From Gemmatimonadota bacterium (GTDB lineage: Bacteria > Gemmatimonadota > Gemmatimonadetes > Longimicrobiales > Gaopeijiaceae): a DNA stretch of 64,000 nt. Where the stretch lies: NCBI GenBank assembly GCA_028873845.1, contig JAPPNO010000073.1, positions 1 through 64,000 of the forward strand. The letters are read 5' to 3'. The translations under genes were made by a program, and so were the position numbers. Position 1 is the first letter of the stretch, and each line of letters opens with the position of its first letter. The notes beneath the pieces were generated by a model. It saw only the letters and a program-made list of their open reading frames with translations, was not told where the DNA came from and made no database searches. Shown here piece after piece: positions 1 through 64,000 of the stretch.

Positions 1-114
1 AGTTAGACTTACGTGATCTCCTGCCGGGATTTGCGCTTCACTTGCTCTGTCGGGCCGACAACGCGCGACGAGGGGCGAATGGCGGTGCTGTATCTCATGA
101 ACTTGTCCATTGGG

Positions 115-2685
115 TTATCGGTATCGAACCAGCCTCCACTCCACCCGCGCATCTCCCTCGGTCACCTCCAGGTGTACGCTTCCCCCGATGCCCCGGGGGT
201 CGTCGACCATGAAGTAGTAGTTTCCGCCCTCCGCCGACTGGCCTCCGGTGGCGAGTCCCCCGCCCATGCTGATCGTCTCCCAGGGCTCGAAGTACTGCCA
301 TGCCCGGCGGACGAACGGAATATCGTACTCCGGAAGCCCTCCGCGGTCGTCGAGCGCAAAGGAGACCATCCAGTCCAGCCGCGACTCGAAGGGATCCCAG
401 CCCGGCACCACTTCGCGCATGCGCTCGATGAGTCCCGGGCCCTTGCCGCGAAGGTCCCAATAGTTCCAATCGGTGAAATAGTGCCCGTACCAGTCCTCGG
501 CGGCACCGCCTATGACTCGCCGCGTTGCGGATGCGTAGGACTGGCCATGGTTGAAAACGAGACGGGTTACGAGAAACCTCAGGTACGGGTGGCTCTCCCG
601 GTAGCCGGCGAGGAAATCCCCGTACCAGGGCATTCGCAGGCGGAGGCCGCGCAAGGGCACCTCGGCATTCCAGTTCGCATTCAGCGGGGTATTGGTCGCG
701 AGCCTGCTGTTCTCGTCGGCGAACCAGTTCGCGATCCCCTCGCTGGACCATGGTCCCACGAACCCGGGCAGGTTGCGCCGGTCCCACGCGTGCGCCAGCT
801 CATGGGCGGCCAGATTGTGGTACCACCCCTTGTCGCCCCAGTCGGCGGCGCGCATGTGCACGGTGGTCGTGGTCCGCTCGCCGTCGATGTTGTGAATCAT
901 CACTCCCGTGCTCGCGTCATCGCTGCCATCGTTGTACATGACCACCATCTGCTCGTTTTTCGTGTTGGTGATCGGCACGCGCGGCCCGAACACGGTCTTG
1001 TACAGGTCCTGCACCTTCTCCGACCCCAGCCAGGTCATGATCTCGTCGAACTCGGCGACCCGGTCGGCGGTCCATATCGAATCCATGTCCTCCTTGAACA
1101 CCGCGAAGACGACGTTGGGCGGATAGAGCGCGACCACGCGGAAGACCCCCACGCGATCGTCGTTCGTGTACCATCGGAACTCGTCGCCCACCTTCCACTT
1201 TTCCGTCCGCGTGTCCAGGCCCTCCAGCGAGTCGCTCTGCGCCCAGTACACGCCCTCGTGAAGCCTGGGGGGCGCGGGGTGCCGGGAATCCTCCACATGG
1301 GGTGGGTCGACCCGCCTGAGGCTTCGACGCGGAGACGGCTGGACCGTGCGGTCCGTCACCTCGATCGTGTACGGCGCCCCGCCCCCGTACGAGACGGGGC
1401 TGGGTGCATATCGGGAAGCGTCGATGGCACTCCTTTCCACGCCGGCCAGAACGTAGGCCGCACCCGGCTGGGCCCAGAGACGGACACACGAATCAGCCCC
1501 GCCGATCCGGAACGACTCGCCCGGCTCGAGCACCGCGACCGGTCCGGCAAGCCTGTTAACCGTTGCCGGTCCCGGGATCTGTACGCCGAGTACCTCGACC
1601 GGCCCCGTCCCCACCGGGTCCCCAGCACACTCGCCCCCATTGAGCGGCGACGGCATGAAGCGCATTTCCACGCTGTCTCCGAAGGCCTCGAGGGCCGGCT
1701 CTCCTCCCACCCGGAAGGCCGGCAGCGCGATGCGGTCCACGGCATACCCCCGCACCGTGACAACGTCGCTGTTGGGCCAATCCCGCTGCTCCAGAGACAA
1801 TATGAACGGGTGGGGCGGCGCCACCTCGACGAGAAACCCCCTCACACGCTCGCCGCCGACCGTCGGATCGATACGCTCGGAGCCGGGGCCCAGCACCTCG
1901 ACGACCACTCCCGCGGGGGACTCGCGGCGGCTCACCTCGGCGACGGGCATTTCGGGCAGCCAGCGGGATTCCGCCGCCGTGTAGCTCCAGTTCTGTCCGT
2001 CGGCATCGATCGGCACCACGACGGTCGTGTCCAGCGTCTGAACCGGGATGCGGATCACCGTCTCCGTCACCACGAGGGCGCTGCCCGCAATGCCGTCCAC
2101 GGTTGCGGTGATCCGTGTCTCTCCGTCACCCACTGCGGTCACGACTCCGTTTGCGTCCACCGTCGCGACCAGGGGGGCGCTGCTCTGCCAGGTTGGCTCG
2201 ATGTCCGCCACCGGATGACCGTTGGCGTCCGCGGCGGTTGCGGTGAACATCGCCGTCTCGCCGACGGCATAGAAGGTGTGAAGAGCGGGGGACACGGTGA
2301 CCGTAGCGGCCACCTGGCGCACCGTGACCCGTGCGGTGCCGCTCAACTGTTCGTACGATGCGCGCACCGTGCCCGTGCCGTTGCCGACTGCGGTTGCGAG
2401 GCCGGCGGCGTCCACGGTGAAGACATCCGTGTTGTCGCTCGTCCAGGTGACGGTGCCATTGAACGCGGCCCCGTACTGGTCGGTCAGCGTCGCGGTGAAG
2501 GTCTGGGTGTCTCCGATGGACGCAAAGGAAGCCGAAGCCGGGGAGATCGAGATTGCGACTGCCCGGGGAGGGTCCGGCTCCACTGGCGGGGGGTCGCCAC
2601 CGCAGGCCGCGAGCAGTCCCAGGGTCACCAGGGCCAGCCACCCCGAGAGAGAGCTGGCCGCCCGCCCCGCTGACATCAACACCAT
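115..2685 (-). CDS. Lipoprotein with Big2/Ig-like repeats and a HExxH metallopeptidase domain
   Basis: An 856-residue protein that begins with a hydrophobic stretch ending in a lipobox (LLAAC, Cys28), so it is probably anchored to a membrane on the periplasmic or outer face. Residues about 42-205 hold two Big2-like repeats, seen as GxxTxTAT-type motifs and repeated 'TAVGxG' ends. The C-terminal half carries HELAH at residues 628-632, followed about 20 residues later by SSEGIANWFADE. This is the arrangement of a gluzincin zinc peptidase (two His ligands, catalytic Glu and a downstream Glu ligand). The initiator could also be Met4 at 2676. The Ig-like part probably projects the peptidase from the envelope. 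The substrate is unknown. The next gene on the same strand is a broken metallopeptidase lipoprotein, so the two may have been functionally related. Confidence 0.85.
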   Translation of the reverse strand: MVLMSAGRAASSLSGWLALVTLGLLAACGGDPPPVEPDPPRAVAISISPASASFASIGDTQTFTATLTDQYGAAFNGTVTWTSDNTDVFTVDAAGLATAVGNGTGTVRASYEQLSGTARVTVRQVAATVTVSPALHTFYAVGETAMFTATAADANGHPVADIEPTWQSSAPLVATVDANGVVTAVGDGETRITATVDGIAGSALVVTETVIRIPVQTLDTTVVVPIDADGQNWSYTAAESRWLPEMPVAEVSRRESPAGVVVEVLGPGSERIDPTVGGERVRGFLVEVAPPHPFILSLEQRDWPNSDVVTVRGYAVDRIALPAFRVGGEPALEAFGDSVEMRFMPSPLNGGECAGDPVGTGPVEVLGVQIPGPATVNRLAGPVAVLEPGESFRIGGADSCVRLWAQPGAAYVLAGVERSAIDASRYAPSPVSYGGGAPYTIEVTDRTVQPSPRRSLRRVDPPHVEDSRHPAPPRLHEGVYWAQSDSLEGLDTRTEKWKVGDEFRWYTNDDRVGVFRVVALYPPNVVFAVFKEDMDSIWTADRVAEFDEIMTWLGSEKVQDLYKTVFGPRVPITNTKNEQMVVMYNDGSDDASTGVMIHNIDGERTTTTVHMRAADWGDKGWYHNLAAHELAHAWDRRNLPGFVGPWSSEGIANWFADENSRLATNTPLNANWNAEVPLRGLRLRMPWYGDFLAGYRESHPYLRFLVTRLVFNHGQSYASATRRVIGGAAEDWYGHYFTDWNYWDLRGKGPGLIERMREVVPGWDPFESRLDWMVSFALDDRGGLPEYDIPFVRRAWQYFEPWETISMGGGLATGGQSAEGGNYYFMVDDPRGIGGSVHLEVTEGDARVEWRLVRYR

Positions 2686-2997
2686 GGTCCAATCTCCCGC
2701 TCTTGGCGCTGTGGGTTACGATAGCAAATGGAAAACAGTAGTTGTGTATCCTCTTTTGTCTTGTGGACGTGATCAACGTGGCATGTCCGCCATAGTGGGG
2801 CAAGGTGATGTTCCCGACCGTCGGGATCTGTTCCATACCACCCAGTCATGCGCACCTCGCGGAGGATGGTGGACTCCCGGCCGGTCTCGGCTATTCGAGC
2901 ACCGGTGCATCCGCAGGGGCGATGCGATCCCCCAGTGTTATGTATCGTACGCTTTACAGAACTGTAAATTGCAGTATACGGTTGTGATCGACAAAGC
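2686..2997. other. Intergenic region upstream of the 115-2685 lipoprotein
   Basis: About 310 bases with no convincing gene. It should hold the promoter of the leftward lipoprotein gene. It is locally AT-rich around 2935-2990, where a perfect short palindrome lies; this is listed separately. Confidence 0.5.
2953..2968. promoter_or_regulatory. Perfect 7-bp-arm palindrome, operator-like
   Basis: TTTACAG and CTGTAAA form perfect inverted arms separated by AA, inside an AT-rich patch of an otherwise GC-rich region. The size and symmetry suit a dimeric repressor site. It lies 3' of the broken metallopeptidase gene and 5' of the leftward lipoprotein gene. No regulator can be assigned. Confidence 0.3.
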
Positions 2998-5900
2998 TCA
3001 TCGCCAGGCTTCCCTGTCCGGGATTCCCCGGCTGAACCGGAGGATGAACTCCGTTCCGGGTAAGAGGAGGGACACCGCGTCAGCGTGGGTCCTCGTGCCC
3101 GGGGGAAGGTCGTCCAGAATGGCGACAACCTGCCCCGTAACCCGGTCGCGCAGGACCGCCATGGACCGTTCGCTGTCGCCGTCCAGGGTGACCGAATCGC
3201 CGGACCCGGAAAGCGTGATGCTCGCGAGGCGTTACCATCCCTCCCGGACCGGCAGTGCGAACACGAAGGCCGCCGCGCCCTCACCGTCCGCCACCACCGG
3301 CATGTCGAACGAGACGGAGAAGAGTTCGCGGCCGGCGCCGTCTCTTCCGACGAGGCGGTGGTCACCGGTTCCGGGCGGCAGCGACGGCGGCGCGTCCAGG
3401 GCGAATGCCGGCTCGAGGAACAGCTCGCCGTCCTCTCCGATGCCCCCCCACACCAGCAGCGACCTGACCGGCGGACGGGACCTCTCCGCGATCGTGTCCC
3501 CCAGGCTTGCCCGGTAGCGGAGTGCGTTCGTGAAGTGGAAGTCGCTGATCCATCTAGGCCGGCAGTAGCCCATCAGGTCGCGGGTGTCGGGTTCGATCAG
3601 TTTCGTTCCATCCCATCCCCAGGATCCGATCCGTCCCCCCTCGTAGGGATATGCCGGGTCTCCGTCCACGTAGCAGGGTGCATGCAGCAGGCTCAGGTTG
3701 TGGCCGAACTCGTGCGCGATCACCGTCGCGTCGGGTATCGAGAAGGTCGACTTGCCGGGGACGAATCCCACTCCGGCGATTCCGCCGCCGACTTAGCTCA
3801 TCGTCCCCATGTAGTACTCGCTGCCGCCCTCCGCGACGCGAATGGCCTCGGTCTGCATGAGGAGCGTGATCGGATGGTTGCTCGAGGTGGCCACGGGATC
3901 GTGCGCGGTGACGTCCACCGCGTTGACCGGGAGCAGGTCGTGCGTCTCGCGGAGAAGGCTGTGGCCGTCGGGGTCATCGGCGAGCGCGTTCACGGTGGCG
4001 ATGATCGAACTGTCGGGATTGGGACTCCAGAGGAACGGGATCGCCATGATGTCGAAAAGGGCCACCGGGTACACTTCCACCTTCAGCCGTCCGGTCGACG
4101 GGATACGGGTGGGAACGCCGAGGCCGGCATCGACCGGATCGACTTCGATCACCACCTCGAGCCCCGACCGGATCACTTCCGGCCCCACTTCCGCGTTGAC
4201 TTCGACAGGTCGCCTTCATGCACCTCCCTCGGGATCGGTCCCCCCTTTCCGGCGAGGCGTTGCGAGTGGATCTCGCTGCCGTCGGCGTAGAATCTCGCCA
4301 GGGCGCCGGGAATGTCCGCGTCGTTGGTCCCGGACGCGGTCGGGAACACCCTGAGCAGCGCCCCTTTGCCCGCCACCAGCGGAACGGGGTAGTCCCTCGA
4401 CTGCACCGCCTGAGTCAGGTACACGTTCCCGGCAACGTCGCACGTGCGGACTCTTCGTTTCCGGATCCCCCTCAGCCACGCCTGAAAGCCGGAATCCAGG
4501 GGAGCGCACAGTTCGGTGCCGCCGGTCGCCAGGGTATTGAGGTTGGACAGGTCCGTCAGTTCGGCGGGAAGCTCACCGGACATGTCGGTGTTATTCGAGA
4601 CCGTCAGTTCCATGAGCTCCGCCAGGCCGCCGAGCCCGGGCGGGACCGGGCCGCTCAACTCGTTGCCGGCCAGCTGGAGGATCCGGAGGTTTTCCAGGTC
4701 GCCGAGCTCCGGCGGAAGCGCACCGATGAGTCTGTTCCCGTCGAGTGTCATGTTCTCAAGGGCGCCGAGTTTGCCGAGCTCCGGCGGAATCTCCCCGGTG
4801 AGTTCGTTGCCGGGCAGTATGAGTTCCACGAGGTTTTCCAGCCTCCCGAGTTCCGCCGGGATCTCCCCCGTCAGCCTGTTCTCGTAGCGGTGAATGGCCA
4901 GCGTCCTGAGGCTGGAGAGGTTGCCGAACTCCGACGGAATCGGGCCGCTCAGCCGGTTGACACTGAGGTCGAGCCGCTCAAGCTTGTCCAGCTTGCCGAG
5001 TTCCGGCGGCAATGGGCCGGTGATCTCATTCAATTCGAGGCGCAGGTCCCGGAGGTTGACGGCGTCCCCGAGCTCCGCGGGAAGCGGGCCCTCGATCCTG
5101 TTCCAGTAGAGCCAGACGCTAGTCAGGTTGGCGAGGTTGCCGATCTCCGGCGGAAGCGGGCCCGTGAACTCGTTGAAGCTCGCCCAGATGTCCCGGAGTT
5201 CAGTCAGGTTGCCGATCTCCGCGGGGATCGGGCCGCTCAGGTCATTGGAGAACAGCCTCAACTGCCGAAGTGCGGTCAGGTTGCCGATCTCGGGCGGGAT
5301 CTCCCCCGTCAGCCGATTGAGTCCGAAAGACAGGTAGTCCAGCTCGCTCAGGTTGCCTATCTCGGGTGGGATTTCTCCTTCGATCCTGTTGAAGCCGAGC
5401 TCCAGGGACTGGAGTTTGCTCAGGTTCCCCAACTCGGGCGGAATCGTCCCGCTCAGGTTGTTCTCCCAAAGGTCCAGACGGGTCACCTTTCCTGCGGATA
5501 CCTCTACGCCGAACCACTGATCGAGAGGCCTTTCGCTCATCCAGTTGGCGCTGTTCGCCCAGTCGTCCCCGTTGGTCGCATTGTAGAGTGCCGCCAGGGC
5601 ATCGCGGTCCGACGGAATCACGGTAACCGTGAAGCTCTGGGAGACGGACAGGCCGCCCGGGTCGGTGGCCGTGACGGTCGCCGTGGCCGTCCCGAGGCTC
5701 ACCGGCATCACCTCGACCGCGGCGTTCGACACCGACAGGAGCAGTACCGCGGAATCAGAGGATGCAGCCGTGTAGGCCAGAGCGTCCCCGTCGGGGTCGG
5801 TGAAATACAGGGACATGTCCAGCGTGACGGGTTCGCCGTTGCCGATCTTGTCCAGGGAGATGGAGGCGGCGATCTCGGGTGAGCGGTTCGGAACGGTCAC

Positions 5901-6269
5901 CGTGAAGTTCTGCGAGACGGACAGGCCGCCCGGGTCGGTCGCGGTGACGGACGCCGTGACCGTTCCCTGCGCTTCCGCAACCACGGTCAGGGTGGCGCCC
6001 GACACGACCAGAGACACGAACTGGCTGTTCGAGGAAGCGGCGGCGTAGGTCAGGGGGTCCCCGTCCGGGTCGCTGAAGTGCGCGGACATGGGTATCTGGA
6101 TGCGATCGCCACGCGAGAGATCCTGGTCCGGGATCGGGGCGGTGGATACCGGCGCCTGGTTGGGGGGAACCGGGTCCTGGCAGGCCGCCAGCGGAATCAG
6201 CAGGAGTAAGTACGCGGCGAGAGGGCGGCGGTGCGGCCGCCTCGGGACGCGACGCGGGCGCAACAGGGC
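2998..6269 (-). pseudogene. Broken LRR / M66-like metallopeptidase lipoprotein (three lesions)
   Basis: The start is the Met at 6269, which puts a hydrophobic segment and lipobox (IPLAAC) at the N-terminus. The next regions are two cadherin-like Ig repeats ('DPDGDPLTY' motifs), about fourteen leucine-rich repeats of the 'IPPELGNL' type, and a peptidase region with HEFGHNLSLLH, a metzincin-like zinc motif. The reading frame changes near 4200 (VHEGDLS in one frame continues as VEVNAEVGPEV in another). In-frame TAA stops follow at 3793-3795 (GTMS*VGGG) and 3232-3234 (REGW*RLAS). The same frame remains coding-like to a TGA at 2998-3000, ending FSRGIPDREAWR. The intact protein would be about 1090 residues. 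Three independent lesions make an assembly error unlikely but not impossible. Confidence 0.8.
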
Positions 6270-6443
6270 CATCGCGCCGGGCAGCGACGGACAGCGAGTC
6301 CCTGGCGTCCTGAAATGCAGACTGCGGCGAGCGCTTTTCGATGCGGATGTGAGGAGTGCCACGCAACTGTCTCCCGGCGGTGTAGGGTGTTACCGGTTCC
6401 CTCCGGCCCTTTGGCGACGGAATGGTGATTATGGCGACCATCC

Positions 6444-6473
6444 GACGATAATGGGGTGCATTATGACGATAAT
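6444..6473. promoter_or_regulatory. 21-bp-spaced direct repeat upstream of the LRR lipoprotein
   Basis: GACGATAAT occurs at 6444-6452 and again at 6465-6473, exactly two helical turns apart. It lies about 175 bases upstream of the broken LRR-peptidase gene in a short intergenic region. This spacing is typical of tandem activator or repressor half sites. No factor is identifiable. Confidence 0.25.
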
Positions 6474-6516
6474 ACCGCGACCCTGATGAGACCCACGTTC
6501 GATCTCGAAGGCCGCG

Positions 6517-7197
6517 CTACGCTCTTCCGGCCTGGGACGTAGGTCCGGTCCGCCGATACGCCCTCAGGATCCCCACCGCCGGCGTCAGCCGCTGCCCCTC
6601 ATACGGCGCAGAGTGAATCGCCCGCACCACCTCCATCCCCGCCACCACCCTGCCAAAGGCCGCGAACCCCTGCCCGTCCGCGTTGCGCATCCCGCCGTAG
6701 TCGAGCGAAGGCTGGTCTCCGATGCAGATGAAGAAGCTGTGCGTGGCCGTGCCCGGTCCCGCCCGCGCCATCGAAATCGTGCCGTCGCGGTGCGTGATGC
6801 CGGTCTCGCTGGTGCGCTCGAGGTCGATCGGGGGGAATGCGGGGATGGCTGCATCGCGATTGCGGCCGGCCTGGATGACCGCGATCCGGATCGGGTCGTC
6901 GGGCTGGTTGTCCGCGTGGACGGTGCGGTAGAAGGAACCGCCCTCGTACTGGCCGTCGTCGACGTAGCGGAGGAAGTTGGCGGCGGTGACGGGAGCCCGG
7001 TCCACGTCGATTTCCAGTTCGAAGGAGCCGAGGTCCGTTTCGAAGACGACCCGCACGGAATCGCTCGTCACGGGTGCGATGAGCGGGAGGCCGGAGGTTC
7101 CGAAGGGAAGCAGGAAGAGGAGGGTGGTCAGTGTCCGCCGGGTCGCCGGTTGCCGGGACCGGCGCGGCGGCGGTGGCCGCGTTTCGGATCTTCGCAC
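6517..7197 (-). CDS. Cyclophilin-type peptidyl-prolyl cis-trans isomerase
   Basis: A 226-residue protein with a short hydrophobic N-terminal segment (TLLFLLPFGTSG), so it is probably exported. The fold is cyclophilin: 'VVFETDLGSFELEID' start, 'APVTAANFLRYVDDGQY', 'GSFYRTV' at the active-site Arg position, 'TISMARAGPGTATHSFFI' and a 'GFAAFGRVVAGMEVV' end. It would isomerise X-Pro bonds of exported proteins. The GTG at 7197 was chosen because GGGGGA lies just upstream. The longer reading from 7317 would overlap the divergent oxidoreductase gene. A TTG at 7209 is an alternative. Confidence 0.85.
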   Translation of the reverse strand: MRRSETRPPPPRRSRQPATRRTLTTLLFLLPFGTSGLPLIAPVTSDSVRVVFETDLGSFELEIDVDRAPVTAANFLRYVDDGQYEGGSFYRTVHADNQPDDPIRIAVIQAGRNRDAAIPAFPPIDLERTSETGITHRDGTISMARAGPGTATHSFFICIGDQPSLDYGGMRNADGQGFAAFGRVVAGMEVVRAIHSAPYEGQRLTPAVGILRAYRRTGPTSQAGRA

Positions 7198-7301
7198 TCT
7201 GTCCCCCAATCTTTGCCGACCCTCTCGGCACAGGCTTACGTTGTCGGGCCATCCCGGGCGCCATGTGCCCGCAGTCCCCAGCCCTCCAAGGCAGCCGAAC
7301 C

Positions 7302-8708
7302 ATGAGTGAAGAAGCAAGGTCCGGTCCCGAGCCCACCGCCGCCAGTAGCCGGCGGAAGTTCGTCAAGTCCGTCGCAGCCGGTTCGGCGCTGGCTGCGGGA
7401 TTCCCCTCCCTGCTGTCGGCCGCGCCGCGGGGTTCCGGCCGGCGGACGCTGAGCCGCGAAACGCACAACCGGCAGGTCCCTCCCTCCGACCGCATCGGCC
7501 TCGGGGTTATCGGCGCGGGGGGCATGGGAATGGCCGATGTGTCGACCGCGCTGCGCATTCCCGGGGTTGAGCTCGTGGCCGCGTGCGACATCTTCGACGG
7601 CCGCCTCGACGCGGCCCGGGAGCGCCACGGCGCGGATCTGTTCACCACGCGCGACTATCGCGAAGTCCTCGCCCGGGACGACATCGACGCGGTCATCGTG
7701 GGCACGCCCGATCACTGGCACCAGCCGATCTCGGTGGACGCGCTCGGCGCCGGGAAGGCCGTGTACTGCGAGAAGCCGATGGTGCACGACATCGCCGAGG
7801 GCCGCGACCTGATCCGCGCCGAGGAGGAGTCGGGCAAGGTCTTCCAGGTGGGCAGCCAGGGGATGAGCTCGCTCGGCAACGAGAAGGCGAAGGAGTTGTA
7901 CGAGGCCGGGGCGATCGGCGAGCTCAACTACGCCGAGGGGTTCTGGGCGCGCAATGATCCGATCGGGGCGTGGCAATACCCGATTCCGGCGGGCGCGTCG
8001 GAGGACACGGTCGACTGGAAGCGGTTCCTGGGCCCCGCGCCCGACCGTCCCTACGACCCGCTCCGCGTCTTCCGCTGGCGCAACTACCGGGACTACGGCA
8101 CCGGGGTGGCGGGCGACCTGTTCGTCCACCTCTTCTCGAGCCTGCACTTCGTGGTGAGTTCGAACGGACCGACGCGGATCCAGGCGGCGGGCGGGCTGCG
8201 CTACTGGAAGGACGGGCGCGAGGTGCCGGATGTGCTGCTTGGGGTGTTCGACTATCCAGAGACCGGCACGCATCCGGGGTTCAACCTGTCGCTGCGGGTC
8301 AACTTCGTGGACGGGACATCGGGGAGCACCTATCTGCGCCTGGTGGGGAGCGAGGGCGCGATGGACGTGACGTGGACCGAGGTGATTCTGCGGAAGAACG
8401 TGGCGGTCGACCCGATGGACGCGTTTTCGCAGGAGAAGATGGCCGAGGCGGCGGCGGGCGAGGGGGGACTGCCCGCACGGGTGCGCATGCTGCCTCCCGC
8501 CGAGGCGCGCTACGAGGTGGAGCGCGGCTACCGCGGGGCGCACGTCGACCACTTCTTCAACTTTTTCGAGGCGGTTCGGGGTGGGCCGCCGGTGCTGGAG
8601 GACGCGGCCTTCGGGCTGCGGGCGGCGGCTCCGGCCCTGGCCTGCAACCTGAGCTACTTCGAGGACCGGATCGTGCGGTGGCATCCTGAGGGGATGAGGT
8701 TGGTCTGA
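7302..8708 (+). CDS. Tat-exported Gfo/Idh/MocA-family oxidoreductase
   Basis: A 468-residue NAD(P)-dependent oxidoreductase. The N-terminus has the twin-arginine motif SRRKFVKS followed by an Ala-rich hydrophobic stretch, indicating folded export. A Rossmann nucleotide-binding motif (GVIGAGGMGMADV) and the family EKP signature (CEKPMVHD) follow, then the C-terminal alpha/beta domain. Members of this family oxidise or reduce sugars and cyclitols, often at C3 of glycosides. Its stop codon overlaps the first ATG of the amine oxidase gene (TGATG), and a DUF1080 gene follows. This suggests one operon working on glycosides outside the cytoplasm. The ATG at 7302 puts the Tat motif about 15 residues in. 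Confidence 0.9.
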   Translation: MSEEARSGPEPTAASSRRKFVKSVAAGSALAAGFPSLLSAAPRGSGRRTLSRETHNRQVPPSDRIGLGVIGAGGMGMADVSTALRIPGVELVAACDIFDGRLDAARERHGADLFTTRDYREVLARDDIDAVIVGTPDHWHQPISVDALGAGKAVYCEKPMVHDIAEGRDLIRAEEESGKVFQVGSQGMSSLGNEKAKELYEAGAIGELNYAEGFWARNDPIGAWQYPIPAGASEDTVDWKRFLGPAPDRPYDPLRVFRWRNYRDYGTGVAGDLFVHLFSSLHFVVSSNGPTRIQAAGGLRYWKDGREVPDVLLGVFDYPETGTHPGFNLSLRVNFVDGTSGSTYLRLVGSEGAMDVTWTEVILRKNVAVDPMDAFSQEKMAEAAAGEGGLPARVRMLPPAEARYEVERGYRGAHVDHFFNFFEAVRGGPPVLEDAAFGLRAAAPALACNLSYFEDRIVRWHPEGMRLV

Positions 8709-8776
8709 TGGGTGGGACCGGCCGGGGATCGAGTGGCGGGCCACGGGAGGGCCGTGCCGGGGCCGAACCTCCGCGG

Positions 8777-10168
8777 ATGAACCGTCGCGACTTCTTCAAG
8801 GGAGCACTGGGCGCGGCAGGGGTTGTCCCCGGCGTTTCCGTCCTGCGGAGGCGCGGCGAAGTGTCCGGCGTCGGGGATCGTGGCGGCATTGACATCGCTT
8901 CCGCGCGGCGCGATCAGAGTGTCGTGATCGTCGGCGCCGGGGTCGCCGGCCTGGCCGCGGCGGGCGAACTGCGCGCCCGAGGATTCGACGATGTCGTCGT
9001 ACTCGAGGCGCGTGACCGGATCGGGGGACGCGTCTGGACGGACACCATCGGCGACGGTTTCCCGATCGATCTCGGGGCGTCCTGGATTCACGGGATCGAT
9101 GGGAACCCGATCACCGCCATCGCCCGGGAGAACGGCATCGCGACACACCGGACCGACTGGGGCAACGGCGCGTTCCACTACCACGAGGTCGGCGAGCCGG
9201 CGCGTTCCGCCCGGCGGGCGATGCGGGACTTCTGGAGGTTGGCCGAGGAGAATCCCGACATGAGCTTCCAGTCGGTCCGTGAGGAACTGGTGGCGAACAC
9301 GGACTTCAGCGAGGCGGACAGGCACTACCTGGACTACATGCTCACCACCGACGTCGAGAACGAATACGCCGCCGACCTGGGCGACCTCTCGTACCGGAGT
9401 GTCGATGGCGGGGGTGGCTTTCGGGGGGGAGATGTCGTCTTCCCGGGCGGCTACGGGCAGATCGTCGACGTGCTGGCGAGCGGTGTGACGGTCAGGACCG
9501 AACAGGCCGCGACCGGGATCGACCATTCCGGGTCGACGATCGTCGTGACGACGGCTGGCGGGGCGACCTTCGAGGCCGGCGGGGTCATCGTGACGGTCCC
9601 GCTCGGGGTGCTGAAGGACGGCTTCATCGCGTTTCGTCCGTCGTTGCCGGTCCGGAAGAGGGACGCGATCGCGAAGCTTGAAATGGGCGTGCTCAACAAG
9701 GCGTACCTGCTGTTCGACGACGTTTTCTGGGACAGGGAGGTCGAACGTCTCCAATACGTCAGCGCGGACGGGGGGCCGTGGGCGGAGACCATCAGCCTGT
9801 ATCCGTACATGGGGCAGCCGATTCTCGCGATGCTCAACTCGGCCGCGTACGGCACCGGGCTCGAGCAGCTCTCCGACCGCGAGGTCGTGGCGCGGGCCGT
9901 CGCGGCTCTCTCGAACATGTACGGGGACGTGCCGGCGCCCACGGACGCGCGCATCACCCGCTGGCGCTCGGATCCGTGGACGCACGGTTCCTATTCGTAT
10001 GTGCCGGCCGGATCCACCTTTGCGGAGCACGCCGCGCTGGGCGAACCCGTCGGCGACAAGTTGTTCTTCGCGGGTGAGGCAACAAGTGAGGACTATCCGG
10101 CGACCGTTCACGGTGCGTACCTGTCCGGCGTGCGGGCCGCCCGGCAGATCGCCGCCCCGGCCCCGTGA
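8777..10168 (+). CDS. Tat-exported FAD-dependent amine oxidase
   Basis: A 463-residue flavin amine oxidase. NRRDFFKG near the N-terminus is a Tat motif, followed by a GxGxxG dinucleotide-binding motif (VVIVGAGVAGLAAAGEL), 'RDRIGGRVWT', and the C-terminal FAD-contact motif 'LFFAGEATSEDYPATVHG'. These mark the monoamine/polyamine oxidase superfamily, which oxidises amines and reduces oxygen to peroxide. An upstream ATG at 8708 overlaps the stop of the preceding gene, but the ATG at 8777 places the Tat motif correctly. It sits between a sugar-type oxidoreductase and a DUF1080 gene. The true substrate is not deducible. Confidence 0.88.
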   Translation: MNRRDFFKGALGAAGVVPGVSVLRRRGEVSGVGDRGGIDIASARRDQSVVIVGAGVAGLAAAGELRARGFDDVVVLEARDRIGGRVWTDTIGDGFPIDLGASWIHGIDGNPITAIARENGIATHRTDWGNGAFHYHEVGEPARSARRAMRDFWRLAEENPDMSFQSVREELVANTDFSEADRHYLDYMLTTDVENEYAADLGDLSYRSVDGGGGFRGGDVVFPGGYGQIVDVLASGVTVRTEQAATGIDHSGSTIVVTTAGGATFEAGGVIVTVPLGVLKDGFIAFRPSLPVRKRDAIAKLEMGVLNKAYLLFDDVFWDREVERLQYVSADGGPWAETISLYPYMGQPILAMLNSAAYGTGLEQLSDREVVARAVAALSNMYGDVPAPTDARITRWRSDPWTHGSYSYVPAGSTFAEHAALGEPVGDKLFFAGEATSEDYPATVHGAYLSGVRAARQIAAPAP

Positions 10169-10207
10169 GGCTCCAAATCGTACACACACCATACTCATAC
10201 CATACTC

Positions 10208-11590
10208 ATGACGATCCACACGATGCACACTGATCCCGCCAGAGGGCCCGGTGCGGCGGCCCGGTCCGGCATTCCGCGCCTGACAAGCCCGTACCCCTGG
10301 GCGCTCGCCGCGCTTCTGGCCGTGGCCTGCTCCGACGCCGCCGACGGCCCGTCCCCGGCGGCCACCGACCCGTCCGATCCACCCCCCAACACCCTCTCCG
10401 AAGCCGAACGCGCCGCCGGCTGGCGACTCCTCTTCGACGGCGAGACCACCGACGGCTGGCGCGGCTACAACCGCGAGGAATTCCCCGACACCGGCTGGGC
10501 GGTCGTGGACGGCGCCCTGGTCGTGGGCGCGACCGCCACCGACCCGGATGTCCCCATTGGCGGAGACATCGTCACCACCGAGTCCTTCGGCGATTTCGAC
10601 CTCCGGTTCGAGTTCATGCTCTCCGAGGTGGCGAACAGCGGCGTGCTCTACCGGGTGATCGAGGAGGAGGGTGCCGCGATCTGGCACAACGCGCCCGAAT
10701 ACCAGGTCCTCGACGACCCCGCGTACATCGAGATGGGCACGATGGACATGAACAGGCACCTGACCGGGGACAACTACGATCTCCACGCCTCGGGCGAGAA
10801 GACGCTCCACGGCCCCGGCGAGTGGAACGAGGGCCGCATCCGCATCCTGGGCAACGTCGTCGAGCACTGGCTGAACGGGGTGAAGACGGTCGAGTACGAG
10901 CTCGGATCCTACGACTGGAGGCTGCTGGTTCGGGACAGCAAGTTCGCCCCTTTCCGACGCTACGGCACGGCGGCCTCCGGCCCGATCGGGCTGCAGGACC
11001 ACGGGCGCAACGTCTGGTACCGCAACATCAGGATTCTGCCGCTGGAACCCGTCTCGATCTTCAACGGCGAAAACCTCGACGGATGGCAGGTGCACGGGAC
11101 CGAACTGTGGTACGTGGAGGACGGCGAGCTGGTGTGCGAGAGCGGTCCCGACGCCGAGTACGGCTATCTCACCACCGAGCGGACCTACCGCGACTTCGAC
11201 CTGTCCGTGGACTTCAGGCAGGAGGCCGACGGAAACAGCGGCGTGTTCTTCCGCTCCAGCGTGGAGGGCACCGTGGTCACCGGATGGCAGGCCGAGGTGG
11301 CGCCTCCCGGCATGGCGACCGGCGGGATCTACGAGTCGTACGGGCGCGGCTGGCTGGTGCAGCCCAGCCCGGACGACGACCGGCTGCTGCGCATGGGCGA
11401 CTGGAACACGCTGCGGGTGCGGGCTGTGGGAGACCGGGTCAGGACATGGCTGAACGGGACGCTGATGGTGGCGCTGGCGGACGAGAAGATCGGCGCGGCC
11501 GAGGGTTCGATCGCCCTCCAGATCCACGACGGGGGCGGGATCAAGGTGCGGTGGCGGAACCTGCGGGTGGTGGACCTGGGGGGTCCGTGA
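10208..11590 (+). CDS. Lipoprotein with two DUF1080 (3-keto-glycoside hydrolase-like) domains
   Basis: A 460-residue lipoprotein with lipobox LAVAC after a hydrophobic run. It contains two copies of the DUF1080 / 3-keto-disaccharide hydrolase fold: residues about 75-275 ('LFDGETTDGWRGY', 'ANSGVLYRV') and about 278-458 ('IFNGENLDGWQVHG', 'GNSGVFFRS'). This lectin-like jelly-roll family is known to cleave 3-keto-glycosides made by Gfo/Idh/MocA-type dehydrogenases. The oxidoreductase two genes upstream therefore gives a coherent oxidise-then-cleave route. That link is inferred from context. The gap to the amine oxidase is 39 bases. Confidence 0.85.
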   Translation: MTIHTMHTDPARGPGAAARSGIPRLTSPYPWALAALLAVACSDAADGPSPAATDPSDPPPNTLSEAERAAGWRLLFDGETTDGWRGYNREEFPDTGWAVVDGALVVGATATDPDVPIGGDIVTTESFGDFDLRFEFMLSEVANSGVLYRVIEEEGAAIWHNAPEYQVLDDPAYIEMGTMDMNRHLTGDNYDLHASGEKTLHGPGEWNEGRIRILGNVVEHWLNGVKTVEYELGSYDWRLLVRDSKFAPFRRYGTAASGPIGLQDHGRNVWYRNIRILPLEPVSIFNGENLDGWQVHGTELWYVEDGELVCESGPDAEYGYLTTERTYRDFDLSVDFRQEADGNSGVFFRSSVEGTVVTGWQAEVAPPGMATGGIYESYGRGWLVQPSPDDDRLLRMGDWNTLRVRAVGDRVRTWLNGTLMVALADEKIGAAEGSIALQIHDGGGIKVRWRNLRVVDLGGP

Positions 11591-11907
11591 CGGAAGGGCC
11601 GGCCGGAGGGTCCCGGAGGAGCGGGCGCGTGGTGCGCGCAGCCGCGGGCGGTCGGCCCGGGAGAATGCGGGTCGCCGCGGGACAGCACCTATTCCGGATT
11701 GGCACCAGGCAGGGGTCTTTTCACGGCGCTGCAGCGCTCTCTCGACCATGCCAATGCGGGAGGAGAGACTAGCGGTTGACCGGGTCGATGGGGCTTCGCT
11801 ACGATGGTTGACACCAACCGTCCACTTGGATTGTGGGGCCGTCCAGCGTCGGGGCTGGACATCCTTCTGTCCACGGAATCGGTCCATTCCGGAGGTAATC
11901 GCCCACC
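11591..11907. other. Intergenic region before the AAA ATPase
   Basis: About 317 bases without a gene. It contains a good sigma70-like promoter (listed separately) and the GGAGG ribosome-binding site at 11891-11895 used by the following TTG-started gene. Confidence 0.5.
11776..11805 (+). promoter_or_regulatory. Sigma70-like promoter for the AAA ATPase gene
   Basis: TTGACC (11776-11781) and TACGAT (11800-11805) are separated by 18 bases, about 100 bases upstream of the ATPase start. No other gene on this strand could use it. Confidence 0.4.
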
Positions 11908-13035
11908 TTGCAAGTCGTGTCCCTGAAGCTCCGGAACTACCTGAGTGTTCAGAACGAGGACGTCTCGCTGGGTCGGCTCAATGTTCTGATCGGCACCAAC
12001 GCGTCGGGCAAGAGCAATGTCATGGATGCCCTGCGCTTCCTACGCGATGCGATCCGGCGGGATTTCCAATTCGCGGTCACGTCCCGCGGCGGATTCGTCC
12101 ATCTGGCCTGCAAGGCGTCCGAGGCGAGGGAAGTGCATCTCGTCACGACTTTCCGGGATGGCGATCGGGCGTTCGAGTGGTCGGTCTGCCTTTCGCGACG
12201 GGAGTTCGATTTCGCGGTTCGGGAAGAGGTGTCCCTTCTGCGCGAAGGGCAGCCCCCTCAGCAGCTGCTCAAGAGGACCGAGGACGGCGCGGGCTGGTGG
12301 TGGTCGGGGAGCGAGGGAAGGGTTCAACTCAGAGAGCGCCCCGAAGGTAGCGCGTTGGCAGCCGCCTCTGCGGACGCGTCGTTCCCTGCTCGCGCTGTGG
12401 CGGACTTCGTAAGGGGTTGGGGGTTTTTCGATCCCAATCCGGGAGCGTTGCGTCGAGCATCGGCGGAAAGCGATTCGTCCGCCCTGGCGGGTTACGGTCA
12501 GAACCTGGCCGCTCGCCTCCACACTCTGAAGAGGACCGACCGCGAGCGGTTCGAGCGCATACACTCCGCCACGCGTGACATCCTGGGGGTTCCCGAAAAG
12601 ATCACCTTCCGCACTTTCGATGACGATCGCCGGGTGGCTCTGTTGTTCAATGAAGAAGGGCTGGATTACCGAATCCATCAAGCCGGGGGTTCGAGCGGCA
12701 CCCTGCGGTTGCTGGCCATCGCGACGGCGCTATTGGGGACGACACGCGCCCTCATAGGCATCGAGGAACCGGAGGATTACATCCATCCGGGTGCGCTTTC
12801 GGCGTTCACCGAGCATATCCTGCGGGCGGAGCACGGGGCACAGATCGTCATCACGACCCATTCGCCGCAATTGCTGGATGTGCTTGACCTGCCCGAGGCG
12901 ATCCTGTTGGTGCGGCGTACTGAAGGCGGTACAAAGGTGGTTGGGGAATCGGATCCCCAACTCGTCCGCACGGCCCTTGACGCGTCTGGCTTCCGACTGG
13001 GCGAATGGCACGAGACCAAGGGGTTTGGAGGCTGA
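11908..13035 (+). CDS. AAA family ATPase (OLD/SMC-like, defence-associated type)
   Basis: A 375-residue P-loop ATPase of the AAA_21 / OLD-like group. Walker A is GTNASGKS at residues 29-36. A late ABC-type signature region, Walker B (ALIGIEEPEDYIHP) and a switch motif (VITTHSPQLLDVL) follow. The N-terminus 'VVSLKLRNYLSVQNEDVSLG' is typical of these DNA-repair/defence ATPases. The start is a TTG at 11908, supported by GGAGG 12 bases upstream and by the position of the first beta strand. Such ATPases usually work with a nuclease or TOPRIM/DUF4276-like partner encoded next door. Here only a 20-codon stub follows (13039-13101), so the module is probably inactive. Confidence 0.8.
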   Translation: MQVVSLKLRNYLSVQNEDVSLGRLNVLIGTNASGKSNVMDALRFLRDAIRRDFQFAVTSRGGFVHLACKASEAREVHLVTTFRDGDRAFEWSVCLSRREFDFAVREEVSLLREGQPPQQLLKRTEDGAGWWWSGSEGRVQLRERPEGSALAAASADASFPARAVADFVRGWGFFDPNPGALRRASAESDSSALAGYGQNLAARLHTLKRTDRERFERIHSATRDILGVPEKITFRTFDDDRRVALLFNEEGLDYRIHQAGGSSGTLRLLAIATALLGTTRALIGIEEPEDYIHPGALSAFTEHILRAEHGAQIVITTHSPQLLDVLDLPEAILLVRRTEGGTKVVGESDPQLVRTALDASGFRLGEWHETKGFGG

Positions 13036-13038
13036 GCG

Positions 13039-13101
13039 GTGTCCAGACACGTCGTCATCCTGGCGTCGGGAGAGACCGAACGACTCTCCATTCCCCAGTG
13101 A
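13039..13101 (+). pseudogene. Truncated partner gene of the AAA ATPase
   Basis: Three bases after the ATPase stop, a GTG opens a 20-codon frame whose start (SRHVVILASGETER) looks like the first beta strand and acidic turn of a DUF4276/TOPRIM-like partner. It then ends abruptly at TGA 13099-13101. The next gene (asparaginase) is convergent and ends 53 bases further on. The family assignment is inferred from position and from a resemblance over about 14 residues, so it is weak. Confidence 0.4.
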
Positions 13102-13154
13102 AGGGAGCTACACGAACACTCGGCCCAGAACGCAGAGCCGAACGCGTATCAACC

Positions 13155-14429
13155 TCAGTCCCGCGGCGACCCCTCCAGCAGCCCTTCCAGCGGCTCTTCC
13201 CGAGCCCCGTTTTCGTCGCACACGGCGAAGGCCGATTCCGCCGCGCCGTACATGGCAACCCCCGCGTAGTCGCCGACCTTGCCGAGCACGAAGAAGCGCA
13301 GATCGAAGGCCGGCAGACCGCGTGAGTTCAGCAGCCGAGACTCGACCGTGTTGTGGCGGACGCGCTCGAGCACGGCCATGCCCGCGTCCTTCGGCGACAT
13401 CCCCTGGCGCATGAACTCGACGATCATGAAGCAGCTCAGGTTGTAGAGATTCGCTTCGCCGCGGCCCGTCGAGCCGGCCGCGCCCACATCGTTGTCGACG
13501 TACTGGCCCGCACCCAGGATCGGGGAGTCCCCCGCCCTGCCCGGGATCTTCCAGGAGAGGCCGCTGGTGGTGGTTACGCCGCATAGGTCGCCGTCCGGGG
13601 AGACCGCTTCGAGGCTGGTCGTGCCCCAGAAGGAGTCGGGGTCGATGAGACCGTCGTCGACCATTGAGAGGCCCGCCGCGAGGGAGGCGTCGTGGAATCG
13701 GCGCAGGCGGGCGGCCCGGGCGGGGTCGGGGTGGGCGGCCGGTGCCGGGCCCCGTTCGCGACGGATCGTGTCCGGATCCGTGTCCTCGCCGACACGGCCG
13801 GTGTCCCGCAGGCGCTCCTCCGGATCGAGCCAGTGGCCGGGGTCCACGCGGCGGCGCCACTCCAGCCACAGTTCGCGGGAGGCGGCCGTGTTGAGATCGT
13901 CGTGGATTTCGAAGCCGAGGGCCCGCGCGAAGTCCTGTGCGCCCTTCCCCACGACCAGGTGGTGATCGGTCAGCTCGGCGACCGCCTTGGCCACCAACGA
14001 CGGGGTCTTCACCCCCTCCAGCCCCGCCACCCCGCCCGCCCACCGGCGTGGCCCGTGCATGAGGCACGAATCGAGCTGTACCACGCCATCCGCGTTGGGA
14101 AGACCGCCGTACCCGATGCCCCGCTCCTCCGGGTCGAGTTCGGGGATGTTCACCCCGGCCACGCACGCGTCCAGAATGTCCTCCCCCTCGGTGATGCCGC
14201 GGAACGCACGCTCGATCGCGCTTTCGGGGCCGCCGTTGCGGTACCGGATGGAGGACACGTCGGCGACCAGGACGGGGCGGGTCGCGCGTGTATGGATGGC
14301 CGGAGCGGACATTCGGCCGGATTCGCCGGTCACGCCCGCTTCAGCCGCGGCGGACGATGCGGCCAGCGAGGGCACGGCACCGGCCGCCGCACCCGCGGCC
14401 GCGGTCTTCACGAAGTCACGTCTGTCCAT
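13155..14429 (-). CDS. Tat-exported N4-(beta-N-acetylglucosaminyl)-L-asparaginase-like Ntn hydrolase
   Basis: A 424-residue member of the glycosylasparaginase / isoaspartyl peptidase family, which self-cleaves before a Thr nucleophile and removes asparagine-linked groups. MDRRDFVK with an Ala-rich run is a Tat signal. Family landmarks are 'DACVAGVNIPELDPEERGIGYGG' around residues 90-115, 'WGTTSLEAVSP' at the likely Thr nucleophile, 'TTTSGLSWKIPGRAGDSPI' and 'YVDNDVGAAGSTGRGE'. The start was set at 14429 so that the Tat motif is N-terminal; the frame also has an earlier Met at 14471. It is transcribed divergently from the A2M gene. Confidence 0.87.
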   Translation of the reverse strand: MDRRDFVKTAAAGAAAGAVPSLAASSAAAEAGVTGESGRMSAPAIHTRATRPVLVADVSSIRYRNGGPESAIERAFRGITEGEDILDACVAGVNIPELDPEERGIGYGGLPNADGVVQLDSCLMHGPRRWAGGVAGLEGVKTPSLVAKAVAELTDHHLVVGKGAQDFARALGFEIHDDLNTAASRELWLEWRRRVDPGHWLDPEERLRDTGRVGEDTDPDTIRRERGPAPAAHPDPARAARLRRFHDASLAAGLSMVDDGLIDPDSFWGTTSLEAVSPDGDLCGVTTTSGLSWKIPGRAGDSPILGAGQYVDNDVGAAGSTGRGEANLYNLSCFMIVEFMRQGMSPKDAGMAVLERVRHNTVESRLLNSRGLPAFDLRFFVLGKVGDYAGVAMYGAAESAFAVCDENGAREEPLEGLLEGSPRD

Positions 14430-14677
14430 GGTTCTCCCGGGGAGGGCAGCCCGTCGCGCCGGCGCCATCACCGTGGCACGCAGTTTGCACGAGACTGCCA
14501 GAAGTTGAAGGCCACAAGTGGAGGATCACGATGACCACCATTGTAGGCAACGCATTCGGGCGGGGGCCAGCGCGGCCGGCGACGTGCACGGCCCGCTGCA
14601 ATCCCCGCTTGCCGCCTCTTCCCTTCCCCCCGAAGTTCCCGCCCAGACCCCACGCGATCGCATCCTGGAGACCCGTC

Positions 14678-17600
14678 ATGTCCTCCCCCCCGCCCGGCGC
14701 CACCAACCACCTCCCCACCCCGGCGTGCCCCCCTTCGCAACGGCCATCGAGGCCCGCCCGGTGGCGCCGCGGCCCACACCTCCGCCTGCTCGTCCTTCTC
14801 ATCCCCATCCTGGCCGCATGCGGTCTCCCCGGAATCCCCGACACCGCCGGCCGCCCCCTCGACCCCCGCTGGGCTTCGATCGTCAGCGCCCGCACCCACG
14901 GCACCATCTCGAAGCGCGACCGCATCACGATCCGGTTCACCAGGGATGTCGCGGACGAGCGCCTTCTCGGTCAGCCCACGCAGGGCGTGCTCTTCCTCGA
15001 CCCTGAGGTCGAAGGCGAGGCCACCTTCGTCAGTGCCCGGGAGCTCGTCTTCACCCCCGCCGCCGACCTTCCCTCGGGACAGGAATTCCGCGTCGTGCTC
15101 CGGCGCGAAGGCCTGGACGGGCTGCCCGGCGACCTCGACGCGTACTGGTTCGACTTCGAGGTGATCCGCCAGGACTTCGAGCTGACGGTGGACGGCCTGG
15201 ACGCGCAGTCCGGCGACGCCGGGGACCTCACCGTGACCGGAGCGGTGGTGACCGCGGACGTGGCCGAATCCGAGGCGGTCGAGGAGCTTCTTCGCGCCCA
15301 CCAGGACGGTGCCGAACTGGAGATCCGGTGGCAGCACGAACAGGACGGTCTGGCGCACCGCTTCACCATCGCGGGCGTGACGCGCGGGCCGCGCAACAAG
15401 GTGGTCCGGCTGCGCTGGAACGGAAGCCACATCGGGGTCTCGGCGCGCGGGCGGGAGGACCTGGTGGTGCCGGGGCGCGAGATCTTCCGTGTCACCCGGG
15501 TCCACGCCGAGTCGGACGACCGGCAGCTTGCGGTGGTGCGCTTCTCGGACCCGCTCGAGCCGGCACAGGACCTGGGCGGGATGGTGAGTCTGGGCGACGA
15601 GGGCTTCACGCTGGAAGTCGCGGGCAACACGCTCCGCATCATTCCGGCGGAGCGGCTCACGGGACCCGTGACGGTCGCGGTCGAGGCGGGCATCCGGGGC
15701 GTCGGCGGCAAGCGGCTCGATGAACGCAGCGAGACCGAGGTGAATTTCGTGGACGTGAAGCCGGGAGTGCGATTCGCGGGGCGCGGGGTGGTGCTGCCCG
15801 GGGCCGAGCGGCTGACGGTGCCGATCGAGGCGGCCAACGTTCACTCGCTGCAGGTGACGGCCTTTCGCGTGTACGAGGACAACATCGGGGCGTTTCTGCA
15901 GCGCAGCGGACTGTCCGGGGAGAGCGATCTCGGGCGCGCGGGGCGCACGCTCTGGAGACGGACCATCGAGCTGCCCGCGGCCCCCGACGGCGCGTGGACC
16001 CGCTACGCCGTGGACGTGAGCGACCTCGTGCGCGCCTACGATGGGAGCCTCATCCGTCTGACCCTGTCGATCAATCGCGGCAACTCCACCTTCGCCTGCA
16101 CCGACGAACAGAACCGGGTGCCGGTGATCGAGGAGCCGCCGCCGGCCGACATGGACGAACCGTACGGACAGGTCACGATCGGGTGGAGCGGGATCGGGTC
16201 GTACCGGCGCGACGCGCTCGGCTGGCGCGGCCGCGACGATCCGTGCACCGACTCGTACTACCGGTGGTCTTCGCGGGCCATGAGCTCGCGCAACTTCCTG
16301 GCCTCGAACATCGGCATGACCGCGAAGAGGGATGCACGGGGCGGCGTCCTCGTGGCCGTCACCGACCTGCGCACCGCCGAACCGATGGGCGGCGTGCCGG
16401 TCACCTTCATGAACTACCAGAATCAACCGCTGGCCAGGGTGGTGACGGGTCCGGCCGGCCTGGTCCGCACCACGCTGGACGCCGTCCCCCACTACGCCGT
16501 GGCCGAGCGCGGTAGCGACAAGGGTTACCTCAAGATGAACTTCGGGGCGGCGCTGCCGACGAGCCACTTCGACGTGGGGGGCGAGGTGGTGGCGGAGGGA
16601 CTCAAGGGCGCGATCTACGGAGAGCGCGCGGTGTGGCGGCCGGGCGACGACATCCACCTCACCTTCGTCCTCGACGACGCCGGCAATCCGCTGCCGGAGA
16701 ACCACCCGGCCACCCTGCGGCTCACCAACCCGTTGGGCCAAGTGGTCCACACGGTCATCAACACCGATCCGGTCGGCGACTTCTACGCCTTCCCGCTTCG
16801 CACCGCCGCCGACGCGCCCACCGGAAACTGGAACGCGGCGGTCGAGGTCGGGGGGGCGCGCTTCACGACGCCGGTCCGGATCGAGACCGTCATGCCGAAC
16901 CGGCTCCGGGTCGACCTCGACCTGGGCGGCGAGGGACTCCTGCAGGGGGGCGTTCCGCGCGAGGCGATCCTCTTCGGGCAGTGGCTCAGCGGGGCGGCCG
17001 CGCGCAACCTGGACGCCGATGTGCGCGTGTCGTTCCGTCCGGTGTCCACCGCCTTCAACCGATGGTCGGACTATCACTTCGACGATCCGGCACGCGACTA
17101 CTCGGGCGAGCCCGTGACGGTCTTCGAGGGCTCCCTGGACGACGAGGGCTTCGCGGCCTTCACCACCGATCTGTCGCCGGGCGCCCCGTCACCGGGCATG
17201 CTCGCGGCCTCGTTCACCACGCGCGTCTTCGAGGAGGGCGGCGCCTTCAGCACCAGCCGGAGCAGCGCGCGCCTGTCGCCATACGAGCGCTACGTGGGCG
17301 TCCGTCCCCCCGCCGGCGACGCAAGACGCGGCACGCTGCTCACCGACTCGACCCACACCGTCGACATCGTCACGGTTTCTCCCGGCGGCGATCCCGTTTC
17401 GGCGCAGTCCGTGGACGTCACGCTCTACAGGATCGACTGGCGCTGGTGGTGGGACCGGTCCGCGGAATCGCTGGCCCGCTACACGGAAAGCGAGCACAGC
17501 GCGGTGGTGGCGCGGGGGCGCGTCTCCACCACGGATGGGCGCGGCAGCTGGGACTTCCGGGTCAACTACCCGGACTGGGGCCGGTATCTCGTGCGGGCGT

Positions 17601-20311
17601 GCGACGCCGAAGGGGGCCACTGCACCGGCAGGACCGTCTACATCGACTGGCCGGGTTGGGCGGGGCGCCGCCGCGAGGAGACCGGCTCCGGGGCGAGCGT
17701 ACTGACCCTGCTCGCCGACCGGACGAGCTACACCGTGGGCGACGTGGCCGAGATCCAGCTGCCCGGGGCCGAGTCGGGCCGGGCGCTCGTCACGCTGGAG
17801 ACCGGCACCCGCATCCTGGAGCAGAGGTGGCTGGGAATGGGCGGCGGCCGGACCCGCTTCAACGTGCCGATCACCGCGGAGATGAGCCCGAACGTCTACG
17901 TCGGCGTCAGCCTGATCCAGCCGCATTCAGAGCGCGACAACGACCTGCCGATCCGCCTGTACGGGGTCATTCCGCTCGAAGTCGAGGACCCTGCCACCGT
18001 GCTGCGCCCCGAGATCGGGGTTCCTGAGGAGTGGCGTCCCGACACGACGGTGACGGTGCGCGTCTCCGAGGCGTCGGGACGGCCGATGACGTACACGCTG
18101 GCGGTGGTGGACGAGGGGCTGCTGGGACTGACCGGCTTCCGGACGCCCGATCTGCACGGGAGATTCTACCGCAAGGAGGCGCTCGGGGTCTCCACGTGGG
18201 ACATCTTCGACGAGGTTGCGGGCGCCTACGCGGCCGAGCTGGAGCGGCTGCTGGCGCTGGGCGGGGACGACGCGGTCGAGATCCGGGAACAGGACCGGAG
18301 CCGCTTCCCGCCGGTGGTGCGGTTCATGGGGCCGTTCACACTCGGGCGTGGCGCGTGGCGCGAGCACTCGGTGGACCTTCCAGAGTACATTGGGCAGGTG
18401 CGCGTGATGGTGGTGGCGGGACACGAGGGCGCCTACGGCTCCGCGTCGGAGCAGGTGTTCGTGCGGCAGCCGCTGTCGCTGCTGGCGACGGTCCCCCGGG
18501 TGGTGGGTCCGGGTGAGGAGATAGCGGTGCCGGTGTCGCTCTTCGCCATGGAGGACGGGATCGAGGAGGCGACCGTGACGCTTGGCGTCGAGGGTCCGTT
18601 CGATGTGGTCGGAAGTGCAAGTCAGACCATCACTTTCGACGGCGCGGACGAACGGATGGCCCGGCTGCACATCCGCACCGGCGACCGCCCGGGACAGGGT
18701 GTGCTTCGTTTCGGGGCCGTGTCGGGCGAGCACCGGGCCGAGTCCGAAATCACCCTGCGCGTACGCCGTCCGAACCCCGTGACCGCCGACCAGGTGCTGG
18801 CCCGTATCGCCCCGGGCGAACGGTGGACCGCCGACGTGGATCCCCACGGCATGCCGGGAACGAACTCCGCCACGCTGGAGGTGACCCCCCTTCCGCCCCT
18901 CAACCTGGAGGCGCGGCTGGGCTACCTGGTACGCTATCCGCACGGGTGCCTCGAGCAGGTCACCTCAGCCGTGTTCCCGCAACTGTACCTGCCGCTGCTG
19001 GTGCGCCTCGATGACGGCGCGCGCGGTCGGGCGGAGCAGAACATTCGGGTCGGGATCGACCGCCTGCGAAGGTTCCAGGCCACCTCCGGCGCGTTCTCGT
19101 ACTGGCCCGGCGGACACACCGGCGCAAACGCCCGCAACGGGTGGGTGACCAGCTACGCCGGCCACTTCCTTCTCGAGGCGGACCGCCTCGGCTACTTCGT
19201 CGAGCCACAGGTGATGTCGGCGTGGCGGGCCCACCAGCGCCGCCGGGCCCGTTCCTGGCGGGTTCGCGGCGACACCCCGGCGATGGAGCAGGCCTACCGG
19301 CTGTTCACCCTCGCGCTCGCCGGCGACTACGAGATCGGCGCCATGAACCGCCTGCGGGAGTCGCCGCGGCTGGACCCCACCGCCCGCTGGCACCTCGCCG
19401 CCGCCTACCGGCTCGCGGGCGTGGACGACGCCGCGGCCCGCCTGGTTGCCGCCGACGACTTCGTGCCCGACTACCCGGCCGCGGGCTGGAGCATGGGATC
19501 CCGGCTCCGCGACCGCGGGATCCTGCTGGACGCCCTGGTGCGGCTGGACCGCCCCGCCCAGGCGCTTCAGGTGGCCCGGGAGATCTCCGACCAGCTGTAC
19601 TCGCGCACCTGGCACAGCACCCACTCCATCGCCTACTCGCTCTTCGCGATGGCGCGCTACTACGGACTGGACGAGGCACCGGACGAATTCACCTTCGAGC
19701 GGCGGGAGGGAGGGAGCGCGGAGTCGATGGCGTCCTCGTCCCCGGTCTACACCGAGGACCTGGCCACCATTGCCGAGGAGGGGGGACGCGTGGAAGTCGC
19801 GAACACCTCCGATGCTCCGCTCTTCGTGAGCCTGGTGACGCGGGGCGCGCCGGCGCCGGGCGACGAAATCGCGACCTCCTCCGGACTGGCGGTCGAGGTC
19901 ACGTACATGGACCCGGACGGCGAGAGCATCGACGTCACGGAAGTCGAGCAGGGCTCCGACCTGGTGGCCACCGTCACCGTCCGCAACGAGTCGGGGCGCG
20001 CGGCGCGCGATCTGGCGCTGGCGTACCGCGCGCCGTCGGGGTGGGAGATCCACAACGCGCGTCTCGACTGGGGGGAGGGTCCGTCCGACGACCGCATCGA
20101 GTACCAGGACGTGCGCGACGACCGGGTCCTCACCTACTTCTCGCTGGACGCCGCGCAGTCGCTGAGCCTGTCGATGCGATTCAACGCGGCGTACCTGGGC
20201 GAGTTCTACCTGCCGACGGTCACGGTCGAAGCGATGTACGACGCTTCCGTGTACGGGCGGACGAAGGGGATGACGGTGCGGGTGGTGGAGGAGGGGGAGG
20301 GGGGATCGTGA
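14678..20311 (+). CDS. Bacterial alpha-2-macroglobulin family lipoprotein
   Basis: A 1877-residue protein with lipobox LAAC after a hydrophobic segment. Long macroglobulin-like beta domains are followed by an alpha-helical thioester domain. The thioester motif is present as GCLEQ (Cys near residue 1424), so it can trap proteases covalently. Bacterial A2M proteins sit in the periplasm and protect cells whose envelope is breached. The next gene, overlapping by 4 bases (GTGA), encodes PBP1C, the classical partner that repairs peptidoglycan. The ATG at 14678 has GGAG 9 bases upstream and puts the signal near the N-terminus. Confidence 0.93.
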   Translation: MSSPPPGATNHLPTPACPPSQRPSRPARWRRGPHLRLLVLLIPILAACGLPGIPDTAGRPLDPRWASIVSARTHGTISKRDRITIRFTRDVADERLLGQPTQGVLFLDPEVEGEATFVSARELVFTPAADLPSGQEFRVVLRREGLDGLPGDLDAYWFDFEVIRQDFELTVDGLDAQSGDAGDLTVTGAVVTADVAESEAVEELLRAHQDGAELEIRWQHEQDGLAHRFTIAGVTRGPRNKVVRLRWNGSHIGVSARGREDLVVPGREIFRVTRVHAESDDRQLAVVRFSDPLEPAQDLGGMVSLGDEGFTLEVAGNTLRIIPAERLTGPVTVAVEAGIRGVGGKRLDERSETEVNFVDVKPGVRFAGRGVVLPGAERLTVPIEAANVHSLQVTAFRVYEDNIGAFLQRSGLSGESDLGRAGRTLWRRTIELPAAPDGAWTRYAVDVSDLVRAYDGSLIRLTLSINRGNSTFACTDEQNRVPVIEEPPPADMDEPYGQVTIGWSGIGSYRRDALGWRGRDDPCTDSYYRWSSRAMSSRNFLASNIGMTAKRDARGGVLVAVTDLRTAEPMGGVPVTFMNYQNQPLARVVTGPAGLVRTTLDAVPHYAVAERGSDKGYLKMNFGAALPTSHFDVGGEVVAEGLKGAIYGERAVWRPGDDIHLTFVLDDAGNPLPENHPATLRLTNPLGQVVHTVINTDPVGDFYAFPLRTAADAPTGNWNAAVEVGGARFTTPVRIETVMPNRLRVDLDLGGEGLLQGGVPREAILFGQWLSGAAARNLDADVRVSFRPVSTAFNRWSDYHFDDPARDYSGEPVTVFEGSLDDEGFAAFTTDLSPGAPSPGMLAASFTTRVFEEGGAFSTSRSSARLSPYERYVGVRPPAGDARRGTLLTDSTHTVDIVTVSPGGDPVSAQSVDVTLYRIDWRWWWDRSAESLARYTESEHSAVVARGRVSTTDGRGSWDFRVNYPDWGRYLVRACDAEGGHCTGRTVYIDWPGWAGRRREETGSGASVLTLLADRTSYTVGDVAEIQLPGAESGRALVTLETGTRILEQRWLGMGGGRTRFNVPITAEMSPNVYVGVSLIQPHSERDNDLPIRLYGVIPLEVEDPATVLRPEIGVPEEWRPDTTVTVRVSEASGRPMTYTLAVVDEGLLGLTGFRTPDLHGRFYRKEALGVSTWDIFDEVAGAYAAELERLLALGGDDAVEIREQDRSRFPPVVRFMGPFTLGRGAWREHSVDLPEYIGQVRVMVVAGHEGAYGSASEQVFVRQPLSLLATVPRVVGPGEEIAVPVSLFAMEDGIEEATVTLGVEGPFDVVGSASQTITFDGADERMARLHIRTGDRPGQGVLRFGAVSGEHRAESEITLRVRRPNPVTADQVLARIAPGERWTADVDPHGMPGTNSATLEVTPLPPLNLEARLGYLVRYPHGCLEQVTSAVFPQLYLPLLVRLDDGARGRAEQNIRVGIDRLRRFQATSGAFSYWPGGHTGANARNGWVTSYAGHFLLEADRLGYFVEPQVMSAWRAHQRRRARSWRVRGDTPAMEQAYRLFTLALAGDYEIGAMNRLRESPRLDPTARWHLAAAYRLAGVDDAAARLVAADDFVPDYPAAGWSMGSRLRDRGILLDALVRLDRPAQALQVAREISDQLYSRTWHSTHSIAYSLFAMARYYGLDEAPDEFTFERREGGSAESMASSSPVYTEDLATIAEEGGRVEVANTSDAPLFVSLVTRGAPAPGDEIATSSGLAVEVTYMDPDGESIDVTEVEQGSDLVATVTVRNESGRAARDLALAYRAPSGWEIHNARLDWGEGPSDDRIEYQDVRDDRVLTYFSLDAAQSLSLSMRFNAAYLGEFYLPTVTVEAMYDASVYGRTKGMTVRVVEEGEGGS

Positions 20312-22713
20312 GGCTGTCTCGGCGGTTGGCCCGGCCGCGGCGCTTCGCCCTCCTGTCCTCCGCGGCCCTCGTCGTCCTGTTGGCGCTCCACTACATCACC
20401 CGCCTCCCCGCCCCCCTCTTCGACGCTCCGCTCTCGTCCGTCCTCGAAGCACGCGACGGGTCGCTCCTGGGCGCGCGCATCGCGGCCGACGGACAGTGGC
20501 GCTTCCCGGGGCGGGACACACTCCCGGAAAAGTACGCGGCCGCACTCATCGCCTTCGAGGACAAGCGCTTCCGGCGACACCCCGGGGTCGACCCGCTCGC
20601 GCTGGCCCGCGCCGCGTGGACCAACCTGCGCGCCGGAGAGGTCGTCAGCGGTGGGAGCACGATCACCATGCAAGTGATCCGCATGGCGCGCGGCCACCCC
20701 TCGCGCACCTACCGCGAGAAGTTCATCGAGGCGGCGCAGGCGGTCCGGCTCGAACTCGGCACCACCAAGGACGAAGTCCTGTCGCTCTACGCCGCCCACG
20801 CGCCCTTCGGCGGCAACGTGGTCGGGCTCGAAGCGGCGGCCTGGCGCTACTTCGGGCGGGATCCCGCCGAGCTGTCGTGGGCGGAGGCCGCGATGCTGGC
20901 GATCCTTCCCAACAACCCGGGCGCGGTGCATCCGGGACGCAGCCGCGATGCGTTGCTGGAGAAGCGCGACCGGCTGCTCCACCGGTTGGCCGAGGCCGGG
21001 ACCCTCGGCGAGGCGGAACTCGGGCTCGCCCTCATGGAACCGCTGCCGGACGCACCGCAGCCGCTCCCGCAGGACGCGCCCCACCTTCTGCAGCGGCTCG
21101 CGTCGGAGTCGGGGGGTGCGGGCCGGCGGTATGCGACCACGCTCGATCCGGCGCTCCAGCGGCTTGCAAGCGAGATCGTGGCCCGCCAGTCGCGGGACCT
21201 GGCCGCGATGGGGATCCGCCACGCGGCCGCGCTCGTGATCGACAACCGCTCGTTCGAGGTGGCCGCGTACGTGGGCAACACCCGCTGGGCGGTCGACCAG
21301 GGGAGTGGCCACGCGATCGACCTGGTGCGCCGTCCGCGCAGCACGGGGAGCATCCTCAAGCCGCTGCTCTACGCGCGCATGCTCGACGCGGGCGAGATCC
21401 TGCCCGAGACGCTCGTGCCCGACGTGCCGTCCCAGTTCGCCGGCTACATGCCCGAGAACTACGACCGCGAGTTCCGCGGGGCGGTCCCGGCCAGGGATGC
21501 GCTGGCGCGGTCGCTCAACGTGCCCGCCGTGTGGATGCTCAGGCGGCACGGCGTGGACAGGTTCTACGACTTTCTGCGCGAAATGGGGATGAGCACGCTG
21601 CACCGGGCGCCGGGAGACTACGGTCTGACGCTGGTGCTCGGGGGGGCGGAGGGGACGCTGTGGGATGTCGCGGCGATGTACGCGAATGTGGGGCGGATCG
21701 GGGGGGGCGGGGGCCGGGGTGAGATGCTTCTGCGGCCGCGCCTTCTGGTGGATGCGCCGGCCGGGACGCGAGGGCGGGCGCCGCTGAGCACGGGCGCCGC
21801 GTGGCTGACGCTGGAGGCCCTGGTCGAGGTGGTCCGTCCGGGCGCGGATGCGCGGTGGCGGGTGTTGGGCCGGGGGCGTCGCGTGGCGTGGAAGACGGGG
21901 ACCAGCTACGGCCACCGGGACGGGTGGGCGATCGGAGTCACCCCGCGCTACACGGTGGGCGTGTGGGCGGGGAACGCCGATGGCGAGGGGCGGCCGGAGC
22001 TGACCGGGATCGGGGCTGCCGCGCCGGTCCTCTTCGACGTATTGAACCGTCTGGACGGGGACGGTTGGTTTGCCCGGCCGGAAGCGCACCTGAAGAAGGT
22101 GAGGGTTTGCGCGGCCGACGGATTCCTGGCCGCGGGCGAGTGCGACGCCGCTTTCAGCCGGGCTCCCCGCGACAGCCGTTTCGCGCGCCCGAGCCCGCAT
22201 CACCGAACCGTGCACCTGGACCCTGCGAGCGGTCTGCGGGTCCACGGAAGGTGCGAGTCGGTCCAGGCCATGGCCCACGAGACCCGGTTCGTCCTGCCAC
22301 CGGGCCAGGAGACCTACTACCGGCGCTGGAATCCGGCGTATCGCCCGTTGCCGCCCTATCGCGCGGACTGCGCGGCCGGTTCGGCGGAAGCGGTGGCGCA
22401 GGGACCCGTCGACTTCGTCTATCCCCAGCCCGGGGCCCGAATCTACATCCCCGTGGAGCTGGGCGGGCAAAAGGGACGCGCCGTCTTCTCGGCCGCCCAC
22501 CGCGACCCGGAAGCCACACTGCACTGGCACCTGGACGACCGCTACGTGGGCTCCACGACCGTCTTCCACGAGCAGGCGCTGGACGTCGAGCGCGGCTGGC
22601 ACGCCGTGACGGTGGTGGACGATCTGGGGAACCGGGCGCGGCGGGTGTTCGAGGTGCTCGGGAGGAAGGAAGAGGCTGACCTCGGACCGGGAGTCGGCAA
22701 CATCCTCGAGTAG
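20308..22713 (+). CDS. pbpC: Penicillin-binding protein 1C (bifunctional transglycosylase/transpeptidase)
   Basis: An 801-residue class A PBP. One N-terminal membrane helix is followed by a GT51 glycosyltransferase domain with the catalytic 'FEDKRFRRHPGVD' and 'GGSTITMQ'. The transpeptidase domain has SILK (Ser348 to Lys351), SLN (402-404) and KTG (529-531), all intact. A C-terminal BiPBP_C beta domain ends the protein, as in PBP1C. Length is close to E. coli PBP1C. The GTG start overlaps the TGA of the A2M gene, so translation is coupled. The pair reproduces the yfhM-pbpC arrangement known in proteobacteria. Confidence 0.95.
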   Translation: MRLSRRLARPRRFALLSSAALVVLLALHYITRLPAPLFDAPLSSVLEARDGSLLGARIAADGQWRFPGRDTLPEKYAAALIAFEDKRFRRHPGVDPLALARAAWTNLRAGEVVSGGSTITMQVIRMARGHPSRTYREKFIEAAQAVRLELGTTKDEVLSLYAAHAPFGGNVVGLEAAAWRYFGRDPAELSWAEAAMLAILPNNPGAVHPGRSRDALLEKRDRLLHRLAEAGTLGEAELGLALMEPLPDAPQPLPQDAPHLLQRLASESGGAGRRYATTLDPALQRLASEIVARQSRDLAAMGIRHAAALVIDNRSFEVAAYVGNTRWAVDQGSGHAIDLVRRPRSTGSILKPLLYARMLDAGEILPETLVPDVPSQFAGYMPENYDREFRGAVPARDALARSLNVPAVWMLRRHGVDRFYDFLREMGMSTLHRAPGDYGLTLVLGGAEGTLWDVAAMYANVGRIGGGGGRGEMLLRPRLLVDAPAGTRGRAPLSTGAAWLTLEALVEVVRPGADARWRVLGRGRRVAWKTGTSYGHRDGWAIGVTPRYTVGVWAGNADGEGRPELTGIGAAAPVLFDVLNRLDGDGWFARPEAHLKKVRVCAADGFLAAGECDAAFSRAPRDSRFARPSPHHRTVHLDPASGLRVHGRCESVQAMAHETRFVLPPGQETYYRRWNPAYRPLPPYRADCAAGSAEAVAQGPVDFVYPQPGARIYIPVELGGQKGRAVFSAAHRDPEATLHWHLDDRYVGSTTVFHEQALDVERGWHAVTVVDDLGNRARRVFEVLGRKEEADLGPGVGNILE

Positions 22714-22790
22714 TGCCGTCCACCCTGTCCCCTCCGGTTGCGAACGGCTATGGTTGCCCCTTCATCGCCACCTCATCAAGACCGCGTCGG

Positions 22791-23612
22791 ATGACCCAAG
22801 CCCGTGGACTGAGTCCCCCCGGCCCTGCCAGCCCGGCATCTCTCCGTTCGCGATGCTCCCGCGGTACGGTCCACCGGTTCCCAACCCGGCTCGCCCGGTT
22901 GCTTCTCGCCGCGAGCCTCGTCCTTCCCGCGGCGGATGCGGGCGCGCAGTCCCTTGATGAAGCGAGGTCCGCCTTCGCGGACGGTCTCTTTCTGAAAGCC
23001 GCGGATCTCGGCGAAGCCCTGGCGACCTCCGATGGCTACACGCTCGCAGCCCAGTCCCTTGCGCTGCACGCGCACTACAAGGCGGCGGGCGACGAATGGG
23101 AGGAGATCGTCGAACGTGCGATGCGGATGGGCGAGGAGGCCGTCCGCGCCGATCCCGCCAACCCGGAGGCGCACTGCCACTTCGCCCACGCCGTCGCCCG
23201 GTACGCCCAACGCGTGAGCACGCTGACCGCGCTGCGCAAGAACCTGGCGGGAAGGATCCGCGATCTGCTCGAGGCGGCGCTTGAAATCGACCCCGACAAC
23301 CCCCTCACCCACCTGATGCTCGGCGGTTGGCACGCCGATGTCGCCACGGCCGGCTTCTTCGCCCGCCGGCTCTACGACGCCGACCGCGAGAAGGCCGTCT
23401 ACCACTACGAGCGCGCCATGCAGCTCGAACCCGAGTCGAAGGTCCTGCTGTACGAATACGGGATCAGCCTGCCCGGTCTCGACGAGGAGCGAGGCGCGCA
23501 GCGGGCCAAGGAGATGCTGGAAAAGGCGCTGGGACTACCGGTGCGGGATGTTCACGAGGAGTATGTCCATCTGGACATATTGAACGCACTGGACCGGCTG
23601 ACGGGCAGATAG
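22791..23612 (+). CDS. Exported TPR-like protein
   Basis: About 273 residues. A positively charged N-terminus and hydrophobic stretch (LLLAASLVLPAADAGAQ) suggest a signal peptide. The body is helical with TPR-like units ('AVRADPANPEAHCHFAHAVAR', 'ALEIDPDNPLTHLMLGGWH', 'AMQLEPESKVLLYEYG'). It probably mediates protein-protein contacts in the periplasm. The start is uncertain: ATGs at 22713 and 22791 are both in frame. It lies downstream of pbpC on the same strand. Confidence 0.7.
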   Translation: MTQARGLSPPGPASPASLRSRCSRGTVHRFPTRLARLLLAASLVLPAADAGAQSLDEARSAFADGLFLKAADLGEALATSDGYTLAAQSLALHAHYKAAGDEWEEIVERAMRMGEEAVRADPANPEAHCHFAHAVARYAQRVSTLTALRKNLAGRIRDLLEAALEIDPDNPLTHLMLGGWHADVATAGFFARRLYDADREKAVYHYERAMQLEPESKVLLYEYGISLPGLDEERGAQRAKEMLEKALGLPVRDVHEEYVHLDILNALDRLTGR

Positions 23613-23619
23613 GCGGTCT

Positions 23620-24198
23620 TCACCCGGACCGCGGCCTGGTCAGCAGATCCGGAAACCGATAGACCAGGACGCCGGTGCCGGGCGCGTTGTCCACGTCCAC
23701 GTACCCCTTGTCCGACATCCCGTTGAGGACCTTCTCGATCTCTTCGAAGCCCTTGCCGGTGGCCAGCACGCCCTGGCTGACCGTGAGCTCCCCGCCATTC
23801 TCCATCGCGGCCTGGAGCAGTTGCTGGCTCAGGTTGAGCGGTGCGGAGCGCAGCGGTTGCGGTTCGCCCCCGGCGGCCCGGGCCTGGGCCCGCGCCCGCG
23901 CCAACTGGCGGGGATGCGCGATGTGCCCCTCCCGGATGTTGGCGTCCCGAACCAGCGACTTCATCCTGAAGAGGTCGACCAGCTGGCCGATGCCGAACAG
24001 TCCGATGGTGAGCAGCCACAACAGGCCGGTGCCGACCTTTCCCAGGTAGAAGCGGTGGATCCCGCAACCGCCCACGAGACAGGCGCACCAAAGGCCGTAG
24101 CTGAGTCCCGTCGAGTATTTCGGCTCGCCGCCATCCACCGGTACGGCAGGCAGGTTGACGTTCAGATTGACCGAGACATCTCTGGTCGGCTCGTTCAT
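23620..24198 (-). CDS. TM2-domain membrane protein with a C-terminal winged-helix-like region
   Basis: A 192-residue protein. Residues about 25-75 form a TM2 domain: two hydrophobic segments around 'GLWCACLVGGCGIHRFYLGK' with the GxHRFYLG turn and a 'GIGQLVDLFRM' end. The C-terminal third ('QQLLQAAMENGGELTVSQGV', 'EEIEKVLNGMSDKGYV') looks like a small winged helix. Fusion of TM2 to such a domain suggests a membrane-tethered sensor or regulator; the role is unknown. The ATG at 24198 has GGGAGGG just upstream. Confidence 0.75.
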   Translation of the reverse strand: MNEPTRDVSVNLNVNLPAVPVDGGEPKYSTGLSYGLWCACLVGGCGIHRFYLGKVGTGLLWLLTIGLFGIGQLVDLFRMKSLVRDANIREGHIAHPRQLARARAQARAAGGEPQPLRSAPLNLSQQLLQAAMENGGELTVSQGVLATGKGFEEIEKVLNGMSDKGYVDVDNAPGTGVLVYRFPDLLTRPRSG

Positions 24199-24335
24199 GG
24201 TGGCCCTCCCGCCACGTCGTGGTTCGCTGTTCGCCAGGGGTATGAAGTGTCGCGGGGCGGCCATCGTCCAACAAGCCCCGGGTCCATGTCCTCACCCGTT
24301 ACGAACTCAACCTCTGTATTGTTGCGCGAGGCGGG

Positions 24336-24890
24336 TCAGACCACTGCCCTGAAGCCGACGCGGCCCCCGTCCGCCTTCCACTTCACCGCATGCGGCACCC
24401 CCTCGTTCGCCAGCTCCCTCAGAATGCAGCGTACCTCGTCCGCGAGGCGCTCGTCGAAGAGATGGGGGTTTGCGAGGTACCAACGGACCCAGCCCTCGTT
24501 GCGCAGGTGATCCTTGAAGGAGCGACGGTAGGACTCCCACATCTTCTCTTCCATCGCTCCCGTCTCCCGTTGGTAGAGCAGGTTGCTGAAGTGGCGGAAT
24601 CCCGCCGTCATATAGGAGTCCCAGCGGAGCCGCTCCCCGGCGTCGAGCCGGTCCGGGTCTTCGGCCGCCCGCGCGACGAAATCGGCGAGTTCGCTGTCGC
24701 GAAAGACGTGCTCGAGCAGGCGGATGCTGTTCTCGACCATCGAGTTGAAGGTGGCCGCGCGAACGCTTCGCGTGTTGCGCCGCGTCTGCTCGTGGCCGAG
24801 CCTCATCTGGCGCGCGACCAGCAGCAGCGAAAACACGACGCCCAGGGCGCCTATGAATTCGCCAAGGTTGCCAAGGATGTCCATGCTCAT
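24336..24890 (-). CDS. Single-pass membrane protein of unknown function
   Basis: A 184-residue protein. One hydrophobic helix near the N-terminus (residues about 5-28) is followed by an arginine-rich 'RQMRLGHEQTRRNTRSVR' region and a helical soluble domain rich in Trp and Tyr ('EEKMWESYRRSFKDHLRNEG'). Similar small 'DUF6082-like' proteins exist, but I cannot assign a reaction. The ATG at 24890 was chosen because AGGA precedes it and because it puts the helix near the N-terminus. It is divergent from the DUF4377 lipoprotein. Confidence 0.6.
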   Translation of the reverse strand: MSMDILGNLGEFIGALGVVFSLLLVARQMRLGHEQTRRNTRSVRAATFNSMVENSIRLLEHVFRDSELADFVARAAEDPDRLDAGERLRWDSYMTAGFRHFSNLLYQRETGAMEEKMWESYRRSFKDHLRNEGWVRWYLANPHLFDERLADEVRCILRELANEGVPHAVKWKADGGRVGFRAVV

Positions 24891-25139
24891 TCGCGATTCC
24901 TGCCTAGGAGAGGGTGCGTCGGCGGGCCGACCGGGGACCCGTTTTGGAGCGAAGGAATCCGGGTTGGCCGGAGCGAAGCGCGGTGGGGGACCGGCGGTGG
25001 TCAAATGTACCCGATGCCCGATCGGTGGCGCTACTCGTATCGACGGCGCTACTCGTGTGGAGAGTGGCCGGCTCCGCGGGAATGGGCGATGTTACGCATG
25101 CTCATGTATGGCACCGACCGACTGAAGGAGGCGAGGACG

Positions 25140-25982
25140 ATGGGAGCGGCAAACATCCGGTTTCGGCGGCGCCGGGACGCCGGCAGGCGGCAGGGACTCC
25201 CGATGTGGGCCCGCGGCTCGGCTCCCGTCTGCGTGGTGACCCTGGTCCTTGCCGGCTGCGGCCTTTTCGGGCCCGGGTACCTCGAGATACGGGAGGTCGC
25301 GGTGGGCCCGACGCTCGCCAGGTGCTACGGCGAGGGCCTGCAGTCATGCATGGTGGTCGACGGAGGGCTCTTCTACGATCAGATCGAAGGGTTCACCTAC
25401 GAGCCGGGCTACGACTACCGCCTCCGGATCGGCAAGCACGATCCCTGGGGTGGGGAGCCGCCGCAGGATGCCGGCCGGTACGCCTACCGCCTCCTGGAGC
25501 AGCTGGAGAAGACCGTCGCACCGTCCTCACCCGCGACCCTGTCGGTGGCGCCGGCACGGGTGACGTGCATCAGCGTTGACGACTTCTGCCTGGTGGTGAA
25601 CGGCGCGTTGTACGACGACATGATCACCGGTTTCGAGTACGGGCCCGGCCATCACCATGTCCTCGATGCCAACCTGTATCGCGACGGCCGATACGTGCTG
25701 AATGAGGTCTCCTCGAAGACGATGGCGGCGGGCACGGAAGAGGAGATCACCATCGACCGCCACAGAGTCGAGTGCGGCGACGGACAACCGGGCTACTGCA
25801 AGGTCGTCAACGGCGCCCCCTTCCGCGGCGAGATCGTCGGCTTCGAGCCCGAGCACGACTACGACTACCGGCTGCGCGTCGAGAGGTTCGACATGTTCCC
25901 GGAAGGCGTGACCGCACCACCGTACGTTCCGCTCCACGGCTACCGCTGGCTGGAAACGCTCGAGCGCACCTCGGGCAGTTGA
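25140..25982 (+). CDS. Lipoprotein with repeated DUF4377-like domains
   Basis: A 280-residue lipoprotein with lipobox LAGC. Three repeats of a small domain are visible, each with 'Cxxxxx...G.F...I.GF.YEPG..Y.LR' followed by 'YRLLE.LE.T'. DUF4377 domains occur in META-type stress lipoproteins and bind no known ligand. The ATG at 25140 has a strong GGAGG 11 bases upstream; longer reading frames upstream have no such signal. Confidence 0.78.
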   Translation: MGAANIRFRRRRDAGRRQGLPMWARGSAPVCVVTLVLAGCGLFGPGYLEIREVAVGPTLARCYGEGLQSCMVVDGGLFYDQIEGFTYEPGYDYRLRIGKHDPWGGEPPQDAGRYAYRLLEQLEKTVAPSSPATLSVAPARVTCISVDDFCLVVNGALYDDMITGFEYGPGHHHVLDANLYRDGRYVLNEVSSKTMAAGTEEEITIDRHRVECGDGQPGYCKVVNGAPFRGEIVGFEPEHDYDYRLRVERFDMFPEGVTAPPYVPLHGYRWLETLERTSGS

Positions 25983-26095
25983 TCCCTGGCCGGCGATCCC
26001 GGGGTGTTGACGGAACCATGATGGCACCGTTGTACCGTATCGCCCCGGAGATCAGGTTCGCGCACCCGAGGGCGGGGAGATATGATGTGTCCACC

Positions 26096-26671
26096 ATGCA
26101 GACCGAGACACCGACGACGTGGGAGGATGTGCTGCGGATGCCGGACGATGGCAACCGCTACGAGTTCATCGGGGGGCGCCTGTACCTGACGCCCGCGCCC
26201 GTGACCCGGCACCAGCGGATTTCGAAGCGGCTGCAGGCGGCTCTGATGCGGATTCTGGAGGATGCGGGCCGCGGCGAGGTGTTCTACGCCCCTTTCCTGG
26301 TCGAATTCCCGGGCACCGCTGATCGTGTTCAGCCGGACCTGGTTTTCGTGGCCGACGAGAGGCGGGAGATCATCGGCGAGAAGCAGGTGCTGGGCGCTCC
26401 CGATCTGGTCGTCGAGATTCTGTCGCCTTCAACCGCGCACCGGGACCGCGGAATCAAGCTCGATCTGTACGCACGTTGCGGGGTCGGACAGTACTGGATC
26501 GTGGATCCGGTCGAGGACGTGGTCGACGTCTGGCGGTTCGGGGACGAGCCGGGGCACGAGCGCTTCTCGGGCGAGTTGCCGGTGCGGCTTGGCGCCGAGC
26601 GGGTGGGCGAGGTGGACCTTGACGAGGTCTTTTCGCGTCATCTGGACGTGTGGGAGACGCGGGAGGATTAG
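26096..26671 (+). CDS. Uma2-family PD-(D/E)XK endonuclease-like protein
   Basis: A 191-residue protein of the Uma2 (DUF820) family. Landmarks are 'GNRYEFIGGRLYLTPAP', 'VQPDLVFVADERR' (catalytic Asp), 'DLVVEILSPSTAHRDRGIK' (Glu and Lys of the nuclease core) and 'GQYWIVDP'. The fold is a restriction-endonuclease fold. The biological role is unknown, but the family is common in genomes rich in mobile and defence genes. The ATG at 26096 matches the usual 'TWEDVLRMPDDGNRYE' start. Confidence 0.85.
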   Translation: MQTETPTTWEDVLRMPDDGNRYEFIGGRLYLTPAPVTRHQRISKRLQAALMRILEDAGRGEVFYAPFLVEFPGTADRVQPDLVFVADERREIIGEKQVLGAPDLVVEILSPSTAHRDRGIKLDLYARCGVGQYWIVDPVEDVVDVWRFGDEPGHERFSGELPVRLGAERVGEVDLDEVFSRHLDVWETRED

Positions 26672-27199
26672 TGTCCTGTCACAGGTGATATGTCAATCAG
26701 CGAGGCGTCCCAATCGAGCATGCGGCTGTCCCTTGATTTGCCGCGGCGACGGGCGGGCGGTTTGACTCCGGTCCGCGTCTCCCCTGCATCGCGGTTCCGT
26801 AGTCGTCGGCTGGCGGCAGCCCCCTGCGGGCATGAGTGTCCCGATTCGCGGATCCCCGGGCCTATCCGGGCATGAGTGTCCCGATTCGCGGATCCCCGGG
26901 CCCATCCGAGCATGAGCGTCCCAAATCGTCTGATCACAGGCCGATCTGACTATGGACGGTTTCGGAATCGAGCACTCGCGAGGTCCGGGACCACCCTCCA
27001 GGATGCCCCCCAATGGCCCTCAGGGGCCCCAGGATCGAGTCCGAGCCCCTCGTGACCCGTTTGTGTTGCCTCCACCCCCGGTTTTCGCGTCCTGAGCCGT
27101 CCTGAGAGGCCGAAATCACGCCGCGTATATTGTAGCAGGCGGGCACGCTGCGCCCTCCGAAAACCCTTTGCCACACTGCCATTTCAGGAGACTTGAATC
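26672..27199. other. Intergenic region with a 40-bp tandem repeat
   Basis: Over 500 bases with no supported gene. It contains nearly three 40-bp direct repeat units (listed separately). The AGGAG ribosome-binding site of the HNH gene is at its right end. The remainder shows nothing recognisable. Confidence 0.5.
26831..26947. repeat. 40-bp tandem repeat, about 2.9 units
   Basis: Units begin at 26831, 26871 and 26911 with CATGAGTGTCCCGATTCGCG or a close variant. The first two are almost identical (three differences) and the third is diverged. There are no unique spacers, so it is a minisatellite-like array and not CRISPR. Confidence 0.8.
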
Positions 27200-28528
27200 A
27201 TGTCCGACGACCTCTTCGAACTCGGCGAACGCATCGCCGGTCTCGCCGCCCGCATCAACATCGCCACCTTCGAAATGCTCACCCTCGTCGCCGAATTCGA
27301 CCGGCGCGAAGGATGGGCCGACAGCTTCACGTCGTGCGCCGAATGGCTCGCCTGGCGCACCGGGCGGACGCTGGCCGCCGCGCGCGAGAATGTTCGGGTC
27401 GCCCACGCGCTCGAGGAACTTCCCCTGACCGCCGAGGCCATGAAGAGCGGCCAGCTCTCCTACACCAAGGTGCGCACCATGACCCGGGTCGCCACGCCCG
27501 AGACCGAGGCCACGCTGCTCGAGTTTGCGCAGTCGACTTCGGCGGCGCGGCTGGAGTGGCTGGTCCGGGGGTGGAAGACGTTGTCGCGGGACGGTGAGAT
27601 CGCGGCCGAGGAGGTCCGCCACCGGAGCCGCACCTTTTCGGTGGCGATCGATGCGGACGGGATGTATGTGGTGCGGGGGCGGCTCGAGCCGGAGGTGGGT
27701 GCCGTGCTGATGCGGGCGATCGAGGCGGCGAGCGATGCGTTGTACCGGGGGGAGGATGGGGATCGGCGGCCGCGCAACCGGCAGCGGCGGGCCGATGCGG
27801 CGGGGCTGGTGGCGGAGCGGGCGCTGGCGGCGGGGTTTGGGGGGGATGTGGGGGGTGGGGGTGATGCGGGCGGGGGTGGGGATGCCGGTGGGGATGCCGG
27901 GGGCGGGGCGGGCGGGGGCGGGGTCGTGGGAAGCGGCAGCCGCGCCGAACGCTACCAGGTTGTGGTCCACACCGACGCCGCGACGTTGTCGGAGCGCGGC
28001 GAGACGGGGCGGTCCGAGCTCGACGGGGTGCGGGTCTGCGCGGAGACATCGCGGCGCATGGCGTGCGACGCCGCGCGGGTCGCGATGGGTCACCGGGACG
28101 GCGAAGTGGTGAGCGTGGGGCGTCGGACGCGCACCATCCCCCCGCACATCCGCCGCGCGCTCGAGGAACGGGACCGCGGGTGTCGCTATCCGGGGTGCGC
28201 GAGCCGCTTCACCGAAGCCCACCATGTAAAGCACTGGGCCGATGGCGGCGAGACGAGCCTGGCCAACACGATCCTGCTCTGCCGCCGCCACCACCGCCTG
28301 GTCCACGAGGGTGGGACGCGGATGGCGCTGGACCGTGACGGCAAGGCCGCGTTCTTCACGCGGGCGGGTCAGGTGATCGGAGGGGCGCCCCCGTTGCCGG
28401 AGGTCACCCGGCAGCTGCCGGAGCCCCCGCCCCCGCCCCCCAACCGCCTCTCCAACGGCGCCCCCCGCTTCGTCGACTCGGCGGTCCCGCTGCCGCTGGA
28501 GCTCGAGGCGCTGGAGGCGGTGGTGTGA
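27200..28528 (+). CDS. DUF222-HNH endonuclease-like protein
   Basis: A 442-residue protein. The N-terminal DUF222 (13E12-repeat) helical domain covers residues about 1-300. It is interrupted at about 213-245 by a glycine/aspartate-rich low-complexity stretch (GGGGDAGGGGDAGG). The C-terminal HNH domain has 'RDRGCRYPGCASRF', 'EAHHVKHWADGG' and 'LLCRRHHRLVHEGG', with all zinc and catalytic positions present. Such genes are often multicopy and linked to homing or recombination. The start is fixed by AGGAG 9 bases upstream. Confidence 0.88.
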   Translation: MSDDLFELGERIAGLAARINIATFEMLTLVAEFDRREGWADSFTSCAEWLAWRTGRTLAAARENVRVAHALEELPLTAEAMKSGQLSYTKVRTMTRVATPETEATLLEFAQSTSAARLEWLVRGWKTLSRDGEIAAEEVRHRSRTFSVAIDADGMYVVRGRLEPEVGAVLMRAIEAASDALYRGEDGDRRPRNRQRRADAAGLVAERALAAGFGGDVGGGGDAGGGGDAGGDAGGGAGGGGVVGSGSRAERYQVVVHTDAATLSERGETGRSELDGVRVCAETSRRMACDAARVAMGHRDGEVVSVGRRTRTIPPHIRRALEERDRGCRYPGCASRFTEAHHVKHWADGGETSLANTILLCRRHHRLVHEGGTRMALDRDGKAAFFTRAGQVIGGAPPLPEVTRQLPEPPPPPPNRLSNGAPRFVDSAVPLPLELEALEAVV

Positions 28529-28656
28529 TCGGGCGCCCGCCCGTCGCCGCGGCAAAAGCCGGGACGCGAGCATGTCGGATTGGGACAGGCCACCGGCGGC
28601 GCCCTTCAAGTCAGGTGCGGCGCCTCGCATGAGACGGTGCGGCGGGTGCCGTTGGC

Positions 28657-31600
28657 TTAGCGCGGAGGAACCGGCGCACCGCGTTCGAGGCCGATGTGTC
28701 CCATCAGCTGCAGCCGTTGGCCGCCCGATGCGCGGTCGTACACGGTGGAGACCTCGAGCAGCCTGCCTCTCAGCCGGGCCCGATACGCGCCGCGCAGGTC
28801 CATCGTCCACCCTTCGTCGGGGAGGTGCGCTCCTGGTGTCATGCCTGGCGCGCGGTCCTGCCAGAGCGCGAATCCACCTCTGGTCTGGCCACCCCAGCGG
28901 GGCGACGCGGACAGCGAGAATCCCTCCTCCTCGCGCCCGCCCACCGTAAGGGTCAGGCCGGCGCCGCTCTCGCCGTAGTCGGTGGCCGAGTGGAAGGCGA
29001 GCCATCGCCCCTGCACGTCGACCCCTACGACGCCCATCCGAGTCCGCAGTCCGCCGGCAAGCTCCACGCCGCGTCCGATCCGGCCGTCGCCGCCGTCACG
29101 GCGCACGTGCACGGCGCCGAACGGGGCAAGTTCCGCGGTGCCGGCCCGCATCTCGCTTCGCACATCGAGGCCCAGGCGGACCTGGTGCACGCGTGCGCGC
29201 AGGTCGTCGATCGTCTCCGTCCCCTCGCCGGTCGACAGGCTGGCCCACCCGGCGTCGGCCCTCAGTCCGAACGCGACCGGGCCGCGCGCAGGTCCCAGCC
29301 TCCGCTGGAACTCGACGAGCCCCATGGCGAGGTCCAGCGGACTCGTACCGACCCGGCCCGTCTCGGTCCGTTCATTCCGGGCCTCCCCCCTGCCCGCGCC
29401 GATTGTCGTCCAGACCGAGGTGGCCCCTCCGGACCAGCGCAGGTACGGATGCACCGACTTCATCGTGGTGCTCAGCCGGCCGCTCGCCGTCCCGGCGTTC
29501 CAGTCGCCGGAGCCCCGGCTGCGGCTCAGCGCGACGCCGAAGAGCCAGCTCGGAAGCTGTGCGTCGATCCCCAGGTACTGGACGCGCAGGTCTCCGTCGT
29601 AGGCGCCGTCGATGCCGGCCGGCCCCTTCCCGAGTCCGGCGGCACCGCCGTCGTAGCGCTGCACATCCGCCTGACCCCATAGCGACCACGCAATACCGGG
29701 GCGTAAGGAATCGGCGGACTGGCCACCCCAGGCAAGGGTGAAGTCCGTGCCGGAGATTCCGGCCGAAGATCGTACCGGGGCGGCAAGGTCCGACAATGAG
29801 AGTTCCGTGCCCGGAGCGGGCCGCGCCGCGCCCAGCGTCGACGCCATCTGCCCGGGGTCGGGCAACCATCCCTTCACGATCTCCTTCACCGCGTCCCAGA
29901 AGGTGTGCCCGTGCGGGAGCGCCACGGATCTGCCTCCAACGCGCAGCCCCGACTGCCGGTCCGCATCGGCACTCCCTGCTCGAGCACCGGGCACGACGCG
30001 TCGTTCGAGCGTCATGCGGGCGCTCGACAGATAGGACCGTGCCATGGCGGCGAATGCGTCGCTCAGCACGGATCGCGCCGCCCGGTCGCTCACGCCGACG
30101 TTCACCCGCTGAGTCGCGGCCAGTCCACCGGGGTCCGTTGCCGTGACGGTGACCGTGGCGTCCCCGTAGGCCACCGGAACCAGGACGAGCTCCGTTCCCC
30201 TCACGACCGCGGTAACCACCTCGGCGTCGGAGGTTTCGGCACTGAAGGCCAGTGGATCGCCGTCGATGTCGGTGAAGAAGGGCGCGAGATCCACCGTCAC
30301 CCCATCTCCGCCCTCGTGCAGCATCTGATCCGGGATCACACCGACCGCCGTGGGCCCGTCGTTGACTGGAACCACGGTCACCTCGACGCTGGCCGTGTCG
30401 GCGAGGCCGTCCGCGTCGGCGACGACGTAGGTGAACCGGTCGGGGCCGTGGTAGTTCGGGTCCGGGACGTAGGAGACGTTCGTTCCGTCCACCGCTACCT
30501 CGGCCGTGCCGTTCCCGGCAGCCGAGACGCTCCGGACGTGCAACCGGTCACCGTCGATGTCCACGTCGTTGTCGAGCACGGGGATCTCGATCGCCTCGTC
30601 CTCCAGGGTAGTGGCCTGGTCGTCGGCCGCTTCGGGCGCGTCGTTGACCGGAGTCACGGTGACGTCGACCGTCGCGGTGTCAGCGAGGCCGCCCGCGTCC
30701 GCAACGACATAGGTGAAGCGGTCGGGGCCGTGGTAGTTCGGGTCCGGGACGTACGAGACGTTCGTTCCGTCCACCGCGACCTCGGCCGTGCCATTCCCGG
30801 CGGCCGAAACGCTCCGGACGCGCAACCGGTCGCCGTCGATGTCCGTGTCGTTGTCGAGCACGGAGATCTCGATCGCCTGGTCCTCCGGGGTCGTGGCCTC
30901 GTCGTCGTCGGCTTCGGGCGCGTCGTTGACCGGAGTCACGGTGACCTCGACCGTCGCGGTGTCGGCGAGGCCGCCCGCGTCCGCAACGACATAGGTGAAG
31001 CGGTCGGAGCCGTGGTAGTTCGGGTCCGGGACGTAGTAGAGGTTCATTCCGTCCGCCGCGACCTCGGCCGCGCCATGCCCCGCGGGCGAAACGCTCTGCA
31101 CGCGCAACCGGTCACCGTCGATATCCGTGTCGTTGTCCAGCACCGGGATTTCGATCGCCTCGTCCTCCGGGGTGGTGGCCTTGTCGTCGGCCGCTTCGGG
31201 CGCGTCGTTGACCGGTGTCACGGTTACCTCGACCGTCGCGGTATCGGCGAGGCCGCCCGCGTCGGCGACGACGTAGGTGAAGCGGTCGGGACCGTGGTAG
31301 TTCGGGTCCGGCGCATATTCGATGGCCACCCCAGCGCCGACAACCTGCGCTTGCCCGTGTCCGGGCGCGCCCACCGAAACCACGCGAAGCCGGTCCGCGC
31401 GATCCGGATCGTCATCGTTGGCCAGGACCTTCGCCCTCGTCTTCCCGTCCTCCGCCACGCTCAGCGTGTCGTCCGCGGCCGCCGGGCGTTCGTTCACATC
31501 GACCACATGCACCACGACCTCCGCCCGGGCCTCGCCGCCCAGGGTGTCAGTCGCGACCACCGTCAGCGCATAGCGGTTCGGACCGGCTTCAAAGTCCTCC

Positions 31601-33384
31601 CCCGGACCGATGTAGCTCAGATCCCCCGACGCAGCATCGATGACAAAACGGTCGCTGCCCGGCATCAGCCCGAGCTCGACATCGTCTCCATCGGGATCGC
31701 TAACGGGAACGCGGCCGAGCGTCAGTGGCGTCCCGCGGCCGTCGCGGTTCTCGGCAATCTCGAAACGGGGCGGCTGTCCGAACACCGGGAGACGGTTCAC
31801 GACTTCGACCACCACTTCCGCGGCCGCCGTCCCGCCCTGGCCGTCGGCAACCTCAACCCGGATGACGACGGTGCCGATCCGCTCCGGTGCCGTCCACCGC
31901 GCATCCGGCTCATCGGTCGCGCCCGTGAACGTCCCGTGCGCGGCGCTCCAGTCGTATGAAATCGAGTCGCCGTCGGGATCCGAGGCTTCGGCCCGCAGCC
32001 GAACCTCGCCACCGCGCGGAACCGTGCAGGGCTCGCAGGTCGCCCGCACGGCCGGCGGATTGGCGTCGCGGATCGTCACCTCGACCGATGACGGGTCGCC
32101 CGCCGTCACCTCCGGCGGCAGCGCGCCCAGCGACACCGTGAACGTCTCGTCGTCCACGTCGGCGTCCTCGACCGTCGAGATCGTGCCCGCGCCGACCGTC
32201 TGTCCACCGGTGATCGTGATGCTCGCAAGCGCCCCGAAGTCGCCCGGCTCGGCGGTCCCGGCCGCCAGCACCAGCGGGATCGTCACGTCATCCGCCAACG
32301 CCTCCGAAAGCCGCGCCCTTACCGTCACCGAACGCCCCTCGTCCACGGGATTCGGAGACGCCGACAGCCTCACCGTCGGCGGAGGCGGCTCCTCCTCGTC
32401 GTCGCGGATCGTCACCTCGACAAACGACGGGTCGCCCGCCGTCACCTCCGGCGGCAACGTGCCCAGCGACACCGTGAACGTCTCGTGGTCCGTGTCGGCG
32501 TCCACAACCGTCGAGATCGTGCCCGCGCCGGTCGTTTGTCCACCGGTGATCGTGATGCTCGCCAGCGACCCGAAGTCGTCCGATTCGGCGGTTCCCGTCT
32601 CCAGCACCAGCGGGATCGTCACGTCATCCGCCAACGCTTCCGACAGCGACGCCGTCACCGTGACCGACTCCCCCTCGTCCACGGGGTTCGGAGACGCCTC
32701 CAGGCTCACGGAGGGCTCCGGCGCCGGCGTCAACCTGGTGAAGGTGAGCCACGCCATGGGCACGTTGGAGAACTTGCCCGTTCCCGCAATGTTCGTAATG
32801 ACGCCCTGTGGATCCGTGTCGTCATTGCTTAGCGAGAACTCCGTCCCGTCCTCGGTGCCGGCATCGTACGGATAGAGGTTCACCACATGCGTTTGCCTCC
32901 ACTGATTCGCGCCGTCGAGCAGGGAAAGTCCCGTCACACCGACGAACCAGTCCGGACTGGGACCGATCATGGACAGGAGCGTCACCAGCGGATGCGACCT
33001 GGTAACGTCGACCGTGAACGTTGCAGTACCGGTGCCGCCTCCGGAGACGCCTTGCTGAATGACGGACAGCGTGTGCGGGCTTGCCACCACTTCGCCACGG
33101 AAGGTCCCCGTGGAGCCCGACTCCGCCACTATCTCAACACCGGGACTGGCCTGCTCGCCGCCCTTCCAGAACGTGACGCCGCTCCCGTGCACGCCACCGA
33201 TCAGAGTCGTGAAGTGCGCGCCGGCCACCACTCCTCCGGGCGTGCTCTCCAACGTCCAGTTGCCCTGGAACTTCACCTCGTAGGTGACTGTTTGGGGGGC
33301 GGCCGGCAGCGCTGACAAGGCAGTGGAAATGGGCACGGCAAGAAGCAGGGCAAAGCGCCGGCGTTGCAGGAATCCAGGTTGCAT
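28657..33384 (-). CDS. Large secreted Spondin_N / Calx-beta / tandem-95 protein with autotransporter-like C-terminus
   Basis: A 1575-residue exported protein. A signal peptide (LLLAVPISTALSALPA) is followed by a Spondin_N domain at residues about 30-210 ('VKFQGNWTLESTP', 'AHFTTLIGGVHG', 'PSPDWFVGV'). Two Calx-beta repeats come next, then an Ig/PKD-like domain and a cadherin-like domain. Four tandem-95 (Ig/cadherin) repeats ('VNDAPEAADD', 'VLDNDTDIDGDRL', 'YVPDPNYHG.DRFTYVVADA') and a 'DPGGLAATQRV' module follow. The last roughly 400 residues look like an outer-membrane beta-barrel, with alternating aromatic strands. It is probably a surface adhesin. The ATG at 33384 puts the signal peptide at the N-terminus. 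Confidence 0.82.
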   Translation of the reverse strand: MQPGFLQRRRFALLLAVPISTALSALPAAPQTVTYEVKFQGNWTLESTPGGVVAGAHFTTLIGGVHGSGVTFWKGGEQASPGVEIVAESGSTGTFRGEVVASPHTLSVIQQGVSGGGTGTATFTVDVTRSHPLVTLLSMIGPSPDWFVGVTGLSLLDGANQWRQTHVVNLYPYDAGTEDGTEFSLSNDDTDPQGVITNIAGTGKFSNVPMAWLTFTRLTPAPEPSVSLEASPNPVDEGESVTVTASLSEALADDVTIPLVLETGTAESDDFGSLASITITGGQTTGAGTISTVVDADTDHETFTVSLGTLPPEVTAGDPSFVEVTIRDDEEEPPPPTVRLSASPNPVDEGRSVTVRARLSEALADDVTIPLVLAAGTAEPGDFGALASITITGGQTVGAGTISTVEDADVDDETFTVSLGALPPEVTAGDPSSVEVTIRDANPPAVRATCEPCTVPRGGEVRLRAEASDPDGDSISYDWSAAHGTFTGATDEPDARWTAPERIGTVVIRVEVADGQGGTAAAEVVVEVVNRLPVFGQPPRFEIAENRDGRGTPLTLGRVPVSDPDGDDVELGLMPGSDRFVIDAASGDLSYIGPGEDFEAGPNRYALTVVATDTLGGEARAEVVVHVVDVNERPAAADDTLSVAEDGKTRAKVLANDDDPDRADRLRVVSVGAPGHGQAQVVGAGVAIEYAPDPNYHGPDRFTYVVADAGGLADTATVEVTVTPVNDAPEAADDKATTPEDEAIEIPVLDNDTDIDGDRLRVQSVSPAGHGAAEVAADGMNLYYVPDPNYHGSDRFTYVVADAGGLADTATVEVTVTPVNDAPEADDDEATTPEDQAIEISVLDNDTDIDGDRLRVRSVSAAGNGTAEVAVDGTNVSYVPDPNYHGPDRFTYVVADAGGLADTATVDVTVTPVNDAPEAADDQATTLEDEAIEIPVLDNDVDIDGDRLHVRSVSAAGNGTAEVAVDGTNVSYVPDPNYHGPDRFTYVVADADGLADTASVEVTVVPVNDGPTAVGVIPDQMLHEGGDGVTVDLAPFFTDIDGDPLAFSAETSDAEVVTAVVRGTELVLVPVAYGDATVTVTATDPGGLAATQRVNVGVSDRAARSVLSDAFAAMARSYLSSARMTLERRVVPGARAGSADADRQSGLRVGGRSVALPHGHTFWDAVKEIVKGWLPDPGQMASTLGAARPAPGTELSLSDLAAPVRSSAGISGTDFTLAWGGQSADSLRPGIAWSLWGQADVQRYDGGAAGLGKGPAGIDGAYDGDLRVQYLGIDAQLPSWLFGVALSRSRGSGDWNAGTASGRLSTTMKSVHPYLRWSGGATSVWTTIGAGRGEARNERTETGRVGTSPLDLAMGLVEFQRRLGPARGPVAFGLRADAGWASLSTGEGTETIDDLRARVHQVRLGLDVRSEMRAGTAELAPFGAVHVRRDGGDGRIGRGVELAGGLRTRMGVVGVDVQGRWLAFHSATDYGESGAGLTLTVGGREEEGFSLSASPRWGGQTRGGFALWQDRAPGMTPGAHLPDEGWTMDLRGAYRARLRGRLLEVSTVYDRASGGQRLQLMGHIGLERGAPVPPR
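30375..31500 (-). repeat. Four 282-bp coding tandem repeats (94 codons each)
   Basis: The same DNA block recurs with starts 282 bases apart, for example around 30431, 30713, 30995 and 31277. It encodes 94-residue tandem-95-type adhesin repeats. Near identity at DNA level suggests recent duplication or gene conversion, and copy number may vary between strains. Confidence 0.85.
32060..32735 (-). repeat. Two 336-bp coding repeats (Calx-beta domains)
   Basis: Two copies offset by 336 bases (ACGGGTCGCCCGCCGTCACC at about 32091 and 32427) encode adjacent 112-residue Calx-beta-type domains ('ASPNPVDEGESVTV'). Confidence 0.75.
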
Positions 33385-33605
33385 TAGAGGGTTTGTCCCT
33401 TCTTCGTAACTGCGGATTCGAGCATGGCCGCCTCTCCATTCGCCTGGCCTGTCCCGATAATGTAAGCATAACGCGCCAGGTGGCGCCGGAACCCAACGGA
33501 CCATGCGGGGCGCCGAGGCCGGGCCCGCCGCCCAGGCGGGATGAGGACGATGATTCCGGCGCTCTCGTTGCCCCACCCGCGCGAATCCGCCAACCTTGCC
33601 GCGCC

Positions 33606-34580
33606 ATGTTCTCCTCCACCGCCTTCCGGCCCGCATGGTGGCTCCGCAACCCGCACCTGCAGACCTTCGCGGGCCGGTACATGCGTCCCCGCGCCGCCGT
33701 CCCTCTGGAGCGGCGCCGGATCGGGACTCCGGACGGCGACTTTCTCGATCTCGACTACGCACCCGAACCCGCGCCGGGCGCGCCCGTCGTGGTGCTGCTG
33801 CACGGACTCGAGGGGTCGACGCGGCGTGGCTACATGTCCGGGATGTTTCATCATCTCTTCGTCCGGGGCCTTCGGGGTGTGGGGCTGAACTTCCGCGGCT
33901 GCGGCGGCGAGCCCAACCGTGTCGCGCGCTTCTATCACTCCGGCGAGACGGGCGACCTGGCACATGTGGTCGCGGAGCTGCGCGACCGTCATCCCGGGCG
34001 GACCATCGGGGCGGCGGGATTCAGCCTCGGGGGCAACGTTCTCCTCAAGTATCTCGGGGAGCGCGGCCACGATACGGGGATTGCGGCCGCGGTGGCAGTA
34101 TCGGTGCCCTATGACCTGGCGGGCTGCGCGGCGCGGCTGTCGTCAGGTCTGCCGGGACGCGCGTACGGCTCCCATTTCCTGCGCGCGCTCCGGCGCAAGG
34201 TGCGTGCGAAGCGCCACCTGCTCGAGGGAGTTGTGGATGTCGAGCGCGCGCTGGCAGCCCGGACGCTCCGAGACTACGACGACGAGCTGACTGCCCCGCT
34301 GCACGGCTTCTCCGGAGCCGATGACTACTACGACCGTGCCGATGTGCGACGCCACCTCCCCAACATCCGCGTGCCGACGCTCCTCGTGCAGTCCCGCGAC
34401 GATCCGTTTCTGCCGCGGGGCGCGATCCCCGAGGGCGAGGTGGCCGCCAACCCGAACCTCACGGCGGCCTTCACGGACCGGGGCGGGCATCTGGGGTTCG
34501 TGGAGGGGGGCCTTCCGTGGCGCCGGCGTTTCTGGGCTGAACGCGTGGCCGCGAGGTTTCTGGGGGGGCGGTTGTTGTGA
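33606..34580 (+). CDS. YheT-like alpha/beta hydrolase
   Basis: A 324-residue hydrolase of the YheT/ABHD family. The characteristic start 'AWWLRNPHLQTFAGRY' is followed by the oxyanion region 'VVLLHGLEGS', 'LNFRGCGGEPNR', nucleophile elbow GFSLGGN, catalytic Asp in 'QSRDDPFLP' and His in 'GGHLGF'. The catalytic triad is therefore complete. Family members act on lipid-like esters, but substrates in bacteria are unclear. The ATG at 33606 puts the conserved start at residue 8. It is divergent from the adhesin gene. Confidence 0.9.
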   Translation: MFSSTAFRPAWWLRNPHLQTFAGRYMRPRAAVPLERRRIGTPDGDFLDLDYAPEPAPGAPVVVLLHGLEGSTRRGYMSGMFHHLFVRGLRGVGLNFRGCGGEPNRVARFYHSGETGDLAHVVAELRDRHPGRTIGAAGFSLGGNVLLKYLGERGHDTGIAAAVAVSVPYDLAGCAARLSSGLPGRAYGSHFLRALRRKVRAKRHLLEGVVDVERALAARTLRDYDDELTAPLHGFSGADDYYDRADVRRHLPNIRVPTLLVQSRDDPFLPRGAIPEGEVAANPNLTAAFTDRGGHLGFVEGGLPWRRRFWAERVAARFLGGRLL

Positions 34581-34589
34581 GGGGGGGTG

Positions 34590-35306
34590 TCAGGCCTTCC
34601 GCACCCGCTCGAGGAACTCGTCGCTCGCGGCGCATTCGGTCAGGGCGTCGGCCACGGAGTCGATGTCCACGCGGCAGCGATGACCGTCAAGCAGGTTGGA
34701 CAGTTGCCGGGCCGTCTCCTCACCGAACTTCCGGCCTGCCAGTCGGTGGAGTACCTGCACTTGACCCTTGCGGAACCCATGCTCCACTCCCTGTTCGAAT
34801 AACTCGTCCAGACCCAGCTGGAATTGGTCGACAACCTCCGCCATTGTTTTCGCCTCTCGCTGCACCTGTCTTGGCGGGTATCGCCATAGCATCCGCCCTG
34901 TGATCTTCTTCCGCGACGTTCCTCCAAGGGCGCAATCCGGTTCCGAATCCCGGGCGCCATCGGTCTTCGGCGGCTCCCCGTTTTCCGTCTGCACCCGCTC
35001 AAGGAACTCGGCCTCAGTACCGCATTCGAGCAACGCGGCAGCCACCCTGTCGATGCCGTCGCGACCCGAGAAGTCGACCAAGTAGCACAACCACTCAGCC
35101 GTCCGTTTGTCGAACCTGCGCGCAGCCTGGTCACGCAGGAGCAACGCCTGCCCCAACAGGATCCCCTGCCGCATCACCTTCCGAGCCAACTCATCCGGAA
35201 GTCGTTCCAACACCTCTTCCATTTGGGTCACCGTCCCCGCCCTTTTCCGCTTCAGTCGTTCCGGGAAGTTCCTTGATACTAACGTGGCGTTCACGGCTTT
35301 GACCAT
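34590..35306 (-). CDS. Rpn/PD-(D/E)XK-transposase-family C-terminal-like protein, probably a remnant
   Basis: About 238 residues. It contains two similar modules: one around 'LARKVMRQGILLGQALLLRDQAARRF' and one ending 'LAGRKFGEETARQLSNLLDG'. The second closely matches the C-terminal tail of the Rpn-type protein at 55815-56789 ('LATRKFGAETAEQLSRVLED'). No nuclease core is present, so it is a tail-only, probably degenerate member. The start is uncertain: in-frame Mets are at 35369, 35306 and 35222. The first lies inside the palindromic site at 35364-35381. Confidence 0.5.
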   Translation of the reverse strand: MVKAVNATLVSRNFPERLKRKRAGTVTQMEEVLERLPDELARKVMRQGILLGQALLLRDQAARRFDKRTAEWLCYLVDFSGRDGIDRVAAALLECGTEAEFLERVQTENGEPPKTDGARDSEPDCALGGTSRKKITGRMLWRYPPRQVQREAKTMAEVVDQFQLGLDELFEQGVEHGFRKGQVQVLHRLAGRKFGEETARQLSNLLDGHRCRVDIDSVADALTECAASDEFLERVRKA

Positions 35307-35362
35307 GGCGGGCGACTGTTCCCACGCGACCCACGTGCCGATTGAGGTCCCAGAGCCCACTG

Positions 35363-35405
35363 ATGTCAACTACGCTTGACATTATGGAATGTGGAATTGA
35401 CGTTT
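35363..35405 (-). promoter_or_regulatory. Inverted TGTCAA/TTGACA operator upstream of the Rpn-like gene
   Basis: ATGTCAA (35363-35369) and TTGACAT (35376-35382) are perfect 7-bp arms around CTACGC. A further half site TTGACG lies at 35397-35402. A near copy stands at 52473-52512 and a weaker one at 55417-55436. On the minus strand a CATAAT-like -10 overlaps the palindrome, so a repressor would block transcription here. Confidence 0.45.
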
Positions 35406-35433
35406 CGGGGAAGTGGCGCCCGGAGGCTCAGGG

Positions 35434-35760
35434 CTAGCCTTCCCTTGCGAGCCGGACACTCACCAGGCGATTCATGCTCACTCCCTGCTCCGCCGCCCCA
35501 ATTGCCAGCGCACGGTGCGTCTCCGGCGGCACCCGCACCATGAACTTCCCGCTGTAGGCCCGGTCTGCCACCGGTTCCGGGACCGGCTCGCCATTGGTCC
35601 GCATGTCATCCGCGCAGTCGGCCACGAGGCGCTGGATCCCCGACAGGGCTTCTCCCGGGGTGGCCGCCAGCCAGCTCAGCGACGGGAACTCGGCACAGAG
35701 GCCCACATGTTCCCCGTCCTCGGCCGACCACGTGATGCGGTAGGTGTAGTGGTCACTCAT
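35434..35760 (-). CDS. HicB-family antitoxin-like protein with C-terminal RHH region
   Basis: A 108-residue protein. The N-terminal HicB fold ('YTYRITWSAEDGEHVGLCAEFP', 'GEALSGIQRLV') is joined to a C-terminal ribbon-helix-helix-like segment ('KFMVRVPPETHRALAIGAAE'). HicB proteins neutralise HicA mRNA interferases and repress their operons. No HicA gene is adjacent, so this is an orphan. GGAGG 7 bases upstream fixes the ATG at 35760. Confidence 0.75.
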   Translation of the reverse strand: MSDHYTYRITWSAEDGEHVGLCAEFPSLSWLAATPGEALSGIQRLVADCADDMRTNGEPVPEPVADRAYSGKFMVRVPPETHRALAIGAAEQGVSMNRLVSVRLAREG

Positions 35761-36100
35761 TGCATGTCCTCCAGTCTCCCCGAAACACGCGTCGCAAACC
35801 TTCATAATAGCAATATTGATACTACCAACAGGATGCGGGCGACGGCTGAGGAGGTGGGGACCGACTCGAGGAAGGCGTCGTGCACGGAGTCTCCGGGATG
35901 GTGGGACTCCAAGGTGGGGGAAGGGTGTGGGCGTTTGGATGTTTGGATGGGCCGGCTGCGCGAACGCGACATCCATCGGTAGTGGATGTCTTCACGGAGA
36001 GGAGTGAGGGAACCGACGCGAGACCCGCGACCAGGTCCGGTTGCTCGGCCTCGCGAGGACAGCCAACTTTCGAGTCCAGACCGGAATCGGAGCGCTCAGG
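35761..36100. other. Intergenic region between divergent HicB-like genes
   Basis: About 340 bases with no supported gene, HicA-like frame or clear repeat. It probably holds the two divergent promoters. Confidence 0.45.
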
Positions 36101-36343
36101 ATGCGAAGACAACTGACTGCGATCGTGGAACGCGAAGACAACGGGTATGTAGTTCAGTGCCCCGAGGTGGATGTCGCCAGCCAGGGTGTCTCCGTCGCCG
36201 AAGCGCGGGCCAACCTCGAAGAAGCTCTGGCCCTCTACTTCGAGACGGCCTCCTCCGAGGAGATCGAGAGGCGTCTGCGCACCGAAGCCGACGTGACCCA
36301 CGTCATCAGGCAGTCAGGCTTGCCGCGATCGGAATTCGAGTAA
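36101..36343 (+). CDS. Small HicB-like (UPF0150) antitoxin
   Basis: An 80-residue protein with the HicB/UPF0150 pattern 'AIVEREDNGYVVQCPEVDVASQGVSVAEARANLEEALALYFE'-type fold, split here by alternating strands and one helix. It lacks a DNA-binding tail. It lies 27 bases upstream of the primase-helicase gene on the same strand, so the two may be co-transcribed. No HicA partner is seen. The ATG at 36101 is preceded by CAGG. Confidence 0.7.
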   Translation: MRRQLTAIVEREDNGYVVQCPEVDVASQGVSVAEARANLEEALALYFETASSEEIERRLRTEADVTHVIRQSGLPRSEFE

Positions 36344-36369
36344 CCGGCGAGCACGCAAGACGCCGGCGA

Positions 36370-38862
36370 ATGGGAGAGAACTTGGCGGACGAAGTTGGTC
36401 GCGGGCAGGAAGCGGCACGCATTCGCGAGCGTCTGGCACGGCTCGCCACCGAGAGGGCCGAGCTGACCGCCCGACTCGGGGAACTGGAGTCAAGACGACC
36501 CACGGTTCGGGACGGCAAGCGTCCGGCGGGTCCGCTAACCAAGCGGTCGACGCCGAGCGATAAGATCGCTTTGTTCCGCGCCCTGTTTTGCGGTCGCGAG
36601 GACGTGTTTCCACGGCGCTGGGAAAACACCCGGACCGGGAGGTCGGGCTATGCACCCGCTTGCGCGAACGAATGGAAACCGAGGGTATGCGGCAAGCCCA
36701 AGGTGAAGTGCGGAGCATGCCCCAATCAGGCTTTCCTTCGCGTATCGGACGAGGTAATTGAGGCGCACTTGCGCGGCCGTCACACGATCGGAGTCTATCC
36801 GATCCGGCTGGACGACAGCTGCCGCTTCCTGGCCGCCGACTTCGACAGGAAGAGATGGCGGCGGGATGCGGAAGCCTTCCTCGAAGCCTGCAGGTCGAAG
36901 CGGATTCCGGCGGCACTCGAACGGTCGCGCTCGGGCAACGGCGGGCATGTCTGGATCTTCTTTGACGACCCGGTTCCGGCCTCGCTGGCCCGCCGCCTCG
37001 GCGCCCATCTTCTGACCGAAGCCATGGAGTGCCACCCCGATATCGGCTTTGGATCCTACGATCGGTTCTTTCCGAGCCAGGATACGCTGCCGATGGGCGG
37101 TTTCGGCAATCTCATCGCCCTGCCCCTGCAAGGTGGCCCGCGAAGGTACGGCAACAGCGTGTTCCTCGACGACAGCTTCGAGCCGCATTCCGACCAATGG
37201 GCCTTTCTCTCGTCGCTGCGACGCCTGTCCACGCCGGAGGCCACGGCAATCGTCGAGGAAGCGAGCCGACAGGGCCGGGTCATCGGTCTCCGCCTCCCGC
37301 TTGAGGAACGGGACGAGGAGCCTTGGACGGCACCTCCTTCGCGGCGCCTGCCGCTACCTGATATCTCCGGGACATTGCCCGAGCGGATCGAAGTCGTGTT
37401 GGGCGACCAGGTCTACATCCCGCGCGCCGGCCTACCGTCCGGCCTTGTCAACCGTCTCATCCGAATCGCGGCCTTCCAGAACCCGGAATACTACAGCGCG
37501 CAGGCGATGCGGCGCTCGACCTTCGGCATCCCCCGCATCGTGGCCTGCGCGGAATTGCTGTCGCACCACATCGCCCTGCCGCGAGGCTGCCTCGAATCAA
37601 TGGAGGCGTTGCTTGAGGACCTCGGCATCCGCGTGGATGTGGAGGACGTGCGCAACTCCGGCCATCCGGCCGACACCGTCTTCCTCGGCAAGTTGACCCC
37701 CGAACAGAATGCGGCCGCCGATGCGCTATTGCGGCACGACACCGGAGTCCTCGCGGCGGCGACCGGGTTCGGCAAGACCGTGGTTGCGGCATCCGTTATT
37801 GCCTCGCGCGGCACCAACACGCTCGTGCTGGTCCACCGGCTGCAGCTCATGGATCAGTGGATCGCGCAGCTCGCGGCATTCCTCGATCTTCCCGCGTCCT
37901 CCATCGGGCAGATCGGTGGCGGCAAGCGCAAGCCAGGCGGCCTCGCCGATGTCGGCGTGATTCAGAGCCTCGTGCGCAAGAGGGAAGTGGACGACATCGT
38001 CGCCGACTACGGGCAGCTTGTGGTCGACGAGTGCCACCACCTTCCCGCCGTGAGTTTCGAGGCGGTGGCGCGCCGCGCGAAGGCCAGGTATGTGCTCGGG
38101 TTGTCGGCTACCGTTACGCGCCGGGACGGACACCATCCGATCATCTTCATGCAATGCGGTGCCGTCCGGTACAGGGCGACTTCCAAGGCGCAGGCCCTAC
38201 GACGTCCCTTCCAACACCGCGCGATCCTGCGCCCGACTTCGTTCCGACTGTCCGCGGACCTCGACAGCGAGAGACCGCCCATCCAACAGGTGTACGCCGC
38301 GCTGGCAACGGACTCGCCGCGCAACACATTGATCCTCGACGATGTGAGGACAGCGCTCGAGGCCGGTCGCTCGCCGATCCTTCTCACGGAGCGCAGGGAG
38401 CATGCCAGGCATCTTGCCGAGAGGCTCGCCGGTCATGCCCGCAACGTGCTCGTCCTCCGCGGGGGCATGGGAACCAGGGAGCGTCGCGCGTTGACGCAGC
38501 GCCTCGAGGAGATTTCGGAGGCGGAGGAACGCGTGCTGGTCGCGACCGGCCGATACATCGGCGAAGGCTTTGACGACGCCCGGCTCGACACTCTGTTCCT
38601 GACGATGCCGTTTTCCTGGAGGGGGACGCTCGCGCAGTACGTGGGACGCCTGCACCGGCTGCATCCGGAGAAGCGCGAGGTGCGGGTCTATGACTACGTC
38701 GACGATCGCGTGCCGGTGCTGCGGCGGATGAGCGAGAAGCGTGTCAGGGGCTACAGGAGTCTCGGGTACAGTGTCGAGGCGAACGGCATGGGGGACTCGG
38801 ACGGGGATGGGTTGCTGAGGGTGAGGCCCGACCTGGCCGAGGAGCTGGGCCTGGAGTTGTGA
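36370..38862 (+). CDS. TOTE-type archaeo-eukaryotic primase / DEAD-like helicase fusion
   Basis: An 830-residue fusion. After a short coiled-coil (residues about 10-40), residues about 65-290 form an archaeo-eukaryotic primase domain. It has the metal-binding DFD at 157-159 and the 'SGNGGHVWIFF' motif containing the conserved His. A superfamily 2 helicase follows: Walker A ATGFGKT (Lys469), DECH at 553-556, 'GLSATVTRRDG', and C-terminal motifs 'TGRYIGEGFDDARLDTL' and 'QYVGRLHR'. This architecture is the core of TOTE conflict systems, thought to make primers or nucleic-acid signals against invaders. It follows a HicB-like gene, and a truncated ParE-like stub overlaps its stop codon. Confidence 0.87.
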   Translation: MGENLADEVGRGQEAARIRERLARLATERAELTARLGELESRRPTVRDGKRPAGPLTKRSTPSDKIALFRALFCGREDVFPRRWENTRTGRSGYAPACANEWKPRVCGKPKVKCGACPNQAFLRVSDEVIEAHLRGRHTIGVYPIRLDDSCRFLAADFDRKRWRRDAEAFLEACRSKRIPAALERSRSGNGGHVWIFFDDPVPASLARRLGAHLLTEAMECHPDIGFGSYDRFFPSQDTLPMGGFGNLIALPLQGGPRRYGNSVFLDDSFEPHSDQWAFLSSLRRLSTPEATAIVEEASRQGRVIGLRLPLEERDEEPWTAPPSRRLPLPDISGTLPERIEVVLGDQVYIPRAGLPSGLVNRLIRIAAFQNPEYYSAQAMRRSTFGIPRIVACAELLSHHIALPRGCLESMEALLEDLGIRVDVEDVRNSGHPADTVFLGKLTPEQNAAADALLRHDTGVLAAATGFGKTVVAASVIASRGTNTLVLVHRLQLMDQWIAQLAAFLDLPASSIGQIGGGKRKPGGLADVGVIQSLVRKREVDDIVADYGQLVVDECHHLPAVSFEAVARRAKARYVLGLSATVTRRDGHHPIIFMQCGAVRYRATSKAQALRRPFQHRAILRPTSFRLSADLDSERPPIQQVYAALATDSPRNTLILDDVRTALEAGRSPILLTERREHARHLAERLAGHARNVLVLRGGMGTRERRALTQRLEEISEAEERVLVATGRYIGEGFDDARLDTLFLTMPFSWRGTLAQYVGRLHRLHPEKREVRVYDYVDDRVPVLRRMSEKRVRGYRSLGYSVEANGMGDSDGDGLLRVRPDLAEELGLEL

Positions 38863-38963
38863 ACCGATATGAGGTCGTCTTCCCCGCGAGGGCGCTGGTT
38901 TCCTTGAGGCAGGTGACTCAGTGCGTCGCCGAAGAGTACGGGACGGATCCGGCCGCCTGCCCC
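38859..38963 (+). pseudogene. Truncated ParE/RelE-like toxin N-terminus
   Basis: A GTG overlaps the helicase stop (GTGA) and opens 'VNRYEVVFPARALVSLRQV', which looks like the first strand and helix of a ParE/RelE toxin ('TQCVAEEYGTDPAA' follows). After about 35 codons the frame runs into the reverse complement of the Fic gene's 3' end and stops at 38996. The toxin body is missing. Confidence 0.45.
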
Positions 38964-40157
38964 CTACACCCGCGGCGGCTGGAAGGCGCGCATTGACTCA
39001 ACTTGCGCCCGGTAGCCAGCTTCTCCCCTCTTCAGGAAACCCCGCTCCACCAGCCAGTTCATGTCCCGGGTCAGCGTCTTGCCGGTCTTGTCCGCGTAGA
39101 GCCTGGCCAGGTCGGGACTCAGATCCGGTATTGCCCGCTTGCGGACCGGCTCACCCGCGCGGCCGAGCGCCAGGGTCACCTGGCGGCGCCGGCGCATGGC
39201 CCGCGACGACCGTGTCCGCCGAAACTCACCGTGGACGAAGTGCTCCCAAGCCAGCTCCAGCTGGATGCCTGCGATGAACCGGCTCTGCTCCCGCAGGCCG
39301 TCCACGAACCCCTGCAGCGAGTAGAGCAGAAAACCGAGCGGGTCGCCACGACCGGAGTTCGCCCGGCTGGACCGATCGAGCTGCCGGTAATACTCGGCCC
39401 GGGTGAGGTTGTAGTGGTTGCTCAGGAGATGGGCGCAAGGCGACGGCACACCTTCCCGCGCGAGGATCATGAACTCGGCCAATCGGGCGGTCCGTCCGTT
39501 ACCGTCGCCAAAGGGGTGGATCCACGCCACATAGAGGTGGACAAAGACGGCCCGGAGAATCGCGGACGCGGTGCGGTCTTCCTGCCGGTCCGGGCGCACC
39601 GGCCAGGCGTCTCCTTCGAGCCACCCGCAAAGGCGGTCGATGAGGAAGGCGCAATCCTGCCTTGGGGCACCGCGGTAACGCAACACGCCGACGGGACGCG
39701 CCGGTATCTCTCCCGGAACCACATCCTCTTCAAGGTGCTCCTCCAGACCCGTGAGCAGGCGCCGGTTCGCTCCGGCGATCCAGTCCGGCGTCAGCGACGG
39801 CGGCTCACCTCTCATGATGTCCGCAAAGATGTCATTGACGGCCTTCAGGACGTTGGCGACCTCCTGTTTCAGGTATTCCCGGGATCGCGGGAGCTCCAAT
39901 TGCCCCTCCAGCTGGGCGGCGATCTGTTCCTCGCTGAGCGTGTTCCCCTCGATCGCCGTCGTGGCCCGAGCGCCCTTGATCAGGTAGAGTCGGTGCAGCT
40001 CGCGGGCGCCGGCGGGCGGCAGGACCGCCTGGGCGACATGATCGCACCTTGCCGCCGCCTCGCCGAGCAACGACCAATGGAGAGGGTCGGCTCGTTCAAG
40101 ATGGTGCCGGAAGGTGATCCAGGGGTGCGTGCGGCGGTATTCGCGGTCATTGGTCAT
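38964..40157 (-). CDS. Fic family protein (AMP-transferase), class II
   Basis: A 397-residue Fic-domain protein. The active-site motif HPFGDGNGRTAR (His at residue 214) is complete, so it can transfer AMP to target hydroxyls. An N-terminal 'TTAIEGN' helix matches the (S/T)xxxE(G/N) inhibitory motif, whose Glu blocks ATP positioning; activity is therefore self-restrained. The C-terminus is a winged helix ('KTLTRDMNWLVERGFL'), suggesting autoregulation. CAGGAG 8 bases upstream fixes the ATG at 40157. Its 3' end abuts the broken ParE-like gene. A second, different Fic gene is at 51188-52303. Confidence 0.9.
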   Translation of the reverse strand: MTNDREYRRTHPWITFRHHLERADPLHWSLLGEAAARCDHVAQAVLPPAGARELHRLYLIKGARATTAIEGNTLSEEQIAAQLEGQLELPRSREYLKQEVANVLKAVNDIFADIMRGEPPSLTPDWIAGANRRLLTGLEEHLEEDVVPGEIPARPVGVLRYRGAPRQDCAFLIDRLCGWLEGDAWPVRPDRQEDRTASAILRAVFVHLYVAWIHPFGDGNGRTARLAEFMILAREGVPSPCAHLLSNHYNLTRAEYYRQLDRSSRANSGRGDPLGFLLYSLQGFVDGLREQSRFIAGIQLELAWEHFVHGEFRRTRSSRAMRRRRQVTLALGRAGEPVRKRAIPDLSPDLARLYADKTGKTLTRDMNWLVERGFLKRGEAGYRAQVESMRAFQPPRV

Positions 40158-40525
40158 GGCTGGGCTCCTGTGGCATTTGGGATTATGAGCATACAGAATG
40201 TCTAGTAAAATGTCCATCAATAGTCGACTGTATGGTAAAATCGATAGTCGGGTAATAGAATGACATAACAGCAGTTACGATACCAAATCATATTGGGCTA
40301 CGGGATTTTGGTTGCCAAAATGACTATTGGAGTGTCCACAGTCTGACTGGTGGAGAGGTGAACGCAAGAGGGTGTCCAGCAGGGCTGGCGAGCGACCGTG
40401 CGGTGTCTCTTCGATCTGTGGGTGTGGTTGGGTGGCGGGCGCCGCGCCAGAGGGATGTTGTCGATCATCTGATTAGATTCCTTCATGCTGAACGCTATTC
40501 AAGCCGAATCCCGCGAAGGCTCCGG
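40158..40525. other. AT-rich divergent promoter region of Fic and SprT-like genes
   Basis: About 370 bases with no gene. The part next to the Fic gene (40190-40290) is distinctly AT-rich against the surrounding genome and holds repeated operator-like words (listed separately). Confidence 0.5.
40203..40250. promoter_or_regulatory. Repeated ATC(A/G)ATAGTCG elements upstream of Fic
   Basis: ATCAATAGTCG (40216-40226) and ATCGATAGTCG (40240-40250) are direct repeats 24 bases apart, each preceded by a GTAAAAT word. They lie 59-93 bases upstream of the Fic start. They could bind the winged-helix tail of the Fic protein or another repressor; this is inferred. Confidence 0.3.
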
Positions 40526-41383
40526 ATGAGCGCTTCGGATAGGGCGCGCGGGAGGACGAGCCAGCGAGCGAGCCCGCCGACGGCCTCCGGTCGCCGCGAT
40601 TCCATACAGTCACTCGCTCGCGTCCTGCTCACCAGCGACCCCGGGAAGACCCGGATCCACAGTTGGACGCACGACATCGGGCAGCGACTTCTGCGCAGCT
40701 CGCCCCACGTCTGCGAACCCGACTTCACGCGGATTCATCCCGACGACCTCTCCTTCCTGTTCTCCGCCTACGACGAGCGTTTCCTCGACGGACTCTGCGG
40801 CAAGGTGCTCGGGCCGACGGGCGTGACCTTCCGCCTCTCAAGCCGAATGACACGCGCGGGCGGGAAGACCACGCTCTTGCGGGAACCGGACGGCGTAGCC
40901 CGTTTCGAGATCGCCGTGGCCACTTCGATCCTCTTCGACGGCTTCGCGGACGGCGACCCGGAGGTGAGCGTCGGCGGCCTGGTCTGCCGCCACCGCCTGG
41001 ACGCATTGCAGCGATTGTTCGAGCACGAACTCGTCCACCTCGCGGAGTGGCTGTGCTGGGACGAGAGCCACTGTGGCCGCAAGCGCTTTCAGGACATCGC
41101 TTTCCGACTGTTTCTACACCGGGCCCACACTCACCGGCTGATCACCCGCCCGGAGCGCGCCGCAGCCATGGGAATCAGCGTCGGTGCCCTTGTGACGTTC
41201 CGCTACCGGGGAAAGCGGCTGCAAGGGCGTGTCAACCGGGTCACGAAGCGCGCCACGGTCCTCGTTGAAGATCCCGAGGGTACGCGCTGGTCCGATGGGC
41301 GCCGCTACGTCGGCTACTACGTGCCGCTCGGGGGACTCCGACCGGTTGCGGCCGGCGGGGATCAACCCACAGGCCAAGGGTGA
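40526..41383 (+). CDS. SprT-like zinc metalloprotease
   Basis: A 285-residue protein. HELVH at residues 167-171 inside 'LQRLFEHELVHLAEWLC' is the SprT-type zinc site, followed by 'CGRKRFQDIAFRLF'. The C-terminus is a small beta domain ('GALVTFRYRGKRLQGRVNRV') resembling an RNA/DNA-binding SH3-like fold. SprT/Spartan relatives cut DNA-crosslinked proteins. The N-terminal roughly 30 residues are low-complexity and the exact start is uncertain (40358 is also in frame). The next gene overlaps its stop. Confidence 0.7.
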   Translation: MSASDRARGRTSQRASPPTASGRRDSIQSLARVLLTSDPGKTRIHSWTHDIGQRLLRSSPHVCEPDFTRIHPDDLSFLFSAYDERFLDGLCGKVLGPTGVTFRLSSRMTRAGGKTTLLREPDGVARFEIAVATSILFDGFADGDPEVSVGGLVCRHRLDALQRLFEHELVHLAEWLCWDESHCGRKRFQDIAFRLFLHRAHTHRLITRPERAAAMGISVGALVTFRYRGKRLQGRVNRVTKRATVLVEDPEGTRWSDGRRYVGYYVPLGGLRPVAAGGDQPTGQG

Positions 41384-42495
41384 TGACGACGATGTCGTGC
41401 GTCTCGCTCGGATTCGCGGGCCTCGCCGCGGCCAGCCTTGCATTTGCCGCATCCCCGCCCGACGCCGCCGGACAACTCTCGTTCGAGCGCGTCGACGCCG
41501 CTGTCGGAAGCCCGACCAACGCGATCCGTGCGAGCGACCTGAATGCCGACGGGCGGCTCGATCTCGTTGTTTCCGGGGGCCAACGCGTCTTCGTGCTGAC
41601 GGGTCGGGGTGATGGCCGCTTCGATCCGTCGTGGTCCGGTGCCGCGGGCGAGAATCCATCGGACCTGGCTATCGCGGATCTCGACGAGGATGGACTGGCC
41701 GATCTCGCGGTCGCGAACCACGAGACGGACTACGTCACGCTGCTCTTCGGGATCGGCGGAGGGCGCTTCGAACACCGGAATCACTCGCGATTCCGCGTCA
41801 ATGTCTCGCCACATCCGCACGCCGTTCGATTGCACAACACCGACGCCGACGGCCACGCCGATCTCCTGGTCGACGATCGGTCGCCCGGGTCCGTTCGGCT
41901 GTTCCGGGGTCGTGGGGACGGCACCTTCTCTGGCCCGACAATGATCGATGTCGGCGGCGACCCGTACCGGGGCATGACCCTGGCCGATGTGACGGGTGAC
42001 GGTCTTGCCGACCTGCTGACGCCGAATCCCGACCACGTAGCCATCGTCGCCGCGGACGAAGACGGAGGCTTTCGACCCCGAGCAGCCCTGCCGGCGCCCT
42101 TCGGCCCGTTCTCGGTCGTGGCGGCGGATCTGGACGGGGACGGTCGTCAGGATGTGGCGGCCGCGTCCGGCGAAGGGAGGGGCACGCTCGCGACCTGGCA
42201 CGGGCTTGCCGACGGGTCGTTTCGGGCCGCCGGCCGGTACGAGATCGCTCGCGGCCCGACGACGAGCGCGGCAGCGGATCTGACGGGTGACGGAAGGGCC
42301 GAGGTGATCGTCGCGTGCTACGCTGCGGGCGAGGTCGCAGTGCTGATCGGGGGCGAGACGCCGCTGGTTCATCGCGTCGAGGTCGGGGGAAATCCCTACG
42401 GCCTGGCCACCGGGGACTTCGATCGTGACGGGCGGATCGACTTCGCGGTGGCGAACGACGGGGGGGACTACGTCAGTGTTTTTCTGACGAGGTAG
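41383..42495 (+). CDS. Secreted FG-GAP/VCBS beta-propeller protein
   Basis: A 370-residue protein with a signal peptide and about seven FG-GAP/VCBS repeats, each with a calcium-loop 'DLNADGRLDLVV', 'DLDEDGLADLAV' or 'DLDGDGRQDVAA' motif. It is an integrin-like propeller, probably periplasmic or surface. The ATG overlaps the stop of the SprT-like gene (TGATG); a GTG three bases upstream is also possible. The function is unknown. Confidence 0.85.
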   Translation: MTTMSCVSLGFAGLAAASLAFAASPPDAAGQLSFERVDAAVGSPTNAIRASDLNADGRLDLVVSGGQRVFVLTGRGDGRFDPSWSGAAGENPSDLAIADLDEDGLADLAVANHETDYVTLLFGIGGGRFEHRNHSRFRVNVSPHPHAVRLHNTDADGHADLLVDDRSPGSVRLFRGRGDGTFSGPTMIDVGGDPYRGMTLADVTGDGLADLLTPNPDHVAIVAADEDGGFRPRAALPAPFGPFSVVAADLDGDGRQDVAAASGEGRGTLATWHGLADGSFRAAGRYEIARGPTTSAAADLTGDGRAEVIVACYAAGEVAVLIGGETPLVHRVEVGGNPYGLATGDFDRDGRIDFAVANDGGDYVSVFLTR

Positions 42496-42667
42496 GGTGC
42501 CGGCCGGGCCGACGGCTGCAGGGGACGCTCGCGCAGTACGGCGGAGCGGTTGACGTGAGGTGCGTCAGGAGGGACTGTTGAATCCCCGAGCGCTTCCCCT
42601 TCACGCCCACAGGGAGTCGCCTGCAGGGTCCCGGCGCAGCAGGCAGTCGCCCCGGCGGAGTCGAGTC

Positions 42668-43906
42668 ATGCGAAAAAACCCCATGTCACGCGTACTGCTT
42701 TCCTCCTTCCTCGCCGCCGCGGTTTCCTCATCGGTCACGGAATCCGCCGCGCCACAGGCTTTGCGTGAGACCCTTCCGAACGGCGCGCTCCTCGTACGGT
42801 ATCCCGACCTCCCGGCCATCGACGCCGTCGGCCGCGACGTCGCCGAAGCACGCGTCGATCTCAAGTTCGGGAGCCTCGGGGGGGACGACCCCAATCTCAT
42901 CTTCGGGGACATCCGGGGCATCCAGGCCACCGGCGACGGCACCATCTACGTGCTGGATTACCAGGCTGCGGAGGTCCGCGCCTTCGACTCCGACGGGCGG
43001 TACCTGCGGACGATCGTGCGGCAGGGAGAGGGCCCGGGCGAGATCACCCGGGCCAACGGGATCATCCTCTCGGGCGACACCCTGCTGTGGATCAACGATC
43101 ATGGCAAGTGGAGGATCATCGGGGTGGACCTCAACGGAGAGCAGTTGCGCCAGTTCAACAAGCCGGTATTGAGCTACGGTGCCATCTGGCGCGGCGTCTT
43201 CGACAATCGAGGACGCTACTGGAGAGGTAAGTCCCATTCCGACGAAGAATCTCCCTATCCGCCACCACAGGGCTGGAGTTCGAGCAAGTGGCGTGCCTAC
43301 TACAAGTACTTCGACCTGTCCAGCGGCGCCGTCGACTCCGTCTACTTCGGTGAGAGGAGTGCTCGATCATACTATCACCACTACCGGGACTCGAGCGGGC
43401 GGTTACGGTTCCTGACTCCGGACTTCGGGGCATACGAGGTGACCGTGGTCAACCCGTCCGGCGGATTCTGGCGCGCGAACACCGCAGCGTACCGCATTTC
43501 GCGTACCGGCCAGGGCGGGGACACGCTGGTCGTTATCGAGGCCGGATTGTCCGCTCAGCCGGTAACCGACGACGACCGCTCGGCCTACGTCGATGAGATT
43601 GTCGAGGACAGCCCCGAGGCGCGCCGCGCAGCCGAAGCGGTCGCGGACCTCATGCCCGACGTCAAGCCCGTTCTGGCGCGCATGTTCGTGGACGACGAGG
43701 GCCGGCTCTGGGTTCAACGGCTCACCCCGGCGGGTGCTCCCGCGTTCTTCGATACGTACAGCGAAGACGGTGACTACCTGGGCTCCGTCCGCTTCGCCTT
43801 CACGCCCGCATTCAGCGAGTATTTCTGGGTTCAGCACGGCAACATCTACACCTGGGTGGTGGACGAAATGGACGTTCCCTACGTGGTGAGGGCGTCGCTG
43901 TTCTGA
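42668..43906 (+). CDS. Exported 6-bladed beta-propeller protein
   Basis: A 412-residue protein with an N-terminal signal peptide and NHL/6-bladed-propeller repeats ('RGIQATGDGTIYVLDYQAAEVRAFDSDGRYLRTIVRQGEGPGE' pattern, seen as alternating GxIYVxD and FDxxG words). These proteins are very numerous in some Gram-negative phyla, but their function is unknown. It is followed by a related gene after 31 bases, so they may share a transcript. The start was chosen at the ATG before MRKNPM. Confidence 0.8.
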   Translation: MRKNPMSRVLLSSFLAAAVSSSVTESAAPQALRETLPNGALLVRYPDLPAIDAVGRDVAEARVDLKFGSLGGDDPNLIFGDIRGIQATGDGTIYVLDYQAAEVRAFDSDGRYLRTIVRQGEGPGEITRANGIILSGDTLLWINDHGKWRIIGVDLNGEQLRQFNKPVLSYGAIWRGVFDNRGRYWRGKSHSDEESPYPPPQGWSSSKWRAYYKYFDLSSGAVDSVYFGERSARSYYHHYRDSSGRLRFLTPDFGAYEVTVVNPSGGFWRANTAAYRISRTGQGGDTLVVIEAGLSAQPVTDDDRSAYVDEIVEDSPEARRAAEAVADLMPDVKPVLARMFVDDEGRLWVQRLTPAGAPAFFDTYSEDGDYLGSVRFAFTPAFSEYFWVQHGNIYTWVVDEMDVPYVVRASLF

Positions 43907-43937
43907 AGTCAACGTATTCGGACGCGGGAGACACGTC

Positions 43938-45059
43938 ATGGGCAGGGCAGCAAGACGGACAATGATTCGAAGGAACGGGTACGGGGCCACGATCCTGTAT
44001 TCCATTGCGGCGGTCCTCGGCGCGCCCGCCGCAGGCGCCCAGCAGGTGCTTGAGATCGACACCACCACCGGGCGGGTCATCATCGACGATGAATGGCGCG
44101 CCATTCGCACGATGGAAGACATGCCCCTGGACCGGACCAGGGCCATTCTCTACGTCACCGACGCCGAGGAACAGGAGGAGGGGGTCATGGCATTCTCTCT
44201 TGAGGCCGGGGCGTGGATCCGGACCATTCCGACCCCGGAGGGCGACGGCCCGCGCGAGCTTTCGCGGGGCATATCCGGCATGTCGCTCGGCCGTGACGGG
44301 AGGCTCTATGTTGCCGGCTTCGTGAGAGTCCTCGAGTTCGATCCACTCGGCCAGTACGTCAGCAAATGGCGCCCGCAGGTAGAGACGGTACGGGGAGTGT
44401 GCGAGTTCGACGGTCAACCGGCCATCGTGGCCAGCAGCGGCGTAATCCGGCGTGGCCCCGATGGTAGCGATGAGGTCTTTGGCCCCGGTATCGAAGACCG
44501 CCGTGCAACAACCACACGCGAGACACCGACGGGCTATATCCAAACCTCAAGTGGTAACCCTCCTCGAATCACCTGCACGGAAGACGCCGCCTACGTCGTA
44601 ACGAACTCTGCGGAGGGTCCCGATTCGGTGTTCGTGTACGGCCGCAACGGCGAGACAAAGAGGTGGGCGGTCCCGGCCGAACTCAACGAGGCCTTGGACG
44701 ACGATTGCAAGCTGATCGTGAACATCGCCGAGTTGCCCTGTACCGCCTGGCCCCGATATCGAAAGCCGTTTCTGGACGGCCAGGGCAACCTCGTACTGAT
44801 CGGCCATGACATCGAGGTCCCAGGCGCCATCATCGATCCCGAAACCGGCTGCTATGCGGTGGTGCGCAAGCCGGGGAAATCGTTCGACTATGGCGCCCTG
44901 CATGTGTACCAGGACAGCGCCCTCGTTTTCCGCAACGTTGCCTGGGGAGACGATCAGGGCAGGTTCACCCTGTCCAGCACCGCCAACCGGGTCTCCCTCC
45001 ACCCGCTGCGCCGTATCAGCGGCGAGCCGTGTCCGGGGATGCTGTCGTCCGTCAATTGA
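43938..45059 (+). CDS. Exported propeller-like protein, paralogue of the one at 53537
   Basis: A 373-residue protein. The signal peptide ends near 'GAPAAGAQ'. The mature part starts 'QVLEIDTTTGRVIIDDEWRA' and contains propeller-like repeats such as 'LGRDGRLYVAGFVRVLEFDP', ending 'SLHPLRRISGEPCPGML'. It is a close paralogue of the protein at 53537-54661 over its whole length. Its unusual Cys residues (CEFDGQ, ITCTEDA, ELPCTAWP) are conserved in both, so they may form disulfides. The function is unknown. Confidence 0.78.
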   Translation: MGRAARRTMIRRNGYGATILYSIAAVLGAPAAGAQQVLEIDTTTGRVIIDDEWRAIRTMEDMPLDRTRAILYVTDAEEQEEGVMAFSLEAGAWIRTIPTPEGDGPRELSRGISGMSLGRDGRLYVAGFVRVLEFDPLGQYVSKWRPQVETVRGVCEFDGQPAIVASSGVIRRGPDGSDEVFGPGIEDRRATTTRETPTGYIQTSSGNPPRITCTEDAAYVVTNSAEGPDSVFVYGRNGETKRWAVPAELNEALDDDCKLIVNIAELPCTAWPRYRKPFLDGQGNLVLIGHDIEVPGAIIDPETGCYAVVRKPGKSFDYGALHVYQDSALVFRNVAWGDDQGRFTLSSTANRVSLHPLRRISGEPCPGMLSSVN

Positions 45060-45083
45060 TTCGCCGCCCAGCCTGTGAAGGGC

Positions 45084-45389
45084 TCAATCAGCCAGGGCCC
45101 GCACCACTGCCTCGGGGTCGCGGTCGATGACGGTCAGCAGGACCCGAGCCGCCCGGTCCGGGACGCGCCGCCCCTGTTCCCATTCCTGTACCGCCCGCAC
45201 GTCGAGGCCGAACCGGTCCGCGAATCTCTGGCGGCTGAGCTTCATCCGCTTGCGGAGTGCCACGATGTGTTCAGCAGCGGGATCATCGACGATTCGGCAG
45301 GGGAGCGACGCCTCTCCTCGCACATGGGCGAGCACCTCGCCAAGGGCCGCTTCCACATCGTGTCCCAGATCCGTTCGCCCGGTTGTCAT
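45084..45389 (-). CDS. XRE-type helix-turn-helix antitoxin-like regulator
   Basis: A 101-residue protein with a C-terminal XRE/Cro-type HTH ('IVALRKRMKLSRQRFADRFGLDVRAVQEWEQGRRVP' core). This resembles NadS/HigA antitoxins that follow a RelE/HigB toxin. The upstream toxin is not recognisable here, so it is an orphan. GGAGG upstream supports the ATG at 45389. It lies divergent to the AAA ATPase-DUF4276 pair. Confidence 0.7.
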   Translation of the reverse strand: MTTGRTDLGHDVEAALGEVLAHVRGEASLPCRIVDDPAAEHIVALRKRMKLSRQRFADRFGLDVRAVQEWEQGRRVPDRAARVLLTVIDRDPEAVVRALAD

Positions 45390-45612
45390 CGGTTCTGTTC
45401 CTCCTTCCTGATCGCGGCCACAATCCGAGGAATGTGCGGCAGTGCCGCATCTCGGGCAAGTGGGGGTCTGCCGAAAGGCGTCTTGCACCCCCCCGCGAAG
45501 TCCCCGCCCCCTCGCTTGCTTCGCCTTCGGGAACTCGCCATCGTTCCCCTGCTCCAGGCAGCCAGATCCTTCTCACTCACTTCGACCCGATTGGACACGG
45601 AGAGGGGACCAG

Positions 45613-46854
45613 ATGGCCGATCCACGGAAACCTCTCGTGAGTGCCGTGACCTTGCGGGGTTTTCTGTCCTTCGGGCCCGATGTCCCAGAGTTTCCACTGG
45701 AACGCCTGAACGTCCTGATCGGGCCGAACGCGTCCGGCAAGTCCAACTTCGTTGAAGCCATGGCGGTCCTGCGAGCGGTCCCCCGGGACCTTCCCAGGCC
45801 GATCCGACAGGGGGGCACGGTAAGAGACTGGCTCTGGAAGAGCGGCCCCGCCAGCCAGGTGGCCGCCACGGCAGCCGATCCCGGTGAGGCCCCCCGGTCC
45901 GCCTGCCTGGAGTTGGTATTCTCCGAGGGTGTGGTCGCTCAATCCAAGGGCAATCCAGCGGTGCGGTACCGGCTCGCATTCGGGGTGGAAGGCGACTCCT
46001 TTGCCGTGCTCGACGAGCGGCTGGAGAATGCCAATGTCACCCCGGGCCACCGAAGGCCGTTCTTCTACTTCGGGTACGAGAATGGCCGTCCGATGCTCAG
46101 CGTGCGGCATCGAGACAAGCCGAGAGAGCTCCGCAGGGAGTTCATCGACCCGGCGCAGTCCATTCTGTCGCAACGCAGGGACCCCGAGGAATACCCGGAG
46201 CTTGGCCGTCTGGCAGAGATTCTGGCACGAATCCGGATCTACCGGAGCTGGCAATTCGGTCCCGACGCAGCCGTGAGGGCTGCCTGCGCAGCCGATGTTC
46301 GCACCGATCATCTCTCCGAGCAACTCGACAACCTCCCCGCACGCCTCCTGGCCCTTAGGCGGAGCCCAGTCGTCAAGCGGCGCATGGTCGCGCTGGTTCG
46401 GGAACTGGCCCCGGGTTTCGACGACTTCGAGGTAACCCCGGACGGCGGGCTGCTGACCCTCCGTCTCACGGAGGGCGACCTCTCGATTCCCGCGCGTCGC
46501 CTGTCCGATGGAACGCTCCGATACCTTTGCCTGCTGGCGATCCTCGTCGACCCCGATCCGCCACCGCTCATCGTGATCGAGGAGCCGGAACTCGGGTTGC
46601 ATCCGGACATCCAGCCACAGCTGGCGGCGCTCCTGCTCGAGGCGAGCCGACGCACGCAACTGATCGTGACGACCCACTCGGACATCCTTGTCGACGGGCT
46701 CTCCGAGACGCCGGAGGCGGTCGTGGTCTGCGAAAACGTCGGTGGCTCGACCCAGCTTGAGCGCCTGACCTCCGAGACGCTGGGGCCGTGGCTCGACACG
46801 TACCGCCTCGGGGAACTGTGGCTGCGGGGCGAGATCGGCGGTACGCGGTGGTGA
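45613..46854 (+). CDS. AAA family ATPase of a two-gene AAA-DUF4276 module
   Basis: A 413-residue OLD-like AAA_21 ATPase. Walker A is GPNASGKS at 37-44; Walker B is 'LIVIEEPELGLHP'; the switch region is 'LIVTTHSDILVDGLSETPE'. The middle insertion ('RDPEEYPELGRLAEILARIRIYRSW') is typical of defence ATPases. A GTGA overlap (46851-46854) couples it to the DUF4276 gene. Such pairs resemble known anti-phage AAA plus TOPRIM-like effector systems. The family role is inferred. The ATG at 45613 is preceded by GAGGGGAC. Confidence 0.83.
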   Translation: MADPRKPLVSAVTLRGFLSFGPDVPEFPLERLNVLIGPNASGKSNFVEAMAVLRAVPRDLPRPIRQGGTVRDWLWKSGPASQVAATAADPGEAPRSACLELVFSEGVVAQSKGNPAVRYRLAFGVEGDSFAVLDERLENANVTPGHRRPFFYFGYENGRPMLSVRHRDKPRELRREFIDPAQSILSQRRDPEEYPELGRLAEILARIRIYRSWQFGPDAAVRAACAADVRTDHLSEQLDNLPARLLALRRSPVVKRRMVALVRELAPGFDDFEVTPDGGLLTLRLTEGDLSIPARRLSDGTLRYLCLLAILVDPDPPPLIVIEEPELGLHPDIQPQLAALLLEASRRTQLIVTTHSDILVDGLSETPEAVVVCENVGGSTQLERLTSETLGPWLDTYRLGELWLRGEIGGTRW

Positions 46855-47450
46855 CGGTCAGGCTCTACGTGGAGGGCGGCGGCGATTCGAAGCGACTCAA
46901 GACCCAGTGCCGGAGAGGCTTCAGAAAGTTCATCGAGAAAGCAGGTCTTCAGGGCCGGATGCCGCGCATCGTGGCCTGCGGCGGCCGTCAGCGAGCGTAC
47001 GACAGCTTCGCGACTGCCCTCGATGCTGGAACCAGCACTCCGATGCTCCTCGTGGATGCCGAACGCCGCGTCACGGATTCGAGCGCATGGGAGCACCTCC
47101 GCAAGAGGGACGGGTGGTCTCGCCCCGGTCGCGCCCACGAGAACCAGTGCCACCTCATGGTTCAGGTAATGGAATCCTGGTTCCTGGCGGACAGAGGGAC
47201 CCTGAAGGCCTTCTACGGCCCGGGATTCCACGAGGAATCGCTCCCTTCGGACCCGAGCATCGAGCGAATCGTAAAGGCTGATGTTCTCGACGGCTTGGCG
47301 CGGGCAACGCGGAAAACGAGCAAGGGGCCGTACGACAAGGGGCCGACGAGCTTCGATATTCTCGCGGAGGTTGATCCGTCCAAGGTTGAGAGATCGGCAC
47401 CGCACGCCAAGCGGTTTTTGGACACGCTGCGTGCCGGGAGCCAGGGGTGA
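46851..47450 (+). CDS. DUF4276 family protein, partner of the AAA ATPase
   Basis: A 199-residue protein starting with GTG inside the ATPase stop overlap. It begins 'VRLYVEGGGDSKRLKTQCRR' (the DUF4276 first strand with the conserved Glu). It also has 'DSFATALDAGTSTPMLLVDAE' with the later acidic strand, and 'NQCHLMVQVMESWFLAD'. The acidic EGGxDS and LLVDAE positions would suit metal binding in a TOPRIM-like or nuclease-like fold. The protein is complete, in contrast to the stub beside the other ATPase gene. Confidence 0.8.
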   Translation: MTVRLYVEGGGDSKRLKTQCRRGFRKFIEKAGLQGRMPRIVACGGRQRAYDSFATALDAGTSTPMLLVDAERRVTDSSAWEHLRKRDGWSRPGRAHENQCHLMVQVMESWFLADRGTLKAFYGPGFHEESLPSDPSIERIVKADVLDGLARATRKTSKGPYDKGPTSFDILAEVDPSKVERSAPHAKRFLDTLRAGSQG

Positions 47451-47460
47451 AGGCGGACGA

Positions 47461-49550
47461 ATGGGCATCCACGGCATCGAATACGGTCACGAACACGAGC
47501 GCCTCGAGCATCTCCTGCGTTCCGTCGACCGTCCCGGCGAGTATTGTGTCGGCGGCCGGCTCTATACGCCCCTGCCCCGCGTCGTAGTGGAGGGTGCCGG
47601 GGAGCTTTCCTTTCCCGTTCCCGGCTCGCAGATCCGGTCGCTGATCGCCGCCGCGGAGCGTGCGCCCTACGGGAGGGGAACCGAGACCGTCGTGGACCCG
47701 TCCGTTCGGGACTGCTGGCAGATCGACGCCACGCGAGTGCGTCTTACCGGACGCGCATGGCCGCACTCCTTCCGGAGTGCCTTGCCCGCTGGCGCGACGA
47801 GGGGGTCACGGACAAGGTCGTGTGGCTGCTCGACCATGAGTACAGCGAGGGCGGGCTGTCCTTCCGAACGCTGAAGAACACGGACGCCGCCGTGGCGCAG
47901 GTGCTCGGCGAAGCGGCGGACCGGGCGGACTGCGAGCTCCATGCCGCCGTGCTTCGCATCAAGGAGTTCGGCTCGCCCGCATACGAGCCTCCGAGCCACG
48001 GGTGGGGCTGGGACGGGGGTTGGGACGACTACGGGGAGGAGGACGGGTCCGACACCGAGATGGACGAGGTCCACGATAGATGGGAGGCCCTTGACGGCTG
48101 GGCGGCGCGCGACGGAAGCCATCCCCCGTTTGGGGAGATTCGCCTGAGCCCGCACGAGCTCCTGCCGCGGGGAGGACTGGACGACGCCGAGCCGGATGAC
48201 CGAAGGTTGGAGGGATCGACGGGCAACGAGGGACCCACGCTGGAGTTCGTCTACCGTCTGGCGGCGCTCGTCGTGTGGCCGAGCGAAAAGACGGTCGACA
48301 TCGTGGCCGAAGGGAGCATCGACCACGCCGTGTCGTGGGTCGAGACGCAGTGCGCCCCCGAGGTTGGCGCCGCCGGCGGCGGGAACGGGCGGACCTCTGG
48401 ACTGCTCGCCCGGCTGACCGAGCTCTGGCCGGTGGGCGAGGACGCCTGGCGGCCGCAGAACCGGGGGGCGATGCTCCGGCTGCTGCGCGAAACGGGCGAA
48501 GCGGAGGTCGCGGCGGGCTTTCTGCACCGAGTGGTCATGGCCCAATACGACGGCAACGAGAATGAGGCCCTGGCAGCGGCCCTGCCCCTGATCGGCCCTG
48601 GGGAGGCGGCGGCGTTCCTGCCCCTGTTCGTGGACGAGCACCTCCCCCGCCGGTTCGGAGACGTGATCGAGTTGCCGGCCCTGTCGGCTGCCGAGTGCCT
48701 CGGCGGGGGGGATGCCGACGGTGGCGCGGACCCGGCCTTGGCTTCCCCCTGGCGCAAAGTGCTCCGCGTGGCGGCGACCGCCGCGCTCTCCGGGTCGGAC
48801 GCTGCCTTCCAGACCGAGTCGGAGAGGCGTCTGGGCGAACCCGGCGAAGACGACGGCCCGCCGCTCCGAATCCGGCAGGTCGCCCCGGGAAGCACCCGCG
48901 GCGCGCGTGACTGGTGGATCGGCCCGGCCGACGTCTGCGGCCTCCTGCTGCTCGCACACCGCCTCGGCCTGGACGACGAAGCCGCGGCCGCCGCAGGAGC
49001 CATCGCCGATCATCCGGACATCGTGACCCCGGACCGGATGCTTCCCGCGGCGCTGGAACTGATGGACCAGCACGGTGCCCCCGCCGACACGCAGGCCCAC
49101 GGCACGTTGTGGCGCCAGGCGGCCGACTTCCTGCTGGATCGCAGTTCCACGGTCCCCGTCGAGCCGGCCGACTGGACCATCGCGGCAGCAGCGGATATCG
49201 CGTGCGACTGCGATCTTTGCGCCAGACTTCGTGCGTTCTGCGCCGATCCGGTCAAGCGGGAGGAGCGCTTCAAGGTGCGCAAGGATCTGCGCAGACATGT
49301 GCATCAGGTCATCGACCGCCATCGGCTGGACCTGGATCATGTGACCGCACGCAGCGGCAGCCCCTATACCCTGGTCTGCACGAAGAACCGCGCCAGTCAA
49401 GCACGGCGGCTCGAAGAGTACGCGGAGGACCTGCGCCGCATGAGCTCGCTCCTGACATCGATCCCGGAGGGCGAAAGGCGGGGCGGGGGTATGGGGCGGC
49501 CGAAGATGCTTGAGGAGGCGTTGGTCATTGGCGGAAAGCGCCCCGGATAG
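47461..49550 (+). pseudogene. Disrupted 2OG-Fe(II) oxygenase-like gene (catalytic core deleted)
   Basis: The first about 95 codons (MGIHGIEYGHEHERLEHLL, 'SQIRSLIAAAERAPYGRG', 'CWQIDATRVRL') look like the N-terminus of a large 2-oxoglutarate-dependent oxygenase-like protein. Near 47730-47755 the sequence jumps to another reading frame that begins mid-protein ('YRTRMAALLPECLARWRDEG'). That frame continues to 49550 with the C-terminal part ('FVYRLAALVVWPSEKTVDIV', 'LDLDHVTARSGSPYTLVCTK'). The double-stranded beta-helix segment with the HxD...H iron site is absent. The structure implies a deletion of roughly 150-200 codons plus a frame change. This rests on remembered family layout, not an alignment. 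Confidence 0.6.
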
Positions 49551-49586
49551 GCGAAACGCGCGCTCCCGCTCCCCGACCGAATCCCT

Positions 49587-49784
49587 TTAGGCCGCCAATT
49601 CGCTCAAACGGATCGCCGAACCGAGCAGCTCCACCTCGAGAGAATCCGCGCTACATCTTCGGGCGTCGGAATCCACAACCATCCACTCGCCACCGCCCAT
49701 GTGCACCACGACACTCTCGCCGTACCCCGGTCCAAGCAGCGAGACCTCGATCTCGTCAAGACGGGGCCCGGTCAGCTCACTCAA
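49587..49784 (-). pseudogene. Truncated MBL-fold hydrolase N-terminus
   Basis: A 65-codon frame with a TTG start that overlaps the stop of the upstream gene. It begins 'LSELTGPRLDEIEVSLLGPG' and 'GESVVVHMGGGEWMVVDS', the first strands of a ComEC/Rec2-like metallo-beta-lactamase fold. The HxHxDH zinc motif that should follow is absent; the frame degenerates after VVDS and stops. Confidence 0.5.
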
Positions 49785-50382
49785 GACCCCACCGCTCGTA
49801 CAGCCAATCCGCCCAGTTCCGGCCACGGTCAAGATCCGCTTCCGTCATCGGGGGAAGGTCGGGGAAGACGATTTGGGACACACGTTTGCGGGCACCCCCC
49901 ACCGATGCTTCATAGCCGACGACCCACCAGAAGAGTGAACCGATCGCCAGACGTGCCTGGTCCTCCGGAGAAAGTTCGTCCTTGGGGATCACCGCTTCCT
50001 CCGATTCCACCGCGTCGCCCGCGGTGAGGTCCAACAGATCGGCGACGAACTCGTCGCTGCGGATCTCCGTAACGCTACCCTCCCATTCCTGAAGCGGATG
50101 TAGGGTAGGCGTGGGCACCCGGGGGACCGAAGGCGGGAGGATGTCCAGCAGACATTCTTGCGGGATGTCACGTCCCTGGCTCCCCATCCATGTGGACTGC
50201 TGCGACTCATGGGAGCCGAGCGAGGACTCGTCGGCCGTGGGTGATGGGTTTCCCGGCGGCGCCAGGATCGCGCGAACACCGTCCTCGTGAATCAACTCAC
50301 CCGGATTGTCCCCCACGACGCTCTCGCCTGAAGTGCGCGACCCGTTGGGCGCGCTCGCCGTTGACGCCGGTCGGAACGTCAC
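49777..50382 (-). CDS. Conserved-looking protein of unknown function, middle gene of a three-gene operon
   Basis: A 201-residue protein. The N-terminal 70 residues are polar and low in secondary structure. The C-terminal part is compact ('IRSDEFVADLLDLTAGDAV', 'LFWWVVGYEASVGGARKR', 'RNWADWLYERWGLE'). GTG at 50382 starts 4 bases after the stop of the upstream gene, and its own stop overlaps the MBL-fold stub. Such tight packing suggests one operon. The family is not recognised. Confidence 0.6.
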   Translation of the reverse strand: MTFRPASTASAPNGSRTSGESVVGDNPGELIHEDGVRAILAPPGNPSPTADESSLGSHESQQSTWMGSQGRDIPQECLLDILPPSVPRVPTPTLHPLQEWEGSVTEIRSDEFVADLLDLTAGDAVESEEAVIPKDELSPEDQARLAIGSLFWWVVGYEASVGGARKRVSQIVFPDLPPMTEADLDRGRNWADWLYERWGLE

Positions 50383-50386
50383 GGAT

Positions 50387-50773
50387 TCAACCCTCGCTCT
50401 CGGCCAGGGACATGACATGGTCGATGATCTCGTCGCTACGGCTTCGGGAAGAGCTGAATTCCGGGTCGGAAACCAGGAAATGGACGTTGCGGTTGATCCC
50501 AAAGCCCGTCAGCGGTGTGTGGTGGAAGCACTCCGAGAACGTCCGAACGACCAGTTCGCACAGGCGGGCGTACGGCGCCTGCTGCGTCTCGGCACGGAAC
50601 TGTTCGTTCGTCACCTGAAGATGAAGCCAGTCAGCCGTGAAGGCCGCGATCTGCGGATGGATCACCTGTACCTGGGCGCTCTTCTCGAGTCCTTCGCGGA
50701 GGAGCTTGTTGTGGGCGAACCACGCCGGCGTGAAGATGGCCGGGTTGAATTGTCCCAGCAGCACGATTTGCAT
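50387..50773 (-). CDS. Uncharacterised protein, first gene of the operon, possibly internally shortened
   Basis: A 128-residue protein starting 'MQIVLLGQFNPAIFTPAWFA', with 'VIHPQIAAFTADWLHLQVT' and 'FGINRNVHFLVSDPEF', and ending 'DEIIDHVMSLAESEG'. The N-terminal pattern matches a recurrent family of roughly 200-residue hypothetical proteins as I remember it. The step from FLVSDPEF to SRSDEII looks like a missing middle section. It is followed by the 201-residue gene after 4 bases. The start at 50773 was chosen for the hydrophobic strand. Confidence 0.55.
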   Translation of the reverse strand: MQIVLLGQFNPAIFTPAWFAHNKLLREGLEKSAQVQVIHPQIAAFTADWLHLQVTNEQFRAETQQAPYARLCELVVRTFSECFHHTPLTGFGINRNVHFLVSDPEFSSSRSRSDEIIDHVMSLAESEG

Positions 50774-51187
50774 GCCGCTGATCTCGGGCACTATGCGCAC
50801 CGCCCTGTTCCCCCTGTGAGTGTCGTAGCTGCCGGGTGGCCCCGCCGGGTCCCGGGTGCTCGCCTATAGAATAACCCGCGGCGCGGGACAGGGGCATGGT
50901 CTGATGGGACGATCGGTAGAGCGTCCGAGAGTGGATGTACAGCGACCTGGACAGGCCCCTCGCGATCAAGCAGAGTATGGTTCAGCAGTTCCTTACAGGT
51001 TCCAGCACATTCTTGATTCGGCCGATCATCCCCGCTTCCCTCGGACTCGCGGTCCTCGCTTCCGGCAACCTCGCCCTTCGTCGGGAAATGTTCCCGTTTG
51101 GCGATCACGCGTGACCGCCAAAGCACTTTACTGATCGTATTCCCCGCAAAATGATCGACAAACAGTCTTGGCGATCATTCGCGATCG
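50774..51187. other. Region between divergent units: small ORF and palindrome array
   Basis: About 410 bases. It contains a possible 59-residue ORF at 50935-51114 and the first of the three-site palindrome arrays. Nothing else is recognisable. Confidence 0.45.
50935..51114 (+). CDS. Possible small hydrophobic protein (59 aa)
   Basis: An ATG-to-TGA frame that reads like a plausible small protein ('MYSDLDRPLAIKQSMVQQFL', then a hydrophobic 'FLIRPIIPASLGLAVLASG' segment). Its ribosome-binding site is weak and its 3' end overlaps the first palindrome of the array. It may be a chance frame. Confidence 0.2.
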   Translation: MYSDLDRPLAIKQSMVQQFLTGSSTFLIRPIIPASLGLAVLASGNLALRREMFPFGDHA

Positions 51188-51191
51188 TCAT
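51097..51191. repeat. Three-site palindrome array A (at the Fic 3' end)
   Basis: Three inverted repeats of the TTTGNCGATCA / TGATCGNCAAA type. Site 1 is at 51097-51122 (TTTGGCGATCA, 4-base spacer, TGACCGCCAAA; one mismatch between arms). Site 2 is at 51127-51162 with a 14-base spacer. Site 3 is at 51167-51191 with a 4-base spacer and overlaps the stop codon of the Fic gene. Site starts are 30 and 40 bases apart. The same layout recurs at 55467-55562, each site displaced by exactly 4370 bases. Confidence 0.75.
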
Positions 51192-52303
51192 CCGCTCTTC
51201 CTGCCCTCCGCGACGTCGAGCAGACGGCGGAACACGAATAGAGCGGGCCGCCGACCGCGAGCAGGATCGATCTTCTGCAGTACTCCCGACTCGCACAGGC
51301 GTCGAAGGATCCGGCGCGCAGTGGGCGGAGACGAGTCGGTCCCTTCCACGAACTGGACGCTCGCGAAGACCGGACGCGCGAAGATCGAGTCGAGGACGCG
51401 AATCGCGTATCGTGAGTTGGTGATCTCCAGGACACGATCCTTCATCTCTTCGTAGAGCCCGAGAATCGCCTCGGTCTTCACCAGGTTGTCCTCGGCCTGA
51501 GTGCGAACGGCATCAAGGAAGAACTCGCACCATCCACTCCAGTCGTCGTCGCGCGACACGGATCGCAGCCCTTCGTAGTATGCATCCCGGTTGACTTCGA
51601 AGTAGGCGCTGACGTAGAAGGCCGGCTGGCGGATCAGCTCGCGCTGCCACATGAAAAGCGGTACGAGCATGCGGCCCATGCGGCCATTGCCGTCCAGAAA
51701 AGGATGGAGAGCCTCGAACTCGGCATGGAGGATCGCGAGCTGAACCAGCCGGTCGGGCTCGTCCCGGTGCATGTATCGTTCCCATGCGCTCATGGCGTCG
51801 GGCAGGTGCTGTGTGGCGATCGGGACGAAGTTGGCCTCCTCCAGGGAGCAACCAGGTGGCCCGATCCAGTTCTGGATCCGTCGATACGCTCCCGGTGACC
51901 GCCGTCGGCCCCGGCCACTGGCCAGGAGAACGCGGTGCGATTCACGAATCACCCGGAGGGAAAGCGGAAGCTCCCGCAGCATCTGTTCTGCGTGCCACAT
52001 CGCCCTTCGGTACTGGATCACCTCCAGGACATCGTCGCGACGAGTGGGAGACTTCACCACACCGCGGGCTTCGAACTCCAGAACCTGGCCCATCGTGGCC
52101 TGGGTACCTTCGATCCTCGATGAAAGCACCGCTTCCTGGGTGGAAAGGGGTGCGAGCAGGATGCTGGGATCGGGAACCGCCGACAGCATGCCGTCGTACC
52201 TCGCAACGGCGGAATACGCCGGGCCCAACAACGGAACCAGCCTCTGCCAGTCCAGCCGGTCGTCTGGCGGGAATCGTCCTTCATGGTAGTAGACTGGCGC
52301 CAT
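51188..52303 (-). CDS. Fic family protein, class II, flanked by palindrome arrays
   Basis: A 371-residue Fic protein with N-terminal Fic_N region ('LVPLLGPAYSAVARYDG'). The inhibitory motif is 'SSRIEGTQ' and the active site is HPFLDGNGRMGR (His200), so both switch and catalysis look intact. The C-terminus is a winged helix ('TARRILRRLCESGVLQKID') ending 'LLDVAEGRKSG'. GAGGAG upstream supports the ATG at 52303. It is bracketed by arrays at 51097-51191 and 52405-52470. A matching fragment of its last codons is found next to the third array at 55561-55590. Confidence 0.9.
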   Translation of the reverse strand: MAPVYYHEGRFPPDDRLDWQRLVPLLGPAYSAVARYDGMLSAVPDPSILLAPLSTQEAVLSSRIEGTQATMGQVLEFEARGVVKSPTRRDDVLEVIQYRRAMWHAEQMLRELPLSLRVIRESHRVLLASGRGRRRSPGAYRRIQNWIGPPGCSLEEANFVPIATQHLPDAMSAWERYMHRDEPDRLVQLAILHAEFEALHPFLDGNGRMGRMLVPLFMWQRELIRQPAFYVSAYFEVNRDAYYEGLRSVSRDDDWSGWCEFFLDAVRTQAEDNLVKTEAILGLYEEMKDRVLEITNSRYAIRVLDSIFARPVFASVQFVEGTDSSPPTARRILRRLCESGVLQKIDPARGRRPALFVFRRLLDVAEGRKSG

Positions 52304-52404
52304 TGTTCTGCGGCTCCTCACGCGCGCGGGATGGGCCTCACGGTTGCCTTGGTCGCGACCTCACCGGGCCGGAACCTAAGCTGAGTATTGTCGCCTGCCA
52401 AGGG

Positions 52405-52470
52405 TTTGACGATCATCTTGGGGACGAAATGACCGTTAACGGAGCTTGGTGATCATTCGTGAACGTCAAA
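52405..52470. repeat. Palindrome array B (upstream of Fic)
   Basis: TTTGACGATCA with a 14-base spacer to TGACCGTTAAC (52405-52440), then CTTGGTGATCA with a 4-base spacer to TGAACGTCAAA (52445-52470). The 40-base offset between site starts equals that of sites 2 and 3 in the other two arrays. A degenerate trace of the first site precedes it near 52390-52402. Confidence 0.7.
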
Positions 52471-52472
52471 AC

Positions 52473-52512
52473 TGTCAACTACGCATGACATTATGTGAAT
52501 CGCAGTTGACAT
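52473..52512 (-). promoter_or_regulatory. TGTCAA/TGACA operator-like motif upstream of Fic
   Basis: CTGTCAA and TGACAT surround CTACGCA, with a third half site TTGACAT at 52506-52512. It is nearly the same as the motif at 35363-35405, including the shared GTCAACTACGC and GACATTATG words. It lies about 170 bases upstream of the Fic start. Confidence 0.4.
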
Positions 52513-52805
52513 CGGTCACTCGGATGGTTTCGGTATCGCATCCGGCCCCGGGGCGCCTCGGGAGGCGGAAGGTAGCGGGCAAAGCCGAGGACCACCGCCG
52601 CGAGATCGTCGCGCGACCCGTCGTCCCTCGCGTGATATCGCCTGAACACCGCGTAGGCGACGTGGTCGGCGAGTTGGTTGACGCGAGAAGCTCGAGAGTC
52701 CACGAAGAACGGCGTGTCCGCCAAGTGCCTGATCACTCCCCACTGGGTGCCCAGGACGGACTTGAGGAATGTCGAAGTGATCGCGCTTCTTGATGATCGG
52801 GCGAT
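52491..52805 (-). pseudogene. DUF3800 protein C-terminal fragment (frameshifted)
   Basis: Read leftward, 'IIKKRDHFD' in one frame continues as 'TFLKSVLGTQWGVIRHLAD' and 'TPFFVDSRASRVNQLADHVA' with 'YAVFRRY' in another. This is the C-terminal part of a DUF3800 protein. The frame change lies near 52770. The N-terminal part of a DUF3800 gene lies at 55086-55211 on the same strand. Confidence 0.65.
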
Positions 52806-52970
52806 GGCCAGGGTCGCGAGACTTCACCGATCTACCTGAAGCTGCCGAAGCCGTCGAGGCACTGAGCCTTGACGAGCGGATGGACCTGCTGGTGCTCGGC
52901 TGGGGGGACTGGATAGGCCAACCGAAGTCGACCATACTGAATTCAGTCCGAATAACATATGGAGGCCGAC

Positions 52971-53249
52971 ATGCACCGCACTCAGGACACCTATTCGCTG
53001 AGCCATTTCCGGCAACGCACGAGCGAACACCTGGACCGGATTCGAGAGGGGCGGGTGGAGACGATCACCCAGAATGGCCAGGCCGCCATGGTCGTCATGA
53101 GCCCCGAGCGCTACGACTTCCTGGTCCAATCGGCCGAGCGCGGGCACATGTGGCGCGAGGCGATCAGGGCCCATAGGGCTGGAGAGCGCGGAATACCTGC
53201 GAAAGAAGCGATCCGGGACCTGGCTGAGGAGCTGGGCCTTCGTCGATGA
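52971..53249 (+). CDS. Phd/YefM family antitoxin
   Basis: A 92-residue antitoxin. The N-terminal Phd fold ('YSLSHFRQRTSEHLDRIREG', 'ETITQNGQAAMVVMSPERYD') binds operator DNA. The C-terminal helix ('KEAIRDLAEELGLRR') would bind the toxin. GGAGG sits 6 bases before the ATG. Only the last codons of a ParE-type toxin follow, overlapping its stop, so it is an orphan. Confidence 0.82.
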   Translation: MHRTQDTYSLSHFRQRTSEHLDRIREGRVETITQNGQAAMVVMSPERYDFLVQSAERGHMWREAIRAHRAGERGIPAKEAIRDLAEELGLRR

Positions 53250-53328
53250 GTCCGCAAACACCGTGACGATCGTAGACGTGGTCCACTCCGCGCGCGCGCC
53301 CGCAAGGGAACGATATGAGGGGGGTTGA
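53241..53328 (+). pseudogene. C-terminal remnant of a ParE-type toxin
   Basis: In a frame overlapping the end of phd, 'FVDESANTVTIVDVVHSARA' with 'PARERY' reads like the end of a ParE/RelE toxin and stops at 53326-53328. The N-terminal about 60-70 codons are missing, apparently removed by a deletion that joined the phd end to the toxin end. Confidence 0.5.
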
Positions 53329-53536
53329 GGATGCCTGACATGCCCCGCTTCCACCCCGGAGACGCCCTGAAGAGCCTCTTCAGAGACATCTTCGGATGCC
53401 GCGGAAGAGGCTTTGGCAGCCCATCCCATGGCGTCCTGGGCATCTCGGACGGCAACGATGGTGTCCAATGATACGCCGGGTACCGCCCCGGTGACGGTTT
53501 CGTCTGGATTCACCACCCGCAAGGAGAACCATCGCA

Positions 53537-54661
53537 ATGAACAGGACTGCCAGCCGCTGCACGGTGACGCTGCTCGCCGTGGCAACGGCCGCGGCCGCTA
53601 CCGCCATCGGCGCGCCCGCCGCCGACGCCCAGCAGGTGCTCGTGATCGACACCGCGGCCGGGCGGGTCATCATCGACGACGAATGGCGCGCCATCCGCAC
53701 CTTCGGAGACATGGCCCTGGACCGAACGAGGGCCATCCTCTACGCCCGCGACGACGAGGAGCCCGAGGCGGTGATGGCCTTCTCACTCGAGACGGGCGAG
53801 TGGATTCGAACCATTCCGACTCCGACGGGCGACGGCCCGCGAGAGCTCCAGCAGGGGATGGCCGGGATGATGCTCGGCCGCGACGGGAGGCTCTACGTCG
53901 CCGGCTACGTGCGGGTCCTCGAGTTCGACCCTCTCGGCCAGTACGTCAGCAACTGGCGTCCGGGGGTGGAGACGGTACGCGGAGTATGCGAGTTCGACGG
54001 TCAACCGGCCGTCGTGGCCTACAGCGGCGTGATCCGGCGTAGGCCGGATGGCACGGATGAACGCTTCGGTCCCGGGTTTGTGGACCGAGGCAGGACAACC
54101 GTCGAAGAGACCCCGGACGGTCTCGTGACCCGCACATCCCGTTCCCCGCCTCGCATCGCCTGCACGGCCGACGCGGCCTACGTCGTGACGGATTCCGAGG
54201 AGGGTCCCGATTCGGTGTTCGTGCACCATCGCGACGGCAGGCTGGAGAGCTGGGCGGTTCCGGGCGAGCTCGCCGAGGCGTTCGACGACGATTGCAAGCT
54301 TGCGGTCAACCAGTCGGGCGTCTCCTTCGAGTTGCCCTGCAGCGTCTGGCCCCGATATCGAAGACCGTCTCTCGACTGCCGGGGCGACCTCGTACTGCTC
54401 GGCCACGACGTGGAGGTCCCGGGCGCCATCATCGATCCCGAAACCGGCTGCTACGCAGTGGTGCGCAAGCCGGAGAGAACCTTTGCCTACGACGCCCTGA
54501 ACATCTACCGCGACAGCGTTCTCGTGTTCCGGAACGTGGCCTGGGAAAACGACCAGAGCTTCAAGCTGTCCACCGCCGCCAACCGGGTGTCCTTACACCC
54601 GCTGCGCCGGGTCAGCGGGGCGCCGTGTCCGGGTATGCTGCCGGCGGCGGGGGACGGGTAG
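53537..54661 (+). CDS. Exported propeller-like protein, paralogue of the one at 43938
   Basis: A 374-residue protein with a clear signal peptide ('ATAAAATAIGAPAADAQ'). It matches the protein at 43938-45059 through most of its length ('VIIDDEWRAIRTFGDMALDR', 'GRDGRLYVAGYVRVLEFDPL', 'GAIIDPETGCYAVVRKPE', 'SLHPLRRVSGAPCPGML'). The two copies are 9.6 kb apart. The function is unknown. Unlike its neighbours it is intact, and it sits between gene fragments. Confidence 0.8.
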   Translation: MNRTASRCTVTLLAVATAAAATAIGAPAADAQQVLVIDTAAGRVIIDDEWRAIRTFGDMALDRTRAILYARDDEEPEAVMAFSLETGEWIRTIPTPTGDGPRELQQGMAGMMLGRDGRLYVAGYVRVLEFDPLGQYVSNWRPGVETVRGVCEFDGQPAVVAYSGVIRRRPDGTDERFGPGFVDRGRTTVEETPDGLVTRTSRSPPRIACTADAAYVVTDSEEGPDSVFVHHRDGRLESWAVPGELAEAFDDDCKLAVNQSGVSFELPCSVWPRYRRPSLDCRGDLVLLGHDVEVPGAIIDPETGCYAVVRKPERTFAYDALNIYRDSVLVFRNVAWENDQSFKLSTAANRVSLHPLRRVSGAPCPGMLPAAGDG

Positions 54662-54698
54662 TTGTCCTCGGCCGCCGCCCCTTCGGCTGCTGCCCGCT

Positions 54699-54848
54699 TC
54701 ATTCCTCCACGGTCACGGGCGGCCCGTAGTGCTGCAACGCGCCGAACAGCCGGCGGATGGGGCGCACGGGCAGTATGCGCACCTTCCCGTCGAGGACGAT
54801 GTAGCGCACGCGGTCACCGGCTTCCGGACCTTCCGAACGCCGAGGCAT
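54699..54848 (-). pseudogene. AbrB/MazE-type antitoxin C-terminal remnant
   Basis: Reads 'EGPEAGDRVRYIVLDGKVRI', then 'LPVRPIRRLFGALQHYG' and 'PPVTVEE' before the stop. This is the second half of an AbrB-fold antitoxin ('GDRVRY...DGKVRI' strands and a 'LFG.L.H' helix). The N-terminal strands are missing, and the DUF1828 fragment begins at the same place on the other strand. Confidence 0.5.
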
Positions 54849-55085
54849 ACCCGATCGACTATCGAATGGAGGGGAAGAGCGGCGGCCAGGTCTTCCTCTA
54901 CGGCGTTCCGAATCGGGACAAGGCCCGCCTGACCACGATCATCCTGTCTCACTTTCACCGGAATCACCTCGACTTCGATTCGATTCTAGTCTTCAGCGAT
55001 CAGGCCGAAATCCCCGGATGGATCTGGCCAGGTTGTCGGATGTGGGAGGGGATATGGTGTCGTCGCTGGCGTCGCGGGAGGACGC
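54822..55085 (+). pseudogene. DUF1828 protein C-terminal fragment (frameshifted)
   Basis: 'LPDLPNAEAYPIDYRMEG', 'FLYGVPNRDKARLTTIILSH' and 'LDFDSILVFSDQAEIP' are followed, after a frame change near 55015, by 'MDLARLSDVGGDMVSSLASR'. This is the middle and end of a DUF1828-type protein. The final DNA block (about 55046-55083) also occurs at 57261-57297 at the end of the N-terminal piece. Confidence 0.6.
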
Positions 55086-55211
55086 CAGCTCGTCCATGCG
55101 CCGGGTGATCCAGCTTGCCTGCGCCTCGAAAACCGATACTCCCCCGAGGACAAGGTACTCCTCGTTGGGGTTCCCGGCGGAGCCTGAATCATCGAGGTAG
55201 AGGAGGTGCAT
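55086..55211 (-). pseudogene. DUF3800 protein N-terminal fragment
   Basis: Starts 'MHLLYLDDSGSAGNPNEEYL' and continues 'VLGGVSVFEAQASWITRRMD', the typical DUF3800 beginning with the conserved DxSG motif. After about 44 residues it runs into the DUF1828 fragment. A DUF3800 C-terminal piece is 2.3 kb away in the matching orientation. Confidence 0.65.
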
Positions 55212-55416
55212 AGTGGTGCCGGTCCATCGGAATTCGTTGACGGGCGGGACGGCGACCGGCATCCTGCAGACCCAAAAAAGAAATGCAGCCGGGCGAGCCC
55301 AAAGGCTCGACGGACCGCCGAGGCAGCCCTCCCAACTGCACTCTGACAGTAACGATCCGGTTCGCGGGGTCAACCGCGACATCGTGCCGTGTCGGCTCCG
55401 CGCGCGCGGTGAATGA

Positions 55417-55436
55417 AGTCAATTATAGCTGACATA
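55417..55436. promoter_or_regulatory. Weak copy of the TGTCAA/TGACA motif
   Basis: AAGTCAA and TGACAT surround TTATAGC. The arms and spacing are like the motif at 35363 and 52473. It lies about 205 bases upstream of the truncated DUF3800 start and 30 bases before array C. Confidence 0.35.
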
Positions 55437-55466
55437 GCTTCGTCACCGCCGTCGACGCCAGAAAGG

Positions 55467-55562
55467 TTTGTCGATCATCCGTGACCGACAAGCCACCTTG
55501 GCGATCACATCGGGGACGAAATGATCGGCAAGCGGCCTTGATGGTCATCCGTGAGCGTCGGC
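55467..55562. repeat. Three-site palindrome array C
   Basis: Sites at 55467-55492 (TTTGTCGATCA, 4-base spacer, TGACCGACAAG), 55497-55532 (CTTGGCGATCA, 14-base spacer CATCGGGGACGAAA, TGATCGGCAAG) and 55537-55562 (CTTGATGGTCA, 4-base spacer). The layout is identical to array A with a constant offset of 4370 bases. Confidence 0.75.
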
Positions 55563-55590
55563 CGCTCTTCCTGCCCTTCGCGGGATCCAG
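55561..55590 (-). pseudogene. Fic 3'-end remnant beside array C
   Basis: Read leftward, LDPAKGRKSG matches the last residues of the Fic protein at 51188 (LDVAEGRKSG). The shared DNA word GGCAGGAAGAGCGG sits at the same distance from the third palindrome as in the Fic gene. No upstream Fic sequence is visible. Confidence 0.4.
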
Positions 55591-55814
55591 CCAGAGTGTC
55601 GGTCTCTACTCCTCCGGCACAGACCCGATGTTGCCCCGGAGGTCATCGAGCAGGAGGCCGAGTTCGTGATGGCCACTCCGCGATTCTCCGGAGACCGGTC
55701 CCATTGCACCATGTATGCGCCCCGTCGCAAACCCGATACTTCCGACGCCAAGCGGCACAGCGTCCGCGCGACCCCCGGTTGGCATCACGCAAACACCCCT
55801 CGCCGGAGCCCGGA

Positions 55815-56789
55815 TTGGCCCGCAAGCACGACGAGACCTACAAGCTCATCTTCTCCCAGCGCGCAGCCGTCGAGGAGGTGGTCTGCAACTTCGTGGGCGA
55901 GGATCTGGGCGACGAACTCGACTTCGACACGCTTGAGGCCCTTCCCACCGACCGCATCAGCGGCGGCCTGGTTCAGCGCCAGGTGGATCTGCTCTGGAAG
56001 ATCCGCTTCCGGGGGAGCTGGCTCTACCTGCTGATCCTTCTCGAGTTCCAGTCGGAGAGCGACTACTTCATGGCTCTCCGCATTCTGACATACATCTGCC
56101 TGACCTACGAGGAGTTGCTCCGCCGGAGGGAGGTGAAGGCGGGCGAGAGGCTGCCGCCGGTCCTGCCGGTCACGGTCTACAACGGGCGGGCCCGCTGGCG
56201 AGCAGCAACGGACATCTCCGAGCTCATCGCCCCGGTGCCGCCGCCGCTGTCGCGCTATGTGCCGAAAGCGCGGCATCTCCTACTCGACCTGCAGAGGATC
56301 AGCGAGAGGGATCCGGCCTCAATGGACCTGGTGACTTCGCTAGGCAGAGCGGAGGGGGAGCCCTCGCCCGAGAACCTCCGGCGGGTCATGCGTGACTTGG
56401 TCCGCCGGTTTCCGGGGCCGGAGTTCGCCGAGCTCCGCATGGCGTTGTCCACATGGGTAGCGGGTGCCGCGGAAGCATGGCAGATTCCCGAAGAGGAACT
56501 GGCAAGGATGCAGACGACGATGGAGGAAGAGACGATGTGGGAAAGAGTCAGTGAAATGCGGGAGCAGGTTCACCGCGACGGTGTCCAGCAGGGTCTGGAG
56601 CGCGGGCGCGCCGAAGAAAGGCGGTCGCTCGTGGGGCGTCTGGCGACAAGGAAGTTCGGGGCGGAGACGGCGGAGCAACTCTCCCGGGTTCTGGAGGACA
56701 TCGCGGATCCAGAGAGGCTCGCCGAGGTCGCGGATGCGATCATCGACTGTGATACCAACGCCGAGCTGTTTGCGCGGGTGGGGGGGTAG
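55815..56789 (+). CDS. Rpn-family recombination-promoting nuclease (PD-(D/E)XK transposase-like)
   Basis: A 324-residue protein. The N-terminal nuclease region has 'KHDETYKLIFSQRAAVEEVV', 'RQVDLLWKIRFRGSWLYLLI' (Asp of the core) and 'LEFQSESDYFMALRILTYI' (E-x-Q of the PD-(D/E)XK site). The tail ('LATRKFGAETAEQLSRVLED') is shared with the remnant at 34590-35306. Rpn proteins cut DNA and promote RecA-independent recombination. The TTG at 55815 was chosen: GGAG lies 6 bases upstream and it matches the usual 'RKHDETYK' start. Confidence 0.82.
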   Translation: MARKHDETYKLIFSQRAAVEEVVCNFVGEDLGDELDFDTLEALPTDRISGGLVQRQVDLLWKIRFRGSWLYLLILLEFQSESDYFMALRILTYICLTYEELLRRREVKAGERLPPVLPVTVYNGRARWRAATDISELIAPVPPPLSRYVPKARHLLLDLQRISERDPASMDLVTSLGRAEGEPSPENLRRVMRDLVRRFPGPEFAELRMALSTWVAGAAEAWQIPEEELARMQTTMEEETMWERVSEMREQVHRDGVQQGLERGRAEERRSLVGRLATRKFGAETAEQLSRVLEDIADPERLAEVADAIIDCDTNAELFARVGG

Positions 56790-56844
56790 GGGCAAGAGCG
56801 CCTGTCTGGATTACGCGCCAACCCCGATCACCCGAGTCTGTTCA

Positions 56845-57585
56845 ATGGCCATCAATCCTGACGACCTCCAGAGGCGGCTATGTGACCAGCTCTGCGCGTC
56901 CGTCTGCGTGGAGCGGCGTCCCGATGGCGAGCTCATGCTCCAGGCAGATTTCGAGTTCCCCGACGGGGATCGCTATCCGATCTACTTGTCGGAAGCACCG
57001 GGCGGCGTCCGCCTGTCCGACAGGGGCGACACGTTGATTCGGATCAGCTACGACCATGACATCGACGCTTTCCTGGCAGGAAGCCGCGGGCGGCTCATCG
57101 AGCGAATCCTGGGAGAGGAGGAAGTCGACCAGGACCGAGGCGTGTTCCACCTGGATGCGCCCATTGACCGTCTTTCCGACGCCCTCTTCCGGTACGGCCG
57201 GGCCCTGACCCGGATCTACGACCTCCCGCTCCACTCGCGATCGCGTGCGACCTCGACTTTAGGGGACATGGTTTCGTCGCTGGCGTCGCGGGAGGATTAC
57301 TGGCGAGTCGGAGGCTTCAGTGCCCGCCCCCTTCCTGCTGTGGCTGGCAAATCGCAGACAGCGTCTGCGGAATTCCATGGGCCGCTGGGGATTCAACAGA
57401 CGGTGTCCGTCGAATCTCCTCGGCCGGATGCAAGCCCGCAGTCGATGCGTCGCCACCCGTCGGAAGTGGGTTGTCGAAACGTTACCGAAGGGATCCGCCG
57501 AAAAGGTCCGACACTGTCGGACCAATTCACTCACGCCGGGCCTCCGTCCGGGCGGCGCGCGCCCAGCCCAGTCACGATGAAGTAG
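56845..57585 (+). pseudogene. DUF1828 protein N-terminal part with internal deletion
   Basis: Residues 1-135 ('LQRRLCDQLCASVCVERRPD', 'VRLSDRGDTLIRISYDHDI', 'SDALFRYGRALTRIYDLPL') are a normal DUF1828 N-terminus. It then jumps directly to 'GDMVSSLASRED', the block found near the end of the fragment at 54822-55085, so roughly 90-100 middle codons are missing. After ASRED the frame reads through unrelated sequence to a stop at 57585. Confidence 0.6.
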
Positions 57586-57822
57586 TCCGCAACACCGGTG
57601 CGGGTTTCCGGCTGCTGATCCGATTTCCGAGACGGCATCTCGGAATTCAGCCAGTCTCTCGCTTGGACTCGCTCCATGTCCTTCTCGGCCCGCCAAGCGA
57701 ATCTTCCTCGGCCAGCCCCACTGCTTGGCACGGCGCACCGCAGGCGTGCTGACCGGCCCCTGAACGGATCACGCTATATTCCCGTGACCCGTTCACTCAC
57801 CCGGACCGGCGCGACCCCATCC
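57586..57822. other. Short intergenic region before the ATP-binding protein
   Basis: A TATATT-containing AT-rich word at about 57773-57779 in an otherwise GC-rich stretch may be the -10 of the promoter for the gene at 57823. Nothing else is recognised. Confidence 0.3.
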
Positions 57823-59594
57823 ATGACGCCTGACTCCCGCAACGTCCTGTGGAAGCGCTCCTGCCGCGACGAGCACCTGAAGCGGATCTGCGGATTCGCC
57901 AACGCGCAGGGCGGTGTCCTGGAGATCGGCAGGGACGACGCAGGCGAAGTCGTCGGGGTCAGGGGGGTCCTTGGCCTGCTGGAGGAGATCCCGAACAAGG
58001 TGCGGTCGCTGCTCGGGATCGCGGTAGACGTCAACCTGAAGTCGGATTCCGGCCGGGAGTACATCGAGGTCGTCGTCGCACCCCACCGCAATCCGGTCAG
58101 CTACCGGGGCGAGTTCCACTACCGGACCGGAAGCACGAAGCGGGTGCTCGACGGTGCCGCTCTGCGTCGTCTCCTGCGCGCGAGATTCGGACGGAGGTGG
58201 GACGACGTGGCCTTGCCCGGCGTCGGCCTGAACGATCTCGACGGTCGGGCGGTCGACCGGTTCCGCCGGAGGGCCGTCAAGTGCGAGCGGCTTTCCCCCG
58301 AGGTTCTCGACGAATCCGTGGAAGAGATCGTCGAGAATCTGGATCTGCGGCAGGGAGCCCACCTGAAGCGGACGGCCGCCCTGCTCTTCCACCCGTCGCC
58401 CCACCGGCTCGTGCCGGGCGCCTACGTGAAGCTCGGCTGTTTTCGCGGGCCGGACCTGCTGTTTGAGGATGTGGTGCGGGGCGACCTCTTCACGCAGGTC
58501 GACGTCACGATGGACCTGTTGTACACGAAGTACACGCGAGGCCTGATCTCCTACGACGGCATCTACCGCGTCGAGACCTTCCCCGTGCCGCGCTCGGCCA
58601 TGCGGGAAGCGGTGATCAACGCTGTCGTCCACCGCGACTATGCCAATCACGCGCCGATCCGGATCCGGGTGCGCGACGACCGCATCTCGATCTGGAACGC
58701 GGCTCGTCTGACTCCCGGGTGGAGCGCCGAATTGCTGGCCGGGGAGCGCTCTTCGCGGCCGCACAACCCCGGCATCGCCCATGCGTTCCTCCGAGCCGGA
58801 TTGATCGAGGCCTGGGGGCTGGGAATCCGCCGCATGATGGAGACCTGCCGCGAGCTCGGGAACCCGATGCCGAGATGGAGGCCGGAAACGGGCTGCGACG
58901 GTCTGCGGGTGACGTTTCCGTTCTCCGAAGCCTACCGAGCCGCCGATGCCGTTGCTCGGGGGATCGGTGCTTCGCGTACTACCCAAGAAACCGCCAGAAA
59001 CAACCAGAAGGGGGGAACCCTGGCCGGGGCCTCGCCGACCGGATCCTCGCCTTCCTGCGAGAAAACCCCTCGGCCAGCCGTCGCAAGATCGCGGAGGCCC
59101 TTGCGGGCACTACCGAGGGCAGCGTCAGGTATCAGCTGGACAAGCTCAGGGAATCGAACAGGTTGCGTCGCGTGGGACCGGACAGGGGAGGACGCTGGAT
59201 GGTGCTCGATGGTGACGGTGCGGCGGGCGGGAGCGTGAGCAAGGCGCGCTCTGGAAGGCGACGAGACCTGGGCGACGGCGCGCTACACCATAACCGCCAG
59301 AAAACCGCCAGAAACGGCGGCCGACTGCCAGAAAACCACCAGAAACCTACCGGAACTCCCAGAAGACTGCCAGAATCCCTCCCCCTCCCCGACCGCATCC
59401 TCGCCGTCCTCCGCCGGAATCCGTCCACGAGCCGCCGCAAACTCGCCGCCGCACTCGACACAACCCAGTCGACCGTCCGATACCACCTGGACAAGCTGCG
59501 CGCGGCAGGTAGGATCGAGCGGGTCGGTCCCGACAAAGGCGGCCACTGGAAGGTGCTGGATGTCCGGCACACGGAGGCGGGCCCGAGCCGATGA
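57823..59594 (+). CDS. AlbA_2 / HATPase_c_4 / winged-helix transcriptional regulator with an apparent -1 frameshift
   Basis: The first frame (57823 to about 59012) encodes an AlbA_2-type DNA-binding region ('HLKRICGFANAQGGVLEIGR') and a HATPase_c_4-like segment ('AMREAVINAVVHRDYANHAP', 'GLGIRRMMETCREL'). The second, -1 frame continues with two winged helices ('RILAFLRENPSASRRKIAEA', then 'RILAVLRRNPSTSRRKLAAA') to a stop at 59594. That stop overlaps the ATG of the next gene (ATGA). The frames meet at G6 (59010-59015), read as G-GGG-GGA. Total length, 1772, is one base short of a multiple of three, as a -1 slip needs. It could be programmed, a real mutation or an assembly error. Confidence 0.7.
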
Positions 59595-60791
59595 CTCCGA
59601 TCCGCATCTTCATCAGCAGCGCCCAAGGCGAGTTCTCGCGGGAGCGGGCGCAGCTGCGCGACTATCTGCGCGGCGACCCTCTCATGCGGCGGTTCTTCGA
59701 GGTCTTCCTGTTCGAGGACATCCCGGCTTCGGACCGGCAGCCCGACGAGGTCTACCCGGGTGAAGTCGAGCGCTCCGACATCTACGTGGGGCTGTTCGGG
59801 AACGAGTACGGATTCGAGGACGCACAGGGCGTCTCACCCACGGAGCGCGAGTTCGACCGGGCCACCGAGCTGGACAAGCATCGGCTCATCTTCGTGATGG
59901 GAGACCAAGCCGTCCGACGTGCTCAGGCACCTGAACCTGTGGAACAGGGGACGGCTGACCAACGCCGCGATTCTGCTGTTCGGGAAAGCGGCGCAACGCT
60001 TCCTTGTCGCCTCCGAGATCAAGTGCGCCCACTTCCACGGAACGCGGGTCGCCAAGCCGATTCCCTCCTACCAGGTCTACAAGGGCACCGTCTCCACGCT
60101 GGTGGACCAGGCCGTGGACTTTGTGCTGAGCAAGATCGCCCTGTCGGTCGGAACCCGGTCGGAGAGCGTCCAGGCACCCGTCGCGTACGAGATGCCGCGG
60201 GAGGTGGTCGTGGAGGCAATCGTCAACGCCGTGGTGCATCGAGACTACACCGACAGCAGCAGCGTCCAGGTGATGCTCTTCGCGGACCGGCTGGAGGTCA
60301 TGAACTCCGGTGGACTGCCGCCGGCGCTGACCGTCGAGAAGCTTCGGGTTGCGCACCAGTCGGTGCCCCGGAATCCGTTGCTGGCCGAATCCATGTACCT
60401 GATGCGCTACATCGAGAAGATGGGCACCGGAACCCTGGACATGATACGGCGCTGCGCCAAGGCCGGGTTGCCGGAGCCCGAGTTCGAGGTGGGGGCAGGC
60501 TTCGTGGCGAGGATCTGGCGGTCTGGGGAGACTACCCGGGAAGGATCTGGTACTACCCCGATCACTACCGCAATCGCTGACTCGACTACCGGAAAAACTA
60601 CCGGAAAGACTACCGGAAAACGCATCCTCGCCTTGCTGCGACGCGATCCCGAAATCAGCCTGCCAGCAGTCGCCGACCGCGTTGGCCTGACGGTGGACGG
60701 AGTCAGATACCACATCAGGAAACTGAAGGCTGCCGGTGCCGTCCGCCGGGTCGGCTCGTCACGCGCCGGTCGCTGGGAGGTTCTGAAGTGA
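59591..60791 (+). pseudogene. DUF4062 domain joined to HATPase/wHTH protein across a deletion
   Basis: Residues 1-105 are a DUF4062 domain ('IRIFISSAQGEFSRERAQLR', 'YPGEVERSDIYVGLFGNEYG', 'LDKHRLIFV'). At about 59905 the frame shifts and the sequence continues as a HATPase_c_4-like part ('RLTNAAILLFGKAAQRFLVA', 'EAIVNAVVHRDYTDSSSVQ', 'LRYIEKMGTGTLDM'). It ends in a winged helix ('LPAVADRVGLTVDGVRYHI'), stopping at 60791. The AlbA_2 region between them is missing. It lies directly downstream of the related gene at 57823. Confidence 0.6.
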
Positions 60792-61094
60792 GGATTTCCG
60801 GCGGAAGGTGGGGAGGTGGATGGGTAAGGGCGAGGTTCGCGCCAACCTCTTCGGCGGCACCCGAATTCCGGGGTGCATCGTGGTGGTCGACAAGGAGAAC
60901 GCGGTCGACCACCGCTGGCTGTTGGAAAGAGCCGAGCCCTCCACCGCATTTCTGGTACCGCCGGCCAAGGGACTGCCGGGACCAAGGTAGCGAGATTGGC
61001 TTCTGCCAAGCGCGCAGTCATGCGGGAGTTGCCTGTCCCAAGGCAATCCGTTCTCGGATCCGGAATGGCTCTCTTGCGGTCAATCCGTTTCGCG
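60792..61094. other. About 300 bases without a clear gene
   Basis: A 60-codon frame (60808-60990, containing 'FGGTRIPGCIVVVDKENAVD') reads like a real protein fragment but I do not recognise it. No other signal is seen. Confidence 0.3.
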
Positions 61095-61973
61095 TCACTT
61101 GGCAATGAGGCGGTAGGCCTTCCCCAATTGCCGCTCGGTCAGTTGGGTCTCCAAGCGATCAAGCACTTCCAACGCCTCGCTCTTGAGCCTCAAGCATTGC
61201 TGGAGTGAGGATGGGTCGTGGGAATAGTCCTCCTCGTCCACTTCGGACACTCCTATCGTGAGCCACCGAAAGGCCTGGATCGGGTTTCTTCTCACGCCGT
61301 GACCGTCATGGTACAGGAACCCTAAGAGAATCTGACCCACGGCGTCACCTGCCTCGGCGGCAAGGCGAGCCCAGCGAAATGCACCGCGCGGATTCCGGGC
61401 CACGCCGTCGCCCTGGTAGTAGGCCAAGGCCAACTCACGTTGTGATTCGGCAATTCCCTGCTTCGCCGCACGACTGAGATGGTCGACTGCCGTGACACGG
61501 TCTCGCGAGGTTCCTTCACCACGCCCGTACATCCTTCCCAAGGCTGCTTGGGCGGCTGCCAGACCCTGGTCCGCGGCCGCCCGATAGAGCTCTATTGCTT
61601 CGGCATGGTTCCGGCGCACGCCCTCACCGTACAGATAGCAGGTCGCCAGGTTGCATTGTCCCCACGCGTGACCCTGCTTGGCTGCCCGGCGAAACCACCG
61701 TACGGCCTCGGCGTAGTCCTGGGGCACGACGATCCCCTTGTGGTAGTAGGTGCCGACGGTGTTTTCCGCTCGCCGGTATCCTTGGTCGGCGGACATCCGA
61801 AACCAGCGAAGAGCCTCTTTCTGGTCGCGAATGACGCACCTGCCCAGATCGTAGGCGCGACCGAGAAAGTGCTGCGCCCTACGGTCGCCGTCGTCCGCAA
61901 GTGCGCGAAAGACCGTCAGGACCCCGTCGCAATCGCCGGACTCGAAGACCTCTATGGCTCGGTCAAGATCCAT
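61095..61973 (-). CDS. Sel1-repeat (SLR) protein
   Basis: A 292-residue protein made of about six Sel1-like repeats ('AQHFLGRAYDLGRCVIRDQK', 'AENTVGTYYHKGIVVPQDYA', 'GQCNLATCYLYGEGVRRNHA' and so on), each about 36 residues. There is no signal peptide, so it is probably cytoplasmic. SLR proteins scaffold protein complexes and are frequent in signalling and defence-associated loci. The start at 61973 has AGAGGT 6 bases upstream. Confidence 0.87.
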   Translation of the reverse strand: MDLDRAIEVFESGDCDGVLTVFRALADDGDRRAQHFLGRAYDLGRCVIRDQKEALRWFRMSADQGYRRAENTVGTYYHKGIVVPQDYAEAVRWFRRAAKQGHAWGQCNLATCYLYGEGVRRNHAEAIELYRAAADQGLAAAQAALGRMYGRGEGTSRDRVTAVDHLSRAAKQGIAESQRELALAYYQGDGVARNPRGAFRWARLAAEAGDAVGQILLGFLYHDGHGVRRNPIQAFRWLTIGVSEVDEEDYSHDPSSLQQCLRLKSEALEVLDRLETQLTERQLGKAYRLIAK

Positions 61974-62332
61974 GTGTACCTCTGTGGAAAGGAATGAAGG
62001 TACCGCCCGCACCATGAGTCCAAACAGACCCGCTTCCCCAAGCTTCTATCCCCGGCCACCGTTGGCGACGCCAATCCTGCTGCCGAAATGTGTCTCCAGT
62101 CGGCCGAGCAGCCTGTCGCGCCGGGTCTCATAGAACTCGTTGAAGTCGGTCATGGCCGCGGGCACCTCGCCGAGGTCGTGTAGCCGCCTGTGTGCGGCTG
62201 ACTTCCTCGGGCCCCACTGTGATTCGACGTGCTCTGGAATGCGTGATCGGCATGGCATGGAATCGCTGATCGGCATGGGCCGGAATCAGCAGCTCAACGC
62301 GTGCCCGGGTTGCCGGATCGTCCGGGCGGCAA
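61974..62332. other. Region holding a short unrecognised C-terminal-like fragment
   Basis: On the minus strand, 62046-62153 encodes 'MTDFNEFYETRRDRLLGRLE' and a short tail. It looks like the end of a larger protein (a restriction-type C-terminus is one possibility), but the rest is absent. The remaining bases show nothing clear. Confidence 0.3.
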
Positions 62333-64000
62333 TCACTCCGGCTCAAACACCAGCCGCGGGACAACCACTTCCCAGCTCTCGCATCGTGCTCGATCGCGGT
62401 ACTGCGGATCCGAGAGCTCGCGGCTCCAGCCGACGATCGCCCGCACCTCCGCTGACGGAAGGCACATCCCCGCCGGGAACTGATGGTCCTTCGCCAACCG
62501 CCCTACCGACGTTCCCGATTGATCGAGTAGCTCCCGGTGGCCCGCATCCGTCACTCGCAACCGAAGAGGATCTCCGGGCGCAAGCGCCGCGATCGCACTG
62601 TGAACCGGTTGTCCGCGGTGCCGCCACCCGGCAAAGCTCAGGACCACATCGCGCAGGCCGAGCGGTCGATGCAGAAGGTGGTGCGCCGAGGTTGCAGAGG
62701 GAAGCGGTACCGGTCCGCGCCGGAACACCGAAGCGACTCCGTCCAGTGCCTCCAGCAGGCCATTGGGGGAATCCTGGAACCCGGCCAGTGTCAGGGTCTG
62801 CCGGGCCCGGGTCATGGCGACGTAGTAGAGGCGGCGAGGCGCGTCCGCGTCTTCGTTTCGGCCCACCGACGCCCACCCTCCGTCCAGCACCGCAACGTGG
62901 TCGAACTGCAGTCCCTTGGCCCGGTGAGCCGTCAGGAGCAGCAGCCCGTGCTGTCGCCGCCGACAATCCCGGCCCCACTCTGCCAGCCACTCCAGCAACG
63001 AGTCCGTTGTGACCTCGCTTTCGCCCGCCTCCAGCTCGTGTTCCTGAATCGCCTGGTGCAGAAGATCATTCCAGGGTCCCGGTGGTTGTCCGCCCATCCA
63101 CTCCCGCAGCGAGGACGTGTGCACGATTCGCGGATCCCGTTCACGGAGCCACCGGACCATGGTCTGCGTCTCCCGCAGGTGCCAGAAGCCGGGAATCTCT
63201 TCGTCCCCCCTTTGCGCCTGGATCCCTTCGGCCTCGCAGAAGGCTCGCACCGGGTCCAGGTACCTCCATTCGCGGGCCATGACTGCGCAGCGCGACCAAT
63301 CCCAATCGGGATCAAGTGCCGCCAGACGCTGGAGCTCTACCACGACGGCCTCTGCCTGCTCAACCGGATGGCTGCCGACCGGAAGGATCTGCACCCGTCC
63401 CCGCGTAACCGGATCTCGCTCCTCCCACTCCCCGCCCGGGGGATCCTTCTTCCGCGCCCGATCAACCTCGATGGGATGCTCGGCCTTCATCCGCTCGCGC
63501 GCCGGCACGATCACCGCGTTGGCCGCCGCGATGATGTGACCGGTGGAGCGGTAGTTGCCGGTCAGATGGGCCGACTTGGCGCTGTAGTCCTCCTCGAAGC
63601 GCCGGATGAACTCCACCGACGCTCCTTTGAAGGCGTAGATGTTCTGGTCGTCGTCTCCCACGGCAAAGAGGTTGAGCTTCGCCGCCTCGTCGTCCAGCGT
63701 CCGGCCCGCCAGAGCCGCGATGAGCTCGTATTCGTCGGGGCCAATGTCCTGGTATTCGTCCACGAGAATCCAGCGGAAGCCGGCCAGCAGCCGCTCTCGG
63801 CGCTCATCGGCCTCCTCTGGCGGAAGTCCCTCGCCTCGCAACAGATCGATCGCGCGGCGGAGCACCTGCCGGAAGTCGATGTCGTCGGGCCTTTCGGATC
63901 GTCCGGTGAAGCTGAACCCCGCCAGCCGCATCGCCAGTGCGTGACAGGTCATTACGGTCACCCGGCGCGCGTCGTCTCCGATCAGGTTCTTGAGCCTCTG
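62333..64000 (-). CDS. UvrD/Rep-type helicase, C-terminal part (runs off the window)
   Basis: At least 555 residues on the minus strand; the N-terminus lies beyond 64000. Helicase motifs in order are 'VTVMTCHALAMRL' (Ib), 'ILVDEYQDIG' (II), 'AVGDDDQNIYAFKGA' (III), 'LTGNYRSTGHII' (IV), 'LLLLTAHRAKGLQFDHVAVL' (V) and 'LYYVAMTRARQTL' (VI). All are intact. This is superfamily 1A; some relatives in bacteria are fused to a RecQ-type helicase, so the full gene may be much longer. It probably acts in DNA repair or restart; a defence role is possible from its position. Confidence 0.85.
   Translation of the reverse strand, partial: QRLKNLIGDDARRVTVMTCHALAMRLAGFSFTGRSERPDDIDFRQVLRRAIDLLRGEGLPPEEADERRERLLAGFRWILVDEYQDIGPDEYELIAALAGRTLDDEAAKLNLFAVGDDDQNIYAFKGASVEFIRRFEEDYSAKSAHLTGNYRSTGHIIAAANAVIVPARERMKAEHPIEVDRARKKDPPGGEWEERDPVTRGRVQILPVGSHPVEQAEAVVVELQRLAALDPDWDWSRCAVMAREWRYLDPVRAFCEAEGIQAQRGDEEIPGFWHLRETQTMVRWLRERDPRIVHTSSLREWMGGQPPGPWNDLLHQAIQEHELEAGESEVTTDSLLEWLAEWGRDCRRRQHGLLLLTAHRAKGLQFDHVAVLDGGWASVGRNEDADAPRRLYYVAMTRARQTLTLAGFQDSPNGLLEALDGVASVFRRGPVPLPSATSAHHLLHRPLGLRDVVLSFAGWRHRGQPVHSAIAALAPGDPLRLRVTDAGHRELLDQSGTSVGRLAKDHQFPAGMCLPSAEVRAIVGWSRELSDPQYRDRARCESWEVVVPRLVFEPE

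Follow-up and report, generated by a model that had tools for sequence, protein, structure and literature searches.

Spaced half-site arrays at a SoFic-type fic gene are probable self-operators of the toxin

The window analysed here, a stretch of 64,000 nucleotides from a Gemmatimonadota bacterium (contig JAPPNO010000073.1), contains three arrays of short inverted repeats, designated A, B and C (Table 1), at and near a gene for a Fic protein. The arrays are very probably double-stranded operator DNA bound by the SoFic protein itself, that is, self-operators of a SoFic-type toxin. As judged from sequence comparisons, SoFic genes in several bacterial phyla have upstream sites that obey one spacing rule, written in different letters.

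Table 1. Positions of the fic gene, the repeat arrays and associated features in the window.
Feature	Position	Strand	Description
Array A	51097..51192	(-)	Six half-sites, gaps 4-4-14-4-4; directly 3' of fic
Array A palindrome 1	51097-51122		TTTGGCGATCA-N4-TGACCGCCAAA
Array A palindrome 2	51127-51162		TTTACTGATCG-N14-TGATCGACAAA
Array A palindrome 3	51167-51192		CTTGGCGATCA-N4-CGATCGTCATC
fic	51188..52321	(-)	377 aa, SoFic-type class II Fic: Fic_N + Fic + C-terminal winged helix
Array B	52405..52470	(-)	N14 at 52405-52440 and N4 at 52445-52470
Palindrome P	52473..52511	(-)	39 bp (TGTCAACTGCG...CGTAGTTGACA); immediately upstream of array B, outside the half-site array
Array C	55467..55562	(-)	4-14-4; without intact fic
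Array C palindromes	55467-55492, 55497-55532, 55537-55562		Order matching array A
fic 3' stub	55561..55590	(-)	~28-30 nt; abuts array C; within the 126-nt A/C alignment; the same stub also in G014

The initial annotation had described A and C as arrays with spacers of 4, 14 and 4 bases, every site being displaced by exactly 4370 bases, and both the sequence and a repeat search bear this out. The repeat search aligned A with C at 71% identity across 126 nt, the last ~30 nt of fic included, and palindrome 3 of array A overlaps the fic stop codon. Fic 3'-terminal DNA does follow the third palindrome in both arrays, as had been claimed, at an intact gene in A and at a stub in C, although the latter is very short. 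The two-site version reported upstream of fic was also found; array B lies ~85-150 bp upstream of the fic start, and its N14 and N4 palindromes are offset by 40 bases, matching A and C. The half-site consensus is YTTGNCGATCA, 11 bp long and alternating in orientation. The connectors between palindromes are 4 bases as well, so that a full array is a row of six half-sites. Three half-sites are degenerate (the left one of palindrome 2 in A, and the right one of palindrome 3 in both A and C).

At three or fewer mismatches the motif gave six matches in the window (three sites on both strands) versus none in 100 shuffles. In the whole genome (4.05 Mb) good matches occur only at the fic locus, the others having 2-3 mismatches and lying near the control level; the motif is therefore confined to this locus and not scattered at random background frequency. 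The same 4.05-Mb pattern search did not find the many genome-wide copies of a REP- or MITE-like dispersed repeat. Array B is the presumed operator of the fic promoter. A promoter and terminator scan of the locus returned one weak promoter-like site just upstream of B, no convincing promoter under the array itself, and no terminators. Palindrome P was considered as an array component and rejected; it is not counted because it is also present at two loci that lack fic.

The predicted Fic protein has Fic_N (2e-24) and Fic (4e-17) domains in Pfam and matches the PADLOC SoFic profile (E=9.8e-110, 365 bits). Its score falls below the NCBIfam NF046030 equivalog cut-off (169.6 vs 550 bits), and it is therefore termed SoFic-type here, not NCBI's equivalog. 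The catalytic motif HPFLDGNGR fits HxFx(D/E)GNGRxxR, and the N-terminal inhibitory motif SRIEG fits the class II pattern (S/T)xxxE(G/N). S67, I70 and E71 are invariant across 63 homologous sequences, as are the catalytic residues. An AlphaFold2 model (pLDDT 93.6) ends in a C-terminal winged helix with the recognition helix at ~332-344 (PPTARRILRRLCE). Its closest fold in the PDB is SoFic of Shewanella (3eqx/3zcn, TM 0.8), followed by a Mycobacterium marinum Fic protein, CbFic2 and 7xux. On these grounds fic appears to be a member of the single-gene phage-defence toxin family SoFic, and may have a part in phage defence.

Of 154 genomes of the order, 17 contained the motif; the genomes compared are mostly draft MAGs. 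All 13 Fic relatives of at least 57% identity with both flanks readable have arrays directly upstream and/or downstream of fic. A 14th relative, G031, has a downstream array only, with 1.07 kb of upstream flank covered, and a clear array is likewise restricted to the downstream side in G036, G037, G141 and G156. Such downstream-only arrays in several close relatives are odd for simple promoter repression. No array was found at L072, L074 and L107 of the near clade. Mapping of the flanking genes revealed that the neighbours of fic differ between genera, which leaves fic as the sole gene in common. Neither outcome that the initial annotation had named as refuting, a background-level spread of the motif or a lack of arrays beside fic in relatives, was observed.

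Arrays also occur where fic is absent. In genus g2 three genomes without fic have an array at one syntenic place, between DNA methylase and alcohol dehydrogenase genes, and four others carry fic between the array and the dehydrogenase gene. A single array, on one side, is common to the alleles with and without fic, and those without it resemble deletions that extend from the 5' leader almost to the following gene. Array C has an orthologue in G014 and a similar array in G026. Remnants of fic persist at several such places: the fic-less array at G017:C301 keeps fic codons 326-377, that in G015 keeps the fic stop region, and in G018 both arrays are fused. Endpoints differ between these places: codon 326 in G017:C301, but the last ~10 codons for C. 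G036 carries a tandem duplication of the fic 3' end with its array. No fic remnant was identified at the fic-less arrays G017:C65, G023 and G028:C102. The remnants indicate that arrays outlive fic. Most of the fic-less arrays, C among them, appear to be scars left by the deletion of fic, and the vestigial Fic end of the initial annotation is such a scar. A search of viral contigs gave no exact palindrome, and one of all GTDB species matched 9 contigs, some of the same lineage and the rest near chance level. No DNA match to the Citrobacter gene was found in E. coli genomes.

In other SoFic lineages the spacing recurs with different half-sites: TTTGTCCGCCA/TTTGTCGGCCA in G012, G033, G031:C6, G001 and G004, TTTGTGTGCCA in G141 and G190, TTGTGTAACA in G156, and a CTATTAAA-type half-site in G131 and G121. 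Two rhizobial plasmids carry canonical SoFic genes, at which the half-site ATGTCGAT is repeated. A sequence-free 4/4/14-15 template gave z=20 for G141, z=16 for G156 and z=11 for G190, and z=11 and z=9 for a Novosphingobium and a Thermus plasmid; array B reached z = 8.7 in the sequence-free template test. About nine templates were tried per region, and only z above about 8 is therefore relied on. Arrays of inverted words at p<=0.01 were found upstream of 31 of 88 SoFic genes of the phylum versus 3 of 71 control genes, counted by a composition-weighted statistic with controls, a plain-shuffle k-mer count being too noisy in GC-rich flanks.

A histogram of the spacers between inverted words is blurred by register and uninformative, and a register-free triple test was used, which asks for the same-strand half-site again after 40-41 bp (25-26 + 15) or 30-31 bp (15 + 15) with an inverted copy between. 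Twelve of 61 distant Gemmatimonadota upstream regions (30-44% identity) gave 40-41 bp against a null expectation of 0.0, and none of 97 control upstreams did so. Two out-of-sample sets were drawn afterwards by SoFic profile, with stretches 730-1000 bp upstream as controls. In the first, putatively assigned to the class of a Limisphaerales genome (Verrucomicrobiota), 14 of 30 SoFic upstreams had the 40/41-bp spacing, and in the second, putatively the phylum of a genome titled 'Actinomycetes bacterium', 10 of 30 did; the controls gave 0/28 and 0/27 (0/55 together). Roughly half of the sampled SoFic upstreams had no array at the thresholds used, and the arrays of the distant lineages lie almost solely upstream.

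The half-site changes with the recognition helix. Within the near clade a TARR helix goes with half-sites of the form TTGN-C-G.., and TALR, TAHR or SALR helices go with TTGT-G-T... When the wHTH is left out of the tree, the TALR/GTGC group branches from within the TARR/C group and separately from the sequences with TAHR and SALR, which implies at least two changes. The helix KRQTASVYL occurs with ATGTCGAT both on an Agrobacterium plasmid and in the Verrucomicrobiota set. Across 51 loci, half-site similarity is associated with recognition-helix identity given catalytic-domain identity (partial correlation 0.19, p=0.002 in a permutation test that is not fully phylogeny-aware), and also among the most distant pairs (0.09, p=0.046); overall relatedness is the stronger factor (0.45). 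As the half-site follows the helix and fic is the only linked gene in common, the Fic protein is indicated as the reader. Exchanging TARR and TALR residues in the wHTH is predicted to shift preference between TTGNCGATCA and TTGTGTGCCA.

Among 45 distinct palindromes of the near clade no covariation between arms above independence was found at variable positions: the arms are complementary at position 5 in 10 of 45 (8.7 expected if independent), at position 8 in 20 (20.3 expected) and at position 1 in 10 (14.3 expected). Position 5 played no part in site selection, so the test there is unbiased. Each half-site would thus be read separately as double-stranded DNA, which argues against both folded recombination sites and structured RNA: the arms do not pair and covary as in attC or another folded single-strand recombination site, and the tandem repeats lack the covarying structure of a type III (RNA) antitoxin. 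A structured RNA templated by the arrays, for example a type III TA-like RNA antitoxin against the Fic toxin, would suit tandem structured units beside a toxin and N4 loops that are often CGGA or CGAA in the fic sense. This is extremely unlikely given the lack of covariation, recurrent pairing departures (CGCTCA opposite TGATCG), an alternating layout with equal connector spacing in which every neighbour is equally 'paired', and other lineages that keep the spacing with new sequence.

The initial annotation had offered two readings, operators of a Fic regulator or structured recombination sites at which cassettes are exchanged or lost. On the second, the arrays would be attC-like or tyrosine-recombinase-like sites for gain and loss of a fic cassette, C with its stub being a used site; same-orientation arrays on both sides of fic in the window, G017, G022 and G028, fic-less arrays with stubs (C, G014, G015, G017:C301, G018) and the G036 tandem repeat could be taken that way. 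We regard it as very unlikely, since without arm covariation there is no sign of a selected ssDNA hairpin, the g2 alleles share an array on one side and most of the fic-less copies examined are deletion scars, with differing endpoints, distant SoFic lineages have almost only upstream arrays, half-sites track the Fic wHTH, and the protein families named around fic include no integrase. Operators of another, unlinked regulator controlling fic and former fic sites would account for arrays in genomes without a clade-I fic (G002, G003, G014, G015, G026). That too is unlikely, because the rest of the genome lacks the motif, the half-site varies by Fic lineage and recognition helix at constant spacing, the spacing is common to lineages without a common linked second regulator, and CccR offers a precedent for Fic itself. 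The operator reading of the initial annotation is supported, with Fic the likely reader: the arrays travel with the fic lineage, and their spacing is conserved as the half-site changes with the helix.

If the arrays are self-operators, each 11-bp half-site would be read by one C-terminal winged helix, and a Fic dimer would span an inverted pair with centres 15 bp (N4) or 25 bp (N14) apart, so that about three dimers would sit next to one another on a full array. Fic on array B would repress its own promoter, which may keep the toxic AMP-transferase low until needed. Array A may be a second binding array, mainly of the near Fic clade, with blocking of read-through or antisense transcription, looping, or service as a sink as candidate roles; array C would be the leftover of an older fic copy. 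The centre spacings of 15, 25-26 and, in CccR, 36 bp correspond to 1.43, ~2.4 and 3.43 turns at 10.5 bp per turn, suggesting a nearly equal helical phase. A bolder and doubtful extension is that SoFic proteins across bacteria are operator-tethered toxins, in which a fixed helical grammar holds several Fic dimers on their own gene and DNA binding helps to keep them inactive or scarce, until an infection event that frees Fic derepresses the gene and releases the AMP-transferase. Arrays beside fic and those left behind would in that case act as sinks and tune the trigger.

How the SoFic toxin is restrained, and triggered in phage attack, is described as open in the parts of the literature consulted. 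If one kind of operator with a simple rule of spacing serves the whole family, the binding sites of many SoFic proteins could be predicted from sequence, the function of their wHTH would be directly testable, and recognition-helix residues could be related to DNA half-sites in a natural data set. SoFic (SO_4266, EcSofic; PMC12249575, PMC3667792) resembles the protein described here in domain order, fold and the PADLOC SoFic model, but the latter scores under the NCBIfam equivalog cut-off. According to a 2023 statement, SoFic had not been demonstrated to bind DNA (PMC10628234), and the portions of PMC12249575, PMC3667792 and PMC10628234 consulted describe no operator. CbFic2 of Coxiella burnetii, likewise a class II Fic with a wHTH, binds DNA through it, and DNA changes its activity; random DNA alone was tested there and no specific site is known (PMC10628234). 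Phd-Doc and other type II TA operators resemble the arrays as inverted repeats at an autoregulated toxin locus, but there the antitoxin binds DNA, whereas here Fic carries its own wHTH and inhibitory helix. A literature search, with most subscription papers and preprints outside its scope, found no earlier report of such arrays. The closest parallel is CccR of Yersinia pseudotuberculosis, a Fic protein with an HTH that binds AGATAATCAT-N26-ATGATAATCT in its own promoter, as footprinted, and represses itself (PMC9755527). Both are class II Fic proteins with a C-terminal HTH and have inverted half-sites in their own promoter region, here array B. CccR, a secreted T6SS toxin (PMC9755527), differs in having one palindrome with 10-bp arms and N26, in contrast to N4 and N14 spacers in three or more palindromes on both sides of the gene. 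Autorepression by Fic is thus known from CccR, and what is new is the array grammar and its breadth.

Homologues of the Rpn/YhgA-like (Transposase_31) nuclease (gene cluster 1) were found repeatedly near the arrays of inverted half-sites in this genus, and these nucleases could promote the deletions behind the fic scars. Rpn/YhgA-like (Transposase_31) genes also occur at loci L042, L044, L046, L048 and L049.

Features around array B (upstream of fic) and array C (beside the fic 3' stub)
Feature	Window position	Location	Description
Palindrome P	52473-52511	Directly 5' of array B	39 bp, near-perfect; TGTCAACTGCGATTCACATAATGTCATGCGTAGTTGACA
Phd/YefM-type antitoxin gene	52959-53249	Between arrays B and C	
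Rpn/YhgA-like (Transposase_31) nuclease gene	55551-56789	Adjoins array C	
Gene for Schlafen AlbA_2 + RecG-C-like HATPase protein	57676-59238	Near array C	

Palindrome P has two more copies in its own genome (G000:C18:16143 and C32:165877), and similar palindromes adjoin arrays in genomes G014, G026, G017:C301 and G030. On a Riemerella plasmid (L165), a very long AT-rich inverted repeat with 24-nt arms separated by N22 lies 5' of position 2483, upstream of a SoFic-like gene; it does not cleanly fit the 40/41-bp rule of half-site recurrence. Downstream of the intact fic gene in genome G036, a tandem duplication of about 260 bp (L052:9491-10146) has as its unit the fic 3' end, the array and 50 bp.

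No toxin gene was recognised adjacent to the antitoxin gene, and the Schlafen-type gene is possibly another defence or regulatory gene.
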